Positions 1-64,000 of a stretch of DNA of 64,000 nucleotides are shown here, piece after piece. A model generated the notes under the pieces. The model was not told the origin of the DNA, did not search any database, and saw only the letters and a list, made by a program, of their open reading frames with translations. The position numbers were made by a program, and so were the translations under genes. The first letter of the stretch is position 1, and each line of letters opens with the position of its first letter. Location: contig NZ_AP023366.1 in the NCBI RefSeq assembly GCF_015097055.1, positions 1,216,501-1,280,500 on the forward strand. Direction: 5' to 3'. This DNA comes from Effusibacillus dendaii. GTDB taxonomy: Bacteria > Bacillota > Bacilli > Tumebacillales > Effusibacillaceae.

Positions 1-34
1 CCATTAAGATTCCTTGTACAACAGCCTGAAGCAA
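1..34 (-). CDS. livH: Branched-chain amino-acid ABC transporter permease, N-terminal fragment (partial)
   Basis: Only the first 11 codons lie in the window; the gene runs off the left edge. A TTG start at 34 is preceded by an AGGAGG ribosome-binding site at 43-48 with 8 nt spacing. The reading is MLQAVVQGILM, the usual opening of LivH-type permeases, whose first membrane helix follows. It lies directly downstream of the solute-binding lipoprotein gene on the same strand, the normal gene order for a Liv transporter, with a terminator-like hairpin between them. The identification rests on 11 residues plus context. Confidence 0.55.
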   Translation of the reverse strand, partial: MLQAVVQGILM

Positions 35-58
35 TGCGATGTCCTCCTCTCTTGGTTT

Positions 59-81
59 AAAAAGGGCGGGTACACCCGCCC
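59..81 (-). terminator. Hairpin with U-tract between livJ-like and livH-like genes
   Basis: Inverted arms GGGCGGGT (64-71) and ACCCGCCC (74-81) are followed on the minus strand by five T residues. It lies just after the binding-protein stop codon. In transporter operons such a partial terminator commonly leaves the binding protein in excess over the permease; that role is inferred. Confidence 0.75.
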
Positions 82-121
82 AATTGGTTCAACAATGAAG
101 ATGCCTCGAAAGAAGCTTTGA

Positions 122-1390
122 TTATTCAGCTTTATACGGGAATACAAGAGTTGCACCTTGACGGGCGTCGGCTTCCGGATATACCGTTACACGCTCAATT
201 TTGCCATTGATTTTCTGGAATTGCGCGATAACAAGTGACGGATCCGGTAAAGTTTGCGTGTCGTCAAAATGCATTGTCTTTGTATAGATCGTTGTTGGGC
301 CGGATGTAATATTGGTTGCTTTCAACGCTTCCCTCAGTTTGTCGCTGTCTGTAGACTTGGCACGCTCCAAAGCGTCTGCGATCGTGTAAATACCCGCGTA
401 TTCCTTAATCTGTTCGCCGGATGGATGCACCCCAAACTTATCAACAAACTTCTTGTCCAGTTCTTTGCTGCCTGGACGGTTCACATCCGGTTCCCAAGCG
501 GAAACGTCAAGCCAGTTTACAGCATCTTCCCCAGCGTTCTTCAGGAATTGTGGATCCGCTGTACCACCCGAAGTCGCAAGAAACACCTTCGGCTTTACTT
601 GCTGTTGCTTAAAGCCCTTTGCTAAGAGAGTTCCGTCTTGCACATACGAAACCATCAATACCACGTCCGGATTTGCATTCTTCACTTTAGTTACAACCGG
701 CGTCAAATCAGTCGCTTTCCGGTCGTACGCTTCATCCACCACGATGCTGTAACCGTTCTTAGGAAGTTCTTCTTTCCAGTACTTCGCCACACCTTGTCCC
801 CAGGATGAGTTTTCGTATACGAGAGCAACCGATTTCAGATCTGACTTTTTCTTCATGTCGTTTAAAAATTGAATTTGAGTTTTTACACGCATCGACGATG
901 TATCCGCAATCCGGAACACATATTTGAGTCCGCGTGCGGTGATCAAATCGTCAGATGGTACACTCGCAAACCAAATTTTCTTCTGCTTTTCCGCTTCTTG
1001 GCTGGCAGGGATGGTCATGCCCGATTGGTAAGCCCCGGTCAGCAATGCCACCTTTTCTTGCGTAATCAGACGGGAAGTTTCCGATTGCGCGACTTGCTGA
1101 TTGCCTTGCGAGTCTCCCCACACGACCTGGAGTTTTGCCCCATTCATGCTTTTGATGCCGCCTTTTTCATTAATCTCGTCGACCGCAAGTTGTATTGCTT
1201 TTTTGGATTGGTCGCCGAGTGGTGCTGCGTCACCGGTTAGCGGGAGAATGGCACCGATTTTGATCGTGCTGGAATCGGTGGAGCTTGGGTTGCTCGCAGC
1301 TTGCTGCTTGCCGCAACCAAGCAAACTGATTGACAGCAGCGAACCTGCAGCCACCAAAGCCAGTGATTTTCTGAAAATCTCTTTCTTCAC
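122..1390 (-). CDS. Branched-chain amino-acid ABC transporter substrate-binding lipoprotein
   Basis: This 422-residue extracytoplasmic solute receptor belongs to the Leu/Ile/Val-binding (Peripla_BP_6) family. A GTG start at 1390 follows an AAGGGGG site 9 nt upstream; a longer reading to 1432 lacks a ribosome site. The N-terminus has a basic region, a hydrophobic stretch and the lipobox SLLGC, so the protein should be lipid-anchored outside the membrane. The mature part begins with the family-typical IKIGAILPLTGDAAPLG. Later segments such as SVALVYENSSWGQG and PDVVLMVSYVQDG are the usual second-lobe motifs. The permease gene starts just downstream. A palindromic operator at 1456-1469 suggests control by the neighbouring LacI-type regulator. 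The true ligand could be another amino acid or a small acid. Confidence 0.9.
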   Translation of the reverse strand: MKKEIFRKSLALVAAGSLLSISLLGCGKQQAASNPSSTDSSTIKIGAILPLTGDAAPLGDQSKKAIQLAVDEINEKGGIKSMNGAKLQVVWGDSQGNQQVAQSETSRLITQEKVALLTGAYQSGMTIPASQEAEKQKKIWFASVPSDDLITARGLKYVFRIADTSSMRVKTQIQFLNDMKKKSDLKSVALVYENSSWGQGVAKYWKEELPKNGYSIVVDEAYDRKATDLTPVVTKVKNANPDVVLMVSYVQDGTLLAKGFKQQQVKPKVFLATSGGTADPQFLKNAGEDAVNWLDVSAWEPDVNRPGSKELDKKFVDKFGVHPSGEQIKEYAGIYTIADALERAKSTDSDKLREALKATNITSGPTTIYTKTMHFDDTQTLPDPSLVIAQFQKINGKIERVTVYPEADARQGATLVFPYKAE

Positions 1391-1441
1391 AGTTAAGAAC
1401 CCCCTTGCATGATCTTGGAAATGTATGTTCAACGACTGAAT

Positions 1442-1469
1442 TTGAATACATATCCTGAATACGTATTCA
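1442..1469 (-). promoter_or_regulatory. LacI-type operator upstream of the binding-protein gene
   Basis: The 14-bp perfect palindrome TGAATACGTATTCA lies at 1456-1469, about 66 bp upstream of the binding-protein start. A degenerate copy (TGAATACATATCC) abuts it at 1443-1455. The identical 14-mer occurs at 2565-2578, in front of the LacI gene. LacI family operators are normally even-length palindromes with a central CG, as here. Confidence 0.8.
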
Positions 1470-1533
1470 AATCCAGGCCGGAGAAACCAATGTATGCGCT
1501 TTCATAAGCGGCGTTAATCGTCTTTCGTTACCC

Positions 1534-2532
1534 TCATCTCTTTGGACCGGTAGTTTTACGAACGACCAGTTCAGGTTGAAGAATAATTTGTCTCGGATGG
1601 TCCGGGTCAACACCCTGCTCAATCATCTCAATGAGATTTTCGGCCGCGATTTCACCCATCCTGAATTTATGGTGACCGATACTTGTTAACTGGATGGCGT
1701 GATGGGAAGCCATCCGAATGTCATCGATTCCCGCAAGACTCACATCCTCCGGTATTCGCAATCCCAGTGAAAGCACTGCATCCATGCAGGAAAACGCCAT
1801 TGCGTCCGTCGCGCAAAGAATTGCAGTAGGCGGGTTGCTCATATGCATGAGCTTCAACGTAATTTTTTCGACTTCGGATGAACTTGTATCACAAACGTGG
1901 AACAAATCCGGTTCCAGAGAAAGTCCCGCTTCGTTCAACGCTTTTTCAACCCCAATTTTACGTTCAAGAAAAGTTGAAATATTTGTTTCTCCCGAAATGA
2001 AGGCGATTCTCCGATGTCCTAACTGGAGAAGATGGTGGGTAATCAATTCTCCCGACATACAATTGTCAAACACTACATAGTTGCCACCGCTTCGAGGGCG
2101 TCTGTTAAACAGCATATAGGGGATTCCAGACCGCTCAATTTCCTCAAACACGGGGTCGTCCAGCTTAATCGACGACAGCAGAATGCCATCTACCTGATTC
2201 CCCCTGATGGAATCGAAAATATCCCGCAACGCCATTGCACCCTCAAAGTAAACCATTGTTTTATATCCGCGGTTTGTTGCCAACGCTACAATCGAATTGG
2301 TTGTTTCCACGAAGAAGCCGTTGCTAAGCGTACCGGATATAAGAGCGATCGTACGCGTACTATTGGTTACGAGACTGCGAGCAATCAGATTCGGTTGATA
2401 ACCCAGTTCATCAATAGCACGCAATACTTTCTTTCGTGTATCCGGTTTAACGCTCTCCGGATTATTCAGCACTCGCGAAACTGTCGCTTGAGACACACCG
2501 GCCATTTTTGCAACGTCTCTGGAAGATACCAT
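1534..2532 (-). CDS. LacI family transcriptional regulator
   Basis: This 332-residue regulator has an N-terminal LacI helix-turn-helix (about residues 3-50, with DVAKMAGVSQATVSRVLNN and the hinge KVLRAIDELGYQPN). A periplasmic-binding-protein-like ligand and dimerisation domain follows from about residue 60 (RTIALISG, ILLSS, HHLLQLGHRRIAFISG, AILCATDAMA). It is transcribed in the same direction as, and upstream of, the transporter genes. The same palindrome precedes both this gene and the binding-protein gene, so it most likely represses itself and the transporter. The start ATG at 2532 has only a weak purine-rich site (GGGAG, 13 nt upstream). The effector is unknown; LacI proteins usually sense sugars or nucleosides, so pairing with a Liv-type receptor is slightly unusual. 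Confidence 0.9.
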   Translation of the reverse strand: MVSSRDVAKMAGVSQATVSRVLNNPESVKPDTRKKVLRAIDELGYQPNLIARSLVTNSTRTIALISGTLSNGFFVETTNSIVALATNRGYKTMVYFEGAMALRDIFDSIRGNQVDGILLSSIKLDDPVFEEIERSGIPYMLFNRRPRSGGNYVVFDNCMSGELITHHLLQLGHRRIAFISGETNISTFLERKIGVEKALNEAGLSLEPDLFHVCDTSSSEVEKITLKLMHMSNPPTAILCATDAMAFSCMDAVLSLGLRIPEDVSLAGIDDIRMASHHAIQLTSIGHHKFRMGEIAAENLIEMIEQGVDPDHPRQIILQPELVVRKTTGPKR

Positions 2533-2564
2533 GGCCTTTTATCTACTCCCTGCTTATCTGTTTT

Positions 2565-2578
2565 TGAATACGTATTCA
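2565..2578 (-). promoter_or_regulatory. LacI-type operator upstream of the LacI gene (autoregulation)
   Basis: TGAATACGTATTCA, a perfect 14-bp palindrome, is identical to the copy at 1456-1469. It sits 33 bp upstream of the LacI start codon, a position consistent with autorepression. Confidence 0.8.
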
Positions 2579-2688
2579 TATTCTAATTTGAGTATATATT
2601 GATAAAAATTTTTTGTCTATATTTCGAACGAAACTTTTTAATAATATTGAATATAAAAACAGATAAAGTTGATTGAAGTTAATAACCA

Positions 2689-3040
2689 TCACCCTAATTT
2701 TCTTTTTGCTTCCCACATTCGTTGAATGGCCGTAAAGATTTCCACGAAAACAAAAATCTTTGTGGTAATCAGCAGCCAGGCGGGGAACAGCATCATAATG
2801 GGGAAGAGGATAAAACCTTCCGTTCGTTCCGCCAAACCGGCCTGATAATAAAAGGATTTGACTCCTTTTTTCTCCGATAAAGCCCCTACCGTAAGAAACA
2901 CGGTCATGGAAAACACAATTCCAGCAGTAAGCAGTAACAGCCAAAACTGCACTTGCGGATATTTTGCCGCCACTCCAATGATTACAGACAGTTCCACGAT
3001 CCGGTCAAATGTAATGTCAAGCACCGTTCCCCACGCGGAA
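2689..3040 (-). pseudogene. CDP-alcohol phosphatidyltransferase, 5'-truncated remnant
   Basis: The open stretch encodes the C-terminal half of a membrane CDP-alcohol phosphatidyltransferase-type protein: LDITFDRIVELSVIIGVA, AGIVFSMTVFLTVGALSEKK, and a final hydrophobic segment with GLAERTEGF. Upstream of GTVLDITFD the frame meets a TAA near 3042, and no N-terminal domain carrying the catalytic D-x2-DG-x2-AR motif is present. About half of a normal protein of about 200 residues is missing. The internal GTG at 3024 has no ribosome site. I read it as a deletion remnant at the border of the AT-rich ParM island. Confidence 0.7.
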
Positions 3041-3083
3041 GGTTATTCTCGAGTATGTCTTCACTGCAATGTGGACAGATCAT
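2982..3083 (-). other. Short zinc-knuckle ORF created at the truncation point (33 aa)
   Basis: An ATG at 3083 with AGGAGA 7 nt upstream opens a 33-codon frame starting MICPHCSEDILENN. It has one CxxC pair and then runs out of frame through the phosphatidyltransferase remnant to a TAA at 2982. The first dozen residues look like the beginning of a real zinc-ribbon protein; the rest is probably out-of-frame junk from a deletion fusion. Whether it is translated is unknown. Confidence 0.3.
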
Positions 3084-3406
3084 AAATGTTCTCCTGACGT
3101 TTATGAAAAAGAATGTAAATGCTAAAACAAGTTGCATTGTTCGACAAAAAACGGTATTCCCCTTCTAGTGAAAATCTCCAAATACCGAAGATGAATCGGT
3201 AACATCAAAACAGTTTCCCGTACCGCCTATATCGTGATACGGAATATTTTTCTATATTGTCGGAATGGCACACAGTGCCGCCCATTATCATATTATCTCT
3301 GTACTGGGTGATTATGCTGCTTAACGTCCTGTACCAACAAGTCAACACAGTAGACTTGTTTGAATTTTAAAACGATTATAGAACATTATGTACTGGAGGA
3401 ATAGAA
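3084..3406 (+). promoter_or_regulatory. Intergenic region with candidate parM promoter and inverted-repeat operator/centromere
   Basis: This 320-bp AT-rich gap holds no gene I can support. Just ahead of the ParM-like gene is a perfect 8-bp inverted repeat, AACAAGTC (3336-3343) and GACTTGTT (3353-3360), with 9 bp between the arms. Its right arm overlaps a possible -35 (TTGTTT, 3356-3361), followed by TATAGA (3377-3382) and a GGAGG ribosome site (3395-3399). A ParR-type protein binding here to repress the operon, or to use it as a partition site, would fit known parMRC logic; this is inferred. Confidence 0.45.
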
Positions 3407-4483
3407 ATGAGCAAACACAAACTGATTGTTATGGGAATCGACCATGGGAACGGATATTACAAGGGATATAGTAACGAAGCAATAGAATTGATCCTGCCGA
3501 GTGGATTTCTTACGAAAGAGAGTGTGAAAAGGGAAGATTCAACGGGAGTAGGTGATGTGAACTATAATGAGTTTGAGTCAAGTTTATACGCAAGAGAACT
3601 TTATGTGTGGGGAAACGAGGTGAATAAAGTGAAAGGGAAGTACCTTTCCACCTATACAAGCGAAGACAGATATACTCAGAAGTATTACAAGTTATTAAGT
3701 CAGTTTGGGTTGGCAAGCCTTATCAGAGAAAAAGAAGGGACGTTCGAGGTTCTTGTGGTCACCGGTTGCCCCTCATGGGAAAAAGGAACTAAGCGGGAAG
3801 AAAAACTTGCCCAAGTTTTCAAAGGTCAACACACGATCCAAATGAATGGCAGGGAAAAAATTATTAACGTCAAAGAATGCAAAGTTTTGCCTCAACCAAT
3901 TGGAAGTATCCTGGATTTATATATGGATGAAGAGGGAAATGTCGACAGAGATGAAATCGGAACATCTTATATTGGCATTATAGATATCGGATATGGTACG
4001 ACAGATTGTGATGGAATCGATTCTTTAAAAGCCATCCCCGACGATCGTATTACCATTCCTGTAGGCGTTTATGACATTTATCAGCGTCTTTCTGATTACA
4101 TTAATTCCGTAAACCCTGATGCCTATGCAACCCCCCGAAGGGTAGAGATGCAATTTGAAAGTGATGTTTACTATTCTTCAAAACGTCTTTCTATACCTAT
4201 CAAAGAAGTGAAGGAAAGAATTGTCCGCGAAACAGCAGAATACATCATCAATGAACTTCAAACACGTTGGAGAAATAGAAGCAAGTTTGACATGATCATA
4301 TTAACAGGTGGCGGAGCAAAATTAATAAGACCTTGGGTCCAAAAATTCATAAGTGACATCCATCTAATTGAAGATTATCAAATATCAAACGTCAGGGGTT
4401 TCTATAAATTCGGATTATTGCTTTCAAATGACTATGAGGCAGAGGATTACCCCCAAAAGCAGGTTTTACAAGCTAGGAGATGA
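3407..4483 (+). CDS. ParM/StbA-like actin family protein (plasmid-segregation type)
   Basis: This 358-residue protein has the actin/Hsp70-type ATPase fold seen in ParM, Alp7A and related filament-forming segregation proteins. Visible motifs are the N-terminal phosphate-1 loop VMGIDHGNGYYKGY, the phosphate-2 segment GIIDIGYGTTDCDG near residue 190, and the adenosine motif IILTGGGAKLI near residue 300. The length is typical of the family. GGAGG lies 7 nt before the ATG. The stop overlaps the start of a 23-codon ORF, and a ribbon-helix-helix-like ParR candidate follows, as in two-gene partition operons. Base composition is clearly more AT-rich than the flanking housekeeping genes, which suggests acquisition from a plasmid or phage. 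MreB can be excluded by sequence style and context. Confidence 0.85.
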   Translation: MSKHKLIVMGIDHGNGYYKGYSNEAIELILPSGFLTKESVKREDSTGVGDVNYNEFESSLYARELYVWGNEVNKVKGKYLSTYTSEDRYTQKYYKLLSQFGLASLIREKEGTFEVLVVTGCPSWEKGTKREEKLAQVFKGQHTIQMNGREKIINVKECKVLPQPIGSILDLYMDEEGNVDRDEIGTSYIGIIDIGYGTTDCDGIDSLKAIPDDRITIPVGVYDIYQRLSDYINSVNPDAYATPRRVEMQFESDVYYSSKRLSIPIKEVKERIVRETAEYIINELQTRWRNRSKFDMIILTGGGAKLIRPWVQKFISDIHLIEDYQISNVRGFYKFGLLLSNDYEAEDYPQKQVLQARR

Positions 4484-4488
4484 CTGGC

Positions 4489-4560
4489 ATGAAGAAAACC
4501 AAATCCATTATCCTCCAGGTGAATTTCAATGAATTCAAAACCAAAAGCAAAGCGGAATAA
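4489..4560 (+). other. Micro-ORF linking parM and parR candidates (23 aa)
   Basis: AGGAG (4475-4479), inside the end of the ParM gene, is 9 nt before an ATG at 4489. An alternative in-frame ATG at 4480 overlaps the parM stop as ATGA. The frame reads MKKTKSIILQVNFNEFKTKS and ends at TAA 4558-4560. The peptide could be a leader that couples translation to the next gene, or the displaced beginning of the ParR-like protein. It resembles no family I know. Confidence 0.35.
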
Positions 4561-4609
4561 ACCATTACGAAAAAGTCGCGATCTTCCACAATTCTCTGAG
4601 GAGGTTTTT

Positions 4610-4903
4610 ATGCAAAAGGCTGACCGTTTTCTTAACGGAACAGATGAACAGAATCAACTTCTTGATAGCTATATAAAAACGAAAGGTATTCAGTATGTCC
4701 TGGATGCAATACGGGAAAAGGAAACACGACGTTTTATTGTTGATGAGGATGAGATCGCAGACAAAACTGCCAATCGAATCATTCAAGTCCTTCTCAAAGA
4801 GTTGCCAAACAGATTACAAGTTTCTGCCCCCGTGAATACCGTAAATACAAAAACCATGCCCAAAAACAGGCCAGATGTGGAAAGGCTAAAAGGTTTACTT
4901 TAA
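4610..4903 (+). CDS. Putative ParR-like partner of the ParM-like protein
   Basis: A 97-residue protein starts at ATG 4610, because an ideal GAGGAGG (4598-4604) stands 5 nt before it. The open frame extends upstream to an ATG at 4529 (124 residues), but that start has a weaker site. The segment FLNGTDEQNQLLDSYIKTKGIQYVLDAIREKE has the spacing and helix pattern of the ribbon-helix-helix domain found at the N-terminus of ParR proteins. A helical middle (DKTANRIIQVLLKEL) and a basic tail follow. Position downstream of the actin-like gene is the classic place for the DNA-binding adaptor. No clear sequence match to a named family is visible to me, so the role is inferred from context and size. Confidence 0.55.
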   Translation: MQKADRFLNGTDEQNQLLDSYIKTKGIQYVLDAIREKETRRFIVDEDEIADKTANRIIQVLLKELPNRLQVSAPVNTVNTKTMPKNRPDVERLKGLL

Positions 4904-4906
4904 TAA

Positions 4907-4926
4907 GGGAGGTTGCTTAACCTCCC
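4907..4926 (+). terminator. Hairpin closing the parMR-like operon
   Basis: Perfect 8-bp arms GGGAGGTT (4907-4914) and AACCTCCC (4919-4926) around a GCTT loop start 3 nt after the parR stop. The downstream tract is TAAAATAT rather than a T-run, so termination may be partial. Confidence 0.6.
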
Positions 4927-5057
4927 TAAAATATGTAAATGGTGAACGTCGGATTTCAAATGGGACAACTTGTATCTCTCTTCCCATTTTCGTATTACCT
5001 GTTTTTGATCATAATGAAGATAAGATGAATTTCCTTGACTGGGTGGGATGACACGTG

Positions 5058-5951
5058 ATGGACATTCTCATTTTTGGCGGATCCGGTTTTGTCGGTCAGC
5101 ATTTGGCTAAGTATTTGGAAAAAATGGGGTACCAGGTTTGGGTTGCTTCGAGAAGGCAGCAGGAAGTTCGTTATGGAAAAAATGTGGTGTATACGCTTGG
5201 GCAGATTTTACCCCTTTTGGAAAATAGGGAGCAGGAGTATGGTGTGATTAACTTGGCAGGACAATCGATCAACTCAGGCAGCTGGACGGCGGCAAGAAAA
5301 AAAGAAATTCTGGAGTCACGCATACATGTAACGCAAGGCATAACAGAGGCGATCATGCAAGTGAACAGAAAACCCCAGGTTCTGATCAACGCCTCCGCCA
5401 TCGGATTTTATGGCTATTCTGATGAAAAAACATTCACCGAAGAGGATGCAAAGGGAACAGGTTTTCTGGCCGAAGTCACACAGCAATGGGAAGAGACGGC
5501 CAAGCGGGCAAAGAGCCATACCCGCGTTGTCCTTGCCCGCTTGGGAGTGGTACTAGGGCGAGATGGCGGAGCCCTTCCTCGAATGGCGACACCTTATTCA
5601 TTTTATTTAGGAGGGAGGGTAGGAACCGGGAAGCAGTGGATGTCATGGGTTCACATCGATGATGTATGCGGGATTTTCCATCACTGTATCGGTCGGGATA
5701 CAATTGAGGGTCCAGTCAATGTTACAGCGCCTGTACCTGAGAGAATGGACCGGTTTGGAAAGGCGATTGGCGATGTATTGCATAAGCCGCACTGGATTCC
5801 GGTCCCTTCGTTTGCGTTGCAATTGTTGCTGGGGGAAATGTCGGAAATCGTTTTGCAGGGACAAAGGGTACTGCCAGAGAAAATGCTGGGCAGCGGCTAT
5901 TCTTTTCAGTACGGGACAGTATCCTCGGCTTTACAGGATTTATTAAAATGA
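5058..5951 (+). CDS. TIGR01777-type NAD-dependent epimerase/dehydratase family protein
   Basis: The 297-residue protein has a Rossmann nucleotide-binding start, ILIFGGSGFVGQHLAKYL, and the conserved internal motifs of this SDR subfamily: VINLAGQSI, RIHVTQGITEAI, LINASAIGFYG, RLGVVLGRDGGALPRM and WVHIDDV. These match the YfhF/SDR39U1-type proteins, whose physiological substrate is not established. ATG 5058 is chosen because a GGTGGGA-like site lies upstream; GTG 5055 directly precedes it. It stands alone between the ParM island and a convergent cyclase gene. Confidence 0.85.
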   Translation: MDILIFGGSGFVGQHLAKYLEKMGYQVWVASRRQQEVRYGKNVVYTLGQILPLLENREQEYGVINLAGQSINSGSWTAARKKEILESRIHVTQGITEAIMQVNRKPQVLINASAIGFYGYSDEKTFTEEDAKGTGFLAEVTQQWEETAKRAKSHTRVVLARLGVVLGRDGGALPRMATPYSFYLGGRVGTGKQWMSWVHIDDVCGIFHHCIGRDTIEGPVNVTAPVPERMDRFGKAIGDVLHKPHWIPVPSFALQLLLGEMSEIVLQGQRVLPEKMLGSGYSFQYGTVSSALQDLLK

Positions 5952-6018
5952 GGGGGAGAATTTTACAGCGACATACCTTCCTATACAATGTGTTCATTCC
6001 GTGCGAAAAAAATCAGTT

Positions 6019-6696
6019 TCACCACTCTTCGATCGCAATCGCCCGGATCGGCGAACCGGTCATTCCCCGCAAATTGAGCGGTGTACCGATAAAGTAAAAC
6101 CGTTTTTTCGAAAGATTCTGCAGATTGGTAAGGTTTTCGATAATCAGGATATTGCGGCTCAGCAGCGCGAGATGAACGGACCGCTGCATGTTTTCGTTTA
6201 TATCGGCATTCGGTAAATCCAAACCGATCGCCTTCAATTTCTTTTCCACGATCCAGTCTCCTACGGAAGCGTCAAGTGACTTGCAATCGTGAAATCCGGG
6301 ACCATTCCACTCCCCCGGCCAGCAACGAAACAACACTATATCTCCTTCCCGCACTTCCAGTTGATTTTTCCGGACTGCTTCCTCTACCATATTTCGGGTT
6401 ACAGGCTGCTCCGGTTCTTTATCCGACACGTCGATCAGCACCGCCTGTCCCATGCTGGCTTCCAGCGGAATCTGGTCAATCGTCAATCCTTCCTTAAAAA
6501 AATGGTAGGGAGCATCCATGTGTGTGCCGCCGTGGTCAGACATGATAAAAATTTTGCTGGCATACCCCTCGCAAGGCGGAATGTATCGCGGTTTTGAAAA
6601 ATCGTGCGTGATATGATCCATCGCCACAAATTTGGGATGTGTGGGATAGGAAGTTAACCCATCGTATAACTGAACCGTCAAATCGACAACTTTCAT
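6019..6696 (-). CDS. Cyclase family protein (kynurenine formamidase-like)
   Basis: This 225-residue metal-dependent hydrolase belongs to the PF04199 cyclase/KynB fold. The signature HGGTHMDAPYHF near residue 55 supplies the metal ligands (HxGTHxDxPxHF), and the later segment AIGLDLPNADI is also typical. The family includes arylformamidases and other amide or lactone hydrolases. No kynurenine or tryptophan catabolic gene is nearby, so the substrate is open. AAAGGAGG is 8 nt before the ATG. The gene is monocistronic and convergent to the epimerase gene. Confidence 0.85.
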   Translation of the reverse strand: MKVVDLTVQLYDGLTSYPTHPKFVAMDHITHDFSKPRYIPPCEGYASKIFIMSDHGGTHMDAPYHFFKEGLTIDQIPLEASMGQAVLIDVSDKEPEQPVTRNMVEEAVRKNQLEVREGDIVLFRCWPGEWNGPGFHDCKSLDASVGDWIVEKKLKAIGLDLPNADINENMQRSVHLALLSRNILIIENLTNLQNLSKKRFYFIGTPLNLRGMTGSPIRAIAIEEW

Positions 6697-6938
6697 ATGT
6701 GTTCCTCCTTTTGGCAGGGCATTCGTGAAACTATCTTAAATCATAAAAAATTCCTAAAAATCGGTCAATAGCAACCTCCTCAGCGTCTGACAAAAATCGC
6801 AGGATCGATTTTTTTGACGAGGAATTGGCAACAAATGAAGCGAATATAGTGTAAGAAGAATTTTTTCTTTCTTTTTCGACAACTTCTGATAGAAAAATTG
6901 GTTTATATAGCATTTTGGTTGAACAGGAGCTGAACAAG

Positions 6939-8516
6939 GTGGATCTTGTACAAAACGATTTTTTTAAAATAACCGTTCAGGAACAGGACGAATTGTTCAT
7001 AACTGTTTTTCGCAGCGGATTTGAGGCACAAAAACTCGGTGCCATCCTGGAGCAATATCCCCGCATGAAAATCACCGATTTCAAGTCGCTTGGCACTGCC
7101 CTCAAAGAAGCGACTGAAGCACCTGTGAAAATCGGCGTCCTTCGCGCCCCGATTGAAGTCACCTTGTCAAAAGATCAGATGGACGCCAGCATCAAACTCT
7201 ATCTGTCGGAGGAAGAACTGCTTTCCCAATATGACTTTGTTCGCTCGGAGATTCTTGCAATTTTGGAAGCGCATCAAATTACGGAAGGAATTTTACCGGA
7301 TGCGTTAGACCGCTTGCAGGCCAAGCAGGATTTGGTGATTGCCCGCGGCATCCCTCCCGTTCACGGGGAAGATGCACAAATCTCGTATGTGCAATTGTCT
7401 GAAAAAAGACCGACTCTCTTAAGCGATGGCAGGGCCAATTTTTATGAGTTGAATTTTATTGACCGGGTGGAAAAAGACGGCTGGCTGGGAGAGAAGATTC
7501 CGCCGACCGCAGGCACACCAGGGCGAACTGTAACCGGACAGCCGCTGCCTCCCAAACCGGGCAAGGATAAACCTCTCTTGTATGACAAAAACTCGGTGTA
7601 CGAATCGCATGAAGACGGAAAAGTGGTTCTGCGCGCCGCCCGGGAAGGCGCTATTCATTTTGAGAACGGAAAAGTATCCGTCATCGAACACATTATCATC
7701 GATGGCGACGTGGGCCCTGCAACCGGCAACATTAAATACAGCGGTTGTGTAACTGTAAAGGGGACGGTGCATGACGGATACAGCGTTGTCGCCGACAAGG
7801 ACATTTCGATTCTCGGCGAAATCGGGATCGGAGCGGTTGACAGAATTGTCTCCTTATCAGGCAGCGTCTTGATAAAAGGCGGTATTTTCGGTCGCAATAA
7901 AGCGTTTGTGCAAGCGAAAAAAGATGTCATCGTGAAGCATGCAAACGATTGCATCATAAAGGCAGACGAACATATCTATGTTGGCCTGTACACGATCGGC
8001 AGCCAGTTGTTTGCCAAGAGTATCATCCTGGATCAACAGCGTGGGAAAATCATCGGGGGCGAAACGCACGCCGAAGTGAAAGTAGTAACCGCATACCTCG
8101 GCAACGAGCTGGAACGGACAACTCCCGTTCGCATTGAAGGATTTAACCGGGCAGACATTCTTCGCCAGATAGATCAACTGTTAGAGGAATACAAATCCAC
8201 ATTGATACTGCAAGAAAAAATTCAGCGGGAGCTGGCTGTGTACGAGACCGTGTTAAACCGTTTAAGCGACGATCAGCTGCAGGAGGTTCATTTTTTCAAA
8301 CAGAGGCAGGAAGAGTTGGCAGACAAACTGTACGCTATGGAGGAAACGCGGCAGGCTCTCCTGACATTTCTGCAATCAAAAGGGGAGGGTGAGGTCTCCA
8401 TCCTGAAAAAAGCGTTCCCGAAAACGGTTCTGCAAATCAAACATACGCAGAAACGAATCGATAAGATTACTTCCGGGACATTTTACGTGCTTGATTATGA
8501 ATTATTATATGAATAG
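6939..8516 (+). CDS. DUF342/FapA-like polymer-fold protein
   Basis: The protein is 525 residues from a GTG start at 6939, preceded by AGGAG with 9 nt spacing; the open frame extends a little upstream without support. The N-terminal part (residues 1-130) is poorly conserved. The centre carries the FapA/DUF342 signature PPTAGTPGRTVTGQPLPPKPGKD. A long right-handed beta-helix-like stretch follows (VKGTVHDGYSVVADKDISILGEIG, VLIKGGIFGRN, DVIVKHANDCIIKADEHIYVG), then a coiled-coil-like region from about residue 415. FapA-like proteins are linked to cell-surface or motility regulation, but their biochemistry is poorly known. It is 14 bp upstream of a triple-GAF protein gene and almost certainly co-transcribed with it. 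Confidence 0.85.
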   Translation: MDLVQNDFFKITVQEQDELFITVFRSGFEAQKLGAILEQYPRMKITDFKSLGTALKEATEAPVKIGVLRAPIEVTLSKDQMDASIKLYLSEEELLSQYDFVRSEILAILEAHQITEGILPDALDRLQAKQDLVIARGIPPVHGEDAQISYVQLSEKRPTLLSDGRANFYELNFIDRVEKDGWLGEKIPPTAGTPGRTVTGQPLPPKPGKDKPLLYDKNSVYESHEDGKVVLRAAREGAIHFENGKVSVIEHIIIDGDVGPATGNIKYSGCVTVKGTVHDGYSVVADKDISILGEIGIGAVDRIVSLSGSVLIKGGIFGRNKAFVQAKKDVIVKHANDCIIKADEHIYVGLYTIGSQLFAKSIILDQQRGKIIGGETHAEVKVVTAYLGNELERTTPVRIEGFNRADILRQIDQLLEEYKSTLILQEKIQRELAVYETVLNRLSDDQLQEVHFFKQRQEELADKLYAMEETRQALLTFLQSKGEGEVSILKKAFPKTVLQIKHTQKRIDKITSGTFYVLDYELLYE

Positions 8517-8530
8517 AAAGAGGAATCGGC

Positions 8531-10339
8531 ATGTCTAACATTGCCAGCAAGTTATTCCGCTATGAAGCGCTGCTGAATGCAATTGAAGTGTTCACACAGA
8601 AATTCAGCCTGGATCAGATTTGCAACTTTGCATTTGAGTTTACGAACGAAGTGCTGACCCTGCATGCTTCGATGTTGTTTGTCAAACAGGGAGATGATTT
8701 CGTTTCGGTACGGCAAAAACTGTATCCATTCGAAAATTACCGGATTGAAAATTCGGAGCGGTTGGAACGGATCGCCACTTTTCACGGAAAGAGCATTCGA
8801 AATCGCTTCGAGCTGTTTTTTGCCCCGAAAGATATTGACTATCTGACCATCCGATTTGTAATTCCCCTGATTATTCACGACACCCTCTACGGGTTTATCA
8901 TTTCGGACGGTAAAATCTTAGGCGAGCTTGACGATGACGACTATGATGTTGCCAACAAATTGATGTCACTTGTCAACCATTCTCTTGAAAACAGTAAGCA
9001 ATTTGCCGATTTGCAGGCGAAAAATCAGCTTCTCGACCAGACCAATTTTAATTTGTTCATGATTAACCAAAGTACAAAAGCGCTGCTGTCAGAAGTGACT
9101 TTGGACAAGCTGTATGCAAATGCGATCGATGTATTTAGCGAAGTGTCCCGCAGCGCGGTGACCTCTCTCGGTATTTATGATGAGTGGAGCGACACGATTA
9201 AAATCCGGGGCTACCGCGATGTGTTTTCACACAGCAAACAATATGCTGAACTGCAGCTTCACAAGCAAATCGATTCGGGTCACAAAATCGTGCTGTCGAT
9301 GGAGCATGATCAAGACATCATTCAATCGATTTTTGTAAATTGGCAGCAATTTGCCGTTTTACGGGCCAAATATATCGTTCTGATCGTAAAAGACCGGGTG
9401 ATTGGCTTTGTCACGTTAAGCGAGTCGGTCGATCATCATGATTATGACGAATCCTATTTTCAACTTATTGAATCGCTCGCTTCCGCCACCTATATTGCGG
9501 TCAATAACGCCTTACTGTTCGACGAAATTTCGGCGCAAAAAAAGACGCTTGAACAAAAATACAACACGCTGAACAATCTCAACAAACTGGTGAATACCAT
9601 TAATCATTGCGACAATCAGGAGGAAATTTGCTATTTAACGCTGCGCACGCTGCATCTGTCATTTGGCATCAAAAAAGCGTTTATCTGTTTCAAGAAAAAC
9701 GGATTTTATTTGATTGAGCATGCGATTGGCGCGGAGCTTCACCAGGAGAGGTTTGTTCTAAGCGACCCCTGGCAAAAAACGTTTGACGGAGATACGGTTT
9801 TTGAATATACAACGGCAAGCGCCCACGATTTTTTTAATGATGCGGAGCTTGTTGAGTCGTTCGGCAATACGAACTGTATCGTGATTTCACCGCTTCTGTT
9901 CCACAACCCATCCGCGTATCCCGGACAGGAGCCGGAAGGATTTCTCGTCATTCTGGAAACGAAAGACATCCTAAAGGAAGAAGAGGTTCTGCTGATTGAC
10001 ACGATCGCTAAAAACATCTCACCGATTTTGCGGCAGATCAAGCTGACAGACGCGGTAAAAGAGCGTTACGTGGAAGATGTCAGCAAAAAGTTTCTCGCTA
10101 TACTGGCCGAAAAAATCAGGAACAGAGAACAATATCAGATCGAATTTTATCTGTATTATCGCAAAATAGAGCGAAACCCCTTTCAAGCAATCGATCCGAA
10201 TACCTATCCTGGGCTGGAAACCTATTTCATCAATCCGTACCTGTTTGTGCTTACATATGAACCGCTTGCAGACCCACAGTTTAAAGAAATCCCCAGAATT
10301 CAAACCGCTTTGGATCTGCTTCAGTATCCTTTTATCTGA
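8531..10339 (+). CDS. Triple-GAF-domain protein without recognisable output domain
   Basis: The 602 residues contain three GAF-like modules, roughly 22-155 (ending RFVIPLIIHDTLYGFIISDG), 185-335 (KYIVLIVKDRVIGFVTLSES) and 355-500. The third is introduced by a helical linker (KKTLEQKYNTLNNLNKLVNTI). The last 100 residues (EKIRNREQYQIEFYLYYRKIERNPF) match no kinase, GGDEF, HTH or phosphatase domain I know. GAF domains bind small ligands or nucleotides, so this looks like a sensor whose partner acts in trans. AAGAGGA precedes the ATG. A strong terminator follows, giving a two-gene operon with the DUF342 gene. Confidence 0.75.
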   Translation: MSNIASKLFRYEALLNAIEVFTQKFSLDQICNFAFEFTNEVLTLHASMLFVKQGDDFVSVRQKLYPFENYRIENSERLERIATFHGKSIRNRFELFFAPKDIDYLTIRFVIPLIIHDTLYGFIISDGKILGELDDDDYDVANKLMSLVNHSLENSKQFADLQAKNQLLDQTNFNLFMINQSTKALLSEVTLDKLYANAIDVFSEVSRSAVTSLGIYDEWSDTIKIRGYRDVFSHSKQYAELQLHKQIDSGHKIVLSMEHDQDIIQSIFVNWQQFAVLRAKYIVLIVKDRVIGFVTLSESVDHHDYDESYFQLIESLASATYIAVNNALLFDEISAQKKTLEQKYNTLNNLNKLVNTINHCDNQEEICYLTLRTLHLSFGIKKAFICFKKNGFYLIEHAIGAELHQERFVLSDPWQKTFDGDTVFEYTTASAHDFFNDAELVESFGNTNCIVISPLLFHNPSAYPGQEPEGFLVILETKDILKEEEVLLIDTIAKNISPILRQIKLTDAVKERYVEDVSKKFLAILAEKIRNREQYQIEFYLYYRKIERNPFQAIDPNTYPGLETYFINPYLFVLTYEPLADPQFKEIPRIQTALDLLQYPFI

Positions 10340-10364
10340 ACCAGGAAATCAATTGCCGTAAAGG

Positions 10365-10400
10365 AAAAGGATGTGGAACGCTGAACTCCCACATCCTTTT
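10365..10400 (+). terminator. Rho-independent terminator of the DUF342-GAF operon
   Basis: Arms AAAAGGATGTGG (10365-10376) and CCACATCCTTTT (10389-10400) pair perfectly around a 12-nt loop, followed by TGCTATTTTTT. The symmetric A/T flanks may also serve the convergent gene. Confidence 0.85.
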
Positions 10401-10453
10401 TGCTATTTTTTCGTTGTTATTTTTATGTTGCTTATCTCTTTTGGTTGTGTTGC

Positions 10454-10918
10454 TTATCTCTTTTTGCGCGGCTTTGTTTTCCGTTTGCTCAGTCTTACAC
10501 GGATGGACGTCTCTGTCTCCGTATGGCGGGAAATCATGTCGGGCGTCAGTTTCCCCTTTGCTGTCAGCATCGAAAAATCGAACGGCGTTTTGAGTTCGTC
10601 TTTCGCAATCAGCAGTTCATGCGCCAACGCTTCTTTGTCCAACACCTCACGAATGGTCGCTTTCTTGGAAAGAACCGCATATTCCCCGTTCGGCAGTTGA
10701 AAAATCAACTCGTCTTCCTGCATCTGTTCAAAAAAATGTTCAATTTCCTCGAACAGCATCTTGTTTTCTTCTTTGCGTTCATTCGCAATTTCCTTGTTCT
10801 GAAAATAGCGCAAAATCTTTTCTTCCACCAACTGTCCAAAAGCTTCCTGCGATTGCTCCGCCTGCTGCTCTGTCTGATTATCTACCGCTGCTGTTTCCGC
10901 TGTTATTTCCGTTGCCAT
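10454..10918 (-). CDS. Hypothetical charged protein with acidic body and basic tail
   Basis: The start ATG at 10918 (MATEITAE) follows GGGGAGG with 10 nt spacing, giving 154 residues; the upstream extension in the open frame has no ribosome site. The N-terminal third is rich in Gln, Glu and Ala (DNQTEQQAEQSQEAF). The middle is helical and acidic (NKMLFEEIEHFFEQMQEDELIF), and the end is strongly basic (LSKRKTKPRKKR). There is no signal peptide or membrane helix. I do not recognise the family. It sits next to, and in the same direction as, the PBP-trmR-mltG block. Confidence 0.6.
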   Translation of the reverse strand: MATEITAETAAVDNQTEQQAEQSQEAFGQLVEEKILRYFQNKEIANERKEENKMLFEEIEHFFEQMQEDELIFQLPNGEYAVLSKKATIREVLDKEALAHELLIAKDELKTPFDFSMLTAKGKLTPDMISRHTETETSIRVRLSKRKTKPRKKR

Positions 10919-11011
10919 TCCATTACGTCCTCCCCTGCAAAAGATCGCCACATCCACTATACAGGAGAAGGTTGCCGGAAAAAAGGAACGGAAGTCCTAT
11001 GGACAAGCGAT

Positions 11012-12760
11012 TTATGGCAGGGAATCAACAATTTGCCGTGTCACATTTTGCACCATTTGACTGCCGTTTTCCGTTTCCACATCTTTGGCCATTACGACAA
11101 TGACATATTTCGGGTGGTCTGCCGGTGCGTAACCGGAGAACCAGTAATGATAGGCATTCTCCTTGCCGGTCTGGGCGGTGCCTGTTTTCCCCGCGACTGG
11201 CATTTTGGCGGAATTTAACAGGTGAGCCGTTCCTTTCGGTTCACTTACCACTTCCCGCATCCAGCGCTGCAGTTCACGCGCCGTTTCCGGTTTTATGACC
11301 TGGGTTGGCTTCGCGGGAGCAGGGAGAGTTTTGTACAATTCGTTATCCGGACTGGTCCGCCATTCTTTTAACAGGCGCGGTTCGCGTGACAGCCCACCTT
11401 GACTGACAACCGCCATCATATGCGCCACCTGTAAAGGCGACAGGCGAACATCCTCCTGTCCGATACCCGTATTGGCAAGCAGACGGTCGGACGTTTCCGG
11501 TTTGGCAAAAATCTGCCCGGCATCTTCCCGGTCAACCTGCGGTTTTCCATCGATTTTTTGCAGCGGCGGCTTTCCCAGTCCAAACTTGTCCGCATATTCT
11601 TCGATCGTCTGTCTGCCCAATTTCATCGCAAGCGTCGAAAACACCACATTGCACGATTCTGCAAATCCCTGTTCAGCCGTGATTTTGCCGTGCGTGGTCC
11701 AACAGTTAAGCCGTCCGTCGCCAATCTCGATATAACCGGGACAATTGAACACATCGTCTGCATGCACGATCCCTTTTTCCAACGCGGCGGCCGCAATCAC
11801 TGTCTTGAACACGGAACCTGGAAAATCCGCTTCCAACGCTTTATTGACCGGATATTCATTTTGCTTGAGCGGTGCATCCTGATCAAACTGCGGTCGGCTG
11901 GCCATCGCCAAAATCTCTTCGCTTGCCGCATCCATTACAACGACCGACCCGTTTGTTAACCCATATTGATCCATGGCTGCTTCTGCCGTTTTCTGTACAT
12001 TGTAATCCAATGTCGTCTTGACAGACAGCGCATGATTTTCTTCTTCTTTCATTTGAATGCCGAGTCCATTGATGGGCTGCTTGTCCGCGCCGATGAAGTA
12101 GGAGATTTCCTTACGTTTTCCGAGTCCCCGCAGTTCATTCTGGAACAGATACTCGAGGCCCATTTTTCCGATCTGTTCATTAGACGGGTATTTGCCGCCA
12201 AATGCGCTTTCCGCTAACTGCGGATCAAGGCCGACAAAACCAATCAAATGCCTGGCAAGCGAATTTTCGTCGTAGCGAATTTTGACTTCCTTCGGATAAA
12301 TGCCGGGCAGATGCAGTTTTTCAATTGATGCCGCCTGACTGTCGGTCAGTTCGACCGGTTTTCGACTGCCTTTCTTGTCCGGCAATCTAAGCAATGCCGG
12401 ACGGTCAATCATCGCCAGATTCTGCTGAAGCGTCTGCAGATCGGTCTGCAGAATATCAGCCAGTTGTTTTAATTTCTGCCTATCCGGGTCACCTGTCCAA
12501 AGCGGCATCACCAACACGCCGCGAATGCGGGAGCCTGTCAACGATTTGCCGTTCCGATCCAAAATATCGCCGCGTCCGGAATCGATCACCCATGTTTCTT
12601 TCCGCTGTTCGACAGAAGTGGCCACCAGATCATGCCCCTGCATGTCGTGCCGTGCCCAAATCTGAATATAAAAAAGCCGCCCCAGCAGGGCGACCAACCC
12701 GATTGAAAAAAGCGATAAAATCAGTAACAGCCGCTTTTGCACCGAGTGCTGCGTCGACAT
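11012..12760 (-). CDS. Penicillin-binding protein, class B transpeptidase (PBP2/FtsI-like)
   Basis: This 582-residue membrane-anchored peptidoglycan transpeptidase has a single N-terminal membrane helix (LLLILSLFSIGLVALLGRLFYIQI). A dimerisation domain (RGDILDRNG) and the transpeptidase domain follow. The three active-site motifs are present: SVFK with the nucleophilic Ser, SCN, and KTGTAQTG. It is shorter than vegetative PBP2 proteins and has no PASTA repeats. It may serve septal, spore or repair synthesis; the exact class is unsure. The start was placed at 12760 after a GGGGGTGG stretch; GTG 12778 is an alternative. trmR and mltG lie upstream on the same strand. Confidence 0.88.
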   Translation of the reverse strand: MSTQHSVQKRLLLILSLFSIGLVALLGRLFYIQIWARHDMQGHDLVATSVEQRKETWVIDSGRGDILDRNGKSLTGSRIRGVLVMPLWTGDPDRQKLKQLADILQTDLQTLQQNLAMIDRPALLRLPDKKGSRKPVELTDSQAASIEKLHLPGIYPKEVKIRYDENSLARHLIGFVGLDPQLAESAFGGKYPSNEQIGKMGLEYLFQNELRGLGKRKEISYFIGADKQPINGLGIQMKEEENHALSVKTTLDYNVQKTAEAAMDQYGLTNGSVVVMDAASEEILAMASRPQFDQDAPLKQNEYPVNKALEADFPGSVFKTVIAAAALEKGIVHADDVFNCPGYIEIGDGRLNCWTTHGKITAEQGFAESCNVVFSTLAMKLGRQTIEEYADKFGLGKPPLQKIDGKPQVDREDAGQIFAKPETSDRLLANTGIGQEDVRLSPLQVAHMMAVVSQGGLSREPRLLKEWRTSPDNELYKTLPAPAKPTQVIKPETARELQRWMREVVSEPKGTAHLLNSAKMPVAGKTGTAQTGKENAYHYWFSGYAPADHPKYVIVVMAKDVETENGSQMVQNVTRQIVDSLP

Positions 12761-12844
12761 CCTGCCACCCCCGTCCACTTTTTGTATGCGTGAATGTCAC
12801 GATACCCTCAGTGTTGACGGAAAAACAGCCGGATAAACGAATGG

Positions 12845-13474
12845 CTACTGTTTCTTCACCGACACAGCCAACCCGTCGCCAAGCGGTACAAATGCCGTTT
12901 CCAACAACGGATGATCGGCGATCAACCGATTGTACTCCCGCAGCCGCATGACGATCGTTCGCAGCTTATGTTTCACATGTTCCGGTCCAGCCACTAACCC
13001 CTGAAAAAACACGTTGTCACTGAACAGCGTGCCGCCTGAACGAAGCAGAGGCAGCACCAGTTCCAAAAAGTTAGGATACTGCCCTTTGGCTGCATCCAGA
13101 AACACAACATCAAACGGCCCTTGTACAGACGAAAGCAGCTCAAAAGCGTCTCCCTCCAACAGTTCAATCCGCGCCAGGAGTCCTGCTTTCGCAATATTTT
13201 GCCGCGCTTCTTCCGCCCGCTCCGCATCCCGTTCGATGGTAACAATCGATGCGGTGCAGGAGCGTGCCATCCAGATCCCCGAATAGCCGATAGCCGAACC
13301 GATCTCCAAAATCCGCTTCGGCTGCAGCTGTTGCAGCGTAACCCGTAAAAACTGGGCGGTTTCCAGATCGAGAATCGGAATATACAGTTCTTCCGCACGC
13401 TGTTCCATCGCACGCAAAAGTTGATCCCGGGGCGGGACCAATTCCCGTATGTAACTGGTCAACTGGTTGTCCAT
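12845..13474 (-). CDS. trmR: tRNA 5-hydroxyuridine methyltransferase (O-methyltransferase family 3)
   Basis: This 209-residue class I SAM-dependent O-methyltransferase shows the family motifs ILEIGSAIGYSGIWMA (SAM loop), VTIERDAERAEEARQNI and FDVVFLDAAKGQYPNFLE (metal and acceptor site). In Bacillus the gene between mltG and the U32 peptidase genes is yrrM/trmR, which methylates 5-hydroxyuridine at tRNA position 34. The preserved position 12 bp after mltG supports the name. The start at 13474 follows AGAGG with 9 nt spacing. The usual downstream yrrN-yrrO peptidases are absent here and a PBP gene follows instead. Confidence 0.82.
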   Translation of the reverse strand: MDNQLTSYIRELVPPRDQLLRAMEQRAEELYIPILDLETAQFLRVTLQQLQPKRILEIGSAIGYSGIWMARSCTASIVTIERDAERAEEARQNIAKAGLLARIELLEGDAFELLSSVQGPFDVVFLDAAKGQYPNFLELVLPLLRSGGTLFSDNVFFQGLVAGPEHVKHKLRTIVMRLREYNRLIADHPLLETAFVPLGDGLAVSVKKQ

Positions 13475-13486
13475 TGCAAACATCCT

Positions 13487-14539
13487 CTACTGGTGGCGTG
13501 CCTGATTTTGTTCGCTCAATGCAATATTGTGATTGTGCTCTTCCAGCGTTTTGCCAAAATAATGTTCCCCAGACCCGTCTTTCTTTGTGACGTAGTAAAG
13601 AAACTCATTATGATCCGGCTCTGCAACCGCCAGCAGACTGTCCTTGCCGGGGCATGCAATCGGTCCGGGCGGCAATCCTTCCCGTTTGTACGTGTTGTAG
13701 GGACTGTTTACCTGCAAATCCTGATACGTCAGCTCTGCTTTTTGTCCGACCGCATATTGGACAGCCGCATCAATCTGCAAAAGCATCGGAGGATTGTGAC
13801 GGAGCCGGTTGTAAATGACACCGGCGATGATCGGCCGCTCCTTTGCCACGCGTGCTTCCCGCTCCACCAGCGAAGCAAGTGTAACCGCTTGGTGCAATGA
13901 CAGGCCGTTTGCTTGAAACTGCTGTCTCATTTGTTCATCTACCACTTGATCGAACTGATTCAGCATCATGTTCAATATGTCATGCTCAGCAGTGCCTTTC
14001 TTGATTTCATACGTGTCCGGATACAGGTAGCCTTCCAGACGATGCCGAATGCCTGTATTCTGCGGTTCCGATTTCAAAAATTCCTGCGAAAACGTGCCGT
14101 TATCCGCTTCCTGCAGGAAGCGCTGCCGGTCCACCAGCCCATTTTTGCTTAACACGTCGGCAATCTGTTCCACCGTATACCCTTCCGGGATGGTAAATTT
14201 GACAATATCGCTTCTCGTTTTCCCTTTTCCGATGATGTCTGCGATTTCGGTCATCGAAGAGCCGCGTGAAATTTCATAGGTTCCAGCCTGCAGGGAGGCA
14301 GCTTGTCCATTCAGCAGCACAGCAAGGCGGAACAGGAAAGAACTTTTCACCAAACCTTTCTGTTCGAGCAAATTTGCAATCTCGGCGGTCGTCGACCCTT
14401 GCTTGATCTCCACAGATACCACCCGACCGTCAGATGCGGGAGGGGTCCATAAATACCATACAAATAATAAAATCAATAAGATCAAAAAAAGAGCAGAACG
14501 TCTGATTTGACGGGCTCTTTGCGGCGGAGTAAAACCCAT
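13487..14539 (-). CDS. mltG: Endolytic murein transglycosylase MltG (YceG-like)
   Basis: The 350-residue protein has one N-terminal membrane helix (ALFLILLILLFVWYLW), a LysM-like domain (VEIKQGSTTAEIANLLEQKGLV) and the YceG catalytic domain. The catalytic glutamate motif LASLVEREA and the family marker IDAAVQYA...SPYNTYKREGLPPGPIACPG are present. The enzyme cleaves nascent glycan strands at the outer face of the membrane. AAAGGAGG is 7 nt upstream of the ATG. It is separated from the ireB-ruvX-DUF1292 genes by a terminator and is followed closely by trmR. Confidence 0.93.
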   Translation of the reverse strand: MGFTPPQRARQIRRSALFLILLILLFVWYLWTPPASDGRVVSVEIKQGSTTAEIANLLEQKGLVKSSFLFRLAVLLNGQAASLQAGTYEISRGSSMTEIADIIGKGKTRSDIVKFTIPEGYTVEQIADVLSKNGLVDRQRFLQEADNGTFSQEFLKSEPQNTGIRHRLEGYLYPDTYEIKKGTAEHDILNMMLNQFDQVVDEQMRQQFQANGLSLHQAVTLASLVEREARVAKERPIIAGVIYNRLRHNPPMLLQIDAAVQYAVGQKAELTYQDLQVNSPYNTYKREGLPPGPIACPGKDSLLAVAEPDHNEFLYYVTKKDGSGEHYFGKTLEEHNHNIALSEQNQARHQ

Positions 14540-14570
14540 CCCGCAGCCTCCTTTCTGCTCCCATTATAGC

Positions 14571-14600
14571 AAAAAACCGAACTGTTTTTGTCCGGTTTTG
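14571..14600 (-). terminator. Terminator after the DUF1292 gene
   Basis: Arms at 14573-14582 and 14590-14599 pair on the minus strand (ACCGGAC with GTTCGGT, one G-U pair), followed by TTTTTTGC. It separates the ireB-ruvX-DUF1292 transcript from mltG. Confidence 0.75.
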
Positions 14601-14608
14601 GTGTCGCT

Positions 14609-14881
14609 TTATTGATCCATTTCTTCAAAAAGCAGCGTGTCGTACATTTCCGCCACTTTATCCCATTCCTCATCACTTTCAATGTTCACCAACACATCTT
14701 CCCCGTTTTCGTCCTTTTCGACGCGCAAGATGATCGCCTCATCATCCTTCGTATCGGTAGGCTGCAGAACGGCGTATGTTTTTTGATCCACTTCGAGCAC
14801 TTCCAACACTTCAAATTCGTGTTCATCCCCATCTTCATCGGTCAGAACAATAATGTTTTCGCTTACGATTTCGTCACTCAT
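14609..14881 (-). CDS. DUF1292 domain protein (YrzB-like)
   Basis: This 90-residue, strongly acidic protein contains the DUF1292 core IIVLTDEDGDEHEFEVLEVLEVDQKTYAVLQP and EAIILRVEKDENGEDVLVNIESDEEWDKV. Its function is unknown. In Bacillus it always lies between ruvX (yrrK) and mltG, exactly as here. GGAGG is 8 nt before the ATG. Confidence 0.9.
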   Translation of the reverse strand: MSDEIVSENIIVLTDEDGDEHEFEVLEVLEVDQKTYAVLQPTDTKDDEAIILRVEKDENGEDVLVNIESDEEWDKVAEMYDTLLFEEMDQ

Positions 14882-14896
14882 GAGAATCCTCCATCT

Positions 14897-15310
14897 CTAT
14901 AAGGAATCAAGGTACCCCTGCAAAATAATGGCAGCAGCCATTTTATCGATTACCTGTTTCCGTTTTTCTCTCCGTACGTCTGCCGCAATCAGCATTCGCT
15001 CCGCCGCCGCCGTGGATAACCGCTCGTCCCAATAAACAACAGGCAAATCAAACGTCTCCTCAAGCAACTTGCCAAATTCCCGCGTGAATTCGCCGCGCGG
15101 CCCTACCGTCCCGTTCATGTTCCTGGGAAATCCGAGTACGATTTTTACAATCTCATACTTTTGGATGATTTCGCGAAGTGCATTCAAATCGTCCGTTTCT
15201 GACTTGCGGCGGAGGACATCCAATCCTTGCGCGGTCATGCCTAACGGATCACTCACAGCAAGCCCGATCCGAACATCGCCGAAATCAATCCCCAAAATTC
15301 GCCCGGTCAT
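14897..15310 (-). CDS. ruvX: RuvX/YqgF family putative nuclease (pre-16S rRNA processing / Holliday-junction resolvase-like)
   Basis: The 137-residue RNase H-fold protein begins [21 protein letters not shown], with the catalytic-type Asp. It also has [17 protein letters not shown] and a C-terminal [15 protein letters not shown], all hallmark YqgF positions. The family is implicated in 16S rRNA 5' maturation and is often called a Holliday-junction resolvase. Its ATG overlaps the ireB stop (ATGA), so the two are translationally coupled. Confidence 0.92.
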
Positions 15311-15567
15311 GCCCGATCCGCCAAGTACGCACGCACCAACTCTTCAATCAGGTCATCCCTCTCCACCTTGCGGATCGTGTTGCGGGCATCATCATGGCTC
15401 GTGATGTACGCCGGATCGCCGGAGATGAGATAGCCCACAATTTGGTGAATCGGATTATATCCTTTCACTTTCAGTGCCTGGTACGCTTTCAGCAGCGCTT
15501 TTTGCGCTTCGTTCGGCTCTTCTCGATTACCAGAGAACATCATTGTTTTGTCAAGATTTGATGTCAT
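15307..15567 (-). CDS. ireB: IreB family regulatory phosphoprotein (DUF965)
   Basis: The 86-residue protein matches the IreB/UPF0297 family throughout: [54 protein letters not shown] and [18 protein letters not shown]. In Enterococcus, IreB is a substrate of the PASTA kinase IreK, phosphorylated on N-terminal threonines, and affects cephalosporin resistance. Such a threonine (KTMMF) is present here. AGAGGTG is the ribosome site. It is the first gene of a three-gene operon with ruvX and the DUF1292 gene. Confidence 0.93.
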
Positions 15568-15654
15568 GGTTCGACACCTCTTTTTCGTAGTCTTACAGAT
15601 TATTTGTCAACATATTCGACTTTTCACCTGCAATTCCCTCTTTTTTCGATCAAG

Positions 15655-15690
15655 AAAACTTGGCTTCGCCAAGACTCTGGCGCAGGTGGA
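15655..15690 (-). repeat. Terminator-like repeat element, copy A (after the AI-2E-type gene)
   Basis: On the minus strand, CCTGCGC, a 5-nt spacer and then CTTGGCGAAGCCAAG followed by TTTTC lies just after the transporter stop codon. The CTTGGC/GCCAAG stem with a T-rich tail should act as its terminator. A near-identical element occurs on the plus strand at 22479-22512, so this is a dispersed repeat and not only a local hairpin. Confidence 0.65.
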
Positions 15691-15694
15691 GCCG

Positions 15695-16768
15695 CTAGCG
15701 TCTGACATAATGCTCTACCATATGCTCCAAAATCACCTTCATCACGGCCACAATGGGAACCGCCAAAATCAGCCCCATAATTCCTCCCACTTCGCCTCCC
15801 AGGAGCAGGGCGAGAATGATGACAAGCGGGTGAAGATTTAACGATTTGCTGACAATTTGGGGGGAAATCACGTTTCCTTCCAACTGTTGAACAATCAGAT
15901 TGACGATTGTCACCTTCAACGCCATAAGAGGCGAAATCGTAAGCGCCAGGATGACTGCCGGCGCCGCTCCAATGAAAGGCCCTACATAGGGAATGATATT
16001 GGTAATGCCGACCAGTAAGGCAAGCATCAGGCTGTAAGGCATGCCGATGATCAAATATCCAACATAAACTAACGTTCCGACAGCAAGCATCACAATCAAT
16101 TGCCCGCGAATATAATTGCCGAGCGCCTCGTCAATCGACTTGAACAGATCCACCAGTTCACGCCGCCGTTTGACAGGAAAAATGATAAAAACGGTCCTCT
16201 CCATGACCTTTAGATCTTTTAGCATATAAAAGACCAAAAATGGGATGATCATAGCCATCAGAAGCTGCCCGACGGTGCTTCCGAGCGATCCCATAAAGTT
16301 CGTTATGTACTCGGTAACCGCTTCTTCGAACCGAAGCAGGTTCGCATCAATTGCCTTGTGCACCGCATCGGGCATCGCACGCGCCCCGCTGTCCAAACTT
16401 TTGTTCCAACTTTCCACCTGTTCGACAATCGCCGGCAGCGATTCGACAAATTCCTTTAACTGTTTGATAAAAACCGGTATGGAATTGACAAGAACAACAC
16501 CAAGTAAGGTGAAAAAGACAACGTAAATGATAAGGACGCTGACTCCCCGTGGGACGCCGCGTTCCACCAAACGGGATACGATCGGGTTTAACAGGTAGGA
16601 AATCATGACCGCAATCAGAAACGGAGTGAGAACTGCACGCAAAACAATCCAGATCCCTAACAAAAGACCGCTCATTTGTGTCAATAAGTAGACGCAGCCC
16701 AAAACAATCAAAACAAGCAACGCAATGTCAATCGATCGATTGCGCGGGGATCTTTCCATCACAGGCAT
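15695..16768 (-). CDS. AI-2E family transporter (YrrI-like membrane protein)
   Basis: The 357-residue polytopic membrane protein of PF01594 has about eight helices. Family marks are ISYLLNPIVSRLVERGVPRGVSVLIIY, MLAVGTLVYVGYLIIGMPYSLMLALLVGITNIIPYVGPFIGAAPA and NVISPQIVSKSLNLHPLVIILALLLGGEVGGIMG. Members export small molecules or act as Na+/H+ antiporters; AI-2 export is proven only for a few. In Bacillus the homologue yrrI sits between alaS and ireB. Position upstream of ireB is kept here, but alaS is absent. Confidence 0.88.
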   Translation of the reverse strand: MPVMERSPRNRSIDIALLVLIVLGCVYLLTQMSGLLLGIWIVLRAVLTPFLIAVMISYLLNPIVSRLVERGVPRGVSVLIIYVVFFTLLGVVLVNSIPVFIKQLKEFVESLPAIVEQVESWNKSLDSGARAMPDAVHKAIDANLLRFEEAVTEYITNFMGSLGSTVGQLLMAMIIPFLVFYMLKDLKVMERTVFIIFPVKRRRELVDLFKSIDEALGNYIRGQLIVMLAVGTLVYVGYLIIGMPYSLMLALLVGITNIIPYVGPFIGAAPAVILALTISPLMALKVTIVNLIVQQLEGNVISPQIVSKSLNLHPLVIILALLLGGEVGGIMGLILAVPIVAVMKVILEHMVEHYVRR

Positions 16769-16846
16769 ACACCCCCTGAATACGGATCAGGCGGACCCTT
16801 TGGACATGTATCAAGTATATGCCAGTTGTCCCATATGTATAAACAC

Positions 16847-16887
16847 AAAAAATCCCCCTGTCCGCAAAAGAGATTCGCGGCAAGGGA
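16847..16887 (-). terminator. Terminator after the DUF116 gene
   Basis: On the minus strand a GC-rich stem (CCCTTGCCGC with GCGGACAGGGGG, small internal mismatch) is followed by GATTTTTTG. It ends the transcript that carries the PRC-barrel, zinc-ribbon and DUF116 genes. Confidence 0.75.
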
Positions 16888-16897
16888 GATGCATCGA

Positions 16898-17713
16898 CTA
16901 GACACGAGAAACTTCCCCCAAAAACGAACGAAATGCACTTTCCATTTCCGGCAGGTCAATGTTTGTGTTTCGACAAGGACCTTCCGGTCGCTTGTTGGCA
17001 ATCGCAATCACCGGAATCGCCGCTCCCACATCCTGTACGCCAGCCATCAGATCCCGTTCGCAGGCAACTGCTATCACTCCTTTTGGCTTTCGTTCCGCCA
17101 AAATTTGCCGCGCCTGCTGCCCCCCGCCGCAAACATGCGCCGTAACTCCATAACGTTTTGCAATTTCATCGACTGATTCCCGCATCACTTTTGTCAAGCA
17201 GCGAGGCAGCAAAACTACCAATTCGGTCGATTTGATCCGCTTTGTATTGGCAATTGTGATTCGGTTTCCAACCTGCAGCAGTGAGTTGGAAATGCGGTCT
17301 TTCGACAGTCCAAATTTCGTTCCGATTTTTATAATTCCAGGCAGTAGCGGGGACAACGCAATATGTTTCCCCTTATAATGAGGCACGAAGTTTTTTCCTG
17401 TTAAAACGGTTGCAACCACTAACCCAAAACCTACATCCATGGTTGCCAGGCTGGCGATTCCGGCAATCTCCACCAAATTTTTAAAAATGGGTCCGATCTC
17501 GGCCAACCGTGGCTCTGTCAAAAACCATAATCCGAATGCGAGGGTGTGCAGAAGGAGCAGCATCACTGCGTAATAACCCAAAAAATACCAGGGGGATGTA
17601 GCCAGATCTCCGTTATTTTCTTCTAATTCCCCACTCCAGCCTTCCCAAGTATCGCCAAGTTTCCTGGCAGAGACCGATTCAACCGAACTTGTTGCAGAAT
17701 CTGCGTTAGCCAT
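16898..17713 (-). CDS. DUF116 domain membrane protein
   Basis: The 271-residue protein has an N-terminal variable region and two membrane helices (about 42-66, YYAVMLLLLHTLAFGLWFL, and about 80-105). The DUF116 domain follows: VVLLPRCL, AHVCGGGQQARQIL, VIAVACERDLMAGVQD and IPVIAIANKRPEGPCRNTNID. The conserved cysteines (LPRC, HVCGG, VACE, EGPC) suggest metal or redox chemistry, but no activity is established for the family. AGGGAGG precedes the ATG. It lies downstream of a zinc-ribbon gene. Confidence 0.85.
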   Translation of the reverse strand: MANADSATSSVESVSARKLGDTWEGWSGELEENNGDLATSPWYFLGYYAVMLLLLHTLAFGLWFLTEPRLAEIGPIFKNLVEIAGIASLATMDVGFGLVVATVLTGKNFVPHYKGKHIALSPLLPGIIKIGTKFGLSKDRISNSLLQVGNRITIANTKRIKSTELVVLLPRCLTKVMRESVDEIAKRYGVTAHVCGGGQQARQILAERKPKGVIAVACERDLMAGVQDVGAAIPVIAIANKRPEGPCRNTNIDLPEMESAFRSFLGEVSRV

Positions 17714-17755
17714 TGTAGTGCCTCCCTCTGTCGTTCAAATCTCGTGTCGTAGCTG

Positions 17756-17950
17756 TTATACTGTCCCGACTTGCGGAATTTCGGAAAACAAATCATCAAA
17801 CGAACTTAACGACCCATCTTCTTCTACCTGAAAGAGTTTCACCTGATCCCCGACTACATTAAATTCCACGAAACATTCCCAACAATAAAACTGGTTGCTG
17901 CCAATCTTGCCTATGTCTCGGCTGTTGCAATTGGGACAGCGCATCAACAT
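17756..17950 (-). CDS. Small zinc-ribbon protein
   Basis: The 64 residues start at ATG 17950 (MLMRCPNC), chosen because AGGAG lies 7 nt upstream; a longer frame overlapping the PRC-barrel gene has no ribosome site. Two cysteine pairs, CPNC near residue 5 and CWEC near residue 23, form a zinc ribbon, followed by a short acidic tail (FQVEEDGSLSSFDDLFSEI). Its partner is unknown. It sits 10 bp downstream of the PRC-barrel gene, in the same operon. Confidence 0.8.
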   Translation of the reverse strand: MLMRCPNCNSRDIGKIGSNQFYCWECFVEFNVVGDQVKLFQVEEDGSLSSFDDLFSEIPQVGTV

Positions 17951-17960
17951 CCTCACACTC

Positions 17961-18464
17961 CTAGCGGTTCGATTGGAGATCGGAAAGCTTTGCATCAGCT
18001 GTGACGATGATCGTTTCTCCGACATGCAGGGTTTCCGAAAAAGAGATCCATTTTCGACCTGAGACCAGATCAGCTAGTAAGCCATCCGACACTTCATACC
18101 CTACTATCTTGTCCGATTCCTCGCTGATGTAAACATCTGCCACCGTTCCCAAAATTGCCCCCTCTTCCGTTACGATTTCTTTGTCGATAAAAGATTTGTT
18201 GCAACAAACAAATGTGGGTCTCTGGTTGTCGGGCGATTGAGGCAGAAGATCATCCGCCCGTTCGATCATCACCGCATCCGTCCCGACGGAACGTACGGAA
18301 TCGATCGGGAGTTTGTCCATCCCACCCAGAAATCCGTCCTTTTGTACGATCAATGCGCAGATTTGATTCGCTTCGTCAACCATGACATCCGACACTTCAC
18401 CAATCCGGCTGCCTTCCAGGATGGTGACAACGGGCAGCCCGATCCAATCGCCGATTCGTCTCAT
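17961..18464 (-). CDS. PRC-barrel domain protein (YrrD-like)
   Basis: This 167-residue protein has two PRC-barrel modules: residues 1-75 (IGLPVVTILEGSRIGEVSDVMVDEANQICALIVQKDGF) and about 90-160 (GAILGTVADVYISEESDKIVGYEVSDGLLADLVSGRKWI). PRC barrels are small beta-barrels found in photosynthetic reaction centres and RNA-processing proteins; the role of YrrD-type proteins is unknown. In Bacillus yrrD lies close to iscS-mnmA. Here it also follows iscS, but a group II intron remnant separates them and ends 17 bp before its ATG. GAAGGTGA is the ribosome site. Confidence 0.85.
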   Translation of the reverse strand: MRRIGDWIGLPVVTILEGSRIGEVSDVMVDEANQICALIVQKDGFLGGMDKLPIDSVRSVGTDAVMIERADDLLPQSPDNQRPTFVCCNKSFIDKEIVTEEGAILGTVADVYISEESDKIVGYEVSDGLLADLVSGRKWISFSETLHVGETIIVTADAKLSDLQSNR

Positions 18465-18480
18465 GTTTTCACCTTCCGAT

Positions 18481-19764
18481 ATCGAGTAGGCCCATGAATT
18501 AATTCATGGGCCTCTCACAGAACCGTACGTGCGGGTCATCGCATACGGCTCTTCCGCGATTATCCCCACTGGGATGAAGTTCATTGTAAATGTCGATCAG
18601 ACTGCATAGACCGATATCCTTGAACCAAGTGTTCGGCAAAGCAAAATTTACATGTGCTTCCCGAGAACTTCTCCATGCTGTCATTCTCAGCCGGGGAAGT
18701 TCATTTCCTTTCCACCCTCTGCGCCTCATCTCCCGGTGCAGTTTCCGTGTATTCTTCCAGCTGCGGAGCTGCACCATACGTAGTCTTCTCCGAATCCATG
18801 CATCATATCAAGTGAATATCTTCTTCGCATCGCTGCGCCCGAAGTAGTTCCCCCAACCTCTGATGTATGGATTCAGTTTCTTCTTGACCAACTGCTCTTC
18901 GTTGACCGTTTGGTTCTGACGTGTGATCTCCCGACCTCTTTGTCGATGTACTCGCGGCGCACCGGTTTCGGGCGGTACGTTTTCGTTTGCAGGGCCTGCT
19001 GAAGCATTTTTAAGTTATGCGCCCACTCGGACTCAAATACTTTAATGGTTACTCTGTCCACGCCCGCCGCCCCTCGGTTACGCTTGACCTCCTTGAAGGT
19101 TTCCTCCAGGTTCGTGTTTCTTCCCGGTAGTTCGGGTTGTGAGTTAGCCGTTCCGCGGCATTCGCTCCCTTTCTCTCCGGTACTCCGCCTCAGACGGTCT
19201 ACCCGTTTGTTCGACCCCGGTTCTTCGCGCTTCTTGGCTCCCCGGCTCCTGTCTGACACATGGCGGTTCGTTCTCCGATTCCGTTGCTTCTCTTCCACGG
19301 GCAGTCAGGCTTCGCATCAAGTCCTTGCCTTTTGGGTCAAGGCTTGCCCCAATGACGTGGCACTGGGTCACTCGCCATTGCGGCTTTTCCGGCGACCTTA
19401 TTCACTACTATCCCCTGCTCTGACTTCTCACCACCCATAACCCACCCCTTGACCTTCGCGATCTTGGTCTGGATTACCGCTTTGCGGAAGCGATGAGATC
19501 TCCTTGGGTCACGTGATCGTCTTTCCTCCGAACCCAGTCCTCCTAACTTGCAGAGCCATTCGTGGTAGGGGACTTCCCCTTTTCTTGCAGGGTTATCCGA
19601 CTCTGCCAGCCAACATGGTTTGATGCCGCCTGTTCCGGATTTGGCCTTCACATCCTCCGCACCTATCCTTACGGACTAAGCACTATGTGTCAGCTATGCA
19701 CTTCCGCCACGTCGCGGCGTGCTCGGGACTTTCACCCGCAAGTACGATGCGCTGCCAAGCGCAC
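18481..19764 (-). mobile_element. Decayed group II intron (class C-like), internally deleted
   Basis: The 5' end reads GTGCGCTTGGCAGCGC on the minus strand, immediately after the T-tract of the iscS terminator. This is the typical insertion spot and 5' sequence of class C bacterial introns. The 3' end shows a domain V hairpin (18520-18551, GAGCCGTATGCG... pairing with ...GTACGGTTC), the linker TGTGAGAGG and a domain VI stem (GGCCCATGAATT and its complement) ending CTACTCGAT at 18481. The total length of about 1.28 kb is far below the usual 1.8-2 kb because most of the reverse-transcriptase gene is missing. The remaining ORF pieces are out of frame, so the element is immobile. Confidence 0.85.
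18499..19298 (-). pseudogene. ltrA: Group II intron maturase/reverse transcriptase remnant
   Basis: Residues of the N-terminal RT-0 region survive near 19100-18950 (LEETFKEVKRNRGAAGVDRVTI...LQTKTYRPKPVRREYIDKEVG). All central RT motifs, including YADD, are deleted. After a frameshift near 18930 the maturase domain X resumes as KKKLNPYIRGWGNYFGRSDAKKIFT, followed by a TGA. Then YDAWIRRRLRMVQLRSWKN...LRMTAWRSSREAHVNFALPNTWF runs to 18499. The RNA part of the intron supplies the ORF-like stretches upstream (19144-19651). The protein cannot be functional. Confidence 0.88.
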
Positions 19765-19794
19765 AAGAAAAAGATGCCCGTCACCGGACATCTT
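19765..19794 (-). terminator. iscS terminator, site of intron insertion
   Basis: On the minus strand, AAGATGTCCG-GTGA-CGGGCATCTT forms a 10-bp stem (one G-U pair) followed by TTTTCTT. The intron's first base is the next nucleotide. Confidence 0.85.
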
Positions 19795-19814
19795 CATTCT
19801 TACATCTTTATTCT

Positions 19815-20954
19815 CTATTTTCGCCGCAAACGATTTACAATTGCTGCCGTTTTGCGGGCGGCCGTTTCCACTTCGGCGACCGTATTTTGATTTGAGAAAC
19901 TGAACCGGATCACCGATTTCACGCAATTCTCGTCCCGCTTCATTGCCATTAACACATGGGAGGGCTGCAGGGAGCCCGATGTGCAGGCAGACCCGCTCGA
20001 TGCGGCAATTCCTTCCATATCCAGATTCATCAGCAGCGTCTCAGCCGAAACATTCGGAAAGGACAGGGAAAGAATCGAAGGAACCGACTCCTCGGGCGAG
20101 TTGATTTGCAGATCATCCAACTCTTCCGTAAGGACGGCGAGCATCCGGTTCCGCAATGTGACGATTTGCTTGTAATGCTCCGTTTGCTGCTGCATAGTTC
20201 GTTCCATCGCAGCGCCCAATCCAACGATTCCGGATACATTTTCCGTACCGGCCCGTTTTTTTCGTTCCTGTGATCCACCATGCAAGATCGGGGTCCAGGC
20301 GATTCCGCGCCGGACGTAAAGCACACCCACTCCTTTTGGCCCATGCAGTTTATGGGCGGACAACGAGAGCAGGTCGATCTTCGTTTGTTTTAAACGGATC
20401 GGCAGCAGGCCTACTGCCTGTACAGCATCCGTATGAAACAGAATTTCCTGTTCCCGGCAGATGTCGGCAATTTCTTCGATTGGCTGGATGGCGCCCGTTT
20501 CGTTGTTCACATGCATCACCGACACAACCGTCGTATCCGGTCGGATCGCTTTACGCACCTCCTCCGAACTGACGATTCCGTTTTCGCCAGGAGGCACGTA
20601 CGTGACCGAAAAGCCGATTTTTTCAAGAAATTCACACGTATGTAAAACAGCATGATGCTCGATGGAAGTCGTGACAATATGTCTACCTTTTTTCCGGTTT
20701 GCGACCGCTGCGCCCATAATGGCGGCGTTATCTGACTCCGTGCCGCCGCTGGTGAAAACAATCTCTGCCGGATCGGCGTCGATTGCTTCCCCCACCTGTT
20801 CACGGGCCCGCTCAATCGCACGGCGGGCAGCTCGCCCCATTTGGTGGGTGCTGGAAGGATTTCCGTACTGATCGGTCAAATAGGGTTCCATCGCTTCTCT
20901 TACGGCAGGATCCAGTGGCGTGGTTGCTGCATTGTCAAGATAAATGACCGGCAT
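19815..20954 (-). CDS. iscS: Cysteine desulfurase (IscS/NifS family, YrvO-type)
   Basis: This 379-residue PLP enzyme mobilises sulfur from cysteine, most likely for tRNA thiolation with MnmA and for other sulfur carriers. Motifs are YLDNAATTPLDPAVREAM, FTSGGTESDN, the PLP histidine (TTSIEHHAV), the Schiff-base lysine in SLSAHKLHGPKG, and the persulfide cysteine in SSGSACTSGSLQPS. The short active-site loop makes it a group I/NifS-like enzyme. AAGGAGG precedes the ATG. cymR lies 69 bp upstream, as in Bacillus. The usual downstream partner mnmA is not here but 21 kb away at 41.8-42.9 kb. Confidence 0.92.
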   Translation of the reverse strand: MPVIYLDNAATTPLDPAVREAMEPYLTDQYGNPSSTHQMGRAARRAIERAREQVGEAIDADPAEIVFTSGGTESDNAAIMGAAVANRKKGRHIVTTSIEHHAVLHTCEFLEKIGFSVTYVPPGENGIVSSEEVRKAIRPDTTVVSVMHVNNETGAIQPIEEIADICREQEILFHTDAVQAVGLLPIRLKQTKIDLLSLSAHKLHGPKGVGVLYVRRGIAWTPILHGGSQERKKRAGTENVSGIVGLGAAMERTMQQQTEHYKQIVTLRNRMLAVLTEELDDLQINSPEESVPSILSLSFPNVSAETLLMNLDMEGIAASSGSACTSGSLQPSHVLMAMKRDENCVKSVIRFSFSNQNTVAEVETAARKTAAIVNRLRRK

Positions 20955-21023
20955 TAAGCCTTACCTCCTTGCTTCTCCTGCCAAAGCCGAAATCTGCTGA
21001 ATACCGTTTCGGATGGCAGTTGG

Positions 21024-21431
21024 TCAAATATAAAACATAAAATTATCATCACCTGTTTTTCTTCGTTCAACCACATCGGCCAGTGTAAACGAATCCAGCG
21101 CCCCGTTAATTGCTTTTCGGACTTCTTCCCACAGGTAATCCAGTTCATCGTTTGGATCCTCGACGACGGTGATCGGCCCCTCCAGGACGCGAATAATATC
21201 ACCCACCGTGATTTCCTGAGGAGTTCTGGACAATACATACCCTCCGTAAGCTCCCCGAATGGAACGCACCAAGCCTGCATTTCGAAGCGGGGCAATCAAC
21301 TGTTCCAAATAGTGTTCCGACAGTTCTTCCCGCTCCGCCACTGATTTTAGAGAAATCGGCCCTTCCCCTTGATGCAGCGCCAGATCCATCATCAACGTGA
21401 TTCCATAGCGCCCTTTAGTGGACAGTTTCAT
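21024..21431 (-). CDS. cymR: Rrf2 family cysteine-metabolism repressor CymR
   Basis: The 135-residue Rrf2 regulator has a winged helix, MKLSTKGRYGITLMMDLALHQGEGPISLKSVAEREELSEHYLEQLIAPLRNAGLVRSIRGAYGGYVL. The [Fe-S]-ligating cysteines of IscR are absent; the protein contains no cysteine. It matches Bacillus CymR closely, including the end DDNFMFYI. CymR with CysK represses sulfur-uptake and cysteine-synthesis genes. GGGAGGAG precedes the ATG. The start overlaps the end of an upstream membrane-protein gene by 17 bp. Confidence 0.92.
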   Translation of the reverse strand: MKLSTKGRYGITLMMDLALHQGEGPISLKSVAEREELSEHYLEQLIAPLRNAGLVRSIRGAYGGYVLSRTPQEITVGDIIRVLEGPITVVEDPNDELDYLWEEVRKAINGALDSFTLADVVERRKTGDDNFMFYI

Positions 21432-22158
21432 ATGTTTCTCCTCCCTTCACAAATCGATTGCACAGTTTGGCGGCTACCCGCAATCCATATTCAGTGGAAT
21501 GCCCGATTGATAACGAAAACACGATTGTGCCTGCAGAAAACGGCCCCCCTAATGCGAAACCGACCGCCACGGCAAATATTTCCAAGAACGTGCGCACCCA
21601 GCGGATGGCCCAACCCGTTGTTTGATGCAAGGCCAGCATCAGCCAATCACGCGGCCCGGCGCCCAAACGGGACTCAATATAAATCCCTGTGCCAAATCCC
21701 CAAACCGCTATTCCGACGACAAACAATCCAATCCGGGCCGCCAGGTGCTGCCATTCCGGGACAAGCTGCCAACGAATGATCCAATCGCAAAATTCGCCCA
21801 CCAACACCATATTGGCAATGGAACCGAAGCTGGGCCATTTTTTCAGAATGAGGCAGGCCGTTAACAAAATCACCAGCCCTGCCATCTGCTGCACCCGACC
21901 GAAAGAGAGTCCGGTATGAAGGGCAATTCCCAAATGCAACACATCCCATGGCGCGGCCCCCAAGTGGGCTTTCACCACACACACAATCCCATACGACATA
22001 ATCCAAATGCCGACCAGGAAAACGGCCAGACGTCTGACTGTCAGCCAAACACGATATGCCAATTGGCTGTCTGCTGCTTTTTTGCGACCGTCCAACGACC
22101 GCAGGATGATTGTTTTCCTTGCTCCTTCCACAGCCCCAGTATACGTATCCGATTCCAT
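21415..22158 (-). CDS. YczE/YyaS-like integral membrane protein
   Basis: The 247-residue protein has about five membrane helices and the YczE/YitT-like signatures VVKAHLGAAPWDVLHLGIALHTGLSFGRVQQMAG and GTGIYIESRLGAGPRDWLMLAL, which form two internally similar halves. Its function is not established; a Bacillus YczE is needed for surfactin production. GGAGG lies 7 nt before the ATG. The 3' end overlaps cymR by 17 bp, implying coupled expression. Confidence 0.8.
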   Translation of the reverse strand: MESDTYTGAVEGARKTIILRSLDGRKKAADSQLAYRVWLTVRRLAVFLVGIWIMSYGIVCVVKAHLGAAPWDVLHLGIALHTGLSFGRVQQMAGLVILLTACLILKKWPSFGSIANMVLVGEFCDWIIRWQLVPEWQHLAARIGLFVVGIAVWGFGTGIYIESRLGAGPRDWLMLALHQTTGWAIRWVRTFLEIFAVAVGFALGGPFSAGTIVFSLSIGHSTEYGLRVAAKLCNRFVKGGETYETVH

Positions 22159-22204
22159 CCATATCCTCCGTCCGTTGCGCGGTTACTCGTCTTTAGTCGA
22201 ATGA

Positions 22205-22512
22205 AATTATATATTTTAACCTATCGGCATAAGGGCGATGGGGCCCTTCCCCAAAGGAACGGCTAAGCGCCTTGGGTGCCCCGGCGGTCGGCTATAAGCG
22301 GCGCGTCCTGCGATATGGCCGACACTAGACCGTCCATGGTCGTCGGTCGACGAAAACGCAACGTCCATGTTGCATCGTCGACACTGGACCGTCCATGGTC
22401 GTCGTGACAAATGCTCAATGAGCATTCGTACTCGTGAGTGAAAGTGCTTGCCACTTTGGTGGGTGTAACTTTGGTTCGCCTGCGCTTTAACTTGGCGAAG
22501 CCTAGTTTTCCT
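22205..22512. repeat. Repeat-rich noncoding block between the YczE-like gene and rarA
   Basis: The 350-bp gap is packed with repeats. A 25-bp unit containing GACCGTCCATGGTC occurs at 22321-22345 and again at 22380-22404, with one mismatch and 59-bp spacing. A shorter relative (CGTCCATGTTGCATCGTCG) lies between them. Further on are the palindromes GAATGCTCATTGAGCATT (bottom strand, about 22409-22427) and AAAGTG...CACTTT (about 22441-22456). A terminator-like element ends the block at 22479-22512. ORFs across it are compositional accidents. It could be a miniature element or a structured RNA; the sequence alone does not decide. Confidence 0.6.
22479..22512 (+). repeat. Terminator-like repeat element, copy B
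   Basis: GCCTGCGCTTTAACTTGGCG and the following AAGCCTAGTTTTCC match the element at 15655-15690, read on the minus strand. They share CCTGCGC and CTTGGCGAAGCC, a one-base change in the second arm, and the TTTTC tail. Here it points along the plus strand, where no upstream gene needs a terminator. Confidence 0.6.
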
Positions 22513-23836
22513 AATCCGTAAGCTTGCGGATTGCCAAAAGGTGCTCGCGAATCCGCTTTTCATAACCGTTAGCCGTCGGCCGATAAAAAATTGTGCCGCT
22601 TAGTTCCTGTGGCAGATACTCCTGTTCGACAAAATTCCCCGGGAAATTATGGGGATACAAATATCCTTTGCCGTGCCCCAACTGTTCCGCCCCTTTGTAA
22701 TGAGCATCCCGCAGGTGAACCGGAATCTCGATCGACTGTCCGCTGCGGATCGCACTCAACGCTTCATTGATCCCCATATAAGACGCGTTGCTTTTCGGTG
22801 CAGAAGCCAGATAGGTGACCGCCTGCGCCAATACGATTCGCCCTTCCGGCATACCAATTAGTTCTATCGCCTGGAAAGCGGCAACCGCAACCTGCAGCGC
22901 CTGTGGATCGGCGTTTCCGATATCCTCAGAGGCGGATATCACCAAGCGTCGGGCGATAAAACGAGGATCTTCCCCCGCATCGATCATCCGTGCCAGCCAG
23001 AACAGCGCGGCATGCGGGTCAGAACCGCGAATTGATTTAATAAAGGCGGAAATCGTATCATAATGCTGATCCCCCGATTTGTCATAGCGAACCGCCCTTC
23101 TCTGGATCGATTCCACGGCTGTCTCCAACGTAATCCGAATCATTCCGTCTTCTCCCGGGTCTGTCGATAAAACGGCAAGTTCCAGCGCATTCAGCAGCCT
23201 CCGTGCGTCGCCGTCCGCATAGCGCACCAGATGATCGAGCGCCGCCTCGTCTATTTTTACCGGAAAATGCCCCAATCCCCGCTCACGGTCTGCGAGTGCT
23301 CTTTCCGCCACCCGCTTCAAATCCGTTTCTGTCAATGGGGACAGGGAAAACACCTGGGAGCGCGACAACAGCGCCGCATTTACTTCAAAAAAGGGATTTT
23401 CAGTTGTGGCTCCAATCAAGATCATCAATCCGCTTTCCACATGCGGCAGCAGCGCATCCTGCTGCGCTTTGTTAAAGCGGTGAATCTCGTCAATGAACAG
23501 AACGGTCCGTTGATTGTACATTGTTTGGCGGTTTTTCGCCTCTTCTACAACCTGCCGGATATCGACTACACCGGCCGTCACGGCGTTCAGCGTGCGAAAA
23601 TACGATTGGGTGTGCCCCGCCACGATTTGAGCGATCGTCGTTTTGCCCGTTCCCGGCGGACCATACAAAATGATCGAAGACAGTTGATCGCTTTCAATTG
23701 CGCGCCGCAGCAATTTGCCCTTGCCGACGATCTCCTCTTGTCCAAACAGTTCGTCAAGACTTTGCGGACGCATGCGGGCTGCCAGAGGCGCCATCTTTTG
23801 CTGCGATTCTCTTGCTTGATAGGAGAACAAATCCAT
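22511..23836 (-). CDS. rarA: Replication-associated recombination protein A (AAA+ ATPase, MgsA/RarA)
   Basis: The 441-residue ATPase starts at MDLFSYQ (ATG 23836, after GGATGG); the upstream extension has no ribosome site. It shows Walker A GPPGTGKT, Walker B VLFIDEIHRFN, sensor 1 GATTENPFFEVNAALLSRS, and the C-terminal MgsA domain (YDKSGDQHYDTISAFIKSIRGSDPHAALFWLARMI, IPVHLRDAHYKGAEQLGHGKGYLYPHN). RarA acts at stalled or gapped replication forks. In Bacilli it commonly neighbours cymR, as here. Confidence 0.94.
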   Translation of the reverse strand: MDLFSYQARESQQKMAPLAARMRPQSLDELFGQEEIVGKGKLLRRAIESDQLSSIILYGPPGTGKTTIAQIVAGHTQSYFRTLNAVTAGVVDIRQVVEEAKNRQTMYNQRTVLFIDEIHRFNKAQQDALLPHVESGLMILIGATTENPFFEVNAALLSRSQVFSLSPLTETDLKRVAERALADRERGLGHFPVKIDEAALDHLVRYADGDARRLLNALELAVLSTDPGEDGMIRITLETAVESIQRRAVRYDKSGDQHYDTISAFIKSIRGSDPHAALFWLARMIDAGEDPRFIARRLVISASEDIGNADPQALQVAVAAFQAIELIGMPEGRIVLAQAVTYLASAPKSNASYMGINEALSAIRSGQSIEIPVHLRDAHYKGAEQLGHGKGYLYPHNFPGNFVEQEYLPQELSGTIFYRPTANGYEKRIREHLLAIRKLTD

Positions 23837-23916
23837 TTGCCATCCATCCTTGCTGCCTAAAGATTCAGGTGCTATTCCTTTTAACGGAAATGCTTTTCCT
23901 CTACGAATACTTTCCT

Positions 23917-24957
23917 TTACCAAACCGTTTGCAGCGCTTTATGCACCCGCCTGGCCGCTTCTTCCACATCCGATTGGTTCACATCTTTATGGGTCACAAA
24001 TCGGATTAACGACTTGCCGAAATCGGCCGCCAAAACGCCTTCCCGCTTCATTTTTTCCAGCAGTTGGACAGCGCTCAGGCCCGTTTGTGACACATCCGCA
24101 ATTACAATATTAGTCTCCACCAAAGCGGGATCCAACTGCAATCCCTTCATTTCCGCCAGTGAATGTGCAAGCCGTTTGGCATTCGCATGATCTTCCGCCA
24201 ATCGATCCACCATCTCGGTTAACGCCAGAATAGCGGGAGCGGCAATCACGCCGGCCTGACGCATACCGCCGCCAAGCCGTTTTCTCCATCGGCGGGCCTG
24301 CTCGATAAACTCGCGTGAACCGGCAAGCAGGGAACCAACGGGCGCCGAGAGTCCTTTTGAGAAGCAAATTTGCACCGTATCGACATAGGCGGTGAATTCG
24401 CGCACATCTACACCGAGCGCAACCGCCGCATTAAAAATACGCGCTCCATCCAAGTGCACGGGCACATTTTTTTGGCGGGCCATTTCGTAAATCGAGCGCA
24501 TGTTGGCAAGCGGCACAATCGCTCCGCCGGCACGGTTATGCGTATTTTCCAAACAAATCAGAGCGGTGCGCGGAACATGGATGTCGTTGCCGCGAATCGC
24601 CCGCTCCACTTCTTGCGGATGCATGGCGCCCCGTACGCCCACGATCGGGCGCGTCTGAACTCCCGCCAGAGCGGAAGCAGCAGCCGCTTCATAATAAAAA
24701 AGGTGGGATTCAGCCTCCAAAATCACTTCTTCGCCTGCACGGGCATGCGATAAAACAGCCAGCTGATTTCCCTGTGTTCCGCTTGTTACAAACAGAGCCG
24801 CTTCTTTCCCCAGCTTTTCTGCCGCCAATGTTTCCAGCCGATTGACGGTAGGATCTTCTCCGTATACATCATCGCCCACTTCCGCAGCAGCCATCGCCTG
24901 GCGCATGGCATCTGTCGGGTGAGTTACCGTATCGCTTCGCAAATCGATGATTCTCAA
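23917..24957 (-). CDS. ltaE: Low-specificity L-threonine aldolase
   Basis: This 346-residue PLP enzyme of fold type I splits L-threonine or allo-threonine to glycine and acetaldehyde. Evidence: the opening RIIDLRSDTVTHPTDAMRQAM, AAEVGDDVYGEDPTVNRLE, ALFVTSGTQGNQLA, HLDGARIFNA, and the PLP lysine in CFSKGLSAPVGS. The start is set at TTG 24957, 11 nt after GGGAG, because it matches the family N-terminus; TTG 24978 is possible. It is 80 bp upstream of rarA on the same strand and divergent from menF. Confidence 0.9.
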   Translation of the reverse strand: MRIIDLRSDTVTHPTDAMRQAMAAAEVGDDVYGEDPTVNRLETLAAEKLGKEAALFVTSGTQGNQLAVLSHARAGEEVILEAESHLFYYEAAAASALAGVQTRPIVGVRGAMHPQEVERAIRGNDIHVPRTALICLENTHNRAGGAIVPLANMRSIYEMARQKNVPVHLDGARIFNAAVALGVDVREFTAYVDTVQICFSKGLSAPVGSLLAGSREFIEQARRWRKRLGGGMRQAGVIAAPAILALTEMVDRLAEDHANAKRLAHSLAEMKGLQLDPALVETNIVIADVSQTGLSAVQLLEKMKREGVLAADFGKSLIRFVTHKDVNQSDVEEAARRVHKALQTVW

Positions 24958-25190
24958 AGATACATTCACTCCCTGCAAGATGAAACCTGCGTCTTGTCAG
25001 ACCGATATTTCCGACTGATTTGCTATGCTTTCATTGTAACAAATAATTTAAGTAATGGTAAGAAAAATGGCAACAGCAGAAAATCCTCATTCTTGACCCT
25101 TCCGAAAGAAAGATTTATTCTGGTTTTGAATGTCAATCTCTGCTTGTCAGGAATTCTTCGGACAAGTTGGTGATAAAGGGACGATTGATT
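24958..25190. other. Divergent intergenic region between threonine aldolase and menF
   Basis: It holds the promoters of two divergent transcripts, but I see no clear -35/-10 pair, operator or riboswitch. AAAGGGA at 25175-25181 is the menF ribosome site. Confidence 0.4.
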
Positions 25191-26627
25191 ATGGTAATTT
25201 CGAATCTGATGCTGACAAATCAACAGCAATTGCAGCAGTTTTTGGCGCGAGGCATCAAACGGGCAACCGCCCTCCAGCGTCAAATTCTTTGCAGTTTTAC
25301 AACGGAAGCTCCCGTTTTTGATGCGGTGGAAATATTTCGCTCCGGAATGACACTTGTAAACGAGTGCATGTATTGGTCGACACCGGACAGGTCGCTCCGT
25401 TTGACAGGAATCGGTTCAGCGGTCACAGCAGAAGCAAACGGCACTCAACGCTGGCGGCAAATCACTCAGCAACTGAAACAGATTAAACAGGTTACACTCC
25501 AGTCTGCACCGGCCGAGATTCCCGGCACCGGTCCATTGTGGCTGGGGGGATTCTCATTTGATCCTTTGCAGCCAAACAAAGACGAAATTTGGCGGGCCTA
25601 CCCCGATGCACAGCTTATGATACCCGGTTTTCTGTTTACCGTCTCAAATAACAGGTACTGGATAACTGTCAACGTGATGGTGGGAGCATCCGATGATGCC
25701 TGCAAACTGGCTGATGAACTGATCAAGAAACAGTATGCTCTGTTAAACGGCAGCAGCGAAAGCAACCCTACGCGGGAACCGCAATCACCTGCCGCGCTGA
25801 AAGTGGACCAGGGAGATGCGGCTTACTGGAAACAGGCCGTTTCCCAAGCGGTGGACAAGATTTTGCAAAACCAACTGCAAAAAACAGTGCTGGCCAGAAA
25901 AGTACTTGTCCGGTCCGAGCAGCCGTTCCGTCCTGCCGATGTGCTTCGCAATCTGCTGGAAATGCAGCCGGACTGCTATCATTTTGCCATTTCCAGAGGA
26001 AGCTGCTGTTTCCTGGGAGCCACACCGGAAAGGTTGACTGCCGTCCAAGGCAGTCGGGTCGACGCCGCATGCTTGGCCGGGTCGATTGCCCGTGGCAACA
26101 ATGAAACGGAAGACCGGGAACTGGCCGAGTATTTGCGCAACGATATGAAAAATCGGGCGGAACACGCTTTTGTTGTCGATATGCTGCAGCATACACTGGA
26201 GCCATTTTGTGAAACCGTACAGGCGAAAAATCAGCCTGAACTGATGAAACTTCAATACATTCAACACCTGTATACGCCCGTAACCGGAACATTGAAGCCA
26301 AATGAAACGATTCTGTCCCTGTTGCCCGAGCTGCATCCGACACCGGCAGTGGGAGGATTCCCCCGTGAGGAGGCCATCCAGCAGATTCGTATTTTGGAAA
26401 ATATGGACCGCGGCTGGTATGCATCTCCCATCGGCTGGGTCGATTCGCAAGGCAACGGGGAATATGCTGTCGCGCTGCGTTCGGCGCTGATTGACAACAG
26501 AGACGCATGGTTGTTTGCCGGATGCGGGATTGTAGCCGACTCCAACCCGGAGGACGAATATGCGGAAACCTGTTTAAAACTGCGGCCGATGCTTTCCGCT
26601 TTGGGGGGACACCACAATGAAAAATGA
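25191..26627 (+). CDS. menF: Isochorismate synthase
   Basis: The 478-residue enzyme converts chorismate to isochorismate, the first step of classical menaquinone synthesis. Chorismate-binding motifs in the C-terminal half are QKTVLARKV, FLGATPERL, CLAGSIARG, LQYIQHLYTPVTG and HPTPAVGGFPREEA, followed by ENMDRGWYASPIGWVDSQGNGEYAVALRSAL. The start at 25191 follows AAAGGGA. The last 11 bp overlap menD, so the two are coupled. The men genes F-D-H-B-E run head to tail and end in a terminator; menC is encoded elsewhere in the window and menA was not seen. Confidence 0.94.
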   Translation: MVISNLMLTNQQQLQQFLARGIKRATALQRQILCSFTTEAPVFDAVEIFRSGMTLVNECMYWSTPDRSLRLTGIGSAVTAEANGTQRWRQITQQLKQIKQVTLQSAPAEIPGTGPLWLGGFSFDPLQPNKDEIWRAYPDAQLMIPGFLFTVSNNRYWITVNVMVGASDDACKLADELIKKQYALLNGSSESNPTREPQSPAALKVDQGDAAYWKQAVSQAVDKILQNQLQKTVLARKVLVRSEQPFRPADVLRNLLEMQPDCYHFAISRGSCCFLGATPERLTAVQGSRVDAACLAGSIARGNNETEDRELAEYLRNDMKNRAEHAFVVDMLQHTLEPFCETVQAKNQPELMKLQYIQHLYTPVTGTLKPNETILSLLPELHPTPAVGGFPREEAIQQIRILENMDRGWYASPIGWVDSQGNGEYAVALRSALIDNRDAWLFAGCGIVADSNPEDEYAETCLKLRPMLSALGGHHNEK

Positions 26628-28413
26628 GGAATTGCTCCACCACTACCTGGGTGCCTTGATTGACGAACTGGCGCGCAGCGGCGTCAGACATGTCTGCATC
26701 TGCCCAGGGTCACGCTCCACGCCATTGGCGATGCGATTTGCCGATCATCCCGGTTTTCGAATATGGATTCATATCGACGAGCGCTCAGCCGCTTTTTTTG
26801 CTTTAGGGATGGCCAAAACGCTGCGGGAACCAGTGGCGCTTGTCTGTACGTCAGGAACGGCTTCCGCCAATTTTTTTCCGGCAGTGGTAGAAGCGTTTCA
26901 CGGTCGGGTGCCGCTGATTGTATTGACAGCTGACCGTCCGCATGAATTGAGGGATATTGGGGCGCCTCAGACGATCGATCAACTGCGCTTGTACGGTACG
27001 CATGTCAAATGGTTTACGGAAATGGCGCTGCCGGAAACGACCCCGGATATGTTCCGCTATGTACGTACCGTCGCCTCCAGAGCTGCAGCAGTTGCCGCCA
27101 CAGCCCCCTCCGGCCCTGTTCATTTGAATTTTCCGCTGCGGGAACCGCTGGTTCCTTCTGCTGCGGAAGAGGCAAACAGTTTTGCCAGAACGGCGGAGCA
27201 GCCCTATGTGTCTGCCATCAGGGGCGAACATCATTTGTCAGGGCCACAGATGCAGCAATTGGCCGACCAGCTGCGCCGGACTGCAAACGGATTGATCGTT
27301 TGCGGTCCGCTTGACCAGCCCGATTTTGCAAAATCGGTGGTGGCGTTGGCGGAAACACTGGGTTATCCCGTGTTGGCCGATCCTTTGTCGCAGGTTCGTT
27401 GCGGCTCCCATCGAAAAGATGTGGTGATCAACAGCTATGACGCGTTTTTGCGGGATTCCCGTTTTGTCGAGGATACAGTTCCCGAAGTGGTGATCCGGCT
27501 TGGCGCCATGCCCGTTTCCAAACCGCTTCTGCTTTATTTGAAGCGTCACTCCGCCTGCAGACAAATCGTTGTCGATACGATCGAGCGATGGAATGAACCG
27601 ACCTTACTGGCAACCGAGTTGGTGCATGCCTCTCCCGTTTTATTCTGTCAGGAGCTTAACGCACAGCTTGCGTCACAGAGCGGTTTATCGGGCGTCCCTG
27701 CGGTATCGGTTCGCGGCGACGCAAGCTGGCTGAAAATCTGGCAGACGGCAAATGAACAAACGGAACTGGCGATGCAGGACACTGTACTTTCCATGCAGGA
27801 ACCGTTTGAAGGGCGCGTGTTTACCGAATTGGCCGATTTATTGCCGGATGGCTCCGTCTTATATGTCGGAAACAGTATGCCGGTACGGGATCAGGACACA
27901 TTTTTCCCGCGTAAAGATCAGGACATCCGCTTTCTGGCCAACCGGGGAGCGAACGGTATAGACGGCATTGTTTCCAGTTCGCTGGGGGCGGCGGCTGCCT
28001 CGGAGGGTCCGGTTGTGCTGGTGATTGGCGACCTGTCCTTCTACCATGACCTGAACGGTTTACTGGCTGCCAAACGACACGGTCTTCATCTGACGATCAT
28101 TCTGTTGAACAATGACGGGGGCGGCATTTTCTCCTTTTTGCCGCAGGCGGAACACCCGCGCCATTTTGAAACGTTGTTCGGCACCCCGATCGGCCTGGAC
28201 TTCGAAAAGGCGGTCGAAATGTACGGCGGATCGTTTACCCGCCCGGAAAATTGGGACACCTTCAGACGCAGCGTCACCTCTGCTCTCGAGGGAGACGGGT
28301 TGCATGTGATCGAGCTGCGAACAGACCGCCAATTGAATGTCAGGCAGCATCGCCAGATCTGGAAAGCGGTATCCGATATGTTGGACAACGGGCGAAAGCG
28401 GGAAACCCTATGA
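26617..28413 (+). CDS. menD: 2-succinyl-5-enolpyruvyl-6-hydroxy-3-cyclohexene-1-carboxylate synthase (SEPHCHC synthase)
   Basis: This 598-residue ThDP enzyme joins isochorismate and 2-oxoglutarate. Family motifs include HVCICPGSRSTPLAMRF, the ThDP-activating glutamate region WIHIDERSAAFFALGMAK, CTSGTASANFFPAVVEA, LTADRPHELRDIGAPQTIDQ, and the metal/ThDP motif GDLSFYHDLNGL with NNDGGGIFSFLPQ. The length is normal. It overlaps menF upstream (11 bp) and menH downstream (ATGA, 4 bp). Confidence 0.95.
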   Translation: MKNEELLHHYLGALIDELARSGVRHVCICPGSRSTPLAMRFADHPGFRIWIHIDERSAAFFALGMAKTLREPVALVCTSGTASANFFPAVVEAFHGRVPLIVLTADRPHELRDIGAPQTIDQLRLYGTHVKWFTEMALPETTPDMFRYVRTVASRAAAVAATAPSGPVHLNFPLREPLVPSAAEEANSFARTAEQPYVSAIRGEHHLSGPQMQQLADQLRRTANGLIVCGPLDQPDFAKSVVALAETLGYPVLADPLSQVRCGSHRKDVVINSYDAFLRDSRFVEDTVPEVVIRLGAMPVSKPLLLYLKRHSACRQIVVDTIERWNEPTLLATELVHASPVLFCQELNAQLASQSGLSGVPAVSVRGDASWLKIWQTANEQTELAMQDTVLSMQEPFEGRVFTELADLLPDGSVLYVGNSMPVRDQDTFFPRKDQDIRFLANRGANGIDGIVSSSLGAAAASEGPVVLVIGDLSFYHDLNGLLAAKRHGLHLTIILLNNDGGGIFSFLPQAEHPRHFETLFGTPIGLDFEKAVEMYGGSFTRPENWDTFRRSVTSALEGDGLHVIELRTDRQLNVRQHRQIWKAVSDMLDNGRKRETL

Positions 28414-29246
28414 CCCGCTATGCCATAAACGGAATTTCGCTGAATGCGGATATTCAAGGCAACGGATTCCCGCTCCTTCTTTTGCACGGTTTTACAGGCA
28501 GCAGCCGGACTTGGCAGCCGCATGTCTCCTGTTGGAACCCTTTTTTTCGTACGATCACAGTCGATTTGATCGGGCACGGTGATTCTGATTCTCCGCACGA
28601 TGCGGACAGATACCGGATGGAAGCCTGTGTGGCGGACCTTTTGGAACTGATGAACCAGTTACAGATTGATCGATTTGGATTGCTGGGTTATTCTATGGGA
28701 GGACGGGTTGCCTTACAGCTTGCCAATGCTGCGCCGGAACGTGTGGCGGCGTTAGTGTTGGAAAGCGCCTCGCCCGGCATCGCCGATGCAGCCGAACGGA
28801 AGGCGCGAATCGCAAATGACAACGCACTGGCTGACCGAATCGAACGGGATGGGATTTTGCCGTTTATCGATTATTGGCAGTCGATCCCGCTTTTTCAGAG
28901 CCAGCAAAAGCTGCCGGAAGATATTCGCAAAGGGCTTCGGGAACAGCGGCTCCGCAATTCACCTGCTGGCCTCGCAAACAGCCTGCGCGGCATGGGAACC
29001 GGCATGCAATCCCCGCTGCACGACAGACTGCAGGAACTGGACATGCCTGTGCTGTTGATCGCCGGTGAATGGGACGACAAATATGTCTCGATCGGCCATA
29101 AGATGAACAACCGGTTGCCTCGCTCCCGGCTGGAGGTGGTCCCCAATGCCGGTCATACGGTGCATTTGGAGCAGCCTGATGTTTTTGACGAGCTTGTGTT
29201 GGAGTTTTTCCAGTCAAATATACAAGGGAAAAGGAAGGGTTCATAA
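28410..29246 (+). CDS. menH: 2-succinyl-6-hydroxy-2,4-cyclohexadiene-1-carboxylate synthase (alpha/beta hydrolase)
   Basis: The 278-residue alpha/beta hydrolase eliminates pyruvate from SEPHCHC. It has the oxyanion segment LLLHGFTGSSRTW, the nucleophile elbow GYSMGG, the acid region VLLIAGEWDDKY and the catalytic histidine in NAGHTVHLEQPD. The ATG at 28410 overlaps the menD stop as ATGA, which fixes the start; a longer frame to 28251 is an artefact inside menD. menB follows without a gap. Confidence 0.92.
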   Translation: MTRYAINGISLNADIQGNGFPLLLLHGFTGSSRTWQPHVSCWNPFFRTITVDLIGHGDSDSPHDADRYRMEACVADLLELMNQLQIDRFGLLGYSMGGRVALQLANAAPERVAALVLESASPGIADAAERKARIANDNALADRIERDGILPFIDYWQSIPLFQSQQKLPEDIRKGLREQRLRNSPAGLANSLRGMGTGMQSPLHDRLQELDMPVLLIAGEWDDKYVSIGHKMNNRLPRSRLEVVPNAGHTVHLEQPDVFDELVLEFFQSNIQGKRKGS

Positions 29247-30065
29247 ATGGCCGTAGAATGGAAACAAACCAGGCAATATGAAGACATTCTGTATGAAACC
29301 TATGAAGGAATTGCCAAAATCTCAATCAATCGACCGGAGGTACATAATGCATTCCGTCCCAAGACGGTGATGGAAATGCTCGACGCTTTTGCGGCAGCCA
29401 GAGAAGATAACAGCGTTGGCGTCATCTGGCTGACAGGTGTCGGCGGCAAAGCATTTTGCTCCGGCGGCGACCAGCGTGTTCGCGGTGAAGGCGGTTATGT
29501 AGGGGAAGACCAAGTACCCCGTTTGAACGTGCTCGATCTGCAACGGCTGATCCGCACCATCCCAAAACCGGTGATTGCGGTCGTAGCAGGTTACGCAATC
29601 GGTGGCGGACACGTACTGCATCTTGTCTGCGACCTGACCATTGCAGCGGAAAATGCGGTGTTCGGCCAAACGGGACCGAAAGTCGGCAGCTTTGACGCCG
29701 GCTACGGGGCCACCTACTTGGCTCGTGTGGTAGGACATAAAAAAGCACGCGAAATTTGGTATTTGTGCCGCCAATACAACGCACAGCAAGCACTCGACAT
29801 GGGACTGGTCAACACCGTGGTGCCGCTCGATCAATTGGAAGCGGAAGCGCTTCAATGGTCGAAAGAAATTTTGGAGAAAAGCCCGATGGCGATTCGCTTC
29901 CTGAAAGCATCGTTCAATGCGGACACCGATGGCCTGGCTGGCATTCAGCAGTTGGCCGGCGATGCGACACTGCTCTATTACCTCAGCGATGAAGCGAAAG
30001 AGGGCAAAAACGCGTTTCTCGAAAAACGGCCGCCTGACTTCTCCAAGTTCCCGCGCTTCCCGTGA
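29247..30065 (+). CDS. menB: 1,4-dihydroxy-2-naphthoyl-CoA synthase
   Basis: This 272-residue crotonase-fold enzyme closes the second naphthoate ring from o-succinylbenzoyl-CoA. Diagnostic parts are [77 protein letters not shown] and the C-terminal [16 protein letters not shown]. It starts one base after the menH stop. A GGAAGG site lies within the end of menH. Confidence 0.96.
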
Positions 30066-30112
30066 TCAAAACGGACTCCGGATTTGATTCGATTGACTTC
30101 GAGGTGACAGAC

Positions 30113-31609
30113 ATGTCTGGAGATTGGTTGCCCGATTGGCTTTCCCGACGGGCTTCAGGAATGCCGAATCAGATTGCGGTTAAAGGAAAAACAGAAAGCT
30201 TGACATTCGCCGATTTGTACAGGCAGGCGGAGGAAATCGCCAAACGATTGGCATCACTTGGCATTCAGGCAGGGGATAAAGTAGCCTGGCTGATGCGCAA
30301 CAGTGTGCAAACGGCGGTGTGGATTCACGCGTTAAGCCGTTTGGGAGTGGTTCAGGTCCCCTTGAACATTCGTCTGACCGCCTCCGAGATTGTCTGGCAG
30401 TTGACCGACGTAGAAGCCAAACTGCTTGTTTTTGACGACATTCACACGGAGAAGGCGGCTGAAATCGGCGAGTTGCTCCCTTCGTTGACGCAGTTGAATC
30501 GCAATTCGATCGGTGAACTTCCGTTCGGTAACGCCGTTCTGCGGGATCGAATCCGCCTGTCTGATACATATTGTATCATTTATACATCCGGTACGACCGG
30601 TCGGCCAAAAGGGGCGATGCTCACATACGGCAACCATTGGTGGAACGCGATCGGATCTTCGCTTAACCTGGGACTTGAAAAAACAGACCGTTGGTTGGCC
30701 TGTGTCCCGTTTTTTCACGTAAGCGGTCTGTCGATTCTGATGCGCAGCGTAATTTACGGAATGCCCGTGATTGTGCATGAATCGTTTGATCCGGCAACCG
30801 TCAACCGCTCGATTGAAGAAGACGGTGTCACCATCATTTCGGTTGTCAGCCATATGTTATTCCGCATGTTGGAGGAACAGGGAGACCGCCCTTATCCGGA
30901 CACCCTGCGCTGTGTTCTGCTTGGCGGCGGGCCCGCCCCCCTGCCGCTGCTGGAAGATTGTGAACGGAGAAATATTCCGGTCGTACAAACCTATGGGATG
31001 ACGGAGACCGGATCGCAAATCGTCACGCTGTCGCCGGAGGACGCCATCCGCAAACTGGGCTCGGCAGGCAAGCCGCTGCTGCCGGCAGAATTGCGGATCG
31101 AGCTGGACGGGCAGATTTTGCCAGCCGGTGAAGTGGGTGAAATCGCGGTACGCGGACCGAGTGTGACAATTGGCTACTACAATCGTCCGGAGACAACAAA
31201 GGAAGCGCTGCGTGACGGCTGGTTGCATACGGGCGATCTTGGCTACCTGGATGAAGAAGGATATTTGTACGTATTGGATCGCCGCAAGGACCTGATCATC
31301 TCCGGCGGTGAAAACGTATACCCGGCAGAGGTGGAGTCGGTCTTGCTGGCGCATGATGCGATCAAAGAGGCGGGCGTTACCGGCATCCCTGATGAAAAAT
31401 GGGGACAAGTGCCGGTCGCGGCAGTCAAACTGACGGAAAATCAGACGGTGACCGAGGCGGAACTGATCGAATTTTGTCGGAAACAGCTTGCTTCTTACAA
31501 AGTACCGAAGCGCATCCAGTTTGTCGACCAGTTGCCGCGCAACGCGTCTGACAAACTGCTGCGCCGCTTATTGGCCGATCTGTTCCGGGAAGAAGCCGGG
31601 GCTCGCTAG
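30113..31609 (+). CDS. menE: o-Succinylbenzoate-CoA ligase
   Basis: The 498-residue ANL-superfamily adenylate-forming ligase activates o-succinylbenzoate. It has the P-loop YTSGTTGRPKGAM, the motif QTYGMTETGSQI, the hinge/adenine motif WLHTGDLGYLDEEGYLYVLDRRKDLIISGGENVYPAEVE, and a C-terminal catalytic-lysine region (NASDKLLRRLL). ATG 30113 has GAGGTG 6 nt upstream; an in-frame GTG at 30062 overlaps the menB stop and would add 17 unconserved residues. It is the last gene of the menFDHBE operon and is followed by a strong terminator. Confidence 0.93.
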   Translation: MSGDWLPDWLSRRASGMPNQIAVKGKTESLTFADLYRQAEEIAKRLASLGIQAGDKVAWLMRNSVQTAVWIHALSRLGVVQVPLNIRLTASEIVWQLTDVEAKLLVFDDIHTEKAAEIGELLPSLTQLNRNSIGELPFGNAVLRDRIRLSDTYCIIYTSGTTGRPKGAMLTYGNHWWNAIGSSLNLGLEKTDRWLACVPFFHVSGLSILMRSVIYGMPVIVHESFDPATVNRSIEEDGVTIISVVSHMLFRMLEEQGDRPYPDTLRCVLLGGGPAPLPLLEDCERRNIPVVQTYGMTETGSQIVTLSPEDAIRKLGSAGKPLLPAELRIELDGQILPAGEVGEIAVRGPSVTIGYYNRPETTKEALRDGWLHTGDLGYLDEEGYLYVLDRRKDLIISGGENVYPAEVESVLLAHDAIKEAGVTGIPDEKWGQVPVAAVKLTENQTVTEAELIEFCRKQLASYKVPKRIQFVDQLPRNASDKLLRRLLADLFREEAGAR

Positions 31610-31628
31610 TGTCACTCCCAAAACAATC

Positions 31629-31656
31629 GCCGGACAATTCTCTGTCCGGCTTTCTT
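31629..31656 (+). terminator. Terminator of the menFDHBE operon
   Basis: GCCGGACA (31629-31636) and TGTCCGGC (31643-31650) form a perfect 8-bp stem with a 6-nt loop, followed by TTTCTTT. Confidence 0.88.
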
Positions 31657-31708
31657 TACGCTTTCTATTTGGCAATATCTTTTATCTGGCAGTTGTAGAA
31701 TAATTCGG

Positions 31709-33673
31709 TTACGTTAATTTGCGAATAAACTCCACTGCATCCGGATTCTCCAGTGAGGACAGATCGCCTGCGTCACGATCCAGATAGGCGGCACGCATTG
31801 CGCGGCGCAGGATTTTACCGTTACGGGTTCTCGGCAGTTCCGTTACAAAATAGAGAGCCTTCGGACGGAGCGCCTTGCTCATGTTGTCAGCGACAAGATC
31901 AAGAAGTTCCTTTTCCAATTCGGGCGTTGCTTCCACTCCCTGTTTTACAACCACGAAGCAGACTGCCGTCTCACCTTTAATCGGATCCGGAACACCAATC
32001 ACACCCGCTTCCACCACCGCTTCATGCCTTACCAGAACAGACTCGACTTCGGCAGGACCTACACGTTTACCCGCAATATTTAGCGTATCATCCGACCGTC
32101 CCGTAATCGTCCAAAACCCCTCGTCATCCAATATCACCCAGTCACCGTGCACCCAAGTGTCGGGCCAACGGCTCCAGTACGCTTCTTCATATCTTTCCGG
32201 TTCCTGCCAGAAACCGTTTGTCATGCCCACCCAAGGCTGTTTGATTACCAATTCGCCAACCGCATTGCGAACCGGGTGCCCGTTCTCATCATATACGTCA
32301 ACATCCATCCCCGGAAGCGGCGAATTAAATGTAATCGGAGCAATCGGTTTCAGCAGTACATTGCCCAGAATCCCTCCGGAGATTTCCGTTCCGCCGGAAT
32401 AATTGATAATAGGGATTCGGCTGTTTCCCACTTTTTCAAATAGCCACATCCACGGTTCCGGATTCCAAGGTTCGCCGGTTGAACCGATCGCACGCAAGCT
32501 GCTGATGTCATGTTTCTTCGCCCACGATTCGCCATGCTTCATCAAAGAACGAATCAGTGTGGGCGAAATTCCCAGATGTGTGACGCGGTGATCCGCTACC
32601 AATTTCCATAGGCGATCCGGTTCCGGATAATCGGGCGAGCCTTCATAAAGGACGGTAGCGGCTCCGTTCAAAAGTGCCCCGAATACCAAAAACGGCCCCA
32701 TCATCCAGCCCATGTCCGTTACCCAGAAAAGGGTTTCTCCTTGCTTTACATCCATTCCGAATCCCGCATCAAATGCAGCCTTGATCGGGAACCCTGCGTG
32801 CGTGTGCACAGCTCCTTTCGGTTTGCCTGTGGTACCGGATGTATAAAGCAGCATTAAAGGATCCGAACTGTTCATCGCTTCCGTACGGAATAATGCGTCA
32901 TCTTTGGCGGAACCGCCTGATTGCGAAGCCCCGGCTTCCAATACGGTCCAATCCACATCCCGACCTTCCATCCATGAAATGTCGCGCCCCAAGCGGCGGA
33001 CAACAACCACTTTCTCAAGCGCCGGTGACAGGGCAGCTGCCCGATCCGCCTCTTCTTTCATGGCAACTACCTTCCCCCGGCGTAGAAAACCGTCTGCCGT
33101 TACCAACATTTTTGCTGAAGATGCACCTGTCCGTTTGGCCACTGCATCGGCTCCATAACCGGAGAAAGACGGCGAGAAGACGGCGCCGATTTTGGCAGCG
33201 GCCAACATGATTACGACAGTCTCCGGAATCATCGGCATATAAATGGAGATACGATCCCCTTTTTGAATCCCCTGTATTCGTAATCCCGCCGCAACCCGGG
33301 AGACCCAGTCACTTAACTCCGCAAAGGTGTAGCGCCTAACCGCCCCATCTTCCCCTTCCCAAATCAGAGCGACCTGCTCGGATGTCTCAGGGTTGTTCGC
33401 CCACTTTACAACCGTATTGTGGAACACATTCAGTTGACCGTCCACAAACCAATTCGGCCATTTGATGCCACGTGATAAATCCAGGGATTGGCTGTAGGGG
33501 CGGAACCACTCGATACCGAGCGCTTTCTCCGCTTCCCTCGAGAACCATGCAATATCATTTACTGTGGCTTGCAAGAAACTGTCATAGTTCTTGAATCCCA
33601 ATTGTTGCAACCACTGATAAAGGCGTGTCGATTCGATCAGGGATTGATCGGGAAACCATACTGCTTTACTCAT
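31709..33673 (-). CDS. Acetyl/acetoacetyl-CoA synthetase-like AMP-dependent ligase
   Basis: The 654-residue adenylate-forming enzyme has an ACS-type N-terminal domain (LGIEWFRPYSQSLDLSRGIKWPNWFVDGQLNV). The phosphate loop is LLYTSGTTGKPKGAVHTHAGFP, followed by YSGGTEISGG, the hinge WTITGRSDDTLNIAGKRVGPAEVES and the catalytic-lysine motif LPRTRNGKILRRAMRA. Length and domain order fit acetyl- and acetoacetyl-CoA synthetases. Next to a 3-hydroxybutyrate dehydrogenase and a GntP permease, activation of acetoacetate is the most likely job; acetate or propionate remain possible. The start at 33673 follows GGGAGTGG. It is the last gene of the module. Confidence 0.82.
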   Translation of the reverse strand: MSKAVWFPDQSLIESTRLYQWLQQLGFKNYDSFLQATVNDIAWFSREAEKALGIEWFRPYSQSLDLSRGIKWPNWFVDGQLNVFHNTVVKWANNPETSEQVALIWEGEDGAVRRYTFAELSDWVSRVAAGLRIQGIQKGDRISIYMPMIPETVVIMLAAAKIGAVFSPSFSGYGADAVAKRTGASSAKMLVTADGFLRRGKVVAMKEEADRAAALSPALEKVVVVRRLGRDISWMEGRDVDWTVLEAGASQSGGSAKDDALFRTEAMNSSDPLMLLYTSGTTGKPKGAVHTHAGFPIKAAFDAGFGMDVKQGETLFWVTDMGWMMGPFLVFGALLNGAATVLYEGSPDYPEPDRLWKLVADHRVTHLGISPTLIRSLMKHGESWAKKHDISSLRAIGSTGEPWNPEPWMWLFEKVGNSRIPIINYSGGTEISGGILGNVLLKPIAPITFNSPLPGMDVDVYDENGHPVRNAVGELVIKQPWVGMTNGFWQEPERYEEAYWSRWPDTWVHGDWVILDDEGFWTITGRSDDTLNIAGKRVGPAEVESVLVRHEAVVEAGVIGVPDPIKGETAVCFVVVKQGVEATPELEKELLDLVADNMSKALRPKALYFVTELPRTRNGKILRRAMRAAYLDRDAGDLSSLENPDAVEFIRKLT

Positions 33674-33738
33674 TTTTCCACTCCCCAATTCAATATGTTA
33701 TTCTGTCTTTTTCCCTTACATTTTACGGGATACACAGC

Positions 33739-34515
33739 TCACTGAGCCGTGTATCCCCCATCTATTACAACGGGCACGCCCGTAATCCCCCTGCCTTTCT
33801 CGCTTGCCAAAAACGCTGCGTAATCGGCAATTTCTTCCACCGAAAGCAGGCGTTTCTGTGGCACCAATGGGTAAATCACTTCTTCCAAAACCTTTTCCAA
33901 CGGAACATTCCGGGTTCTCGCCAAATCCTCCAATTGGTTGCGCACCAAGGGGGTATCCACATAACCTGGACACAATGCATTGACCGTGATCCCGTGTGCC
34001 GCTCCTTCCAAAGCAGCCACTTTTGTCAAACCGATTACACCGTGCTTTGCACTGTTATAGGCGGCTTTACCGGCAAACCCGACCAATCCGTTGATCGAAG
34101 CGATGTTGATGATTCGACCATAGCCTTGCCGTTTCATGATGGGGAATACATGCTTAATTCCTATAAACGGGGCAGTCAACATAATCTTAACCATCCGTTC
34201 AAACTTTTCGGTCGGGAAATCCTCAATTGAGGATACATATTGCATCCCGGCGTTGTTGACCAATATGTCAATCCTTCCGTAGGAGCGAGCCGCTGTCTCG
34301 ATGCATGTTTGAAATTGATCTTCATTTGTTACATCACATGTTACCCCCAGCGCTTTATAACCATCACTTTGCAACTGAAGCGCCGCTCTAAAGGCCGCTT
34401 CTTCATTCACGTCGGAGATGACCACAGTCGCCCCTTCCCTTGCAAATGTGCGGGAAATTTCCAGTCCGATTCCGCTGGCGGCTCCGGTGACCAAGGCGAT
34501 TTTTTGCGATAACAT
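33739..34515 (-). CDS. 3-Hydroxybutyrate dehydrogenase (SDR family)
   Basis: The 258-residue short-chain dehydrogenase carries the NAD motif ALVTGAASGIGLEIS, DILVNNAGMQYVSSIEDFP, the catalytic serine in IINIASINGLVGF, and YNSAKHG with the catalytic Tyr/Lys. NALCPGYVDTPLVRNQL and a C-terminal VIDGGYTAQ are characteristic of bacterial D-3-hydroxybutyrate dehydrogenases. It should oxidise 3-hydroxybutyrate to acetoacetate with NAD. ATG 34515 follows GGTGGAG closely; GTG 34524 is an alternative. It lies between the permease and the CoA-ligase genes. Confidence 0.9.
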   Translation of the reverse strand: MLSQKIALVTGAASGIGLEISRTFAREGATVVISDVNEEAAFRAALQLQSDGYKALGVTCDVTNEDQFQTCIETAARSYGRIDILVNNAGMQYVSSIEDFPTEKFERMVKIMLTAPFIGIKHVFPIMKRQGYGRIINIASINGLVGFAGKAAYNSAKHGVIGLTKVAALEGAAHGITVNALCPGYVDTPLVRNQLEDLARTRNVPLEKVLEEVIYPLVPQKRLLSVEEIADYAAFLASEKGRGITGVPVVIDGGYTAQ

Positions 34516-34562
34516 TTTCTCCACCAAACCCACCCCTTTGTGAAAAATTATTTTGCCAACTC

Positions 34563-34579
34563 ATTCAACATACAAGCCA
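34563..34579 (-). promoter_or_regulatory. Possible second sigma-54-like site ahead of the 3-hydroxybutyrate dehydrogenase gene
   Basis: TGGCTTGTATGTTGAAT on the minus strand keeps the -24 GG and the TTG of the -12 element, but has GA where GC is required. It lies 48 bp upstream of the gene. It could be a weak or decayed promoter, or chance. Confidence 0.25.
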
Positions 34580-34659
34580 GGCGTTGAATTCCGATAAAAA
34601 ATATGAACCTGCTCCACAGTCGAGTGCAGTTTCATATGTTACACCCCGACCTGCACCAC

Positions 34660-36042
34660 CTAAAAAATCGAAACCGCGAATGCCAGGATAAAGACTGTCA
34701 ATGTTTTAACTACTGTGACAGCAAAAATGTCTTTGTAGGATTGACGGTGTGTAAGACCCGTAATCGCGAGAAGCGTAATAACTGCGCCGTTATGCGGCAG
34801 TGTATCCATACCGCCTGATGCCATAGAAGCGATCCGATGCAAAAGTTCAGGACTGATCCCTGCTGATTGAGCCAATTGAAGATATTGCTTTCCCATCACT
34901 TCCAGTGCAATCGACATTCCGCCTGACGCAGATCCGGTAATTCCGGCCAGCACGTTTACCGCCACTGCCTCGGAAACCAACGGATGATTGCTTGCCCCTA
35001 GAATCCAACCTGAAATCGCCTTAAAACCGGGTAACGTTTTTACTACATTTCCAAAACCCACCTCGGATGCGGTATTAAAAATCGCCAATAACGCACCCAT
35101 TGCAGCCGTTGTCAGTCCCGCAGCCAGTTTGTTTTGCACACGCTTCACGTTAATCAGCAAAGCGGCCACAACACCGATCGTGAGGGCAATAATCAATGCC
35201 CAAGAAGATGAAACCGTTTTCACGTCAGCAATATTAAAGTTCTTTTTCAGCATGGCAGGATCATACCAAGTGTTCACCGTCAGGAAGCCTCTGCTTAAAA
35301 GATAGTTGAACAACAGCACCAGAACCAGCGGTAAAATGGACAACCAAATATTTGGATACTTCTCTTCATGATTCAGCACAGGTTCGTTAATATGCCCCTC
35401 GCCATATCCCTCGCCGACCGCCTCAGCCTGCTTGCGCCGCCGCTCCAACCAGAGCATTCCGCCGGAAAATACCATAATGGCTCCAATAATCCCTACTATC
35501 GGAGCTGCATAAGCATCCGTGCCAAAATAGGCGGTCGGTATAATATTTTGAATTTGCGGTGTACCGGGAAGCGCATCCATGGTAAATGTAAAGGCGCCAA
35601 GCGCAATGGTTCCGGGAATTAAGCGTTTCGGAATATTCGCCTCTCGAAAAATCGCTGCCGCAAACGGATAAACCGCAAACGCCACCACGAAAAGCGACAC
35701 GCCTCCATAAGTCAAAATAGCACCCGCCAACACCACTGATAAGATAGCCCGTTTTGAACCAAGCGCTCTTACTATGGTTTGCGCAATCGAAGCGGCTGCT
35801 CCATTCATCTCCATTACCTTTCCGAAGATCGCACCTAACAGAAATATCGGAAAAAACGATTTCACATAGTTGGCTGCGTTTGTCATAAACGTTTCTGTAT
35901 AACTGGGCATTAAGGCAAGACCGGATAAAATGACTGCCAGCAAAGTGAAGATCGGTGCAAATACGATGACCGGGAACCCCCGATAAGCAAAATACATCAG
36001 CAACCCAAGTGAGACAAGAATTGCTAACACTTCGATAAACAT
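34660..36042 (-). CDS. GntP family permease (likely 3-hydroxybutyrate uptake)
   Basis: The 460-residue polytopic transporter has about 12 helices. GntP-type features are an N-terminal FIEVLAILVSLGLLMYFAYRGFPVIVFAPIFTLLAVILS, the loop SKRAILSVVLAGAILTYGGVSLFVVAFAVYPFA, and the conserved NVLAGITGSASGGMSIAL and SMASGGMDTLPHNGAVITLLAITGLTH. GntP proteins carry gluconate, organic acids or D-3-hydroxybutyrate; the dehydrogenase next door favours hydroxybutyrate. The start at 36042 has AGGAGAGG 10 nt upstream. A -24/-12 promoter lies 60 bp further up. Confidence 0.88.
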   Translation of the reverse strand: MFIEVLAILVSLGLLMYFAYRGFPVIVFAPIFTLLAVILSGLALMPSYTETFMTNAANYVKSFFPIFLLGAIFGKVMEMNGAAASIAQTIVRALGSKRAILSVVLAGAILTYGGVSLFVVAFAVYPFAAAIFREANIPKRLIPGTIALGAFTFTMDALPGTPQIQNIIPTAYFGTDAYAAPIVGIIGAIMVFSGGMLWLERRRKQAEAVGEGYGEGHINEPVLNHEEKYPNIWLSILPLVLVLLFNYLLSRGFLTVNTWYDPAMLKKNFNIADVKTVSSSWALIIALTIGVVAALLINVKRVQNKLAAGLTTAAMGALLAIFNTASEVGFGNVVKTLPGFKAISGWILGASNHPLVSEAVAVNVLAGITGSASGGMSIALEVMGKQYLQLAQSAGISPELLHRIASMASGGMDTLPHNGAVITLLAITGLTHRQSYKDIFAVTVVKTLTVFILAFAVSIF

Positions 36043-36100
36043 GTAACCCCATCCTCTCCTGTTCAAACTGTGACAATTTATTGTCTGTTGTTTGAAAATA

Positions 36101-36116
36101 AGCAAGATTCATGCCA
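36101..36116 (-). promoter_or_regulatory. Sigma-54 (-24/-12) promoter of the ketone-body operon
   Basis: The minus strand reads TGGCATGAATCTTGCT, with GG and GC separated by 10 nt, matching the TGGCAC-N5-TTGC consensus at nearly all invariant positions. It lies about 60 bp upstream of the permease start and downstream of three putative activator sites and the activator gene. Confidence 0.82.
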
Positions 36117-36161
36117 CCTTTGCTCTGAAAGGATTTTAGCAGTTACCCCCCAAAAAAACAG

Positions 36162-36274
36162 TCCAGAATTCTGGAAACAGGCAACTTGTCCTTTTTTCGA
36201 CAAACCCTGACATATTCATTTCACAGCATAAAGAAAGAAGTCCAAAAATCTGGACTCGACTCCAAATTTCTGGA
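36162..36274 (-). promoter_or_regulatory. Three activator-binding dyads (UAS) for the sigma-54 regulator
   Basis: The dyads TCCAGAATTCTGGA (36162-36175), TCCAAAAATCTGGA (36241-36254) and TCCAAATTTCTGGA (36261-36274) share TCCA-N6-TGGA. The last two are exactly 20 bp apart (two helical turns). They lie about 45-160 bp upstream of the -24 element, the normal range for enhancer sites, between the activator gene's stop codon and the promoter. Confidence 0.8.
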
Positions 36275-36278
36275 CCTC

Positions 36279-37652
36279 TTATTTATCTGCAGAAAATCCG
36301 TATTTCTCAAGCTTCTGATAAAATCCTGATTTGCTGATTCCCAGCAATTTTGCCGCTTTCAGTTTGTTTCCTCCCGTTTCGGCAAGAGCTTTCGCGATTG
36401 CCTCTCGCTCTGCAAATTCCAGGCTTTCTTTTAGAGTGGGCACCCTGGAAGAAGCAGGCAACCCTTTTTCAGACGTCTGGATCATCAAACATTTTGCCGT
36501 CAGACGGTTCCCTTCCATCACATGCAGCGCTCTTTCCAACACATTCCTCAGTTCACGAACATTTCCAGGCCAAGTGTATTGCCTGAGCACATCATAAACA
36601 TCTTCTTGAATTTCTCTTACAATGATGCCAGTTGACTCCATTAACGAATCCAACAGAACACTGACCAGTTCGGGGATATCTTCCAGCCGCTCCCGTAATG
36701 GCGGGATGGTTAGCGTCACGACATTCAGCCGATAAAACAAATCTTCCCGGAACCTCCCTTCCGAGATGCTCTTCTGCAAATCCCGGTTCGTGGAAGCAAT
36801 CACCCGGACATCGACCGGGATGGGGCGTATCCCCCCCACCCGTTCCACCTCTTTTTCCTGCAGCACCCGCAAGAGTTTTGCTTGTAGCGGCAAGGGCATA
36901 TCGCCTATTTCATCAAGCAGGATCGTACCATGGTCAGCAAGCTCGAACTTCCCTTTTTTCCCTTTTTGCAGAGCCCCAGTAAAAGCTCCCTGCTCATATC
37001 CGAACAGTTCTGACTCCAACAATGTGTCCGGAATGGCCGCACAATTCACACGGATAAAAGGTCCCATTTCCCGTCTGCTCTTTGCATGAATGGCGTGGGC
37101 AAACAACTCTTTTCCCGTACCGCTTTCCCCTGTAATTAATATAGTCGTGTCACTTTTCGCTACTTTTTGAGCAAAATTCTTTACCTCAAGCATCTTGGGA
37201 CTGGTACCGACAATTTGGTCAAAATGGTAGACGGCGCCCAATTTGAGGCGAAATTCCCTTTTGTAATAGGCCAGTTCTTGTTTTAGATGGTCCACGGTAG
37301 CCGCCAATGCGTGCAGTTGGCGTACGTCCTGAAAAGTCACCGTTCCCAGAACGGCAACCAACTTACCATTTTGAAAAATTGGAATCCGGTTGGCAATCAT
37401 ATCTTGCCCCTGGATCCGCTGAATCTGTGCAATTTCGGGCTTTCCGGTTTCGGCGACCACATGCATGCGCGTATTCTCAATTACTTCCGTTACATTCCGA
37501 CCGATTACATCTTTCACTCCGAGAAAATCACAATAGGATCGGTTCATCAGAAGTATTTTACCGTCAGGATCGGTCACCACAATCGCTTCATACGCGTTTT
37601 CCAAGACCGCTTCAAGCAATTGGTGATAGTTTGGGGAGTCACGGTCTATCAT
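36279..37652 (-). CDS. Sigma-54-dependent transcriptional activator (PAS-AAA+-Fis)
   Basis: The 457-residue enhancer-binding protein has three parts. An N-terminal PAS domain covers about residues 5-110 (LLEAVLENAYEAIVVTDPDGKILLMNRSYCDFLGV). A central AAA+ domain follows with Walker A GESGTGKE, the sigma-54-contacting loop ESELFGYEQGAFTGA, Walker B ILLDEIGDMP and RFREDLFYRLNVVTLTIPPLRER. A C-terminal Fis-type helix-turn-helix (NKLKAAKLLGISKSGFYQKLEKYGF) ends the protein. AAGGAGG is 7 nt before ATG 37652. The stop is only 4 bp from the nearest TCCA-N6-TGGA dyad. It should activate the permease-dehydrogenase-ligase operon in response to a ligand sensed by the PAS domain. Confidence 0.93.
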   Translation of the reverse strand: MIDRDSPNYHQLLEAVLENAYEAIVVTDPDGKILLMNRSYCDFLGVKDVIGRNVTEVIENTRMHVVAETGKPEIAQIQRIQGQDMIANRIPIFQNGKLVAVLGTVTFQDVRQLHALAATVDHLKQELAYYKREFRLKLGAVYHFDQIVGTSPKMLEVKNFAQKVAKSDTTILITGESGTGKELFAHAIHAKSRREMGPFIRVNCAAIPDTLLESELFGYEQGAFTGALQKGKKGKFELADHGTILLDEIGDMPLPLQAKLLRVLQEKEVERVGGIRPIPVDVRVIASTNRDLQKSISEGRFREDLFYRLNVVTLTIPPLRERLEDIPELVSVLLDSLMESTGIIVREIQEDVYDVLRQYTWPGNVRELRNVLERALHVMEGNRLTAKCLMIQTSEKGLPASSRVPTLKESLEFAEREAIAKALAETGGNKLKAAKLLGISKSGFYQKLEKYGFSADK

Positions 37653-37703
37653 GCGAATCCTCCTTTTTCTCTCTGTACATGATGACCCCAATTCTATGCG
37701 TTG

Positions 37704-38927
37704 TTATCTTTCATATTCTTTCTTTTCAATCGTAAGACGGTCAAGCAGTTCCCGTTTTACCGCAAATCCCATCCCTGCGACAGCAGGCACCCCAATTGTT
37801 CCGTCTGTTTCCATTACGATTTCCGGCTCGATGATGTCTTCCTGCCAATAGCGATTCGATGCAGAAATGTCCCCCGGCAGGCAAAAATTCGGCAATGCGG
37901 CCAACGCGATATTAAACGCACGGCCGATGCCTGATTCAAACATGCCGCCGCACCAGACAGGGATTCCATTTGCACGGCAAATGTCATGCAGCCGGACAGC
38001 CTCCGTCGGTCCTCCCACACGGCTGGGCTTGATATTGATGATTTTGCAGCTGCAAAGCTCAGCGGCCCGTCTGCCATCTTCCGCCGAAACGATGCTTTCA
38101 TCGAGACAGATCGGTGTATCGATCACCCGCTGCAGTTTCGCGTGATCGATGATATCGTCATGGGCAAGCGGCTGCTCGATCATCATCAGTCCAAATTCAT
38201 CCAATCTGCGAAGACGATCCACATCCGCCAGTGTATAGGCCGAATTCGCGTCTGCCATCAGCGGGACCGGGCCAAACGCTTGACGGATCGCCCGCAGTGG
38301 AATTTCATCCCAATCGGGCTGGATTTTGATTTTGATTCGTCTGTAGCCTTCTGACAGATAACCTTCGATCAGCTTTAGCAGCGTTTTCGTATCCGGCTGA
38401 ATGCCAATGCTGACACCCGCTTCCACCCGTGTCCGTAAACCACCCGGCGTTTCCTGTGGACCTACTGTTTCCTGTTGCCCCCCTGTTTCCTGTTGCGCCA
38501 TGCCCTCTTGCCGCTTCCCGCCCGGCCCACTCGGCGTCTGAATCTGCCGCACACCGTTCAGCGCTTCCGCCATGGAAACCCCATATAGCTGCGCGTAGAG
38601 ATCCCAGACGGCTGCCTCCAAACCTGATTTTGCCATGTAATTCCGCCTCACATGACGAAAGGCGTCCGCTACATCTATAGGCGTTTGCCAATCGGTTTGA
38701 AACAGAACAGGCACTAAAAACGATTCTGCCACATGCCAGACCGTACCCACCGTCTCTTCGTTATAGTACGGAGCTGACAAAACAGGAATTTCACCGTATC
38801 CGATCCGATCGCCCAAATAGGCTTCCACAATCAGCACAGTGCGCTGATGTTCCGCTCCTTGACTTGAGACGAAAGGGGTTTTCAATTGCATGCGAACTTT
38901 GCGCAGTACGATCCGATCCACCAACAT
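37704..38927 (-). CDS. menC: o-Succinylbenzoate synthase (enolase superfamily, MenC/NSAR type)
   Basis: The 407-residue enzyme dehydrates SHCHC to o-succinylbenzoate. Markers are RKVRMQLKTPFVSSQGAEHQRTVLIVE, KSGLEAAVWDLYAQ, the KIKI lysine motif (YRRIKIKIQPDWD), metal ligands in LMADANSAYTL, MMIEQPLAHDD and ICLDESIVSA, and the second catalytic lysine in INIKPSRVGG. It is about 35 residues longer than usual, because a low-complexity insert with the hexapeptide QQET-type repeat lies before VEAGVSIGIQP (see 38447-38500). It is 6 kb away from the other men genes and 10 bp downstream of a methyltransferase gene on the same strand. Confidence 0.9.
   Translation of the reverse strand: MLVDRIVLRKVRMQLKTPFVSSQGAEHQRTVLIVEAYLGDRIGYGEIPVLSAPYYNEETVGTVWHVAESFLVPVLFQTDWQTPIDVADAFRHVRRNYMAKSGLEAAVWDLYAQLYGVSMAEALNGVRQIQTPSGPGGKRQEGMAQQETGGQQETVGPQETPGGLRTRVEAGVSIGIQPDTKTLLKLIEGYLSEGYRRIKIKIQPDWDEIPLRAIRQAFGPVPLMADANSAYTLADVDRLRRLDEFGLMMIEQPLAHDDIIDHAKLQRVIDTPICLDESIVSAEDGRRAAELCSCKIINIKPSRVGGPTEAVRLHDICRANGIPVWCGGMFESGIGRAFNIALAALPNFCLPGDISASNRYWQEDIIEPEIVMETDGTIGVPAVAGMGFAVKRELLDRLTIEKKEYER
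38447..38500 (-). repeat. 18-bp minisatellite inside menC
   Basis: Three consecutive 18-bp units share TTTCCTGT. The last two, at 38465-38482 and 38483-38500, differ at only two positions (CTGTTTCCTGTTGCCCCC and CTGTTTCCTGTTGCGCCA). They encode the hexapeptides MAQQET, GGQQET and VGPQET, in frame, in a surface loop of the enzyme. Confidence 0.85.
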
Positions 38928-38937
38928 ACAGCTTGTT

Positions 38938-39711
38938 TCACCTTTCTTTTATGGCCATTACGCGGATCCGCTTATAATCGGCCATCCATTTCCCCGCCTG
39001 ATACAAAATCGGCCGCAGCCGCGCCACAATTTGTTTCTGCGCCTCGGTTCTCTCCCGTTCCGTAAATCCTTGCAAAAAATCATCTGCAAACATATTGAGC
39101 CAATCCATCATACCCTCGTCGTCCTGCAACACGGTTGGCCGGTCAAAATGCACCGCGTAGATCACGCGAAATCCTTGCGCTTCCAACAGACTTCCATATT
39201 CGCCGACGCTTGGAAAATACCACGGATTGCGCTCATCCGCGTTGATTCCATACGATTCGGCCAACACTTCACCAATCCCCCGTATAATCGTCTCCACATT
39301 TCCCTTTCCGCCAAATTCGGCGACAAAACGACCGCCAGGGCGCAAGGCAAGCCAAATTGACTCTGCCACTTGTTCAGGATGCCTCATCCAGTGCAGGGCC
39401 GCATTGGAGAATACGGCGTCAAACGTCGATTCAATCCGAAACGTTTCCGCATTTGCCACCTCAAACCGGATGGACGGATATTTGGACCGGGCTTGTTCGA
39501 TCATCTTCTCGGACAGGTCAATTCCAACCGGGACTGCACCACGTTTTTTCACTTCCGCACTTAAATCTCCCGTCCCGCATCCCACATCCAGAATCTGTTC
39601 GCCGGGCTGTGGATCGAGCAGATCGACCACCCCTTTGCCCAGTTCAGAGACAAAGCCGATTTTTTTATCGTACAAACAGGCGTTCCAATCGTTTTGTGAG
39701 GATGCGTTCAT
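38938..39711 (-). CDS. Class I SAM-dependent methyltransferase (trans-aconitate methyltransferase-like)
   Basis: The 257-residue enzyme has the SAM motif ILDVGCGTGDLSAEVKKRG, the acidic loop PVGIDLSEKMIEQARSKYP, FDAVFSNAALHWMRHPEQVAESIWLALRPGGRFVAEFGGKGN, and a C-terminal segment typical of Tam-like proteins. The substrate is not determined; MenG/UbiE motifs are not evident, so I do not assign it to menaquinone despite being next to menC. The first methionine at 39711 has only a weak purine-rich site (GGGGG, 6 nt upstream). Confidence 0.8.
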   Translation of the reverse strand: MNASSQNDWNACLYDKKIGFVSELGKGVVDLLDPQPGEQILDVGCGTGDLSAEVKKRGAVPVGIDLSEKMIEQARSKYPSIRFEVANAETFRIESTFDAVFSNAALHWMRHPEQVAESIWLALRPGGRFVAEFGGKGNVETIIRGIGEVLAESYGINADERNPWYFPSVGEYGSLLEAQGFRVIYAVHFDRPTVLQDDEGMMDWLNMFADDFLQGFTERERTEAQKQIVARLRPILYQAGKWMADYKRIRVMAIKER

Positions 39712-39799
39712 ACGGAGTCCCCCTCTTCCAAATGGTTACCGATATTCTTCTATCAAAATAACATACATTCCGGGAATTTTGGGTCCTCCAATAACAAAC

Positions 39800-39825
39800 A
39801 AAAAACTCACTGCCCCTGCAGTGAG
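39800..39825 (-). terminator. Terminator of the YheC/YheD-like gene
   Basis: CTCACTGC (39806-39813) and GCAGTGAG (39818-39825) pair perfectly around a 4-nt loop. Six T residues follow on the minus strand. Confidence 0.88.
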
Positions 39826-39865
39826 CTTACCCTATATGAATCCAGTTGTATGAATCCGATCATGC

Positions 39866-40723
39866 TTATTCTGTCGGCAATGAGAAAAACAACTGCCATA
39901 AATCCATCGCCCTCATCTGCTGCCGCTTTTGCAAACGTTGTATCATCCGGTCGTAAACGGACCGGTCAGGCAGTTCGGCAAACAGTTGATGGCTCGGTCC
40001 CCCTAACGCATCATCCGTATTGACTTCAATCAGCCAAAGCGTCCCTGTCGGATCAACGCCCACATCAATCCCAATTTCGTAAAACAACCTATATTCCTCT
40101 AAAATCAGACTGATACTGTACCCGATCTCGATAAGCTGGTGCTCAATTTGCTCCCACTCGGCAGTTGGATAAACAGAAGCAAGCACCTGCGCCGTTGGCT
40201 CAACCGCCCCCCTGCTGATCAAAACGTTTGAAACAATCGAACCTCGCCCGCCAATGCGCGCCAAGCTTCCGGCAAACACCCAATTCCAATCCGCTTCCCG
40301 CTGCATATGAATGCGGACATCAAACGGCCGATTTTGATAGGGCAAAAAGTCAATCGCTTGCTGTACGATGGTGCATCCTTGGTAAAATCTTGTCAGGCGT
40401 TCGGCAAGCGGCTGTATGGAAACATAAGTCTGTTCGGATTCCCCCTGCAACTGCCAGGAATAGCCATCTTTCAGTCGCTTTACGACGCTGATGCCGTTTC
40501 CACCCCAACTGCCTGCCGGCTTCACATATACGGCTGTAAACCGTTTCAGCATCTGGCGCAACGTTTCTCCCGTCAGCAGATGTGTGACAGGGAGCTGGCA
40601 GGGGCCGATTGGCTCGCCTTGCAGCGCCTTGTACATTTCCCATTTGTTCAGCGATCCCCGTTCCGGATCCACGATTCCCCTTCCCAGTGAAAAACCGCCT
40701 CCTTCTCTTCCGGCGCACTTCAT
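39866..40723 (-). CDS. YheC/YheD family ATP-grasp protein (endospore coat-associated)
   Basis: The 285-residue ATP-grasp protein contains RGSLNKWEMYKALQ, VYVKPAGSWGGNGISVVKR (ATP-binding lysine strand), IQQAIDFLPYQNRPFDVRIHMQRE-like residues, and FYEIGIDVGVDPTGTLWLIEVNTD (Mg-binding carboxylates). YheC and YheD are spore-coat-associated in Bacillus; the ligated substrates are unknown. It is shorter at the N-terminus than YheC (about 360 residues). The start at 40723 has no good ribosome site, and GTG 40672 after AAGGGG is an alternative. Presence of the gene supports a spore-former. Confidence 0.8.
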   Translation of the reverse strand: MKCAGREGGGFSLGRGIVDPERGSLNKWEMYKALQGEPIGPCQLPVTHLLTGETLRQMLKRFTAVYVKPAGSWGGNGISVVKRLKDGYSWQLQGESEQTYVSIQPLAERLTRFYQGCTIVQQAIDFLPYQNRPFDVRIHMQREADWNWVFAGSLARIGGRGSIVSNVLISRGAVEPTAQVLASVYPTAEWEQIEHQLIEIGYSISLILEEYRLFYEIGIDVGVDPTGTLWLIEVNTDDALGGPSHQLFAELPDRSVYDRMIQRLQKRQQMRAMDLWQLFFSLPTE

Positions 40724-40761
40724 CTGTTACAGGGTATACAACACCCGACCGGTTCGACACA

Positions 40762-40811
40762 AGAAAAAGAACCCTATGCCATTCTCCCTGCGAAGAATCA
40801 CATCGGGTTCT
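40762..40811 (-). terminator. Terminator after the interrupted secreted-protein gene
   Basis: A long stem on the minus strand (AGAACCC...ATTCT pairing with GAAT...GGGTTCT, two mismatches) is followed by TTTTCTTG, placing a terminator about 40 bp after the ORF end. Confidence 0.8.
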
Positions 40812-40852
40812 GTAATATCACAATAGTTCCGGCAGAGAACTAAATCCTCCGA

Positions 40853-41371
40853 TTACCAAACATAAGGATATTCAAACAAGTTGTTCGTCGTATCTATTGT
40901 CGCATTTGGAGCCAGGGTAGTAGAACTTAAAGATTGAGTACCTTGTGTCACGTGCGAATCAGGTGCTTGTTTTGTTTCCGTAGTAGATGCATTCTGGTTG
41001 TCTTGTGCTTTGGAAGCGTCTGCTGCTTGTTGCGGTTCAGCAGAGGTTGCAGCTTGATTGTCTGGCGCTTGATCCTGTTTCGGTGCAACTGTCGGAAGTC
41101 CTTTGTCAACAAGAGCCTTGATGGCTTCCGCATATTTTTGGACATCTGCCCGGTTCGTTCCAACCGTGTTCTGGATTTCAGCCAGAAGGCCTGCATTTGT
41201 AGCCCATTGTACAGCATCTTCTGCTTGCACAGCGGTTGTTGCTTGCGCAGTGGTTGCTGCCTGTGCAGCGGCTGCGGTGGTATCGTTTTCTGCTGCAGAA
41301 ACAATACCGCTTCCTGCTGCCTACATACTTGAAACTGCAAAACCTCCAACGATCAACTTGAGTCTGGTCAT
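40853..41371 (-). pseudogene. Small secreted Ala/Gln/Thr-rich protein gene interrupted by an in-frame amber codon
   Basis: ATG 41371 follows AAAGGGGAG with good spacing. The frame reads MTRLKLIVGGFAVSSM and then TAG (41321-41323). It continues in the same frame AAGSGIVSAAENDTTAAAAQ... to a stop at 40853. Without the stop the protein would be 172 residues: a signal peptide cleaved near VSAA, an AQ/AT-rich spacer, a helical part (DAVQWATNAGLLAEIQNTVG, YAEAIKALVDKGL) and a Gln/Ala/Thr-rich tail ending FEYPYVW. The family is unknown to me. A single-base change, suppression or a sequence error could explain the stop. Confidence 0.6.
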
Positions 41372-41400
41372 TCTCCGTCTCCCCTTTAAGAAACATCTTT

Positions 41401-41766
41401 TTAAGATTCTTTTTCTGTTTGTACCATCCGGAGAATCGTCTTTTCCAATAAATTGTACGCCAATGCGATCTCCCCTTCCGGGACACCTTGCAGATACTGC
41501 ATTGCGAGTCCGTCCAGCGACGCCAACACTAAGCGGGCCAATTCTTTCTTTTGAACCCCCCATACATTATGCGCCGTCAAAATCACTTCCAACAGCTCCT
41601 CCTGCAACGCTTTCGTTTCACTTGCCATCTTCGGCATCCACATCGCCCTTGCCAACAGGTCCAAGTAGATTCTTTTCCAATCAGACAACCTCTCTGATCG
41701 CAAGTAGTCGATCGCTTTCGTGACCCGTTCCTCGACTGAGTGAGTGGTTTCCAACTCTTTCCTCAT
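41401..41766 (-). pseudogene. TetR-type regulator, C-terminal remnant
   Basis: About 120 residues (MRKELETTHSVEERVTKAIDYLRSER...ARAMWMPKMASETKALQEELLEVIL...ARLVLASLDGLAMQYLQGVP) have the helical pattern and the LVLASLDGLAMQ motif of a TetR ligand-binding domain. The DNA-binding N-terminus is missing. The open frame runs backwards into mnmA, whose stop codon (41786) sits where the helix-turn-helix should be. There is no ribosome site at ATG 41766. Best read as a truncated gene; a stand-alone dimerisation domain is less likely. Confidence 0.55.
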
Positions 41767-41785
41767 GTCGTCCAATTGCTGCCGT

Positions 41786-42925
<1,140 letters not shown>

Positions 42926-43000
42926 CTACGTTATAACATATTGCGAACGAAATTTCGAATGAGGGGCGACTGTTCTTGATCATGCCGCAGCGTTCCTGTT

Positions 43001-43480
43001 TCATATACCCTTTCCCGAATAAGACGCCTGACTTAAAACCCACTTGACAGCCTCTTTTATTTCTTCGTATCCGGTGCAGCGGCAGATGTTTGACTGCAGC
43101 CATTCTTCGATAACCGCATCGTCGGCGTCCGGATGAAGAGTGACCAGTCCGAAGCAGTTCATAATAAATCCGGGCGTGCAATAGCCGCATTGAAAGGCGT
43201 TTTTTTCGACAAACGCTTGCTGAATGGATGTATTCTTGAGGCCTTCAACGGTGGTAATTCGATGTCCCGGTGCTTCAACCGCCAGCATGATGCAGGATTT
43301 TAGAGGCCATCCGTCCACCAGCACGGTACAGGCTCCACAATCCCCATTCAGACAACCGGGTTTTGCGCCGGTCAGCCCAAGCTGTTCCCGCAAAACATAT
43401 AAAAGGGTATCGGCGGACCTGGCGACCACATTTCTTTTTTCACCATTAACATCCATCTCCACGGATAATTTTGGGGTCAT
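43001..43480 (-). CDS. Molybdenum hydroxylase small subunit, (2Fe-2S) protein (CoxS/XdhC-like)
   Basis: The 159-residue protein carries both [2Fe-2S] clusters of the xanthine dehydrogenase family. The plant ferredoxin-type set is CLNGDCGACTVLVDGWPLKSC near residue 43, and the helical set is CGYCTPGFIM with ICRCTGYEEI. It passes electrons from the Mo site to FAD. The ATG overlaps the stop of the FAD subunit gene (ATGA). It is the last gene of an L-M-S ordered operon. Confidence 0.93.
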   Translation of the reverse strand: MTPKLSVEMDVNGEKRNVVARSADTLLYVLREQLGLTGAKPGCLNGDCGACTVLVDGWPLKSCIMLAVEAPGHRITTVEGLKNTSIQQAFVEKNAFQCGYCTPGFIMNCFGLVTLHPDADDAVIEEWLQSNICRCTGYEEIKEAVKWVLSQASYSGKGI

Positions 43481-44316
43481 TCTCTCACCTCTTCCAGCCG
43501 TTTCAAAATACTCGTTAACGTATTCTTTAATACAAACTTTCGGTATTCGGCTGACCCCCGTATATCGTCGATTATCGGGCCCGGCAAATGCCTGACCGCT
43601 TCCTCCACTCTTGTCTCAAGCGGAAGATGTCGATTGTTTAATATGTCTTCCATCTCCAATGAACGGAAGGGGAAAGGAACTAGCCCGCTAAAAGCTGTCC
43701 GGATCCGGTTCTCCTTTTTCAGTGCGGCAACTGTAACGAGGGGATAGTCAATGGTTTCCAACTTTCGCTTTTTTACGCTAACATACGGTGCATCGACATA
43801 ACTCCGGTCTGTGATCAGTTGAACGGCAAATTCCCCTTCTTCCAACCACAATTGCGGAACGAATACATAAGGAATCGGAACCACCCGGATTCCCTTTTTT
43901 CCGGCTATCATCACTTGGCTGTCCGCCAACAAAAACGGCAGCACCGCCTCCCTGTAAATAATCGAACCGCAGATGTTTCCTCCGAGCGTGATCTTGCTTC
44001 TCGCCGTGTGATCGGCCGCTCTTCCGGCGGTCTCTGTGAGCAGGGGAAACACATTGGCTTCTGCCAGTTGCGTGAGGGTTAACGCAGTTCCCAAAACCAG
44101 TTTGTCATGCCGGAACTCAAGCACGTTGCACTCAGGAATTCGTTTAATGTCAATGACTGCTTTCGTATAAAGCTGATTCATCCGGGCCAGGGTGATAATC
44201 TCTGTTCCTCCGGCATAGTACACGGGCTGTTTCTCCTGCAAAGTCAGGTACTGGTGCAGTTGCACCGCCTCAGGGAGGGTAAGCGGTCTGTGGTAAGCGA
44301 AATCAAACGAGATCAT
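43477..44316 (-). CDS. Molybdenum hydroxylase medium subunit, FAD-binding (CoxM-like)
   Basis: The 279-residue subunit has the FAD motifs YYAGGTEIITLARM near residue 33 and SKITLGGNICGSIIYREAVLPFLLADS near residue 107, with the C-terminal FAD-subunit domain (LETIDYPLVTVAAL, FSGLVPFPFR). The start overlaps the large-subunit end by 14 bp. The stop overlaps the small subunit by 4 bp, so the three are translated in series. Confidence 0.92.
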   Translation of the reverse strand: MISFDFAYHRPLTLPEAVQLHQYLTLQEKQPVYYAGGTEIITLARMNQLYTKAVIDIKRIPECNVLEFRHDKLVLGTALTLTQLAEANVFPLLTETAGRAADHTARSKITLGGNICGSIIYREAVLPFLLADSQVMIAGKKGIRVVPIPYVFVPQLWLEEGEFAVQLITDRSYVDAPYVSVKKRKLETIDYPLVTVAALKKENRIRTAFSGLVPFPFRSLEMEDILNNRHLPLETRVEEAVRHLPGPIIDDIRGSAEYRKFVLKNTLTSILKRLEEVRE

Positions 44317-46646
44317 CGCTGTCTCCCTTTTTTACTCTCCAGATGTACTCGGGCAGCAACGGCAATTGATTGAGTTCCGCTTGGACTGCCACGGATAAAG
44401 CGTTCGCCAGTGCCGCCGGCATCCCTATAACACCGTGTTCTCCGATTCCACGGGCACCATAAGGCCCATCCACATGAGGAGTTTCCACAAAGTCGACCTT
44501 ATACTCCGGATTCTCCCCGTAATGGATCACTTTATAGGTTCGAAACTGAGGGTTTTGAACTATACCCATCGAATCAAACAAAAAAGACTCCCGGCTGGCA
44601 AAGCTTAGTCCCATGCTCATTCCCCCCATGATCTGCCCTTCCGCAAGTTTGGGATTTACTACTTTCCCCGCATCGATTACGGAGACCGCTTTGAGAATCC
44701 TGTACGTATACTCTTTCAAATCCAACTCGACTTCCACGGCCTGGGCGCCCACTGTCCATTCCGGTCCGGGCACTCCGCTTCCGGTTTCTCGGTCAAGATG
44801 CGTCAAATGCCTTAAAATATAGCTCCCGCGTCCGATGATTTCTCCGCCGACCGCATTCCCGTTCGGATACTTGTACCCGTGAGCGATGTCTTTTATTGCA
44901 ATCCCCCTAGCGGGGTTCGCTTTCAAAAAGACTCTCCCCTCCCCAATCTCCAAATCTTCCGGTGGGCACCTTAAGACAATAGCGGCAACGCTTCGCAGTT
45001 GTTTGATAGCGTCCTCAGCCGCCTGCAGAACGGCCCTTCCCGCCATAAACGTCCCCCTGCTTGCCACCGTTTTCCAGTGTTCCGGCGAGACCTCCGTGTC
45101 AACATCCATCTTGACATGAACTTGCCCCACATCCATCTTCATTCTTTCGGCAACTATTTGGGCGAGCACCGTTCGGGTCCCGGTTCCGATCTCGACTACC
45201 CCGCAGTTCAGGTTGATGCTGCCGTCGCGATTAAAGGTGAGAATCGCTCCCGATCCGGCATCCGTATCGATCGTCGATGTTTTCCACAAGCAAGAAACCC
45301 CTTTTGCCCTTACTTTATGGTCGCCAATTTCGACTCTTTCCCCTTCGTACCAGTGAATGAGTTCTCGCAAACGGTTTATGCACTTGGGAAGGTTCCCCAC
45401 GTTGCTGTAGTCCAGAAGCGCTTGTGTAGGGGTGGTATCGCCCGGACCAATCGCATTCTTCAGCCGGAACTCCAACCGATCCATCCCTATTTTTCGGGCC
45501 AGCATATCAATGGTTCTTTCCACGGGAAACGTCATCTCCGGATGGCCAAATCCCCGGAACGGCGTTGCGTACGGATGGTTCGTGTACATGCACAACGAAT
45601 CGCACCATACGTTTTCAACCCGGTAGGGTCCTGTACAATCCACTGCCGCAGCCCTGCTTACATCAATTGATTTGTCACCATAAGCTCCGCCGTCGAACAA
45701 GAAGAGGATCTCAGCCGCTTTTAATTCGCCGCTGTTTGTGCATCCAAGCCTGACTTTCGCATCCAGACCGATATGAACGGGGGAAGTAACAAAATCCTCT
45801 TCCCTGGAATTCACGATTTTGACAGCCCTACCGCCAACGGCTGCAGAAGCCAGATACGCAAGAAGTTCAAGCTGTACGGCCGCTTTTCCGCCGTATGCGC
45901 CGCCTACTAAAGGCGTAATGACGTTGATTTTTCCCTGTTCAATATTGAAGTAAGTACTCAATAATCGTTTCACCATAAACGGCCCTTGTGTGGAAGAAAC
46001 GATTTGTATTTGTCCGTCGGGCAAAATTTCGGCAATCGCACAGCGCGTTTCCATCGCCGCATGATCGGACGGGGGAAACGAAAAAAAACGATTCGACAAC
46101 GACCTCGCTTTCACTCCATCCCTTCTCCATGTTCCCTTTTCGTATTCGGGTACGGTGCGCTATATTGGTGCCGGGCTCCGGGTAAACTTCTGCGGTTCGT
46201 TCATAATCCGCCAGATTTGCATGCAGCAGAGGGGCATCGCTTTGAACGGCTTCACTCGGCGAGTTGACTACCGGCAACGGATCATATTCCACCCGAACCG
46301 ATTCGGCGCCTCTCTTGGCTTCATATTCGGTATCGGCAACGACTACGGCGACCACTTCACCGTAGTACCTGACCTTTTCCACCGCGATCGGAGGTCTGTC
46401 TCGGATTTCCTCACCGGTAAGAACCGGGCAAAACCGGCCCGTTATCACCGCCCGAATCTCTGGGTTTTCCCAGGCGGCTGATGTGTCAATCGATTTGATC
46501 CTGGCATGCGCATACGGGCTCGTCACCATTTTGGCATGAAGCATTCCGGGCCTTATAAAATCGTTGGTATATTTAGCCGCTCCTGTAACCTTGCCATAAG
46601 CTTCTTTCCTCGGAACGCTTTCCCCGACCCCTCTGAAATTCTTCAA
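44303..46646 (-). pseudogene. Molybdenum hydroxylase large subunit (CoxL/XdhA-like), frameshifted at a T8 run
   Basis: Two overlapping frames together make a complete large subunit of about 780 residues. From TTG 46646, GVGESVPRKEAYGKVTGAAKYTNDF to VVVESFF is one frame. It continues in the next frame from SFPPSDHAAMETRCAIAEILPDGQIQ to the end at 44303. The junction is a run of eight T on the minus strand (46081-46088); seven would restore the frame. Later Mo-cofactor contacts (GGAYGGKAAVQLE, TPFRGFGHPEMTFPVERTID, TGSASG-like and GARGIGEHG) are intact. The substrate is unknown; purines, nicotinate and aldehydes are all possible. The break may be recent, programmed or a sequencing error. Confidence 0.82.
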
Positions 46647-46848
46647 GCTCCCCTCACCCCCTCGGTTTTGGCAATATCCGGGTATCCCCAATCCCGGCAA
46701 TCCTTTCGGCCCTTCGGCGCCGAACCCTCCTCACTATATGTGCATTCGCCCAAATTTGTGAAAGGTGGATTTCAGGCAAGAAGTGAACATTTCTTTTTGA
46801 TTCTTCGCATAATGTTGTCCTTAGAGTTTATGATTGGAGGATTCCGTC

Positions 46849-47500
46849 GTGGAATCAGTTATCCATGTTTTTCTGCTGCACTTGGTTACCAGCATTGATA
46901 ACGCATTTGTGATTGCGGGGATTATAAAGCACTCTGTCGGCCCCCGCATGAGAGTGCTCCTGTTGTCAATTGCAGCGTTAACAGTTGGTCGAACCGTTTG
47001 TATTCTATTCGCGCAAAGTCTTGCTTCATTCCCCGGTCTCAAATTTATTTCCGGCTTGATCACTTTTTTGCTTGCGCTTAAGATGGCAAAATCTGTGCAA
47101 TACCGCAAAAAATCCTCTTTGTTTTCTATAACGTTTCTGGTAGTCATTGCCGACTTAACGATCAGCTTGGATAACATTCTGGCCACAGCCGCGCTTTCTT
47201 ATCGCCCGATTGAAATCTTGGGCAGGCATCTTTCTGAGCATGGGGCTTGTTTTTTCGTTGCTTCCGGCAATTACTTCGATTTTCTTCTACGTGGCTGGGT
47301 TACAAATTTTGGCAGCTGGAATGATTGCGCAAATTGCCGTGCAACAAATGCTTAAAGACGATCTATTCCAAAGGACAGTCAATTTTCTTTGGACGTTTCA
47401 CGGAGTTAACCAGATACGGATCATTGCCGGCGGTGCCGCTCTTGCCGTAATTGTGTACGGATACCTCAATCAGTTCCGCAAAAAGTTTAGGATTCGATAA
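46849..47500 (+). pseudogene. TerC/YjbE-like membrane protein, frameshifted
   Basis: GTG 46849, 8 nt after GGAGG, opens VESVIHVFLLHLVTSIDNAFVIAGIIKH and continues through ADLTISLDNILATAALSYRPIEIL to about 47215. From there the protein continues in another frame as GIFLSMGLVFSLLPAITSIFFYVAGLQILAAGMIAQIAVQQML to 47500. The paired TSIDN and SLDN motifs on membrane helices are the TerC/YjbE hallmark, linked to metal (Mn) export. A base change of one near 47215 breaks it. It is divergent from the molybdenum hydroxylase operon. Confidence 0.7.
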
Positions 47501-47595
47501 CATCCTTATCCCAATTTCAAAACAATTTAGGCGCTCACCCTGAACAGTCCTTATCCGTTAAGAATATTTTAGGATATGCAATAGAGGTGATGAGA

Positions 47596-48036
47596 ATGGC
47601 CAAGTGGGGCAAGAACCGGTTTGAGAAATCCGTTCAAGCAATTCACCGGACTCTCGATCTGATCACCGTTGTGTTATTGCTCACAGGTCAAATCACCATT
47701 GGCGGAGTTTTTATTACCACGGAGGGAGGATTTTCCCTTTCGTTAAGAGGGGCGATTACCGGCAGTGCCCGTTCGATTGGTATCGAAACCGTTCCACAAG
47801 CGAATTTGGTCCTCGATGCGGCAGATGCGATTGCCGCATTGCTGCTCATTCTCGATCAAATCAATGTGATCGGCACGTTTATTACCAACGGTAGCTTTAC
47901 TATCGTAGTGAGCGGCCCTGCCTTCGGGGAAGAAAAACGTGTAGCGTATTCGCCTGACGCACGGAAATTTTTCTCTGAGTTTAAGGATCATGTTTTTGAA
48001 AAATGCCGCGTGCAGAAACATTTCCCAAGGAGATGA
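47596..48036 (+). CDS. Hypothetical protein with duplicated hydrophobic motif
   Basis: The 146 residues start at ATG 47596 with GAGG 8 nt upstream. An internal duplication is visible: LLLTGQITIGGVFITTEGGFSLSLRG (about 30-55) and LLLILDQINVIGTFITNGSFTIVVSG (about 88-113) share LLL..-QI-..G-FIT..G-F....G. Each hydrophobic unit could be a membrane or beta-rich segment. The ends are basic. I do not recognise the family. It precedes a 45-residue membrane protein gene by 6 bp, and the pair ends in a bidirectional terminator. Confidence 0.6.
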   Translation: MAKWGKNRFEKSVQAIHRTLDLITVVLLLTGQITIGGVFITTEGGFSLSLRGAITGSARSIGIETVPQANLVLDAADAIAALLLILDQINVIGTFITNGSFTIVVSGPAFGEEKRVAYSPDARKFFSEFKDHVFEKCRVQKHFPRR

Positions 48037-48042
48037 TCCGAA

Positions 48043-48180
48043 ATGGCGTTGACAGATCTCCCCACCATTAAACCCTCCAAAAGCGCTGTGTTCTTTATGG
48101 GAGCTTTTCTCGCCACCTTTGTTTTTTGGTTCTTACGCGGTAAACCTACTGATCAGGAGAGAGCTTCCGAAACATCTTGA
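48043..48180 (+). CDS. Small single-span membrane protein (45 aa)
   Basis: ATG 48043 has AAGGAG about 10 nt upstream, overlapping the end of the previous gene. The 45-residue product begins MALTDLPTIKPSKSAVFFMG, then AFLATFVFWFLRG and a hydrophilic tail with KPTDQERASETS. It has one membrane helix at about 15-32. Close coupling to the upstream gene suggests a shared complex. No family is recognised. Confidence 0.6.
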   Translation: MALTDLPTIKPSKSAVFFMGAFLATFVFWFLRGKPTDQERASETS

Positions 48181-48259
48181 ATAAGCCGGACCACCGCACT
48201 TGCTGGTTGATGAGAGACCTGAACGGGATGATTGCGACCGGGCCGGTTTTTACAATTTC

Positions 48260-48312
48260 CAAAACAAACGGCATGCCCGCAGATGAATCGATTGCAGGCA
48301 TGCCTTGTTTTT
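48260..48312. terminator. Bidirectional terminator between the small membrane-protein gene and the VOC gene
   Basis: AAACGGCATGCC and GGCATGCCTTGTTT form the stem around a central GCAGATGAATCGATTGC hairpin. T-rich tails stand on both sides (TTGTTTTTA on plus, CGTTTGTTTTGG on minus). Confidence 0.8.
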
Positions 48313-48330
48313 ATCGATATGACTTACATG

Positions 48331-48693
48331 TCAGCCTTTCAGCAGGAACTCGTTTCCGTCCGGATCTTTGAATCGGGCGTAAGTGCCCCATGCCATCGCT
48401 TTCGGCTCTTCCAGAAACTCGACTCCGTTGTCCGACATCTGCCGGTACGTGCCCTGAATGTCCTCGCACTCAAACACAATCGAGGCCTTCAGTTCCTGCC
48501 AGTTTGGCATCATCGCGCGGGGATAAATCACCAGATGGGATTGCGCCCCTTTCGGGCCTACTTCCAACCAGTTAGCGTTCGGTCCCATCGGATGGTTGGC
48601 AAATACCTCAAATCCGACTTTATCCGTCCAGAACTGCAAAGCTCGCTGTTGGTCCTCTACATATACGGCAACGGTTGCGATTTGCTTGATCAT
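48331..48693 (-). CDS. VOC (glyoxalase/bleomycin-resistance) family protein
   Basis: The 120-residue single-domain VOC protein contains IATVAVYVEDQQRALQFWTDKVGFEV, NWLEVGPKG and ARFKDPDGNEFLL, the usual beta-alpha-beta-beta-beta modules. The closing glutamate (NEF) is a metal-ligand position. Substrate unknown. The start at 48693 follows AGAGGTG. The gene is 6 bp downstream of aspS and probably co-transcribed with it. Confidence 0.85.
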   Translation of the reverse strand: MIKQIATVAVYVEDQQRALQFWTDKVGFEVFANHPMGPNANWLEVGPKGAQSHLVIYPRAMMPNWQELKASIVFECEDIQGTYRQMSDNGVEFLEEPKAMAWGTYARFKDPDGNEFLLKG

Positions 48694-48698
48694 TCTGT

Positions 48699-50492
48699 TC
48701 ACCTCTGTTCCGCCAATCGAATGTGCAAATCCCGCAACTGGCGCTCCGACACGTCAGACGGCGCCTGTGTGAGCGGGTCGCTGCCCGACTGCGTTTTCGG
48801 GAAGGCGATCGTGTCACGGATGGACTGGCGGCCTGCCATCAGCATGATGATCCGGTCCAATCCAAACGCTACGCCACCGTGCGGCGGTGTTCCGTATTCA
48901 AAAGCGTCAAGCAGAAAGCCGAATTTTTCATACGCTTCTTCCATCGAGAAGCCAAGCGATTTGAACATTTTTTCCTGGATATCGCGCCGGAAAATCCGCA
49001 TCGAACCGCCGCCAATTTCGTATCCGTTGAGCACCATGTCGTATGCCTGCGCCCGCACACTGCCCGGATCGCTGTCCAGTTTGTCAAGGTCTTCCCACAT
49101 CGGCATGGTGAAGGGGTGATGTTCCGCCACCCAGCGTTTTTCTTCCTCATCGTAGCCGAGCAGCGGGAATTCGGTGATCCAGAGGAATTTGAATGTCCCT
49201 TCCGGAATCAGATTGAGGTCGCGTCCCAGTTTCAAGCGCAGGTTGCCGAGCACGTCTGCCACAACTTTTGCCTTGTCCGCCCCAAACAGCAGCAAATCGC
49301 CCGTTTCCACTTCGCAAATCTGTTTGATCGACTCGATTTCTTCCTCGGTGAAAAATTTGGAAATGGCCGATTTCAGTCCCTCTTCCGTAAACGCCATCCA
49401 GGCCATGCCCTTCGCGCCGTACCGCTTCGCGTACTCTTCCAGCTCGTCAATCTGTTTGCGCGTGTAATGGCCGCATCCTTTGGCATTGATCGCTTTCACC
49501 ACACCACCCGATTCGATGGCCGATTTGAACACCTTAAAGTTGCAGTTTGCCGCAATCGATGACACATCTTTCAATTCCAGGCCAAAACGCACATCCGGCT
49601 TATCGGAACCATAACGGTCCATCGCTTCTTTGTAAGGCATCCGCTGGAATGGAAGCGGGATCTCCACACCCAGCGTCTCTTTAAACAGTGACGCCATCAT
49701 TTCTTCCAGCATGTTGTGGAAATCTTCCAGTTTCATAAACGACATCTCAATGTCGACCTGTGTAAATTCCGGCTGCCGGTCAGCCCGCAAATCTTCGTCA
49801 CGGAAGCAGCGAGCCACCTGATAGTAGCGCTCAAACCCGGATACCATCAGAAGCTGCTTGAACAGCTGCGGCGACTGCGGAAGCGCGTAAAATTCGCCCG
49901 GGTGCAGACGGCTCGGCACCAGAAAATCGCGTGCCCCTTCCGGCGTCGAACGTGTCAACATCGGTGTCTCGATGTCGAGGAAGCCGTTCCGGTCCAGAAA
50001 AGAGCGAATATGCTGGATCGCTTTGTGGCGCAGGATCAGCGCATTCTGCATCTCCGGCCGGCGAAGATCAAGATAGCGGTATTTCAACCGCACCATCTCG
50101 TCTACGTCAACGTTGTCCTGGATGTAGAAAGGCGGATTTTTCGCCGTGTTGAGAATTTCCATCTGCAACGCCTGTGCTTCGATTTCGCCCGTCGGAATTT
50201 TCGGATTGACGGTCGATGGGTCGCGGGTCACGACTTTGGCGCGAATCGACACCACATATTCATTGCGCAGCTTGTCCGCCTGTTCCATCAGCTCCGCCGA
50301 TGAAAAATCCGGATTGAACACTACCTGCACAATGCCGCTGCGATCGCGCAAATCGATGAAAATCACACCGCCCAGGTCGCGTCGGCGGCTTACCCAACCG
50401 CTCAACACCACTTCCTGACCGGAATCTTTCGTCCGCAGTTCCCCTGCGTTATGGGTGCGGTACAGTTCCAATGCTTTCACCTGTTGTGACAT
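48699..50492 (-). CDS. aspS: Aspartyl-tRNA synthetase
   Basis: The 597-residue class IIb synthetase shows an N-terminal OB-fold anticodon domain ([32 protein letters not shown]), motif 2 in [26 protein letters not shown], the bacterial insertion domain (about 290-420), and motif 3 [30 protein letters not shown] 50492 follows AAAGGAG. It is 16 bp downstream of hisS, so the His-type T-box leader would govern both. Confidence 0.96.
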
Positions 50493-50508
50493 ATAAAATG
50501 GACTCCTT

Positions 50509-51765
50509 TCAGTTGTCGATACGTCTTGCATGCAAAATTTTATCCGCCAACTCGGCCAAGGGAACAGTTGACTGTTCGCCTGTCGCCATATTTTTCACGT
50601 TGGCCACGCCCTGCGATAATTCATCGTCCCCCAAAATAATCACCTGTCTGGCACCCAATCGGTCGGCCGCTTTCAACTGGGCCTTCATGCCGCGCGCCAG
50701 ATAGTCCTTTTCGGCGATCAGTCCCGCGCGGCGAAGCTGCTGCAGCAGCGACACCGCTTTGCGGTCGGCCGCATCCCCGAGCGTCACCAGAAAAGCGTCG
50801 ATCGTTTGCTGGATCGGCAATTCGACATTCTGATTCGAAAGCGTCAACACCACCCGGTCCAAACCGCAGCCAAACCCGATGCCTGGCGTTTCCGGCCCGC
50901 CCAGTTCTTTGACCAACCCGTTGTAGCGGCCGCCGCCGATCACGGTCGCACCATCGACAATGATTTCAAACGCCGTTTTTGTATAATAATCGAGCCCCCG
51001 CACAATGTACGGATTAACCGTAAAAGGAATGCCCGCGTCGGACAAATACGCCTGCAGTTGTTCAAAATGAGTCCGGCATCCTTCGCAAAGATGATCCAGC
51101 ATCACCGGCGCATCGGAAAACTTATCCTTGTCCAGCTTGCAGTCGAGGATACGCATCGGATTCCGTTCATAGCGGGAGTTGCAGTCTTTGCAAAGTTGAT
51201 CGAGCTTGCCCGCCAGGTATTTCTTGAGTACTTCCCTATAGGCGGCGCGGCAGTCCGGACATCCCACCGAGTTGATCTCCAGCGACAGGTTTTGGACACC
51301 CGCTTCCGTCAAAAAGGTCATCGCCAGAGACAGCACCTCCGCATCGACGCTTGGATGATCAGAGCCAAGCACCTCCGTACCGAACTGGACAAACTGCCGG
51401 TTGCGTCCCGCCTGCGGCCGTTCGTAGCGGAACATCTGACCAATGTAGTACAGTTTGGTCGGCTGCTGCGGCAGTCCGTACAGTTTGTTCTCCACAAACG
51501 CCCTTACCGCGCCCGCTGTTCCTTCCGGCCGCAGCGTTAAACTGCGCTCTCCCCGGTCCGCAAACGTGTACATCTCTTTTTCCACTATGTCGGTTGTTTC
51601 GCCGACTCCCCGTGCAAACAGTTCTGTATGTTCAAAAACAGGCGTGCGGATTTCGTGATAATTGAATCGTTTGCATACATCCCGCGCCACTTTCTCTACA
51701 TACTGCCATTTCTCCACTTCGCCGGGGAGAATATCGTACGTTCCCCTTGGCTTGCCGGTAAACAT
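50509..51765 (-). CDS. hisS: Histidyl-tRNA synthetase
   Basis: The 418-residue class IIa synthetase has the opening [18 protein letters not shown], motif 2 ([23 protein letters not shown]), the histidine-specific [13 protein letters not shown] and [14 protein letters not shown], and motif 3 [15 protein letters not shown]-terminal anticodon-binding domain ends the protein ([25 protein letters not shown]). The leader contains a T-box and, between T-box and start codon, a long palindromic element. Confidence 0.96.
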
Positions 51766-51811
51766 AAGCCATCCCTCCGTTCAAACATACCTTTCCATCT
51801 CATCAAACGAC

Positions 51812-52088
51812 TACGGTGGACTCATTAACGTACTTCACTAAATTCTTCTTGTACATGAGGGGTGGGGGTGTGCCCTTTCGATTTCTTTTGTTTTCCGTGC
51901 TGAAGGGAGGGCCGAGCGGTCTAGTACCCATGAGAATCGGAAAATGATCGCTAGCATATTCTGCGATGGGTACTTGGTCGCTCGGTCGCTCCCTGATCAT
52001 TCTGCTTCTATGCCGGAAGACAACAGAAACCGAAAGGGTACACCTCCATCTGATGGTACAATTTTGGTACGTTAATGAGTCCGCCGTA
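51812..52088. mobile_element. 277-bp palindromic MITE-like element between the T-box and hisS
   Basis: The ends TACGGTGGACTCATTAACG and, inverted, TACGGCGGACTCATTAACG mark terminal inverted repeats. Similarity between the arms continues inward (CCCTTTCGATTTCTTTTG against CCCTTTCGGTTTCTGTTG; AGGGAGGGCCGAGCGG against AGGGAGCGACCGAGCG; AGTACCCAT on both). Thus nearly the whole element can fold into one imperfect hairpin with its tip around 51940-51965. No gene lies inside. One end abuts the T-tract of the T-box terminator. It looks like a non-autonomous transposon; no flanking duplication is obvious. Confidence 0.72.
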
Positions 52089-52090
52089 CT

Positions 52091-52432
52091 AAAAAATCTC
52101 CCGTTCCTGACAAAACGACAAATCGGCCGTCTGCCAGGGACGAGAGATCGAATCACCCGTGGTACCACCCTGTTTGGAGCCGCATCGCAAGACCACTCGA
52201 CGCAAACTCCCGCTCTCCGTTAACGCCCGGCCGCGCTCGACTGCTACTGCAATAATACGGAAGCATTCAACTGGCACACCCTAACAAAGTGACCCGGTTT
52301 TTTTTGCCCGCATTCGGTTTGTTTCACAGTGAGTTCTCCAGGATGTTATTCGCAAAGACTGCGTTGGAAAGACGCTTTCAGCCGCGGCGTCTTCTCTCTG
52401 GCCAAGCCTGTTTTTGCTACTCTTCCCTTCAA
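52091..52432 (-). promoter_or_regulatory. T-box leader of hisS-aspS
   Basis: The minus strand carries the T-box core GGTGGTACCACGGG (complement of 52157-52170). A terminator follows: arms within 52097-52108 and 52132-52146, then TTTTTT at 52091-52096. Upstream is a Stem I with GGGAAGAGTAGC (52419-52430), the GCC-AGAGAG segment, and GAACTCACTG near 52328-52336, where CAC (52329-52331) would be a His specifier. Uncharged tRNA(His) should stabilise the antiterminator and allow transcription of hisS and aspS. The specifier assignment is from primary sequence only. Confidence 0.85.
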
Positions 52433-52498
52433 CGAATCGTATATGGATAAAACGTACATGTTTTCTCCAGTGTATCTTACGCAACCGTGCCAGGAATG

Positions 52499-53215
52499 TC
52501 AAGCTTCCTTCCGAATTTGCAAAAATCGGTTTGCATCTGGCGCAAATTGAAAATCGATGGGGATCTGCTCCACCCGTTGACCCGCTTTTCGTATCTCGTC
52601 AATCAACCGCTGTAAATGAAGATAAGGTTCTCTGCGAAGCGTGACCAGCGGATATATGCGAACTTCCCCGCCTGTTCGACAGACCCTGATCAGCTCACGA
52701 ACAGACTGCAGATGAAAATCATAATCGAACTGCTCCTGATACAAAAATAAAAAGTGATTGCATAGAACCAGAGAAAAACTGTTGCCGGCAAACGGCAGTC
52801 TCGGCAGTGAACCGATTTTGTACCGGCTGCCCCGCCCTGTTTTGTAATCGCTGATAAACCGTTCCAGCGAATCTTCCCGATTTTGTCTGTGAGTTGCCAA
52901 ATCGCCGTAAAAACTCCAATCATACCGATGGGCGATTTTTTCCAGTTTTGCGGTAGATTCCTCAATCTCCTTGCGTCCGTGCTGATGCATCTGTTCCGCT
53001 GTCAAATGATACAGCGGATCCACTGCATACGATTGCAACCCAAGCAGATTCGCTTCTGCGGTAAATGAGGAGGCGCCTGCCGCCACATCCAAAATCGGCC
53101 CGCTTTTTAACACGTTTTCCTGCAGCGCGAACATGCTCTGATACTCCCGGAAGGAGCGGCTGGTCATCGCGACCCCGTCCTGCTCATACACATCGTTGCT
53201 CTCCAACTTCGCCAT
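52499..53215 (-). CDS. Class I SAM-dependent methyltransferase-like protein
   Basis: The 238-residue protein has a SAM-site-like segment GPILDVAAGASSFTAEANLLGLQSYAVDPLYHL, a later LPRLPFAGNSFSLVLCNHFLFLYQEQFDYDFHLQSVRELIRVCRTGGEVRIYPLV, and a C-terminal beta-rich end. This matches the core of class I methyltransferases. Substrate unknown. The start at 53215 follows GGAGAGTGGAG. It is transcribed in the same direction as, and upstream of, the hisS T-box. Confidence 0.75.
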   Translation of the reverse strand: MAKLESNDVYEQDGVAMTSRSFREYQSMFALQENVLKSGPILDVAAGASSFTAEANLLGLQSYAVDPLYHLTAEQMHQHGRKEIEESTAKLEKIAHRYDWSFYGDLATHRQNREDSLERFISDYKTGRGSRYKIGSLPRLPFAGNSFSLVLCNHFLFLYQEQFDYDFHLQSVRELIRVCRTGGEVRIYPLVTLRREPYLHLQRLIDEIRKAGQRVEQIPIDFQFAPDANRFLQIRKEA

Positions 53216-53285
53216 ACACTCCACTCTCCTCATCTGTCTCGACTCTTCTCAACTCGAACGCGACAGTTCGCCGTTCTTTCACATT

Positions 53286-53510
53286 CTAACACATACTGGT
53301 ATTAATGATGGCTTCATGATATTTACAATTATGGAGGGAAACGATTAATGGAACACGGGAGGGCTTCGCACGGGACAGCGCCCGTGCCATCATAAAGTCA
53401 TGACAGTGAATCAAATCGTATTCTTTGATGTTTAGCTGCATTGCGGCCCATTCCAAACTGTAACGCTCCATCTCTCGCCAAAAAATCGACGGGTGATACT
53501 GCGTGGAATT
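53286..53510 (-). pseudogene. Glycosyltransferase family 4, N-terminal fragment
   Basis: About 70 residues, YHPSIFWREMERYSLEWAAM...YDLIHCHDFMMARALSRAKPSRVPLIVSLHNCKYHEAI, resemble the donor-independent N-terminal Rossmann half of GT4 enzymes. There is no start codon with a ribosome site, and no C-terminal nucleotide-sugar domain. It is a deletion scrap. Confidence 0.5.
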
Positions 53511-53712
53511 TGCAGTTTTCTCCTTTTTTACAATATCGTTATTACATAACGTATGTATTATGGCAGTGATTTGGCACATTATCGTACACCAGGCCGCAAA
53601 TACGCTTCTGCAGATCACGCAATATTGAAAATAGATGGTTCATTGTCCCGGAATTGCCCCGGACGAATCCGTCGTCACGGGGATTTTCGACATACAAATC
53701 CTTGGCCTTTCA

Positions 53713-54141
53713 TTATGCAAGAACCTCGTTGAAAAACTGTTTAATTCGGTCGCGGATATTGTCCCGCACTTCACGGAACTTCGCTTGGATTTCTTCTTCT
53801 GTCCCGGTCGTTTTCGCAGGATCTTCCAGTCCAAAGTGAAGCCTTTTCACATGGGGAGGCGTGACGGGACATTTGTCATTCGCATCTCCGCAGAGCGTAA
53901 TCACGTAGTCAGCCTGATTCAAAATCTCCGGGTCGATCAGATCTGATGTTTGTTTCGAGATGTCGATTCCCGCTTCTTTCATTGTCGCAACCGCTCTGGG
54001 ATTCAGTCCGTGTGTTTCAATTCCTGCACTGTACACTTCCACCTTATCCCCGCCGAAATGCTTCCCCCACCCTTCGGCCATCTGGCTGCGGCAAGAGTTG
54101 CCCGTACAAAGAAAATAAATTACTTTTTTCTTGTCCGCCAT
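53713..54141 (-). CDS. arsC: Arsenate reductase, thioredoxin-coupled (LMW-PTP fold)
   Basis: The 142-residue enzyme reduces arsenate to arsenite. The phosphatase-type P-loop [13 protein letters not shown] supplies Cys12 and Cys17. The second redox pair is Cys84 and Cys91 in [11 protein letters not shown], characteristic of the thioredoxin-dependent class. ATG 54141 overlaps the arsI stop (TAATG) and has GGAGGAAC upstream. It is the last gene of the arsenic operon. Confidence 0.94.
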
Positions 54142-54605
54142 TATTTCAGTTCCTCCAGCTCTACGAAGTCGGTTACAGGGGACGGCACGCAACAAACCCC
54201 TTCCATCACAGCTTCTCCTGCAGATTCAAATTCAGAATCCTCTTTGGTGTAAAAGATTTCCCACGCGTTTCCCTCAGGATCACGCACCCAAATTTTATCT
54301 TGAACAGCATAGCAGCAAGTAGTTCCCATTTCGTCGATCGACACGAGACCCGCTTTTTGGAAGCGCTCTTTCATCGCTAGTACCGCCTCCGTGTTTTCCA
54401 CCTGGAATCCCAAATGATTGAGCACTCCTTTCCGTTCGTGCGGACGCACGTTCATCGAAAAATGAAGCGGCGGATTGTTGAGTTCGAACTTCGCATAGTT
54501 CTCCTTCACTTTGGTCGGTTCCTCGCCAAAGAAAGCGCGGTAAAATTTCAAGTTTTCCTGAAGGTTGCCGACGTTGATTGCTACGTGCATGCGAAATGTT
54601 TGCAT
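54141..54605 (-). CDS. arsI: ArsI/CadI-type VOC dioxygenase (C-As lyase family)
   Basis: The 154-residue protein of the ArsI/CadI family has [45 protein letters not shown] and [25 protein letters not shown]. The vicinal Cys97-Cys98 pair is the trivalent-organoarsenical binding site of ArsI, and His7, His64 and Glu116 are suitable Fe(II) ligands. ArsI cleaves the C-As bond of methylarsenite and aromatic arsenicals. A second CC pair (GVCC) lies in the tail. The gene is coupled to arsC. Confidence 0.88.
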
Positions 54606-54620
54606 AATATTAGTCTCCTT

Positions 54621-54905
54621 TCAAAGTTGGCTGATAACAGGTATCTGTAAATCATAAAGTAGTTCTTTCACCCGTTTTTGGATTTCATCCCTAGTCTTGC
54701 GAAAATCCTCCATTCGTGATTCTGAATCGTTAATCGGGTCTTGTATATTCCATTCCTCTTGTCGAGTACCGAAAGGAATAAAATAATCGGGCATCTTTCT
54801 TTTACTTGCTCGCACAATTTCACGATAACTTGCGAATCGACGAAAGTTTTCATGAATAAAATTTTTGCAAAGGCTTCTGCAATTTGGGCGCACAGGTTTT
54901 TTCAA
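54621..54905 (-). pseudogene. Second arsenate reductase/LMW-PTP gene, decayed
   Basis: Pieces of an ArsC-like protein appear in two frames: CAQIAEAFAKI, then QVIVKLCEQVKERCPII, then in the other frame FGTRQEEWNIQDPINDSESRMEDFRKTRDEIQKRVKELL. The P-loop arginine is lost, the P-loop is truncated and the frame changes at least once. It sits between acr3 and arsI, so an earlier arsC copy has decayed while the distal arsC remains. Confidence 0.7.
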
Positions 54906-54940
54906 AATCCATTCTCCTCCCTTCTATTTCATGAACGCCA

Positions 54941-56002
54941 TTATCGTACTGCCGATGCTTTTTGAAAATATTTACGCTGAAACCACAGAGCAACATTGAC
55001 CAAAGCGATCATGACAGGAACTTCCACAAGAGGGCCAATGACAGCCGCAAAGGCCGCCCCCGAATTGATCCCGAAAACTCCAACCGCAACGGCAATCGCT
55101 AACTCGAAATTGTTGCTTGCCCCCGTAAAAGACAGGGTACATGTGACAGAGTAGTCAGCTCCTGCCCGCTTCCCCATAAAGAAGGACAATAAGAACATGA
55201 CGATAAAGTAAATCAGGAGCGGTATGGCAATTCGGACTACATCAAGAGGCAGACGGACAACCATGTCGCCTTTTAGTGAGAACATCACAATAATCGTAAA
55301 GAGCAAGGCGATTAAGGTAATGGGACTGATTTTCGGAATAAAGACTTCCTCATACCAAGTGCGTCCCTTTGCTTTGACCAACGAGTAGCGCGTAATGATG
55401 CCTGCGAAAAACGGAATGCCAAGATAAATGAAGACGCTTTTAGCAACCTCTGCGATGGTGATTTTGATGACCATCCCGTGTAATCCAAACCATTCTGGTA
55501 GGATCGTCACAAAGACATACGCATAGACCGAATAGAATAAGACTTGAAAAATAGAATTGAATGCCACAAGTCCAGCTGCGTATTCCGCATTTCCTTTCGA
55601 GAGATCATTCCAGACGATGACCATCGCGATGCAGCGCGCTAAACCGATCATGATGAGACCCACCATGTACTCCGGATAACCCTGTAGAAAGATGATAGCC
55701 AAAATAAACATTAAGACGGGACCGATCACCCAGTTTTGAACCAAGGACAATCCCAGGATTTTGCCGTTTCGAAAAACACGCCCCATCTCTTCGTACCGGA
55801 CTTTTGCAAGCGGCGGATACATCATGAGGATCAATCCAACCGCGATCGGAATCGAAGTGGTGCCCATTTGAAATTGATTCAAAAGATCCACAAAATTCGG
55901 AAACAAAAATCCGGCTCCGATTCCGATCACCATCGCTGCAAAAATCCACAGGGTCAAATATCGATCCAGAAAAGACAATCTTTTTCCGACTTTTTCGTCC
56001 AC
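54941..56002 (-). CDS. acr3: Arsenite efflux transporter Acr3
   Basis: The 353-residue protein has ten predicted helices of the Acr3/ArsB (BASS) family. Motifs are [85 protein letters not shown] with the essential cysteine, and [44 protein letters not shown] 56002 is chosen because AAAGGA is 9 nt upstream; ATG 56011 directly abuts that site. It exports arsenite and is the second gene of the operon after arsR. Confidence 0.95.
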
Positions 56003-56022
56003 TTGTAACATTCCTTTCCGTT

Positions 56023-56346
56023 TTAATCGCAGGATACCAATAGTCCCTTATCTTCCAACTCCTTAAATTTGCCGGACATATCCGGCAAATTGTCTAACGC
56101 AACACCCAGTTTACTTAACGTTTCACGATTCAATGAATAAAACACCCACTGCCCTTTTCTCGTTTCATGGACAAGGCCTGCCGTTTTCAGCCGGTTCATG
56201 TGCTTTGAAACTGCCGGTTGGGAGATATTGAACAGGGGGACCAACTCGCAAACGCAACAATCGCGGGAATTAAGCAAAGAAACGATTTGTAACCGGGTTG
56301 GATCTCCTAATGCCTTAAAAACATCCGCTAATTTATCGAATTCCAC
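56023..56346 (-). CDS. arsR: ArsR family arsenic-responsive repressor
   Basis: The 107-residue winged-helix repressor has [49 protein letters not shown]. The metal-binding Cys-Cys-x-Cys (CCVCEL) lies at the start of the DNA-recognition region, the As(III) site of classic ArsR. GTG 56346 is preceded by AGGGGTGA, an almost perfect anti-SD match with 8 nt spacing; GTG 56358 would overlap that site. It is the first gene of the ars operon. The AT-rich stretch at 56370-56400 (TTATATGATAATTATATA) probably contains promoter and operator. Confidence 0.92.
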
Positions 56347-56402
56347 TTCTGGGATCACCCCTAAACCATATAACGATATTATTATATGATAATTATATAC
56401 AC

Positions 56403-56439
56403 AAAAAAATCGATAGCAAGTGATTGCTATCGATTTTTT
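56403..56439. terminator. Bidirectional terminator between arsR promoter region and the acyl-CoA synthetase gene
   Basis: AAAATCGATAGCAA (to 56419) and TTGCTATCGATTTT (from 56424) form a perfect stem with a 4-nt loop, with A/T tracts on both sides. It ends the minus-strand acyl-CoA synthetase transcript. Confidence 0.9.
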
Positions 56440-56440
56440 C

Positions 56441-58039
56441 CTATCCCTGCATTTGCTTTTCTTTCATGCGCAGTTCAATTCGCCGGATTTTGCCGGATGT
56501 CGTTTTCGGAAGATCGTCCACGAATTCGATCTTTCGAGGGTATTTATAGGGAGCTGTCAATGTCTTTGTATGTTCCTGCAGCTCTCGTATCAGTGCTTCG
56601 GATCCTTCATAGCCTTTTTTCAATACCACAAACGCTTTTACAACCGCGCCGCGATCCGGATCGGGGCTTGCCACCGCCGCACATTCGGCAACCGCCGGAT
56701 GTTTTACAAGCGCATCCTCCACTTCAAACGGGCCGATCGTATATCCTGCAGAAATAATAATATCATCCGCCCGACCCTCAAACCAGATATAGCCATCCTC
56801 ATCCAGTCGTCCCTGGTCGCCTGTTACGTACCAGTTGCCCCGAAATGCCTTTGCGGTACGGTCCGGATCATGCAGATACCCTTTAAACAGAGCTACCATG
56901 TTGCGGTCAATCGCTATATCGCCCACTTCCCCCACCGGCACCTCCTGCCCGGCTTCGTCAATAATGGCCACTCGTACAACAGGCGATGGACGGCCCATGG
57001 AACCGGGCTTTGGTTCCACTCCGACAAAAGTTCCGACAAGCAGCGTGTTTTCGGTTTGACCGTAACCGTCGCGCACCGTGATCTGAAACACACGCCGAAA
57101 CGTGTCAATCACTTCGCGATTGAGCGGCTCTCCGGCAGAGCAGGCAGATCGAAGCGCCTTCAATTTAAAATTCTCTATGCCCGATACTTTCGCCATTAAC
57201 CGATATTCTGTAGGGGTCGCGCATAAAACGGAAATCGGGTATTGTTCGATTATTTTTAAATATGATTCCGGCGAAAACCTCCCCTGGTAGACAAAAGCGG
57301 TGGCTCCCATCCCCAGTGTGGCAACAAACGGACTCCACACCCACTTTGCCCACCCGGGACCCGCAGTGGCCCAAACCAGATCCTCTTCCCGCACATCCAG
57401 CCAATAGGTCGCCGCCACAGACAGGTGCGCATAGGGCCAACCGTGAACGTGCATGACCCCCTTGGGTCCGCCGGTCGTCCCGGATGTGTAAGAAAGAAAA
57501 GCCAGCTCATCCGAGTGCGTATTGACCGCCTCCAACGTATCCGGCGAGTTGGAAGCCAACTCTTCGAGCGATACCCACCCCGTTTTCCCTCCACCGAGCT
57601 CAATATAATGTTCAATTGTCGGGCAGCTTGCGCGTATCGATTCCACCTCCTGCACGCCGCCGGAAAATGAAATAACCGCTTTTACCCCGGCATGGTTGGC
57701 ACGATACTCAATATCTTTACCCCGCAGCATTTCGGAACAGGGGATGATTACGGCGCCGATTTTGTTTAAGGCAAGATAAATTCCGTATGCGTCAATCCCT
57801 CTGGGAACGAGAACGATCACTTTGTCGCCCTGTTGTACTCCCAAGGACCGCAGTCCATTCCCGATCCGGTTCGCAAGGGAAATTAACTCCCGATATGTGA
57901 CCGATTGTGCTTCTCCCGCTTCATTAACGGCTACAATTGCATCTTTGTCCGGATTCTTGTCCGCATAGGCGCTTACCTGTCCTGCGAAATTATAATACTC
58001 CGGAATCTCAAATGAAAATTTGCCATTTGCCTCTGCCAT
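56441..58039 (-). CDS. Medium-chain acyl-CoA synthetase (MbcS/AcsM-like)
   Basis: The 532-residue adenylate-forming ligase has FLSYTSGTTGGPKGVMHVHGWPYAH, ATAGPGWAKWVWSPFVATLGMGATAFVYQGRF, RSACSAGEPLNREVI, DGYGQTENTLLVG, YVTGDQGRLDEDGYIWFEGRADDIIISAGYTIGPFEVE and LPKTTSGKIRRIELR with the catalytic lysine. The pattern is that of medium- and branched-chain fatty acid ligases (Bacillus MbcS/YtcI). AGGGGGA precedes the ATG. Monocistronic. Confidence 0.87.
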   Translation of the reverse strand: MAEANGKFSFEIPEYYNFAGQVSAYADKNPDKDAIVAVNEAGEAQSVTYRELISLANRIGNGLRSLGVQQGDKVIVLVPRGIDAYGIYLALNKIGAVIIPCSEMLRGKDIEYRANHAGVKAVISFSGGVQEVESIRASCPTIEHYIELGGGKTGWVSLEELASNSPDTLEAVNTHSDELAFLSYTSGTTGGPKGVMHVHGWPYAHLSVAATYWLDVREEDLVWATAGPGWAKWVWSPFVATLGMGATAFVYQGRFSPESYLKIIEQYPISVLCATPTEYRLMAKVSGIENFKLKALRSACSAGEPLNREVIDTFRRVFQITVRDGYGQTENTLLVGTFVGVEPKPGSMGRPSPVVRVAIIDEAGQEVPVGEVGDIAIDRNMVALFKGYLHDPDRTAKAFRGNWYVTGDQGRLDEDGYIWFEGRADDIIISAGYTIGPFEVEDALVKHPAVAECAAVASPDPDRGAVVKAFVVLKKGYEGSEALIRELQEHTKTLTAPYKYPRKIEFVDDLPKTTSGKIRRIELRMKEKQMQG

Positions 58040-58357
58040 TTTGGTTCCCCCTGCGACTTTATTTTTTCTGCCCCGAATCGTACGCCGTCAAAAAGTTCAT
58101 ATATAGCAAGATGAGTGTGTGCCCTTTTGACACATACATTCTGATTGTCAATTATTCTTTGGATCATCTTACACTGCACATAAATGTAATATATCATAAT
58201 GGCAACCGGCGTATATAATGCTCTTGAATTTGGCAGGAAAAGAATCCGATCAAAAGCTAATATTCCAGGAAAATTATGATCCATCTATCAATGCGTCAAA
58301 GGATTTATCGATACATTTGATTCTGACGGAACTTGCATGGGAACGTTTCCATAACTC
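58040..58357. other. 318-bp intergenic region, no gene supported
   Basis: An AT-rich leader region upstream of the acyl-CoA synthetase gene. On the minus strand TTGACA near 58153-58158 could be a -35 element, but no matching -10 at 17 bp is clear. A plus-strand open frame (58218-58502) runs into nifS antisense and has no ribosome site. Confidence 0.4.
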
Positions 58358-59539
58358 TCACCCACTCCGCCACTGTTTTGCCGCTTGCTCCAAAGCGGAT
58401 GCCAGCTGGTCGACGCTTTCCTCCGTCGTTGTTCGTCCCATGCTGATTCTTAAGCTTTCCAGCGCCGCATCCCGCGATCGCCCCATCGCCAACAAGACGT
58501 AGGAGGGTTCATGGTCGGTCGCACTGCAGGCAGATCCACTCGAAGTCGCAAAACCAAATCGATCCAACTCCAGCATCAATGCCTGTCCCTCAATCCGCGC
58601 GATACTGATGTTTAAAATGTGAGGCAGCCCTTCCACACCCCTGTCTTCCAAGCCAGAGCCCCTCGTAAATCCGTTCACCGTGAAACCCGGAATTGTTTGT
58701 TTCAAACGCTCAACCAACCGGCTGCGCAATCGCGTCATCCGCTCCCATTCCGCTGCCTGATCCTGCACGGCCAGCACAGCCGCTTTCGCAAATCCGACAA
58801 TCCCTGCTGTATGCAAGGTAGCCGGCCGCAGCCCACGTTCCTGGCCGCCTCCGTACAAAATCGGATCCAACCGCACCCCTTTCCGCACGTATAAAGCGGC
58901 CACACCTTTTGGGCCGCCTATTTTATGCGCATTGAGCGTCAGCAGATCGACCTGCAGATCGTCTACATGTAAAGGCAGCTTCCCGTAGGACTGCACCGCA
59001 TCGCAATGAAACAGCACCCCTTGCTCACGCGCTATTTTCCCAATATCCTGAATCGGCTGTATCGTTCCTGTCACATTATTGGCATGCATGATACTGATCA
59101 ACACTGTATTCGGTCGTATCGCAGCCCGAATATCAGTCGGGTTTACACGACCATAGGAATCAACCGGCACACAAGTCACCTGAAATCCTTCCCTGCCAAG
59201 TGCCCGCATTGCTTCCCTGACAGACGGATGCTCCACTTCGCTCGTCACCAAATGCATTCCTTTTCCCAATTGTCTCATTCGCCTTGCCGCACCCAATACG
59301 GCCAGATTGTTCGACTCGGTCCCGCTTCCCGTAAAAATCAAATCTTTGCTTGACGCGCCAATCGTCTCTGCCACCGTTTTCCTCGCCGCTTCCACCGCTT
59401 CTTTTGCCTGCAAACCAAACTGATGCAAGCTGGCCGGATTGCCAAACATCTCTTTCAAAAAAGGCTCCATTGCCACATACGCTTCTTTCCTCACAATCGT
59501 GGTCGCCGCATGATCAAAATATTTGTCAGCACAAAACAT
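58358..59539 (-). CDS. nifS: Cysteine desulfurase, NifS-type (NAD-linked paralogue)
   Basis: This 393-residue PLP enzyme has YFDHAATTIVRKEAYVAM, IFTGSGTESNNLAV, VTSEVEHPSVREAM, the lysine motif LTLNAHKIGGPKG, and the persulfide cysteine in ATSSGSACSATDHEPS. It is the second cysteine desulfurase in the window. Divergent placement against nadBCA is the Bacillus arrangement, where NifS builds the [4Fe-4S] cluster of quinolinate synthase NadA. GAGGTG precedes the ATG. Shared regulation with nadB through the 147-bp divergent region is likely. Confidence 0.92.
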   Translation of the reverse strand: MFCADKYFDHAATTIVRKEAYVAMEPFLKEMFGNPASLHQFGLQAKEAVEAARKTVAETIGASSKDLIFTGSGTESNNLAVLGAARRMRQLGKGMHLVTSEVEHPSVREAMRALGREGFQVTCVPVDSYGRVNPTDIRAAIRPNTVLISIMHANNVTGTIQPIQDIGKIAREQGVLFHCDAVQSYGKLPLHVDDLQVDLLTLNAHKIGGPKGVAALYVRKGVRLDPILYGGGQERGLRPATLHTAGIVGFAKAAVLAVQDQAAEWERMTRLRSRLVERLKQTIPGFTVNGFTRGSGLEDRGVEGLPHILNISIARIEGQALMLELDRFGFATSSGSACSATDHEPSYVLLAMGRSRDAALESLRISMGRTTTEESVDQLASALEQAAKQWRSG

Positions 59540-59577
59540 TCTTCACACCTCACCGGAATATATGTTGAAATAATATC

Positions 59578-59645
59578 ATTTTACACAACATTTTACACCT
59601 GTAATTACATATGTCTTGACAGTATACATCATTCTTCCACATAAT
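59578..59645. promoter_or_regulatory. nifS/nadB divergent control region with putative NiaR sites
   Basis: A -35 TTGACA (59616-59621) and CATAAT (59640-59645), 18 bp apart, form a plausible nadB promoter. The -35 is embedded in TGTCTTGACA (59612-59621), a TGTC-TT-GACA dyad, preceded by ACACCTGT. Two direct copies of ATTTTACAC (59578-59586, 59590-59598) face nifS. NiaR, encoded at the end of the nad operon, is known in Bacillus to repress both divergent units with nicotinate as corepressor. Site assignment is by position and recollection of the family motif. Confidence 0.6.
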
Positions 59646-59686
59646 AGGGTCATAGTTTTTAGCAGATCGAAAGGGGGGCGGGAATC

Positions 59687-61267
59687 ATGCGGCAATCGGT
59701 ACAAATCGATTTTGCAGTTGTAGGCTCGGGTATTGCCGGACTCACCATCAGCCTGCTGGCAGCTCAGCACGGCCGGGTCGCTTTGCTGACCAAGGGAATG
59801 CTCCGGGACAGCAACAGCAGCCGGGCACAGGGCGGCATAGCGGCTGCACTCGCAGCTGACGACAACCCGCTGCTGCACCAGGAAGATACACGGATAACCG
59901 GACAAGAGCTGTGTGACTCTCAAACGGTTAGCGCCATCGTGGATGAGGCTCCCGATGTGATTCGATTTTTGCAGCAGTTGGGGGTCCCTTTCGACTGCGA
60001 CGAAGCGGGGAATCTGTGTATGGGGAGAGAAGGCGCACACAGCCGGAGACGGATCGTGCATGCAGGCGGTGATGCGACCGGGCGCTTGCTGGTGGAAGCC
60101 CTGCTTCCACACGTAGCAAGACACCCCCATATCGACATTTGGGAACATACCACCGTCTTGGAGCTCTTAACGGAGAACGGAGAATGCAGCGGTTTGCTTG
60201 CCAAAACGGTTGACGGTCAACCCGTTTGGCTGCAAACACGAGCGGTGGTGCTCGCGACGGGCGGATTGGGCCAATTGTTTCAATACACAACCAACGTGTC
60301 GGGCAGCCTTGGTGACGGATTCGCTCTCGCCTATCGAGCGGGTGCTGTTTTGCGCGACATGGAATTTGTTCAGTTTCATCCGACAGCGCTGCGGACAGAC
60401 AGCCACCCGCTGCCTTTGATTTCGGAAGCGGTCCGGGGAGATGGAGCCATACTGGTTAACGCAAACGGGGAACGGTTTATGCACCGCTACGATCCGCGCC
60501 AAGAACTCGCTTCCCGCGATGTGGTAGCAAGAGCCATCTATGCAGAAATGCAAACCGGCCAAGACGTGTTTCTCGACGCACGCGCCATACCCAATTTTTC
60601 AGGTCGGTTTCCAACCATCTATCAATCCTGCCACAAAATCGGCCTGGATCCATCAACCGACCTGCTTCCCATTGCACCCGCCGCTCACTATACGATGGGC
60701 GGCATCCAGACAGACGCTCACGGTCGTACATCGGTCAATCGATTATTCGCTATCGGGGAAGCCGCCTCCAGCGGACTGCACGGGGCAAACCGGCTGGCAA
60801 GCAACTCCCTGCTGGAAGGTCTCGTAATGGCACGACTTGCCGCACAGGAGTTGGCGGACATGACAGAACTTTCAACCGCCTCCCGACTGCCCAAGACACA
60901 GATCGACCATATTCAAACTCTGAACGTATCATTGAGTCCTTGGCTGTTGAAACAAGTACAAACCATCATGTGGACCCATGTCGGTATTGTTCGCAATGAA
61001 GCCGACCTGATAGCCGCCTGGCGGCAGATCGCAAACTGGATGCATGATCTGCCCGATTTCAATCGGGCGGATCATCATCTGTTGACAGCCGCCCGCTTGG
61101 TCGTAGAAGCCGCATTATGGCGAAAAGAAAGCAGGGGCGCCCATTACCGGTCCGATTTTCCGGAACCAGACCGGCTGTTTAAGACTCATTCCTTGCAGGT
61201 TCTTACAAAACAGTTCGTACAGCTTGGCAGCGAAAGTTCCCTGTACCAACTGAACATGGAGGTATAG
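59687..61267 (+). CDS. nadB: L-aspartate oxidase
   Basis: The 526-residue flavoprotein oxidises L-aspartate to iminoaspartate, the first step of de novo NAD synthesis. It has the FAD motif FAVVGSGIAGLTISLLAA, SSRAQGGIAAALAADD, the succinate-dehydrogenase-like catalytic part EFVQFHPTALR and LISEAVRGDGAILVN, HYTMGGIQTDAHGRTSV and GEAASSGLHGANRLASNSLLEGLV. GAAAGGGGGG lies upstream of the ATG. First gene of nadB-nadC-nadA-niaR. Confidence 0.95.
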   Translation: MRQSVQIDFAVVGSGIAGLTISLLAAQHGRVALLTKGMLRDSNSSRAQGGIAAALAADDNPLLHQEDTRITGQELCDSQTVSAIVDEAPDVIRFLQQLGVPFDCDEAGNLCMGREGAHSRRRIVHAGGDATGRLLVEALLPHVARHPHIDIWEHTTVLELLTENGECSGLLAKTVDGQPVWLQTRAVVLATGGLGQLFQYTTNVSGSLGDGFALAYRAGAVLRDMEFVQFHPTALRTDSHPLPLISEAVRGDGAILVNANGERFMHRYDPRQELASRDVVARAIYAEMQTGQDVFLDARAIPNFSGRFPTIYQSCHKIGLDPSTDLLPIAPAAHYTMGGIQTDAHGRTSVNRLFAIGEAASSGLHGANRLASNSLLEGLVMARLAAQELADMTELSTASRLPKTQIDHIQTLNVSLSPWLLKQVQTIMWTHVGIVRNEADLIAAWRQIANWMHDLPDFNRADHHLLTAARLVVEAALWRKESRGAHYRSDFPEPDRLFKTHSLQVLTKQFVQLGSESSLYQLNMEV

Positions 61268-61269
61268 AG

Positions 61270-62100
61270 ATGAATCCATTGATGGTACGTCAGTTTTTAC
61301 AGCAGGCGTTAATCGAAGATATCGGTACCCGTGACATCACTACGGAGCTCCTGTTTGAACCCGATCAACAGATTCAGGGCCACTTTTTGGCCAAATGGGA
61401 AGGAAGAATCGCCGGTCTTTCAGTAGCGGAGGAAACATTCCGGCTGCTGGACCCTCACATTCGATTTGAAGTTCACCTGCCGGACGGCACCGATGTACAG
61501 AAAGGCGATGTACTGGCCACCGTGACCGGGAATGCGCGGGCGATCCTGTCAGCGGAACGGGTCGCGCTCAACCTCCTGCAGCGCATGTCTGGAATCGCGA
61601 CCGTAACGCGTGATGTTTGCCGCAAAGTAGAGAATTTGCCGACACGCATTACCGACACACGGAAAACGCTGCCCGGTTTGCGTATCTTCGACAAATATGC
61701 GGTTACGATTGGCGGGGGCGTCAATCACCGGTTTGGCTTGTACGATGCCGTAATGATCAAGGACAACCATATTGCGGCTGCCGGTTCCCTCAAGAACGCC
61801 GTCCGAAAAATCAAACAACAGGTCGGTCATCTGGTGAAAATCGAAGCGGAGGCAGACAACCTGGAGCAGGTAAAGGAAGCGGCAGAAGCCGGAGTGGACG
61901 CGATTTTGTTCGACAACATGACACCGGCCGCCATGTCATTGGCCGTCGAGATTGTGAAAAAAAGAGCGGTCACGGAAGCGTCCGGCGGCATTACGCCGGA
62001 GACGGTCAGGGACTTCGCAATGACCGGCGTCGATTATATTTCGCTTGGCTGGCTGACCCATTCGGTCCGCGCGTTCGATATTAGTCTTGATCTTTCCTAA
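61270..62100 (+). CDS. nadC: Nicotinate-nucleotide pyrophosphorylase (quinolinate phosphoribosyltransferase)
   Basis: The 276-residue enzyme makes nicotinate mononucleotide from quinolinate and PRPP. It shows LIEDIGTRDITTELL, SAERVALNLLQRMSGIATVTRDVC, the substrate-binding TDTRKTLPGLRIFDKYAVTIGGGVNHRFGLYDAVMIKDNHI, and IEAEADNLEQVKEAAEAGVDAILFDNM. It starts 2 bp after the nadB stop; GGAGG in the nadB end serves as ribosome site. Confidence 0.96.
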   Translation: MNPLMVRQFLQQALIEDIGTRDITTELLFEPDQQIQGHFLAKWEGRIAGLSVAEETFRLLDPHIRFEVHLPDGTDVQKGDVLATVTGNARAILSAERVALNLLQRMSGIATVTRDVCRKVENLPTRITDTRKTLPGLRIFDKYAVTIGGGVNHRFGLYDAVMIKDNHIAAAGSLKNAVRKIKQQVGHLVKIEAEADNLEQVKEAAEAGVDAILFDNMTPAAMSLAVEIVKKRAVTEASGGITPETVRDFAMTGVDYISLGWLTHSVRAFDISLDLS

Positions 62101-62135
62101 CTGTTGATTTATCACTTCTGAAGAGGGGGATTCCC

Positions 62136-63236
62136 ATGTCCGCACCGGTCAATTTTTCGATGCAGTCTGAAATTCATGAATATGCATTGCTGTCTTCCGA
62201 AGAGTTGGATGAACGGATTCGAGCCGCCAAACGAGCGTTGGATAAAGATCTCGTGATTTTAGGACACCACTACCAGCGGGATGACGTCATTGCCCATTCT
62301 GACCATCGCGGTGATTCGCTGCAGTTGGCACGAATTGCCGCCTCACTGGACAGTGCCCGCTATATCGTTTTTTGCGGCGTACATTTCATGGCGGAAACGG
62401 CTGACATATTGACCGCCAGCGAACAGATCGTAATCCTGCCTGATCAAAATGCAGGCTGTTCGATGGCCGATATGGCAGATGATCAGGAAGTGGAAGAATG
62501 TTGGGAAATGATCACGAATCTGTACGGAGATTCCATCATCCCGGTAACGTACGTGAATTCCACCGCTGCCATTAAATCGTTTGTCGGGCAACACGGCGGG
62601 CTGACCATCACTTCATCGAACGCCGAAAAAATATTTGCTTACGCACTGCAGGCGAAACGGCGCATCCTGTTTCTGCCCGACCAACATTTAGGGCGCAATA
62701 CGGCAGTAAAATTTGGCATTCCGCTGAACGAAATGTGCGTTTACAACCCGCAGCAAATGAATCTTGAGTTTCCTTACGGAAAAGGAGACCCGCGTGTTAT
62801 ACTTTGGAAAGGACACTGTTCGGTGCATACCAAATTCGAGCCGCGCCATGTTCATGAAGTGCGTGCCAAATATCCGGGTATCCGTGTCCTGGTGCATCCC
62901 GAATGTATGCATGAAACAGTCCAATTGGCAGACGAAAACGGTTCCACCGATTTTATCATTAAAGCGGTTCGCAATGCTCCCCCCGGTACCAAATGGGCGA
63001 TCGGCACGGAGCATAATCTGGTGAACCGCTTAAAACAGGAACACCCGGAACAACTGATTGTTTCCTTGAACGAAATGATTTGCCCTTGCTTGACCATGAA
63101 CCGGATTGACCGGCCGCACCTGCTTTGGTCGCTCGACAACATTCTGACCGGCAAGCCGCAAAACATCATCATGGTCCCGCCTGACACCGCCCGCTGGGCG
63201 AAAGCGGCAATCGACCGGATGCTGCAAATTTCCTGA
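62136..63236 (+). CDS. nadA: Quinolinate synthase (4Fe-4S)
   Basis: The 366-residue enzyme condenses iminoaspartate with DHAP to quinolinate. Cluster cysteines are expected in VFCGVHFMAETADIL, VHPECMHE and MICPCLTMN; other motifs are ILGHHYQRDDVIAHSDHRGDS and LPDQNAGCSMADMADD. The length fits the longer Bacillus-type NadA. GAAGAGGGG is the ribosome site. The cluster is probably supplied by the divergent NifS. Confidence 0.96.
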   Translation: MSAPVNFSMQSEIHEYALLSSEELDERIRAAKRALDKDLVILGHHYQRDDVIAHSDHRGDSLQLARIAASLDSARYIVFCGVHFMAETADILTASEQIVILPDQNAGCSMADMADDQEVEECWEMITNLYGDSIIPVTYVNSTAAIKSFVGQHGGLTITSSNAEKIFAYALQAKRRILFLPDQHLGRNTAVKFGIPLNEMCVYNPQQMNLEFPYGKGDPRVILWKGHCSVHTKFEPRHVHEVRAKYPGIRVLVHPECMHETVQLADENGSTDFIIKAVRNAPPGTKWAIGTEHNLVNRLKQEHPEQLIVSLNEMICPCLTMNRIDRPHLLWSLDNILTGKPQNIIMVPPDTARWAKAAIDRMLQIS

Positions 63237-63263
63237 TTTCTTGTTAAAGGAGGATGTCTGTAC

Positions 63264-63773
63264 ATGGATCGCCGACAGCAGCTGTTAGAGATTTTGAAAG
63301 CATCAAAAGATCCGATTGCGGGCGCCGATCTGGCGGAACGATTGGATGTCACACGGCAGACCATTGTGCAAGACATTGCATTTTTGCGAAGAGACGGATT
63401 TTCGATCATCAGTACAACACAAGGTTACATTTTGGAACGGACACCCAAAACACGTCATCGCGAAATATTGAAAATTATCCATACGTCTGAGCAGCTGCCA
63501 AGAGAACTGGAAATTCTGGTAGCCCACCATGTTATGGTCGAGGATGTGTTTATTGAGCACCCTGTCTATGGCCGGATTCGCGGCTCGCTTGATATTGCCA
63601 CTCTGAAAGATGTGAAAGAGTTTCTGCAAAAGCGGTCGGAATCCGGTATCCCACTTTTTTCGGAAGTAACTGGCGGACTGCACTACCATACGCTGGCGGC
63701 AGACGATCCGGAATCGATTCAGGCAGCGAAAGAAGCGCTCCGCGCAGAAGGATACGCTTGTTGGTTAGTCTGA
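63264..63773 (+). CDS. niaR: Transcriptional repressor of NAD synthesis, NiaR (YrxA)
   Basis: The 169-residue regulator has an N-terminal HTH_11 winged helix (MDRRQQLLEILKASKDPIAGADLAERLDVTRQTIVQDIAFLRRDGFSIISTTQGYIL). The C-terminal 3H domain contains three conserved histidines (LVAHHVMVEDVFIEHPVYGRI and GGLHYHTLA) that bind a metal and nicotinate. AAAGGAGG precedes the ATG. It closes the nad operon it presumably represses; its last 9 bp overlap a convergent GNAT gene. Confidence 0.94.
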   Translation: MDRRQQLLEILKASKDPIAGADLAERLDVTRQTIVQDIAFLRRDGFSIISTTQGYILERTPKTRHREILKIIHTSEQLPRELEILVAHHVMVEDVFIEHPVYGRIRGSLDIATLKDVKEFLQKRSESGIPLFSEVTGGLHYHTLAADDPESIQAAKEALRAEGYACWLV

Positions 63774-64000
63774 ACCATACAATTGATCGATCGGCACTAC
63801 CCGTTCCATATGCATGTCCGGAACGGCCACCGTTTGAAATCCGAATTTTTCGTAAAGCCCTTGCGCGTCTTGAGTCATCAACATGAAGCGGCGGATCCCC
63901 TGCAAATCGGGATGCGACAAAATCGACTCCAGCAGTAATTTGGACAGTCCCCGTCCGCGGTGCGGCTCTGTAATAAATACGTCAGCCAGATAGGCATATG
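63765..64000 (-). CDS. GNAT family N-acetyltransferase, C-terminal part (partial)
   Basis: Seventy-seven codons are visible before the right edge. They read AYLADVFITEPHRGRGLSKLLLESIL, the acetyl-CoA binding motif A (RGRGLSKLLL) of GNAT enzymes, then MLMTQDAQGLYEKFGF, motif B with the usual YEKFGF. Substrate unknown. The stop codon TAA at 63765-63767 lies inside niaR, so the two convergent genes overlap tail to tail. Confidence 0.85.
   Translation of the reverse strand, partial: YAYLADVFITEPHRGRGLSKLLLESILSHPDLQGIRRFMLMTQDAQGLYEKFGFQTVAVPDMHMERVVPIDQLYGSD

Follow-up and report, generated by a model that had tools for sequence, protein, structure and literature searches.

The closest described systems to the locus analyzed here are the ParMRC partition systems and a recently reported group of chromosomal ParMR pairs. 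In pSK41, ParR binds 10-bp direct repeats (parC) upstream of parM, the C-terminus of ParR is indispensable, and in the absence of ParR and parC the filaments of ParM stay static (PMC4911067). In R1, a 17-residue C-terminal region of ParR contacts ParM, as PMC4911067 states citing Gayathri et al. Chromosomal ParMR pairs were reported in 2025 with their roles unassigned (PMC12270681). In that report, Dh-cParM1 is conserved and syntenic across its genus and Cb-cParMR has a repetitive parC bound by ParR; neither Paenibacillus nor Effusibacillus is mentioned in its main text.

The window is a stretch of 64,000 nucleotides from Effusibacillus dendaii (contig NZ_AP023366.1, positions 1,216,501 to 1,280,500). 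A sequence-only reading had proposed that it carries a plasmid-type ParM/ParR module on a chromosome, composed of an actin-like ParM gene, a small RHH-like partner, an upstream inverted repeat and a closing hairpin. Our analysis points to a solitary parM-parR cassette of the chromosome, of a kind spread horizontally among Bacillota and here in decay, and not to a working partition module, a reading to which we assign a probability of roughly 0.7. The cassette is indeed ParM/ParR-derived and chromosomal, but the RHH half of the partner is destroyed, the proposed operator differs from the element that relatives share and no iteron centromere was detected. The features, in window coordinates, are:

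2689 to 3024, minus strand: left neighbour, recognized by eye as a probable remnant of the C-terminal end of a gene for a membrane transferase
3265 to 3294, plus strand: promoter-like element, seen in an alignment made by eye to be shared by the regions ahead of the cassettes
3336 to 3360: inverted repeat present in the window, arms 3336-3346 and 3350-3360
3407 to 4483, plus strand: parM, intact ORF of 358 aa, gene of an actin-like filament ATPase of the pSK41-ParM type
4489 to 4560, plus strand: disrupted 5' part of parR, MKKTKSIILQVNFNEFKTKSKAE followed by a stop codon, homologous to the N-terminal strand and the first part of helix 1 in ParRs that are intact
4556/4557, plus strand: junction of a 17-nt frameshifting deletion, a gap relative to loci L055, L056 and L021
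4529 to 4903, plus strand: out-of-frame remainder of parR, a 124-aa ORF from an internal ATG, with ParR homology from about 4556
4894 to 4939: hairpin after parR, arms 4894-4914 and 4919-4939, candidate transcription terminator

The claim of an actin-like ParM gene held. The product of the intact ORF shows the IDHGNG, DIGYGTTD and LTGGGA motifs and matches the Pfam families ALP_N and MreB-like_C, the PHROG partition protein phrog_691 (E 7e-57), pSK41 ParM over its full length (PDB 3js6, E 1e-40) and the NCBIfam plasmid ParM model NF010498 (E 1e-78, yet under the curated cut-off of this model). Judged by its sequence, it is an actin-like ParM with intact nucleotide-binding motifs, as in ParMRC (type II) systems. 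The gene is present in one copy in this single-contig genome of 3.45 Mb. The AT-rich island was also seen, with a GC content of 0.392 in parM versus 0.457 in the flanks. The neighbours are ordinary genes, with no plasmid genes among them, so that the locus is, by its gene content, a chromosomal parM with an adjacent parR in which the latter is a disrupted copy. The truncated phosphatidyltransferase gene proposed on the left is plausible by eye, but a Pfam search of this neighbour gave no match. The remnant is joined at about position 3040 to unrelated sequence, probably a deletion scar adjoining the cassette. A short ORF on the minus strand (2982-3137), beginning MICPHCSEDILENN, continues into the remnant, suggesting that the beginning of a zinc-ribbon-like gene became joined, through a deletion, to the final part of a gene for a membrane transferase.

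The close relatives of the window ParM, at 67-75% identity, belong to eight cassettes, found in Paenibacillus and in one genome of another order (loci L017 to L020 and those of genomes G170, L003/L021; G435, L056; G451, L055; and G492); G170 is in the same class as the window and in a different order. The nearest ParMs of annotated plasmids are at most 47% identical to it. In a FastTree phylogeny of ParM, which had been suggested as a check, the nine cassettes form a single clade (support 1.0) on a long stem, and the tree singles out no sister group. The cassette is present in 6 of 395 sampled Paenibacillales genomes, a sample that takes in the genomes of L017, L018 and L019, and in 2 of 399 genomes of the class sample, the window's own counted. 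This parM gene was not found in the three other genomes of the window's genus, and this ParM is not a conserved chromosomal gene throughout the family, the situation that the sequence-only reading had named as evidence against itself.

The cassette of G451 lies on a 4.70 Mb contig, the size of a complete chromosome, and the gene order around the cassette of G435 is the same, so two species have retained the cassette at a shared chromosomal location. The contigs of L017, L056 and L057 measure 35-65 kb and, among them, L056 alone has chromosomal support, via this synteny. Loci L017 and L020 share 93% DNA identity across the cassette of about 2 kb only, their flanks being unrelated, suggesting movement of the cassette as a single piece. 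No empty insertion site was found for L055, where the flanking regulator was seen only in two genomes bearing the cassette, or for the window, where the neighbours have no counterpart in three genus mates. A tblastn search with the L055 ParR gave no match at E up to 1 among 72,556 plasmid and 50,697 phage records, and a scan of viral contigs revealed a single distant ParM (37%, L063) and nothing related to ParR. As a separate observation, the cassette of Paenibacillus sp. J2TS4 (L020, flanks 1-5600 and 7858-12955) stands between large ORFs without assigned function; these include the gene of a 1132-aa protein that resembles an SMC/RecF-type ATPase, with that of a 301-aa partner beside it, and the region may serve in defence or be mobile.

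Intact parR starts directly after parM in all eight relatives, and its products follow the pattern VKKxxSIxFxxN...RFC(R/K)EAFIEKADR...KGIxYxLDAIxEKE...KPDxEKLKALL. They are laid out as an N-terminal RHH-like part, whose strand corresponds to the conserved VKKxxSIxFxxN, a helical domain, a linker that varies from short to about 500 residues across the clade, and the conserved KPDxEKLKALL tail, which is probably a ParM contact. By eye the N-terminus shows a beta-alpha-alpha pattern, and the AlphaFold model of the intact L055 ParR presents a coil and then two helices, an RHH-like order predicted with low confidence (pLDDT 50). On this pattern, the intact ParRs likely have an RHH fold. No usable match was obtained in Foldseek with this low-confidence model, none in a profile comparison of the clade ParR with short plasmid ParRs, and no convincing family in Pfam, PHROGs or PADLOC. 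With respect to the linkers, the ParR of Paenibacillus xerothermodurans (L019, 7081-8904) reaches 608 aa, with about 500 residues of repetitive low-complexity sequence running from the N-terminal domain to the C-terminal tail, and shorter repeats of the VSSTGESNTD type, in differing copy number, occur in those of L017 and L020.

In the window, and only there, parR is broken; it is in one frame in the eight relatives. DNA alignment against L055, L056 and L021 showed a single gap of 17 columns at 4556/4557 with homologous sequence on both sides, after which the 4489-4560 frame reaches a TAA. This deletion shifts the frame in helix 1 of ParR, so a full-length ParR could not be made. The 4529-4903 ORF retains helix 2, the helical domain KTKGIQYVLDAIREKE, the linker and the C-terminal tail NRPDVERLKGLL, and is devoid of the N-terminal strand and the greater part of helix 1; its AlphaFold model is a helical bundle with no strand (pLDDT 65). 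Its ATG is preceded by AGGTGA at 6 nt, and a restart at this codon could partly compensate for the deletion. The helix-2 residues RFCxEAF, invariant across the relatives, are QFSEEVF in the window. From the alignment, 4529-4903 is not an intact gene, and the window has no adjacent intact DNA-binding ParR of the kind found in ParMRC systems and in the eight relatives. The sequence-only reading had taken this ORF for a small RHH-like partner and had named the lack of an RHH fold as grounds against its own proposal; the ORF does lack that fold, the strand lying out of frame at 4489-4560 with 17 nt missing. Programmed +1 frameshifting between the two ORFs was considered and is unlikely, given the 17 missing bases and the lack of a conserved slippery site.

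Between L055 and L056, parM shows a dN/dS of about 0.07, and in comparisons with the window in which dS is not near saturation the value is about 0.10-0.15, pairs with saturated dS (e.g. L021) giving meaningless values for the window gene. At parM sites that are invariant elsewhere, private changes number 15 of 173 in the window, 16 of 174 in L057 and 12 of 170 in L021, the last two being the long-branch relatives in this comparison. The window parM looks constrained on these figures, neither accelerated nor unusually relaxed. In ParR, 8 of 30 otherwise invariant sites are changed in the window and 0-2 of 21-23 in the others; relaxation of parR is only suggestive because this excess, with a Fisher p of 0.002 against the pooled others, has a p of 0.05 once the comparison is confined to the two long-branch relatives.

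A TTGTCA-N17/18-CATAAT-like element recurs upstream of parM in the relatives, where the -35 is TTGTCA in seven of the eight and ATGTCA in L021. The promoter-like element of the window (3265-3294) has ATGGCA as -35, an 18-bp spacer and CATATT as -10, and is a putative promoter. The inverted repeat that had been read as an upstream operator exists at 3336-3360, but alignment revealed no counterpart in the upstream regions of the relatives, and the conserved element is the one at 3265-3294 instead. The proposed closing hairpin was also found; it has no T-run on the plus side and is a possible transcription terminator.

No iteron parC was detected near parM in the nine cassettes. A repeat test of the 350 bp upstream of parM gave nothing over background in any of the nine and recovered 11-bp spaced repeats in the plasmid cassettes of Brevibacillus (L064) and Aneurinibacillus (L065), its power being limited in that other plasmid controls are too AT-rich or weak to exceed background reliably and degenerate or distant sites could escape it. 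A phased-repeat scan covering 2 kb on the upstream side and as much as 3 kb on the downstream side found no array in the window or the relatives except L019, and a TGTCAC-type parC-like pattern gave counts close to those of the reversed-pattern control in five genomes. An extra exact match of this pattern in genome G401 was rejected as a parC site, its surroundings being unlike a par locus. The exception in L019 is a tandem array with a 12-bp period (about 12 copies, TTCATCTGTTAC-like), located from about 1750 to 1560 bases upstream of parM, in the gap after a glutamate dehydrogenase gene.

In the intact copies, a single promoter would drive the two-gene unit, ParM would polymerise and ParR, by analogy with pSK41 and R1, would link DNA to the ParM filament, binding each with a different end. 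In the window, the 17-bp deletion would leave at most a truncated protein, started at ATG 4529, with the tail and without the DNA-binding strand. ParM may still be produced there, and without DNA-bound ParR it would form only static filaments. The window copy should not partition DNA, because ParM and the tail are kept but the DNA-binding start of ParR is gone; some function may persist, as parM appears constrained on the window branch.

That constraint on an intact parM is what would be seen in a domesticated filament system, in which ParM, by itself or together with the truncated ParR, has kept a chromosomal function that has nothing to do with partition of DNA. The ParM-binding-type tail and predicted helical bundle of the truncated ORF are consistent with it, and chromosomal ParMs of unassigned role have been published (PMC12270681). 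However, the constraint may predate the deletion, the truncated partner is changed at many otherwise invariant residues, the window -35 is weaker than those of the relatives and the three other genomes of the genus have no cassette; we consider such a system unlikely. Much less credit is due to a working plasmid-type partition module or a recently integrated plasmid remnant, the main proposal of the sequence-only reading. In spite of the gene order of pSK41 parMR and the AT-richness relative to the flanks, the parR frameshift already contradicts function, no iteron parC was detected, the nearest relatives are chromosomal-type cassettes and the clade ParR is absent from the plasmid collection. 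It is just as improbable that the frameshift is a sequencing or assembly artefact in an intact clade member. The species is represented by one genome and its parM is well preserved, but a gap of 17 nt is unlike a homopolymer slip and the invariant helix-2 residues are altered too. Between a plasmid scar and a domesticated system, the two outcomes proposed earlier, the scar is nearer to the decaying cassette that we favour, but its nearest relatives are solitary cassettes, on contigs of chromosomal or unassigned type, and not plasmids.

More tentatively, and with the odds against it, the nine cassettes could represent a chromosome-only ParM/ParR lineage that lost the canonical centromere and took a role other than plasmid partition, the window holding a ParM that outlived its DNA adaptor. 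If so, possible roles would be moving or scaffolding other cargo, or interfering with incoming plasmids. The clade offers a test set, made up of two-gene units that are intact, chromosomal and lack a detectable iteron centromere, together with a naturally occurring copy in which the adaptor is broken. Should the intact cassettes prove active with no parC close by, actin-like filaments would have a chromosomal role other than plasmid segregation; should they have no measurable effect, they would be a class of mobile fossils mislabelled by annotation as plasmid partition genes.

Compared with known systems, the locus shares with pSK41 ParMRC the full-length ParM homology, the parM-then-parR order and the ParR C-terminal tail. 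Unlike pSK41, with its 10-bp parC repeats, the clade shows no detected parC repeats, its ParR has no detectable similarity to the compared short plasmid ParRs, and the window ParR is broken. The closest annotated-plasmid ParMs, those of Brevibacillus and Aneurinibacillus plasmids (NZ_CP085877, NZ_CP085875 and NZ_CP080765; 43-47% identity), differ from the clade in that their cassettes (L064, L065) have ParRs of 74-78 aa and 11-bp phased iterons upstream of parM. With Dh-cParMR-1 and Cb-cParMR (PMC12270681) the locus shares the solitary chromosomal parM-parR pair without plasmid genes. However, Dh-cParM1, only weakly similar to the window ParM (8x1i, E 0.003), is genus-wide and syntenic, whereas the window lineage is rare, patchy and at differing sites, and the ParR-bound repetitive parC of Cb-cParMR has no detected iteron counterpart in the clade. 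What is new here is a distinct cassette clade in which no iteron centromere was detected, with a ParR family that has no database model and a natural copy whose adaptor is broken.
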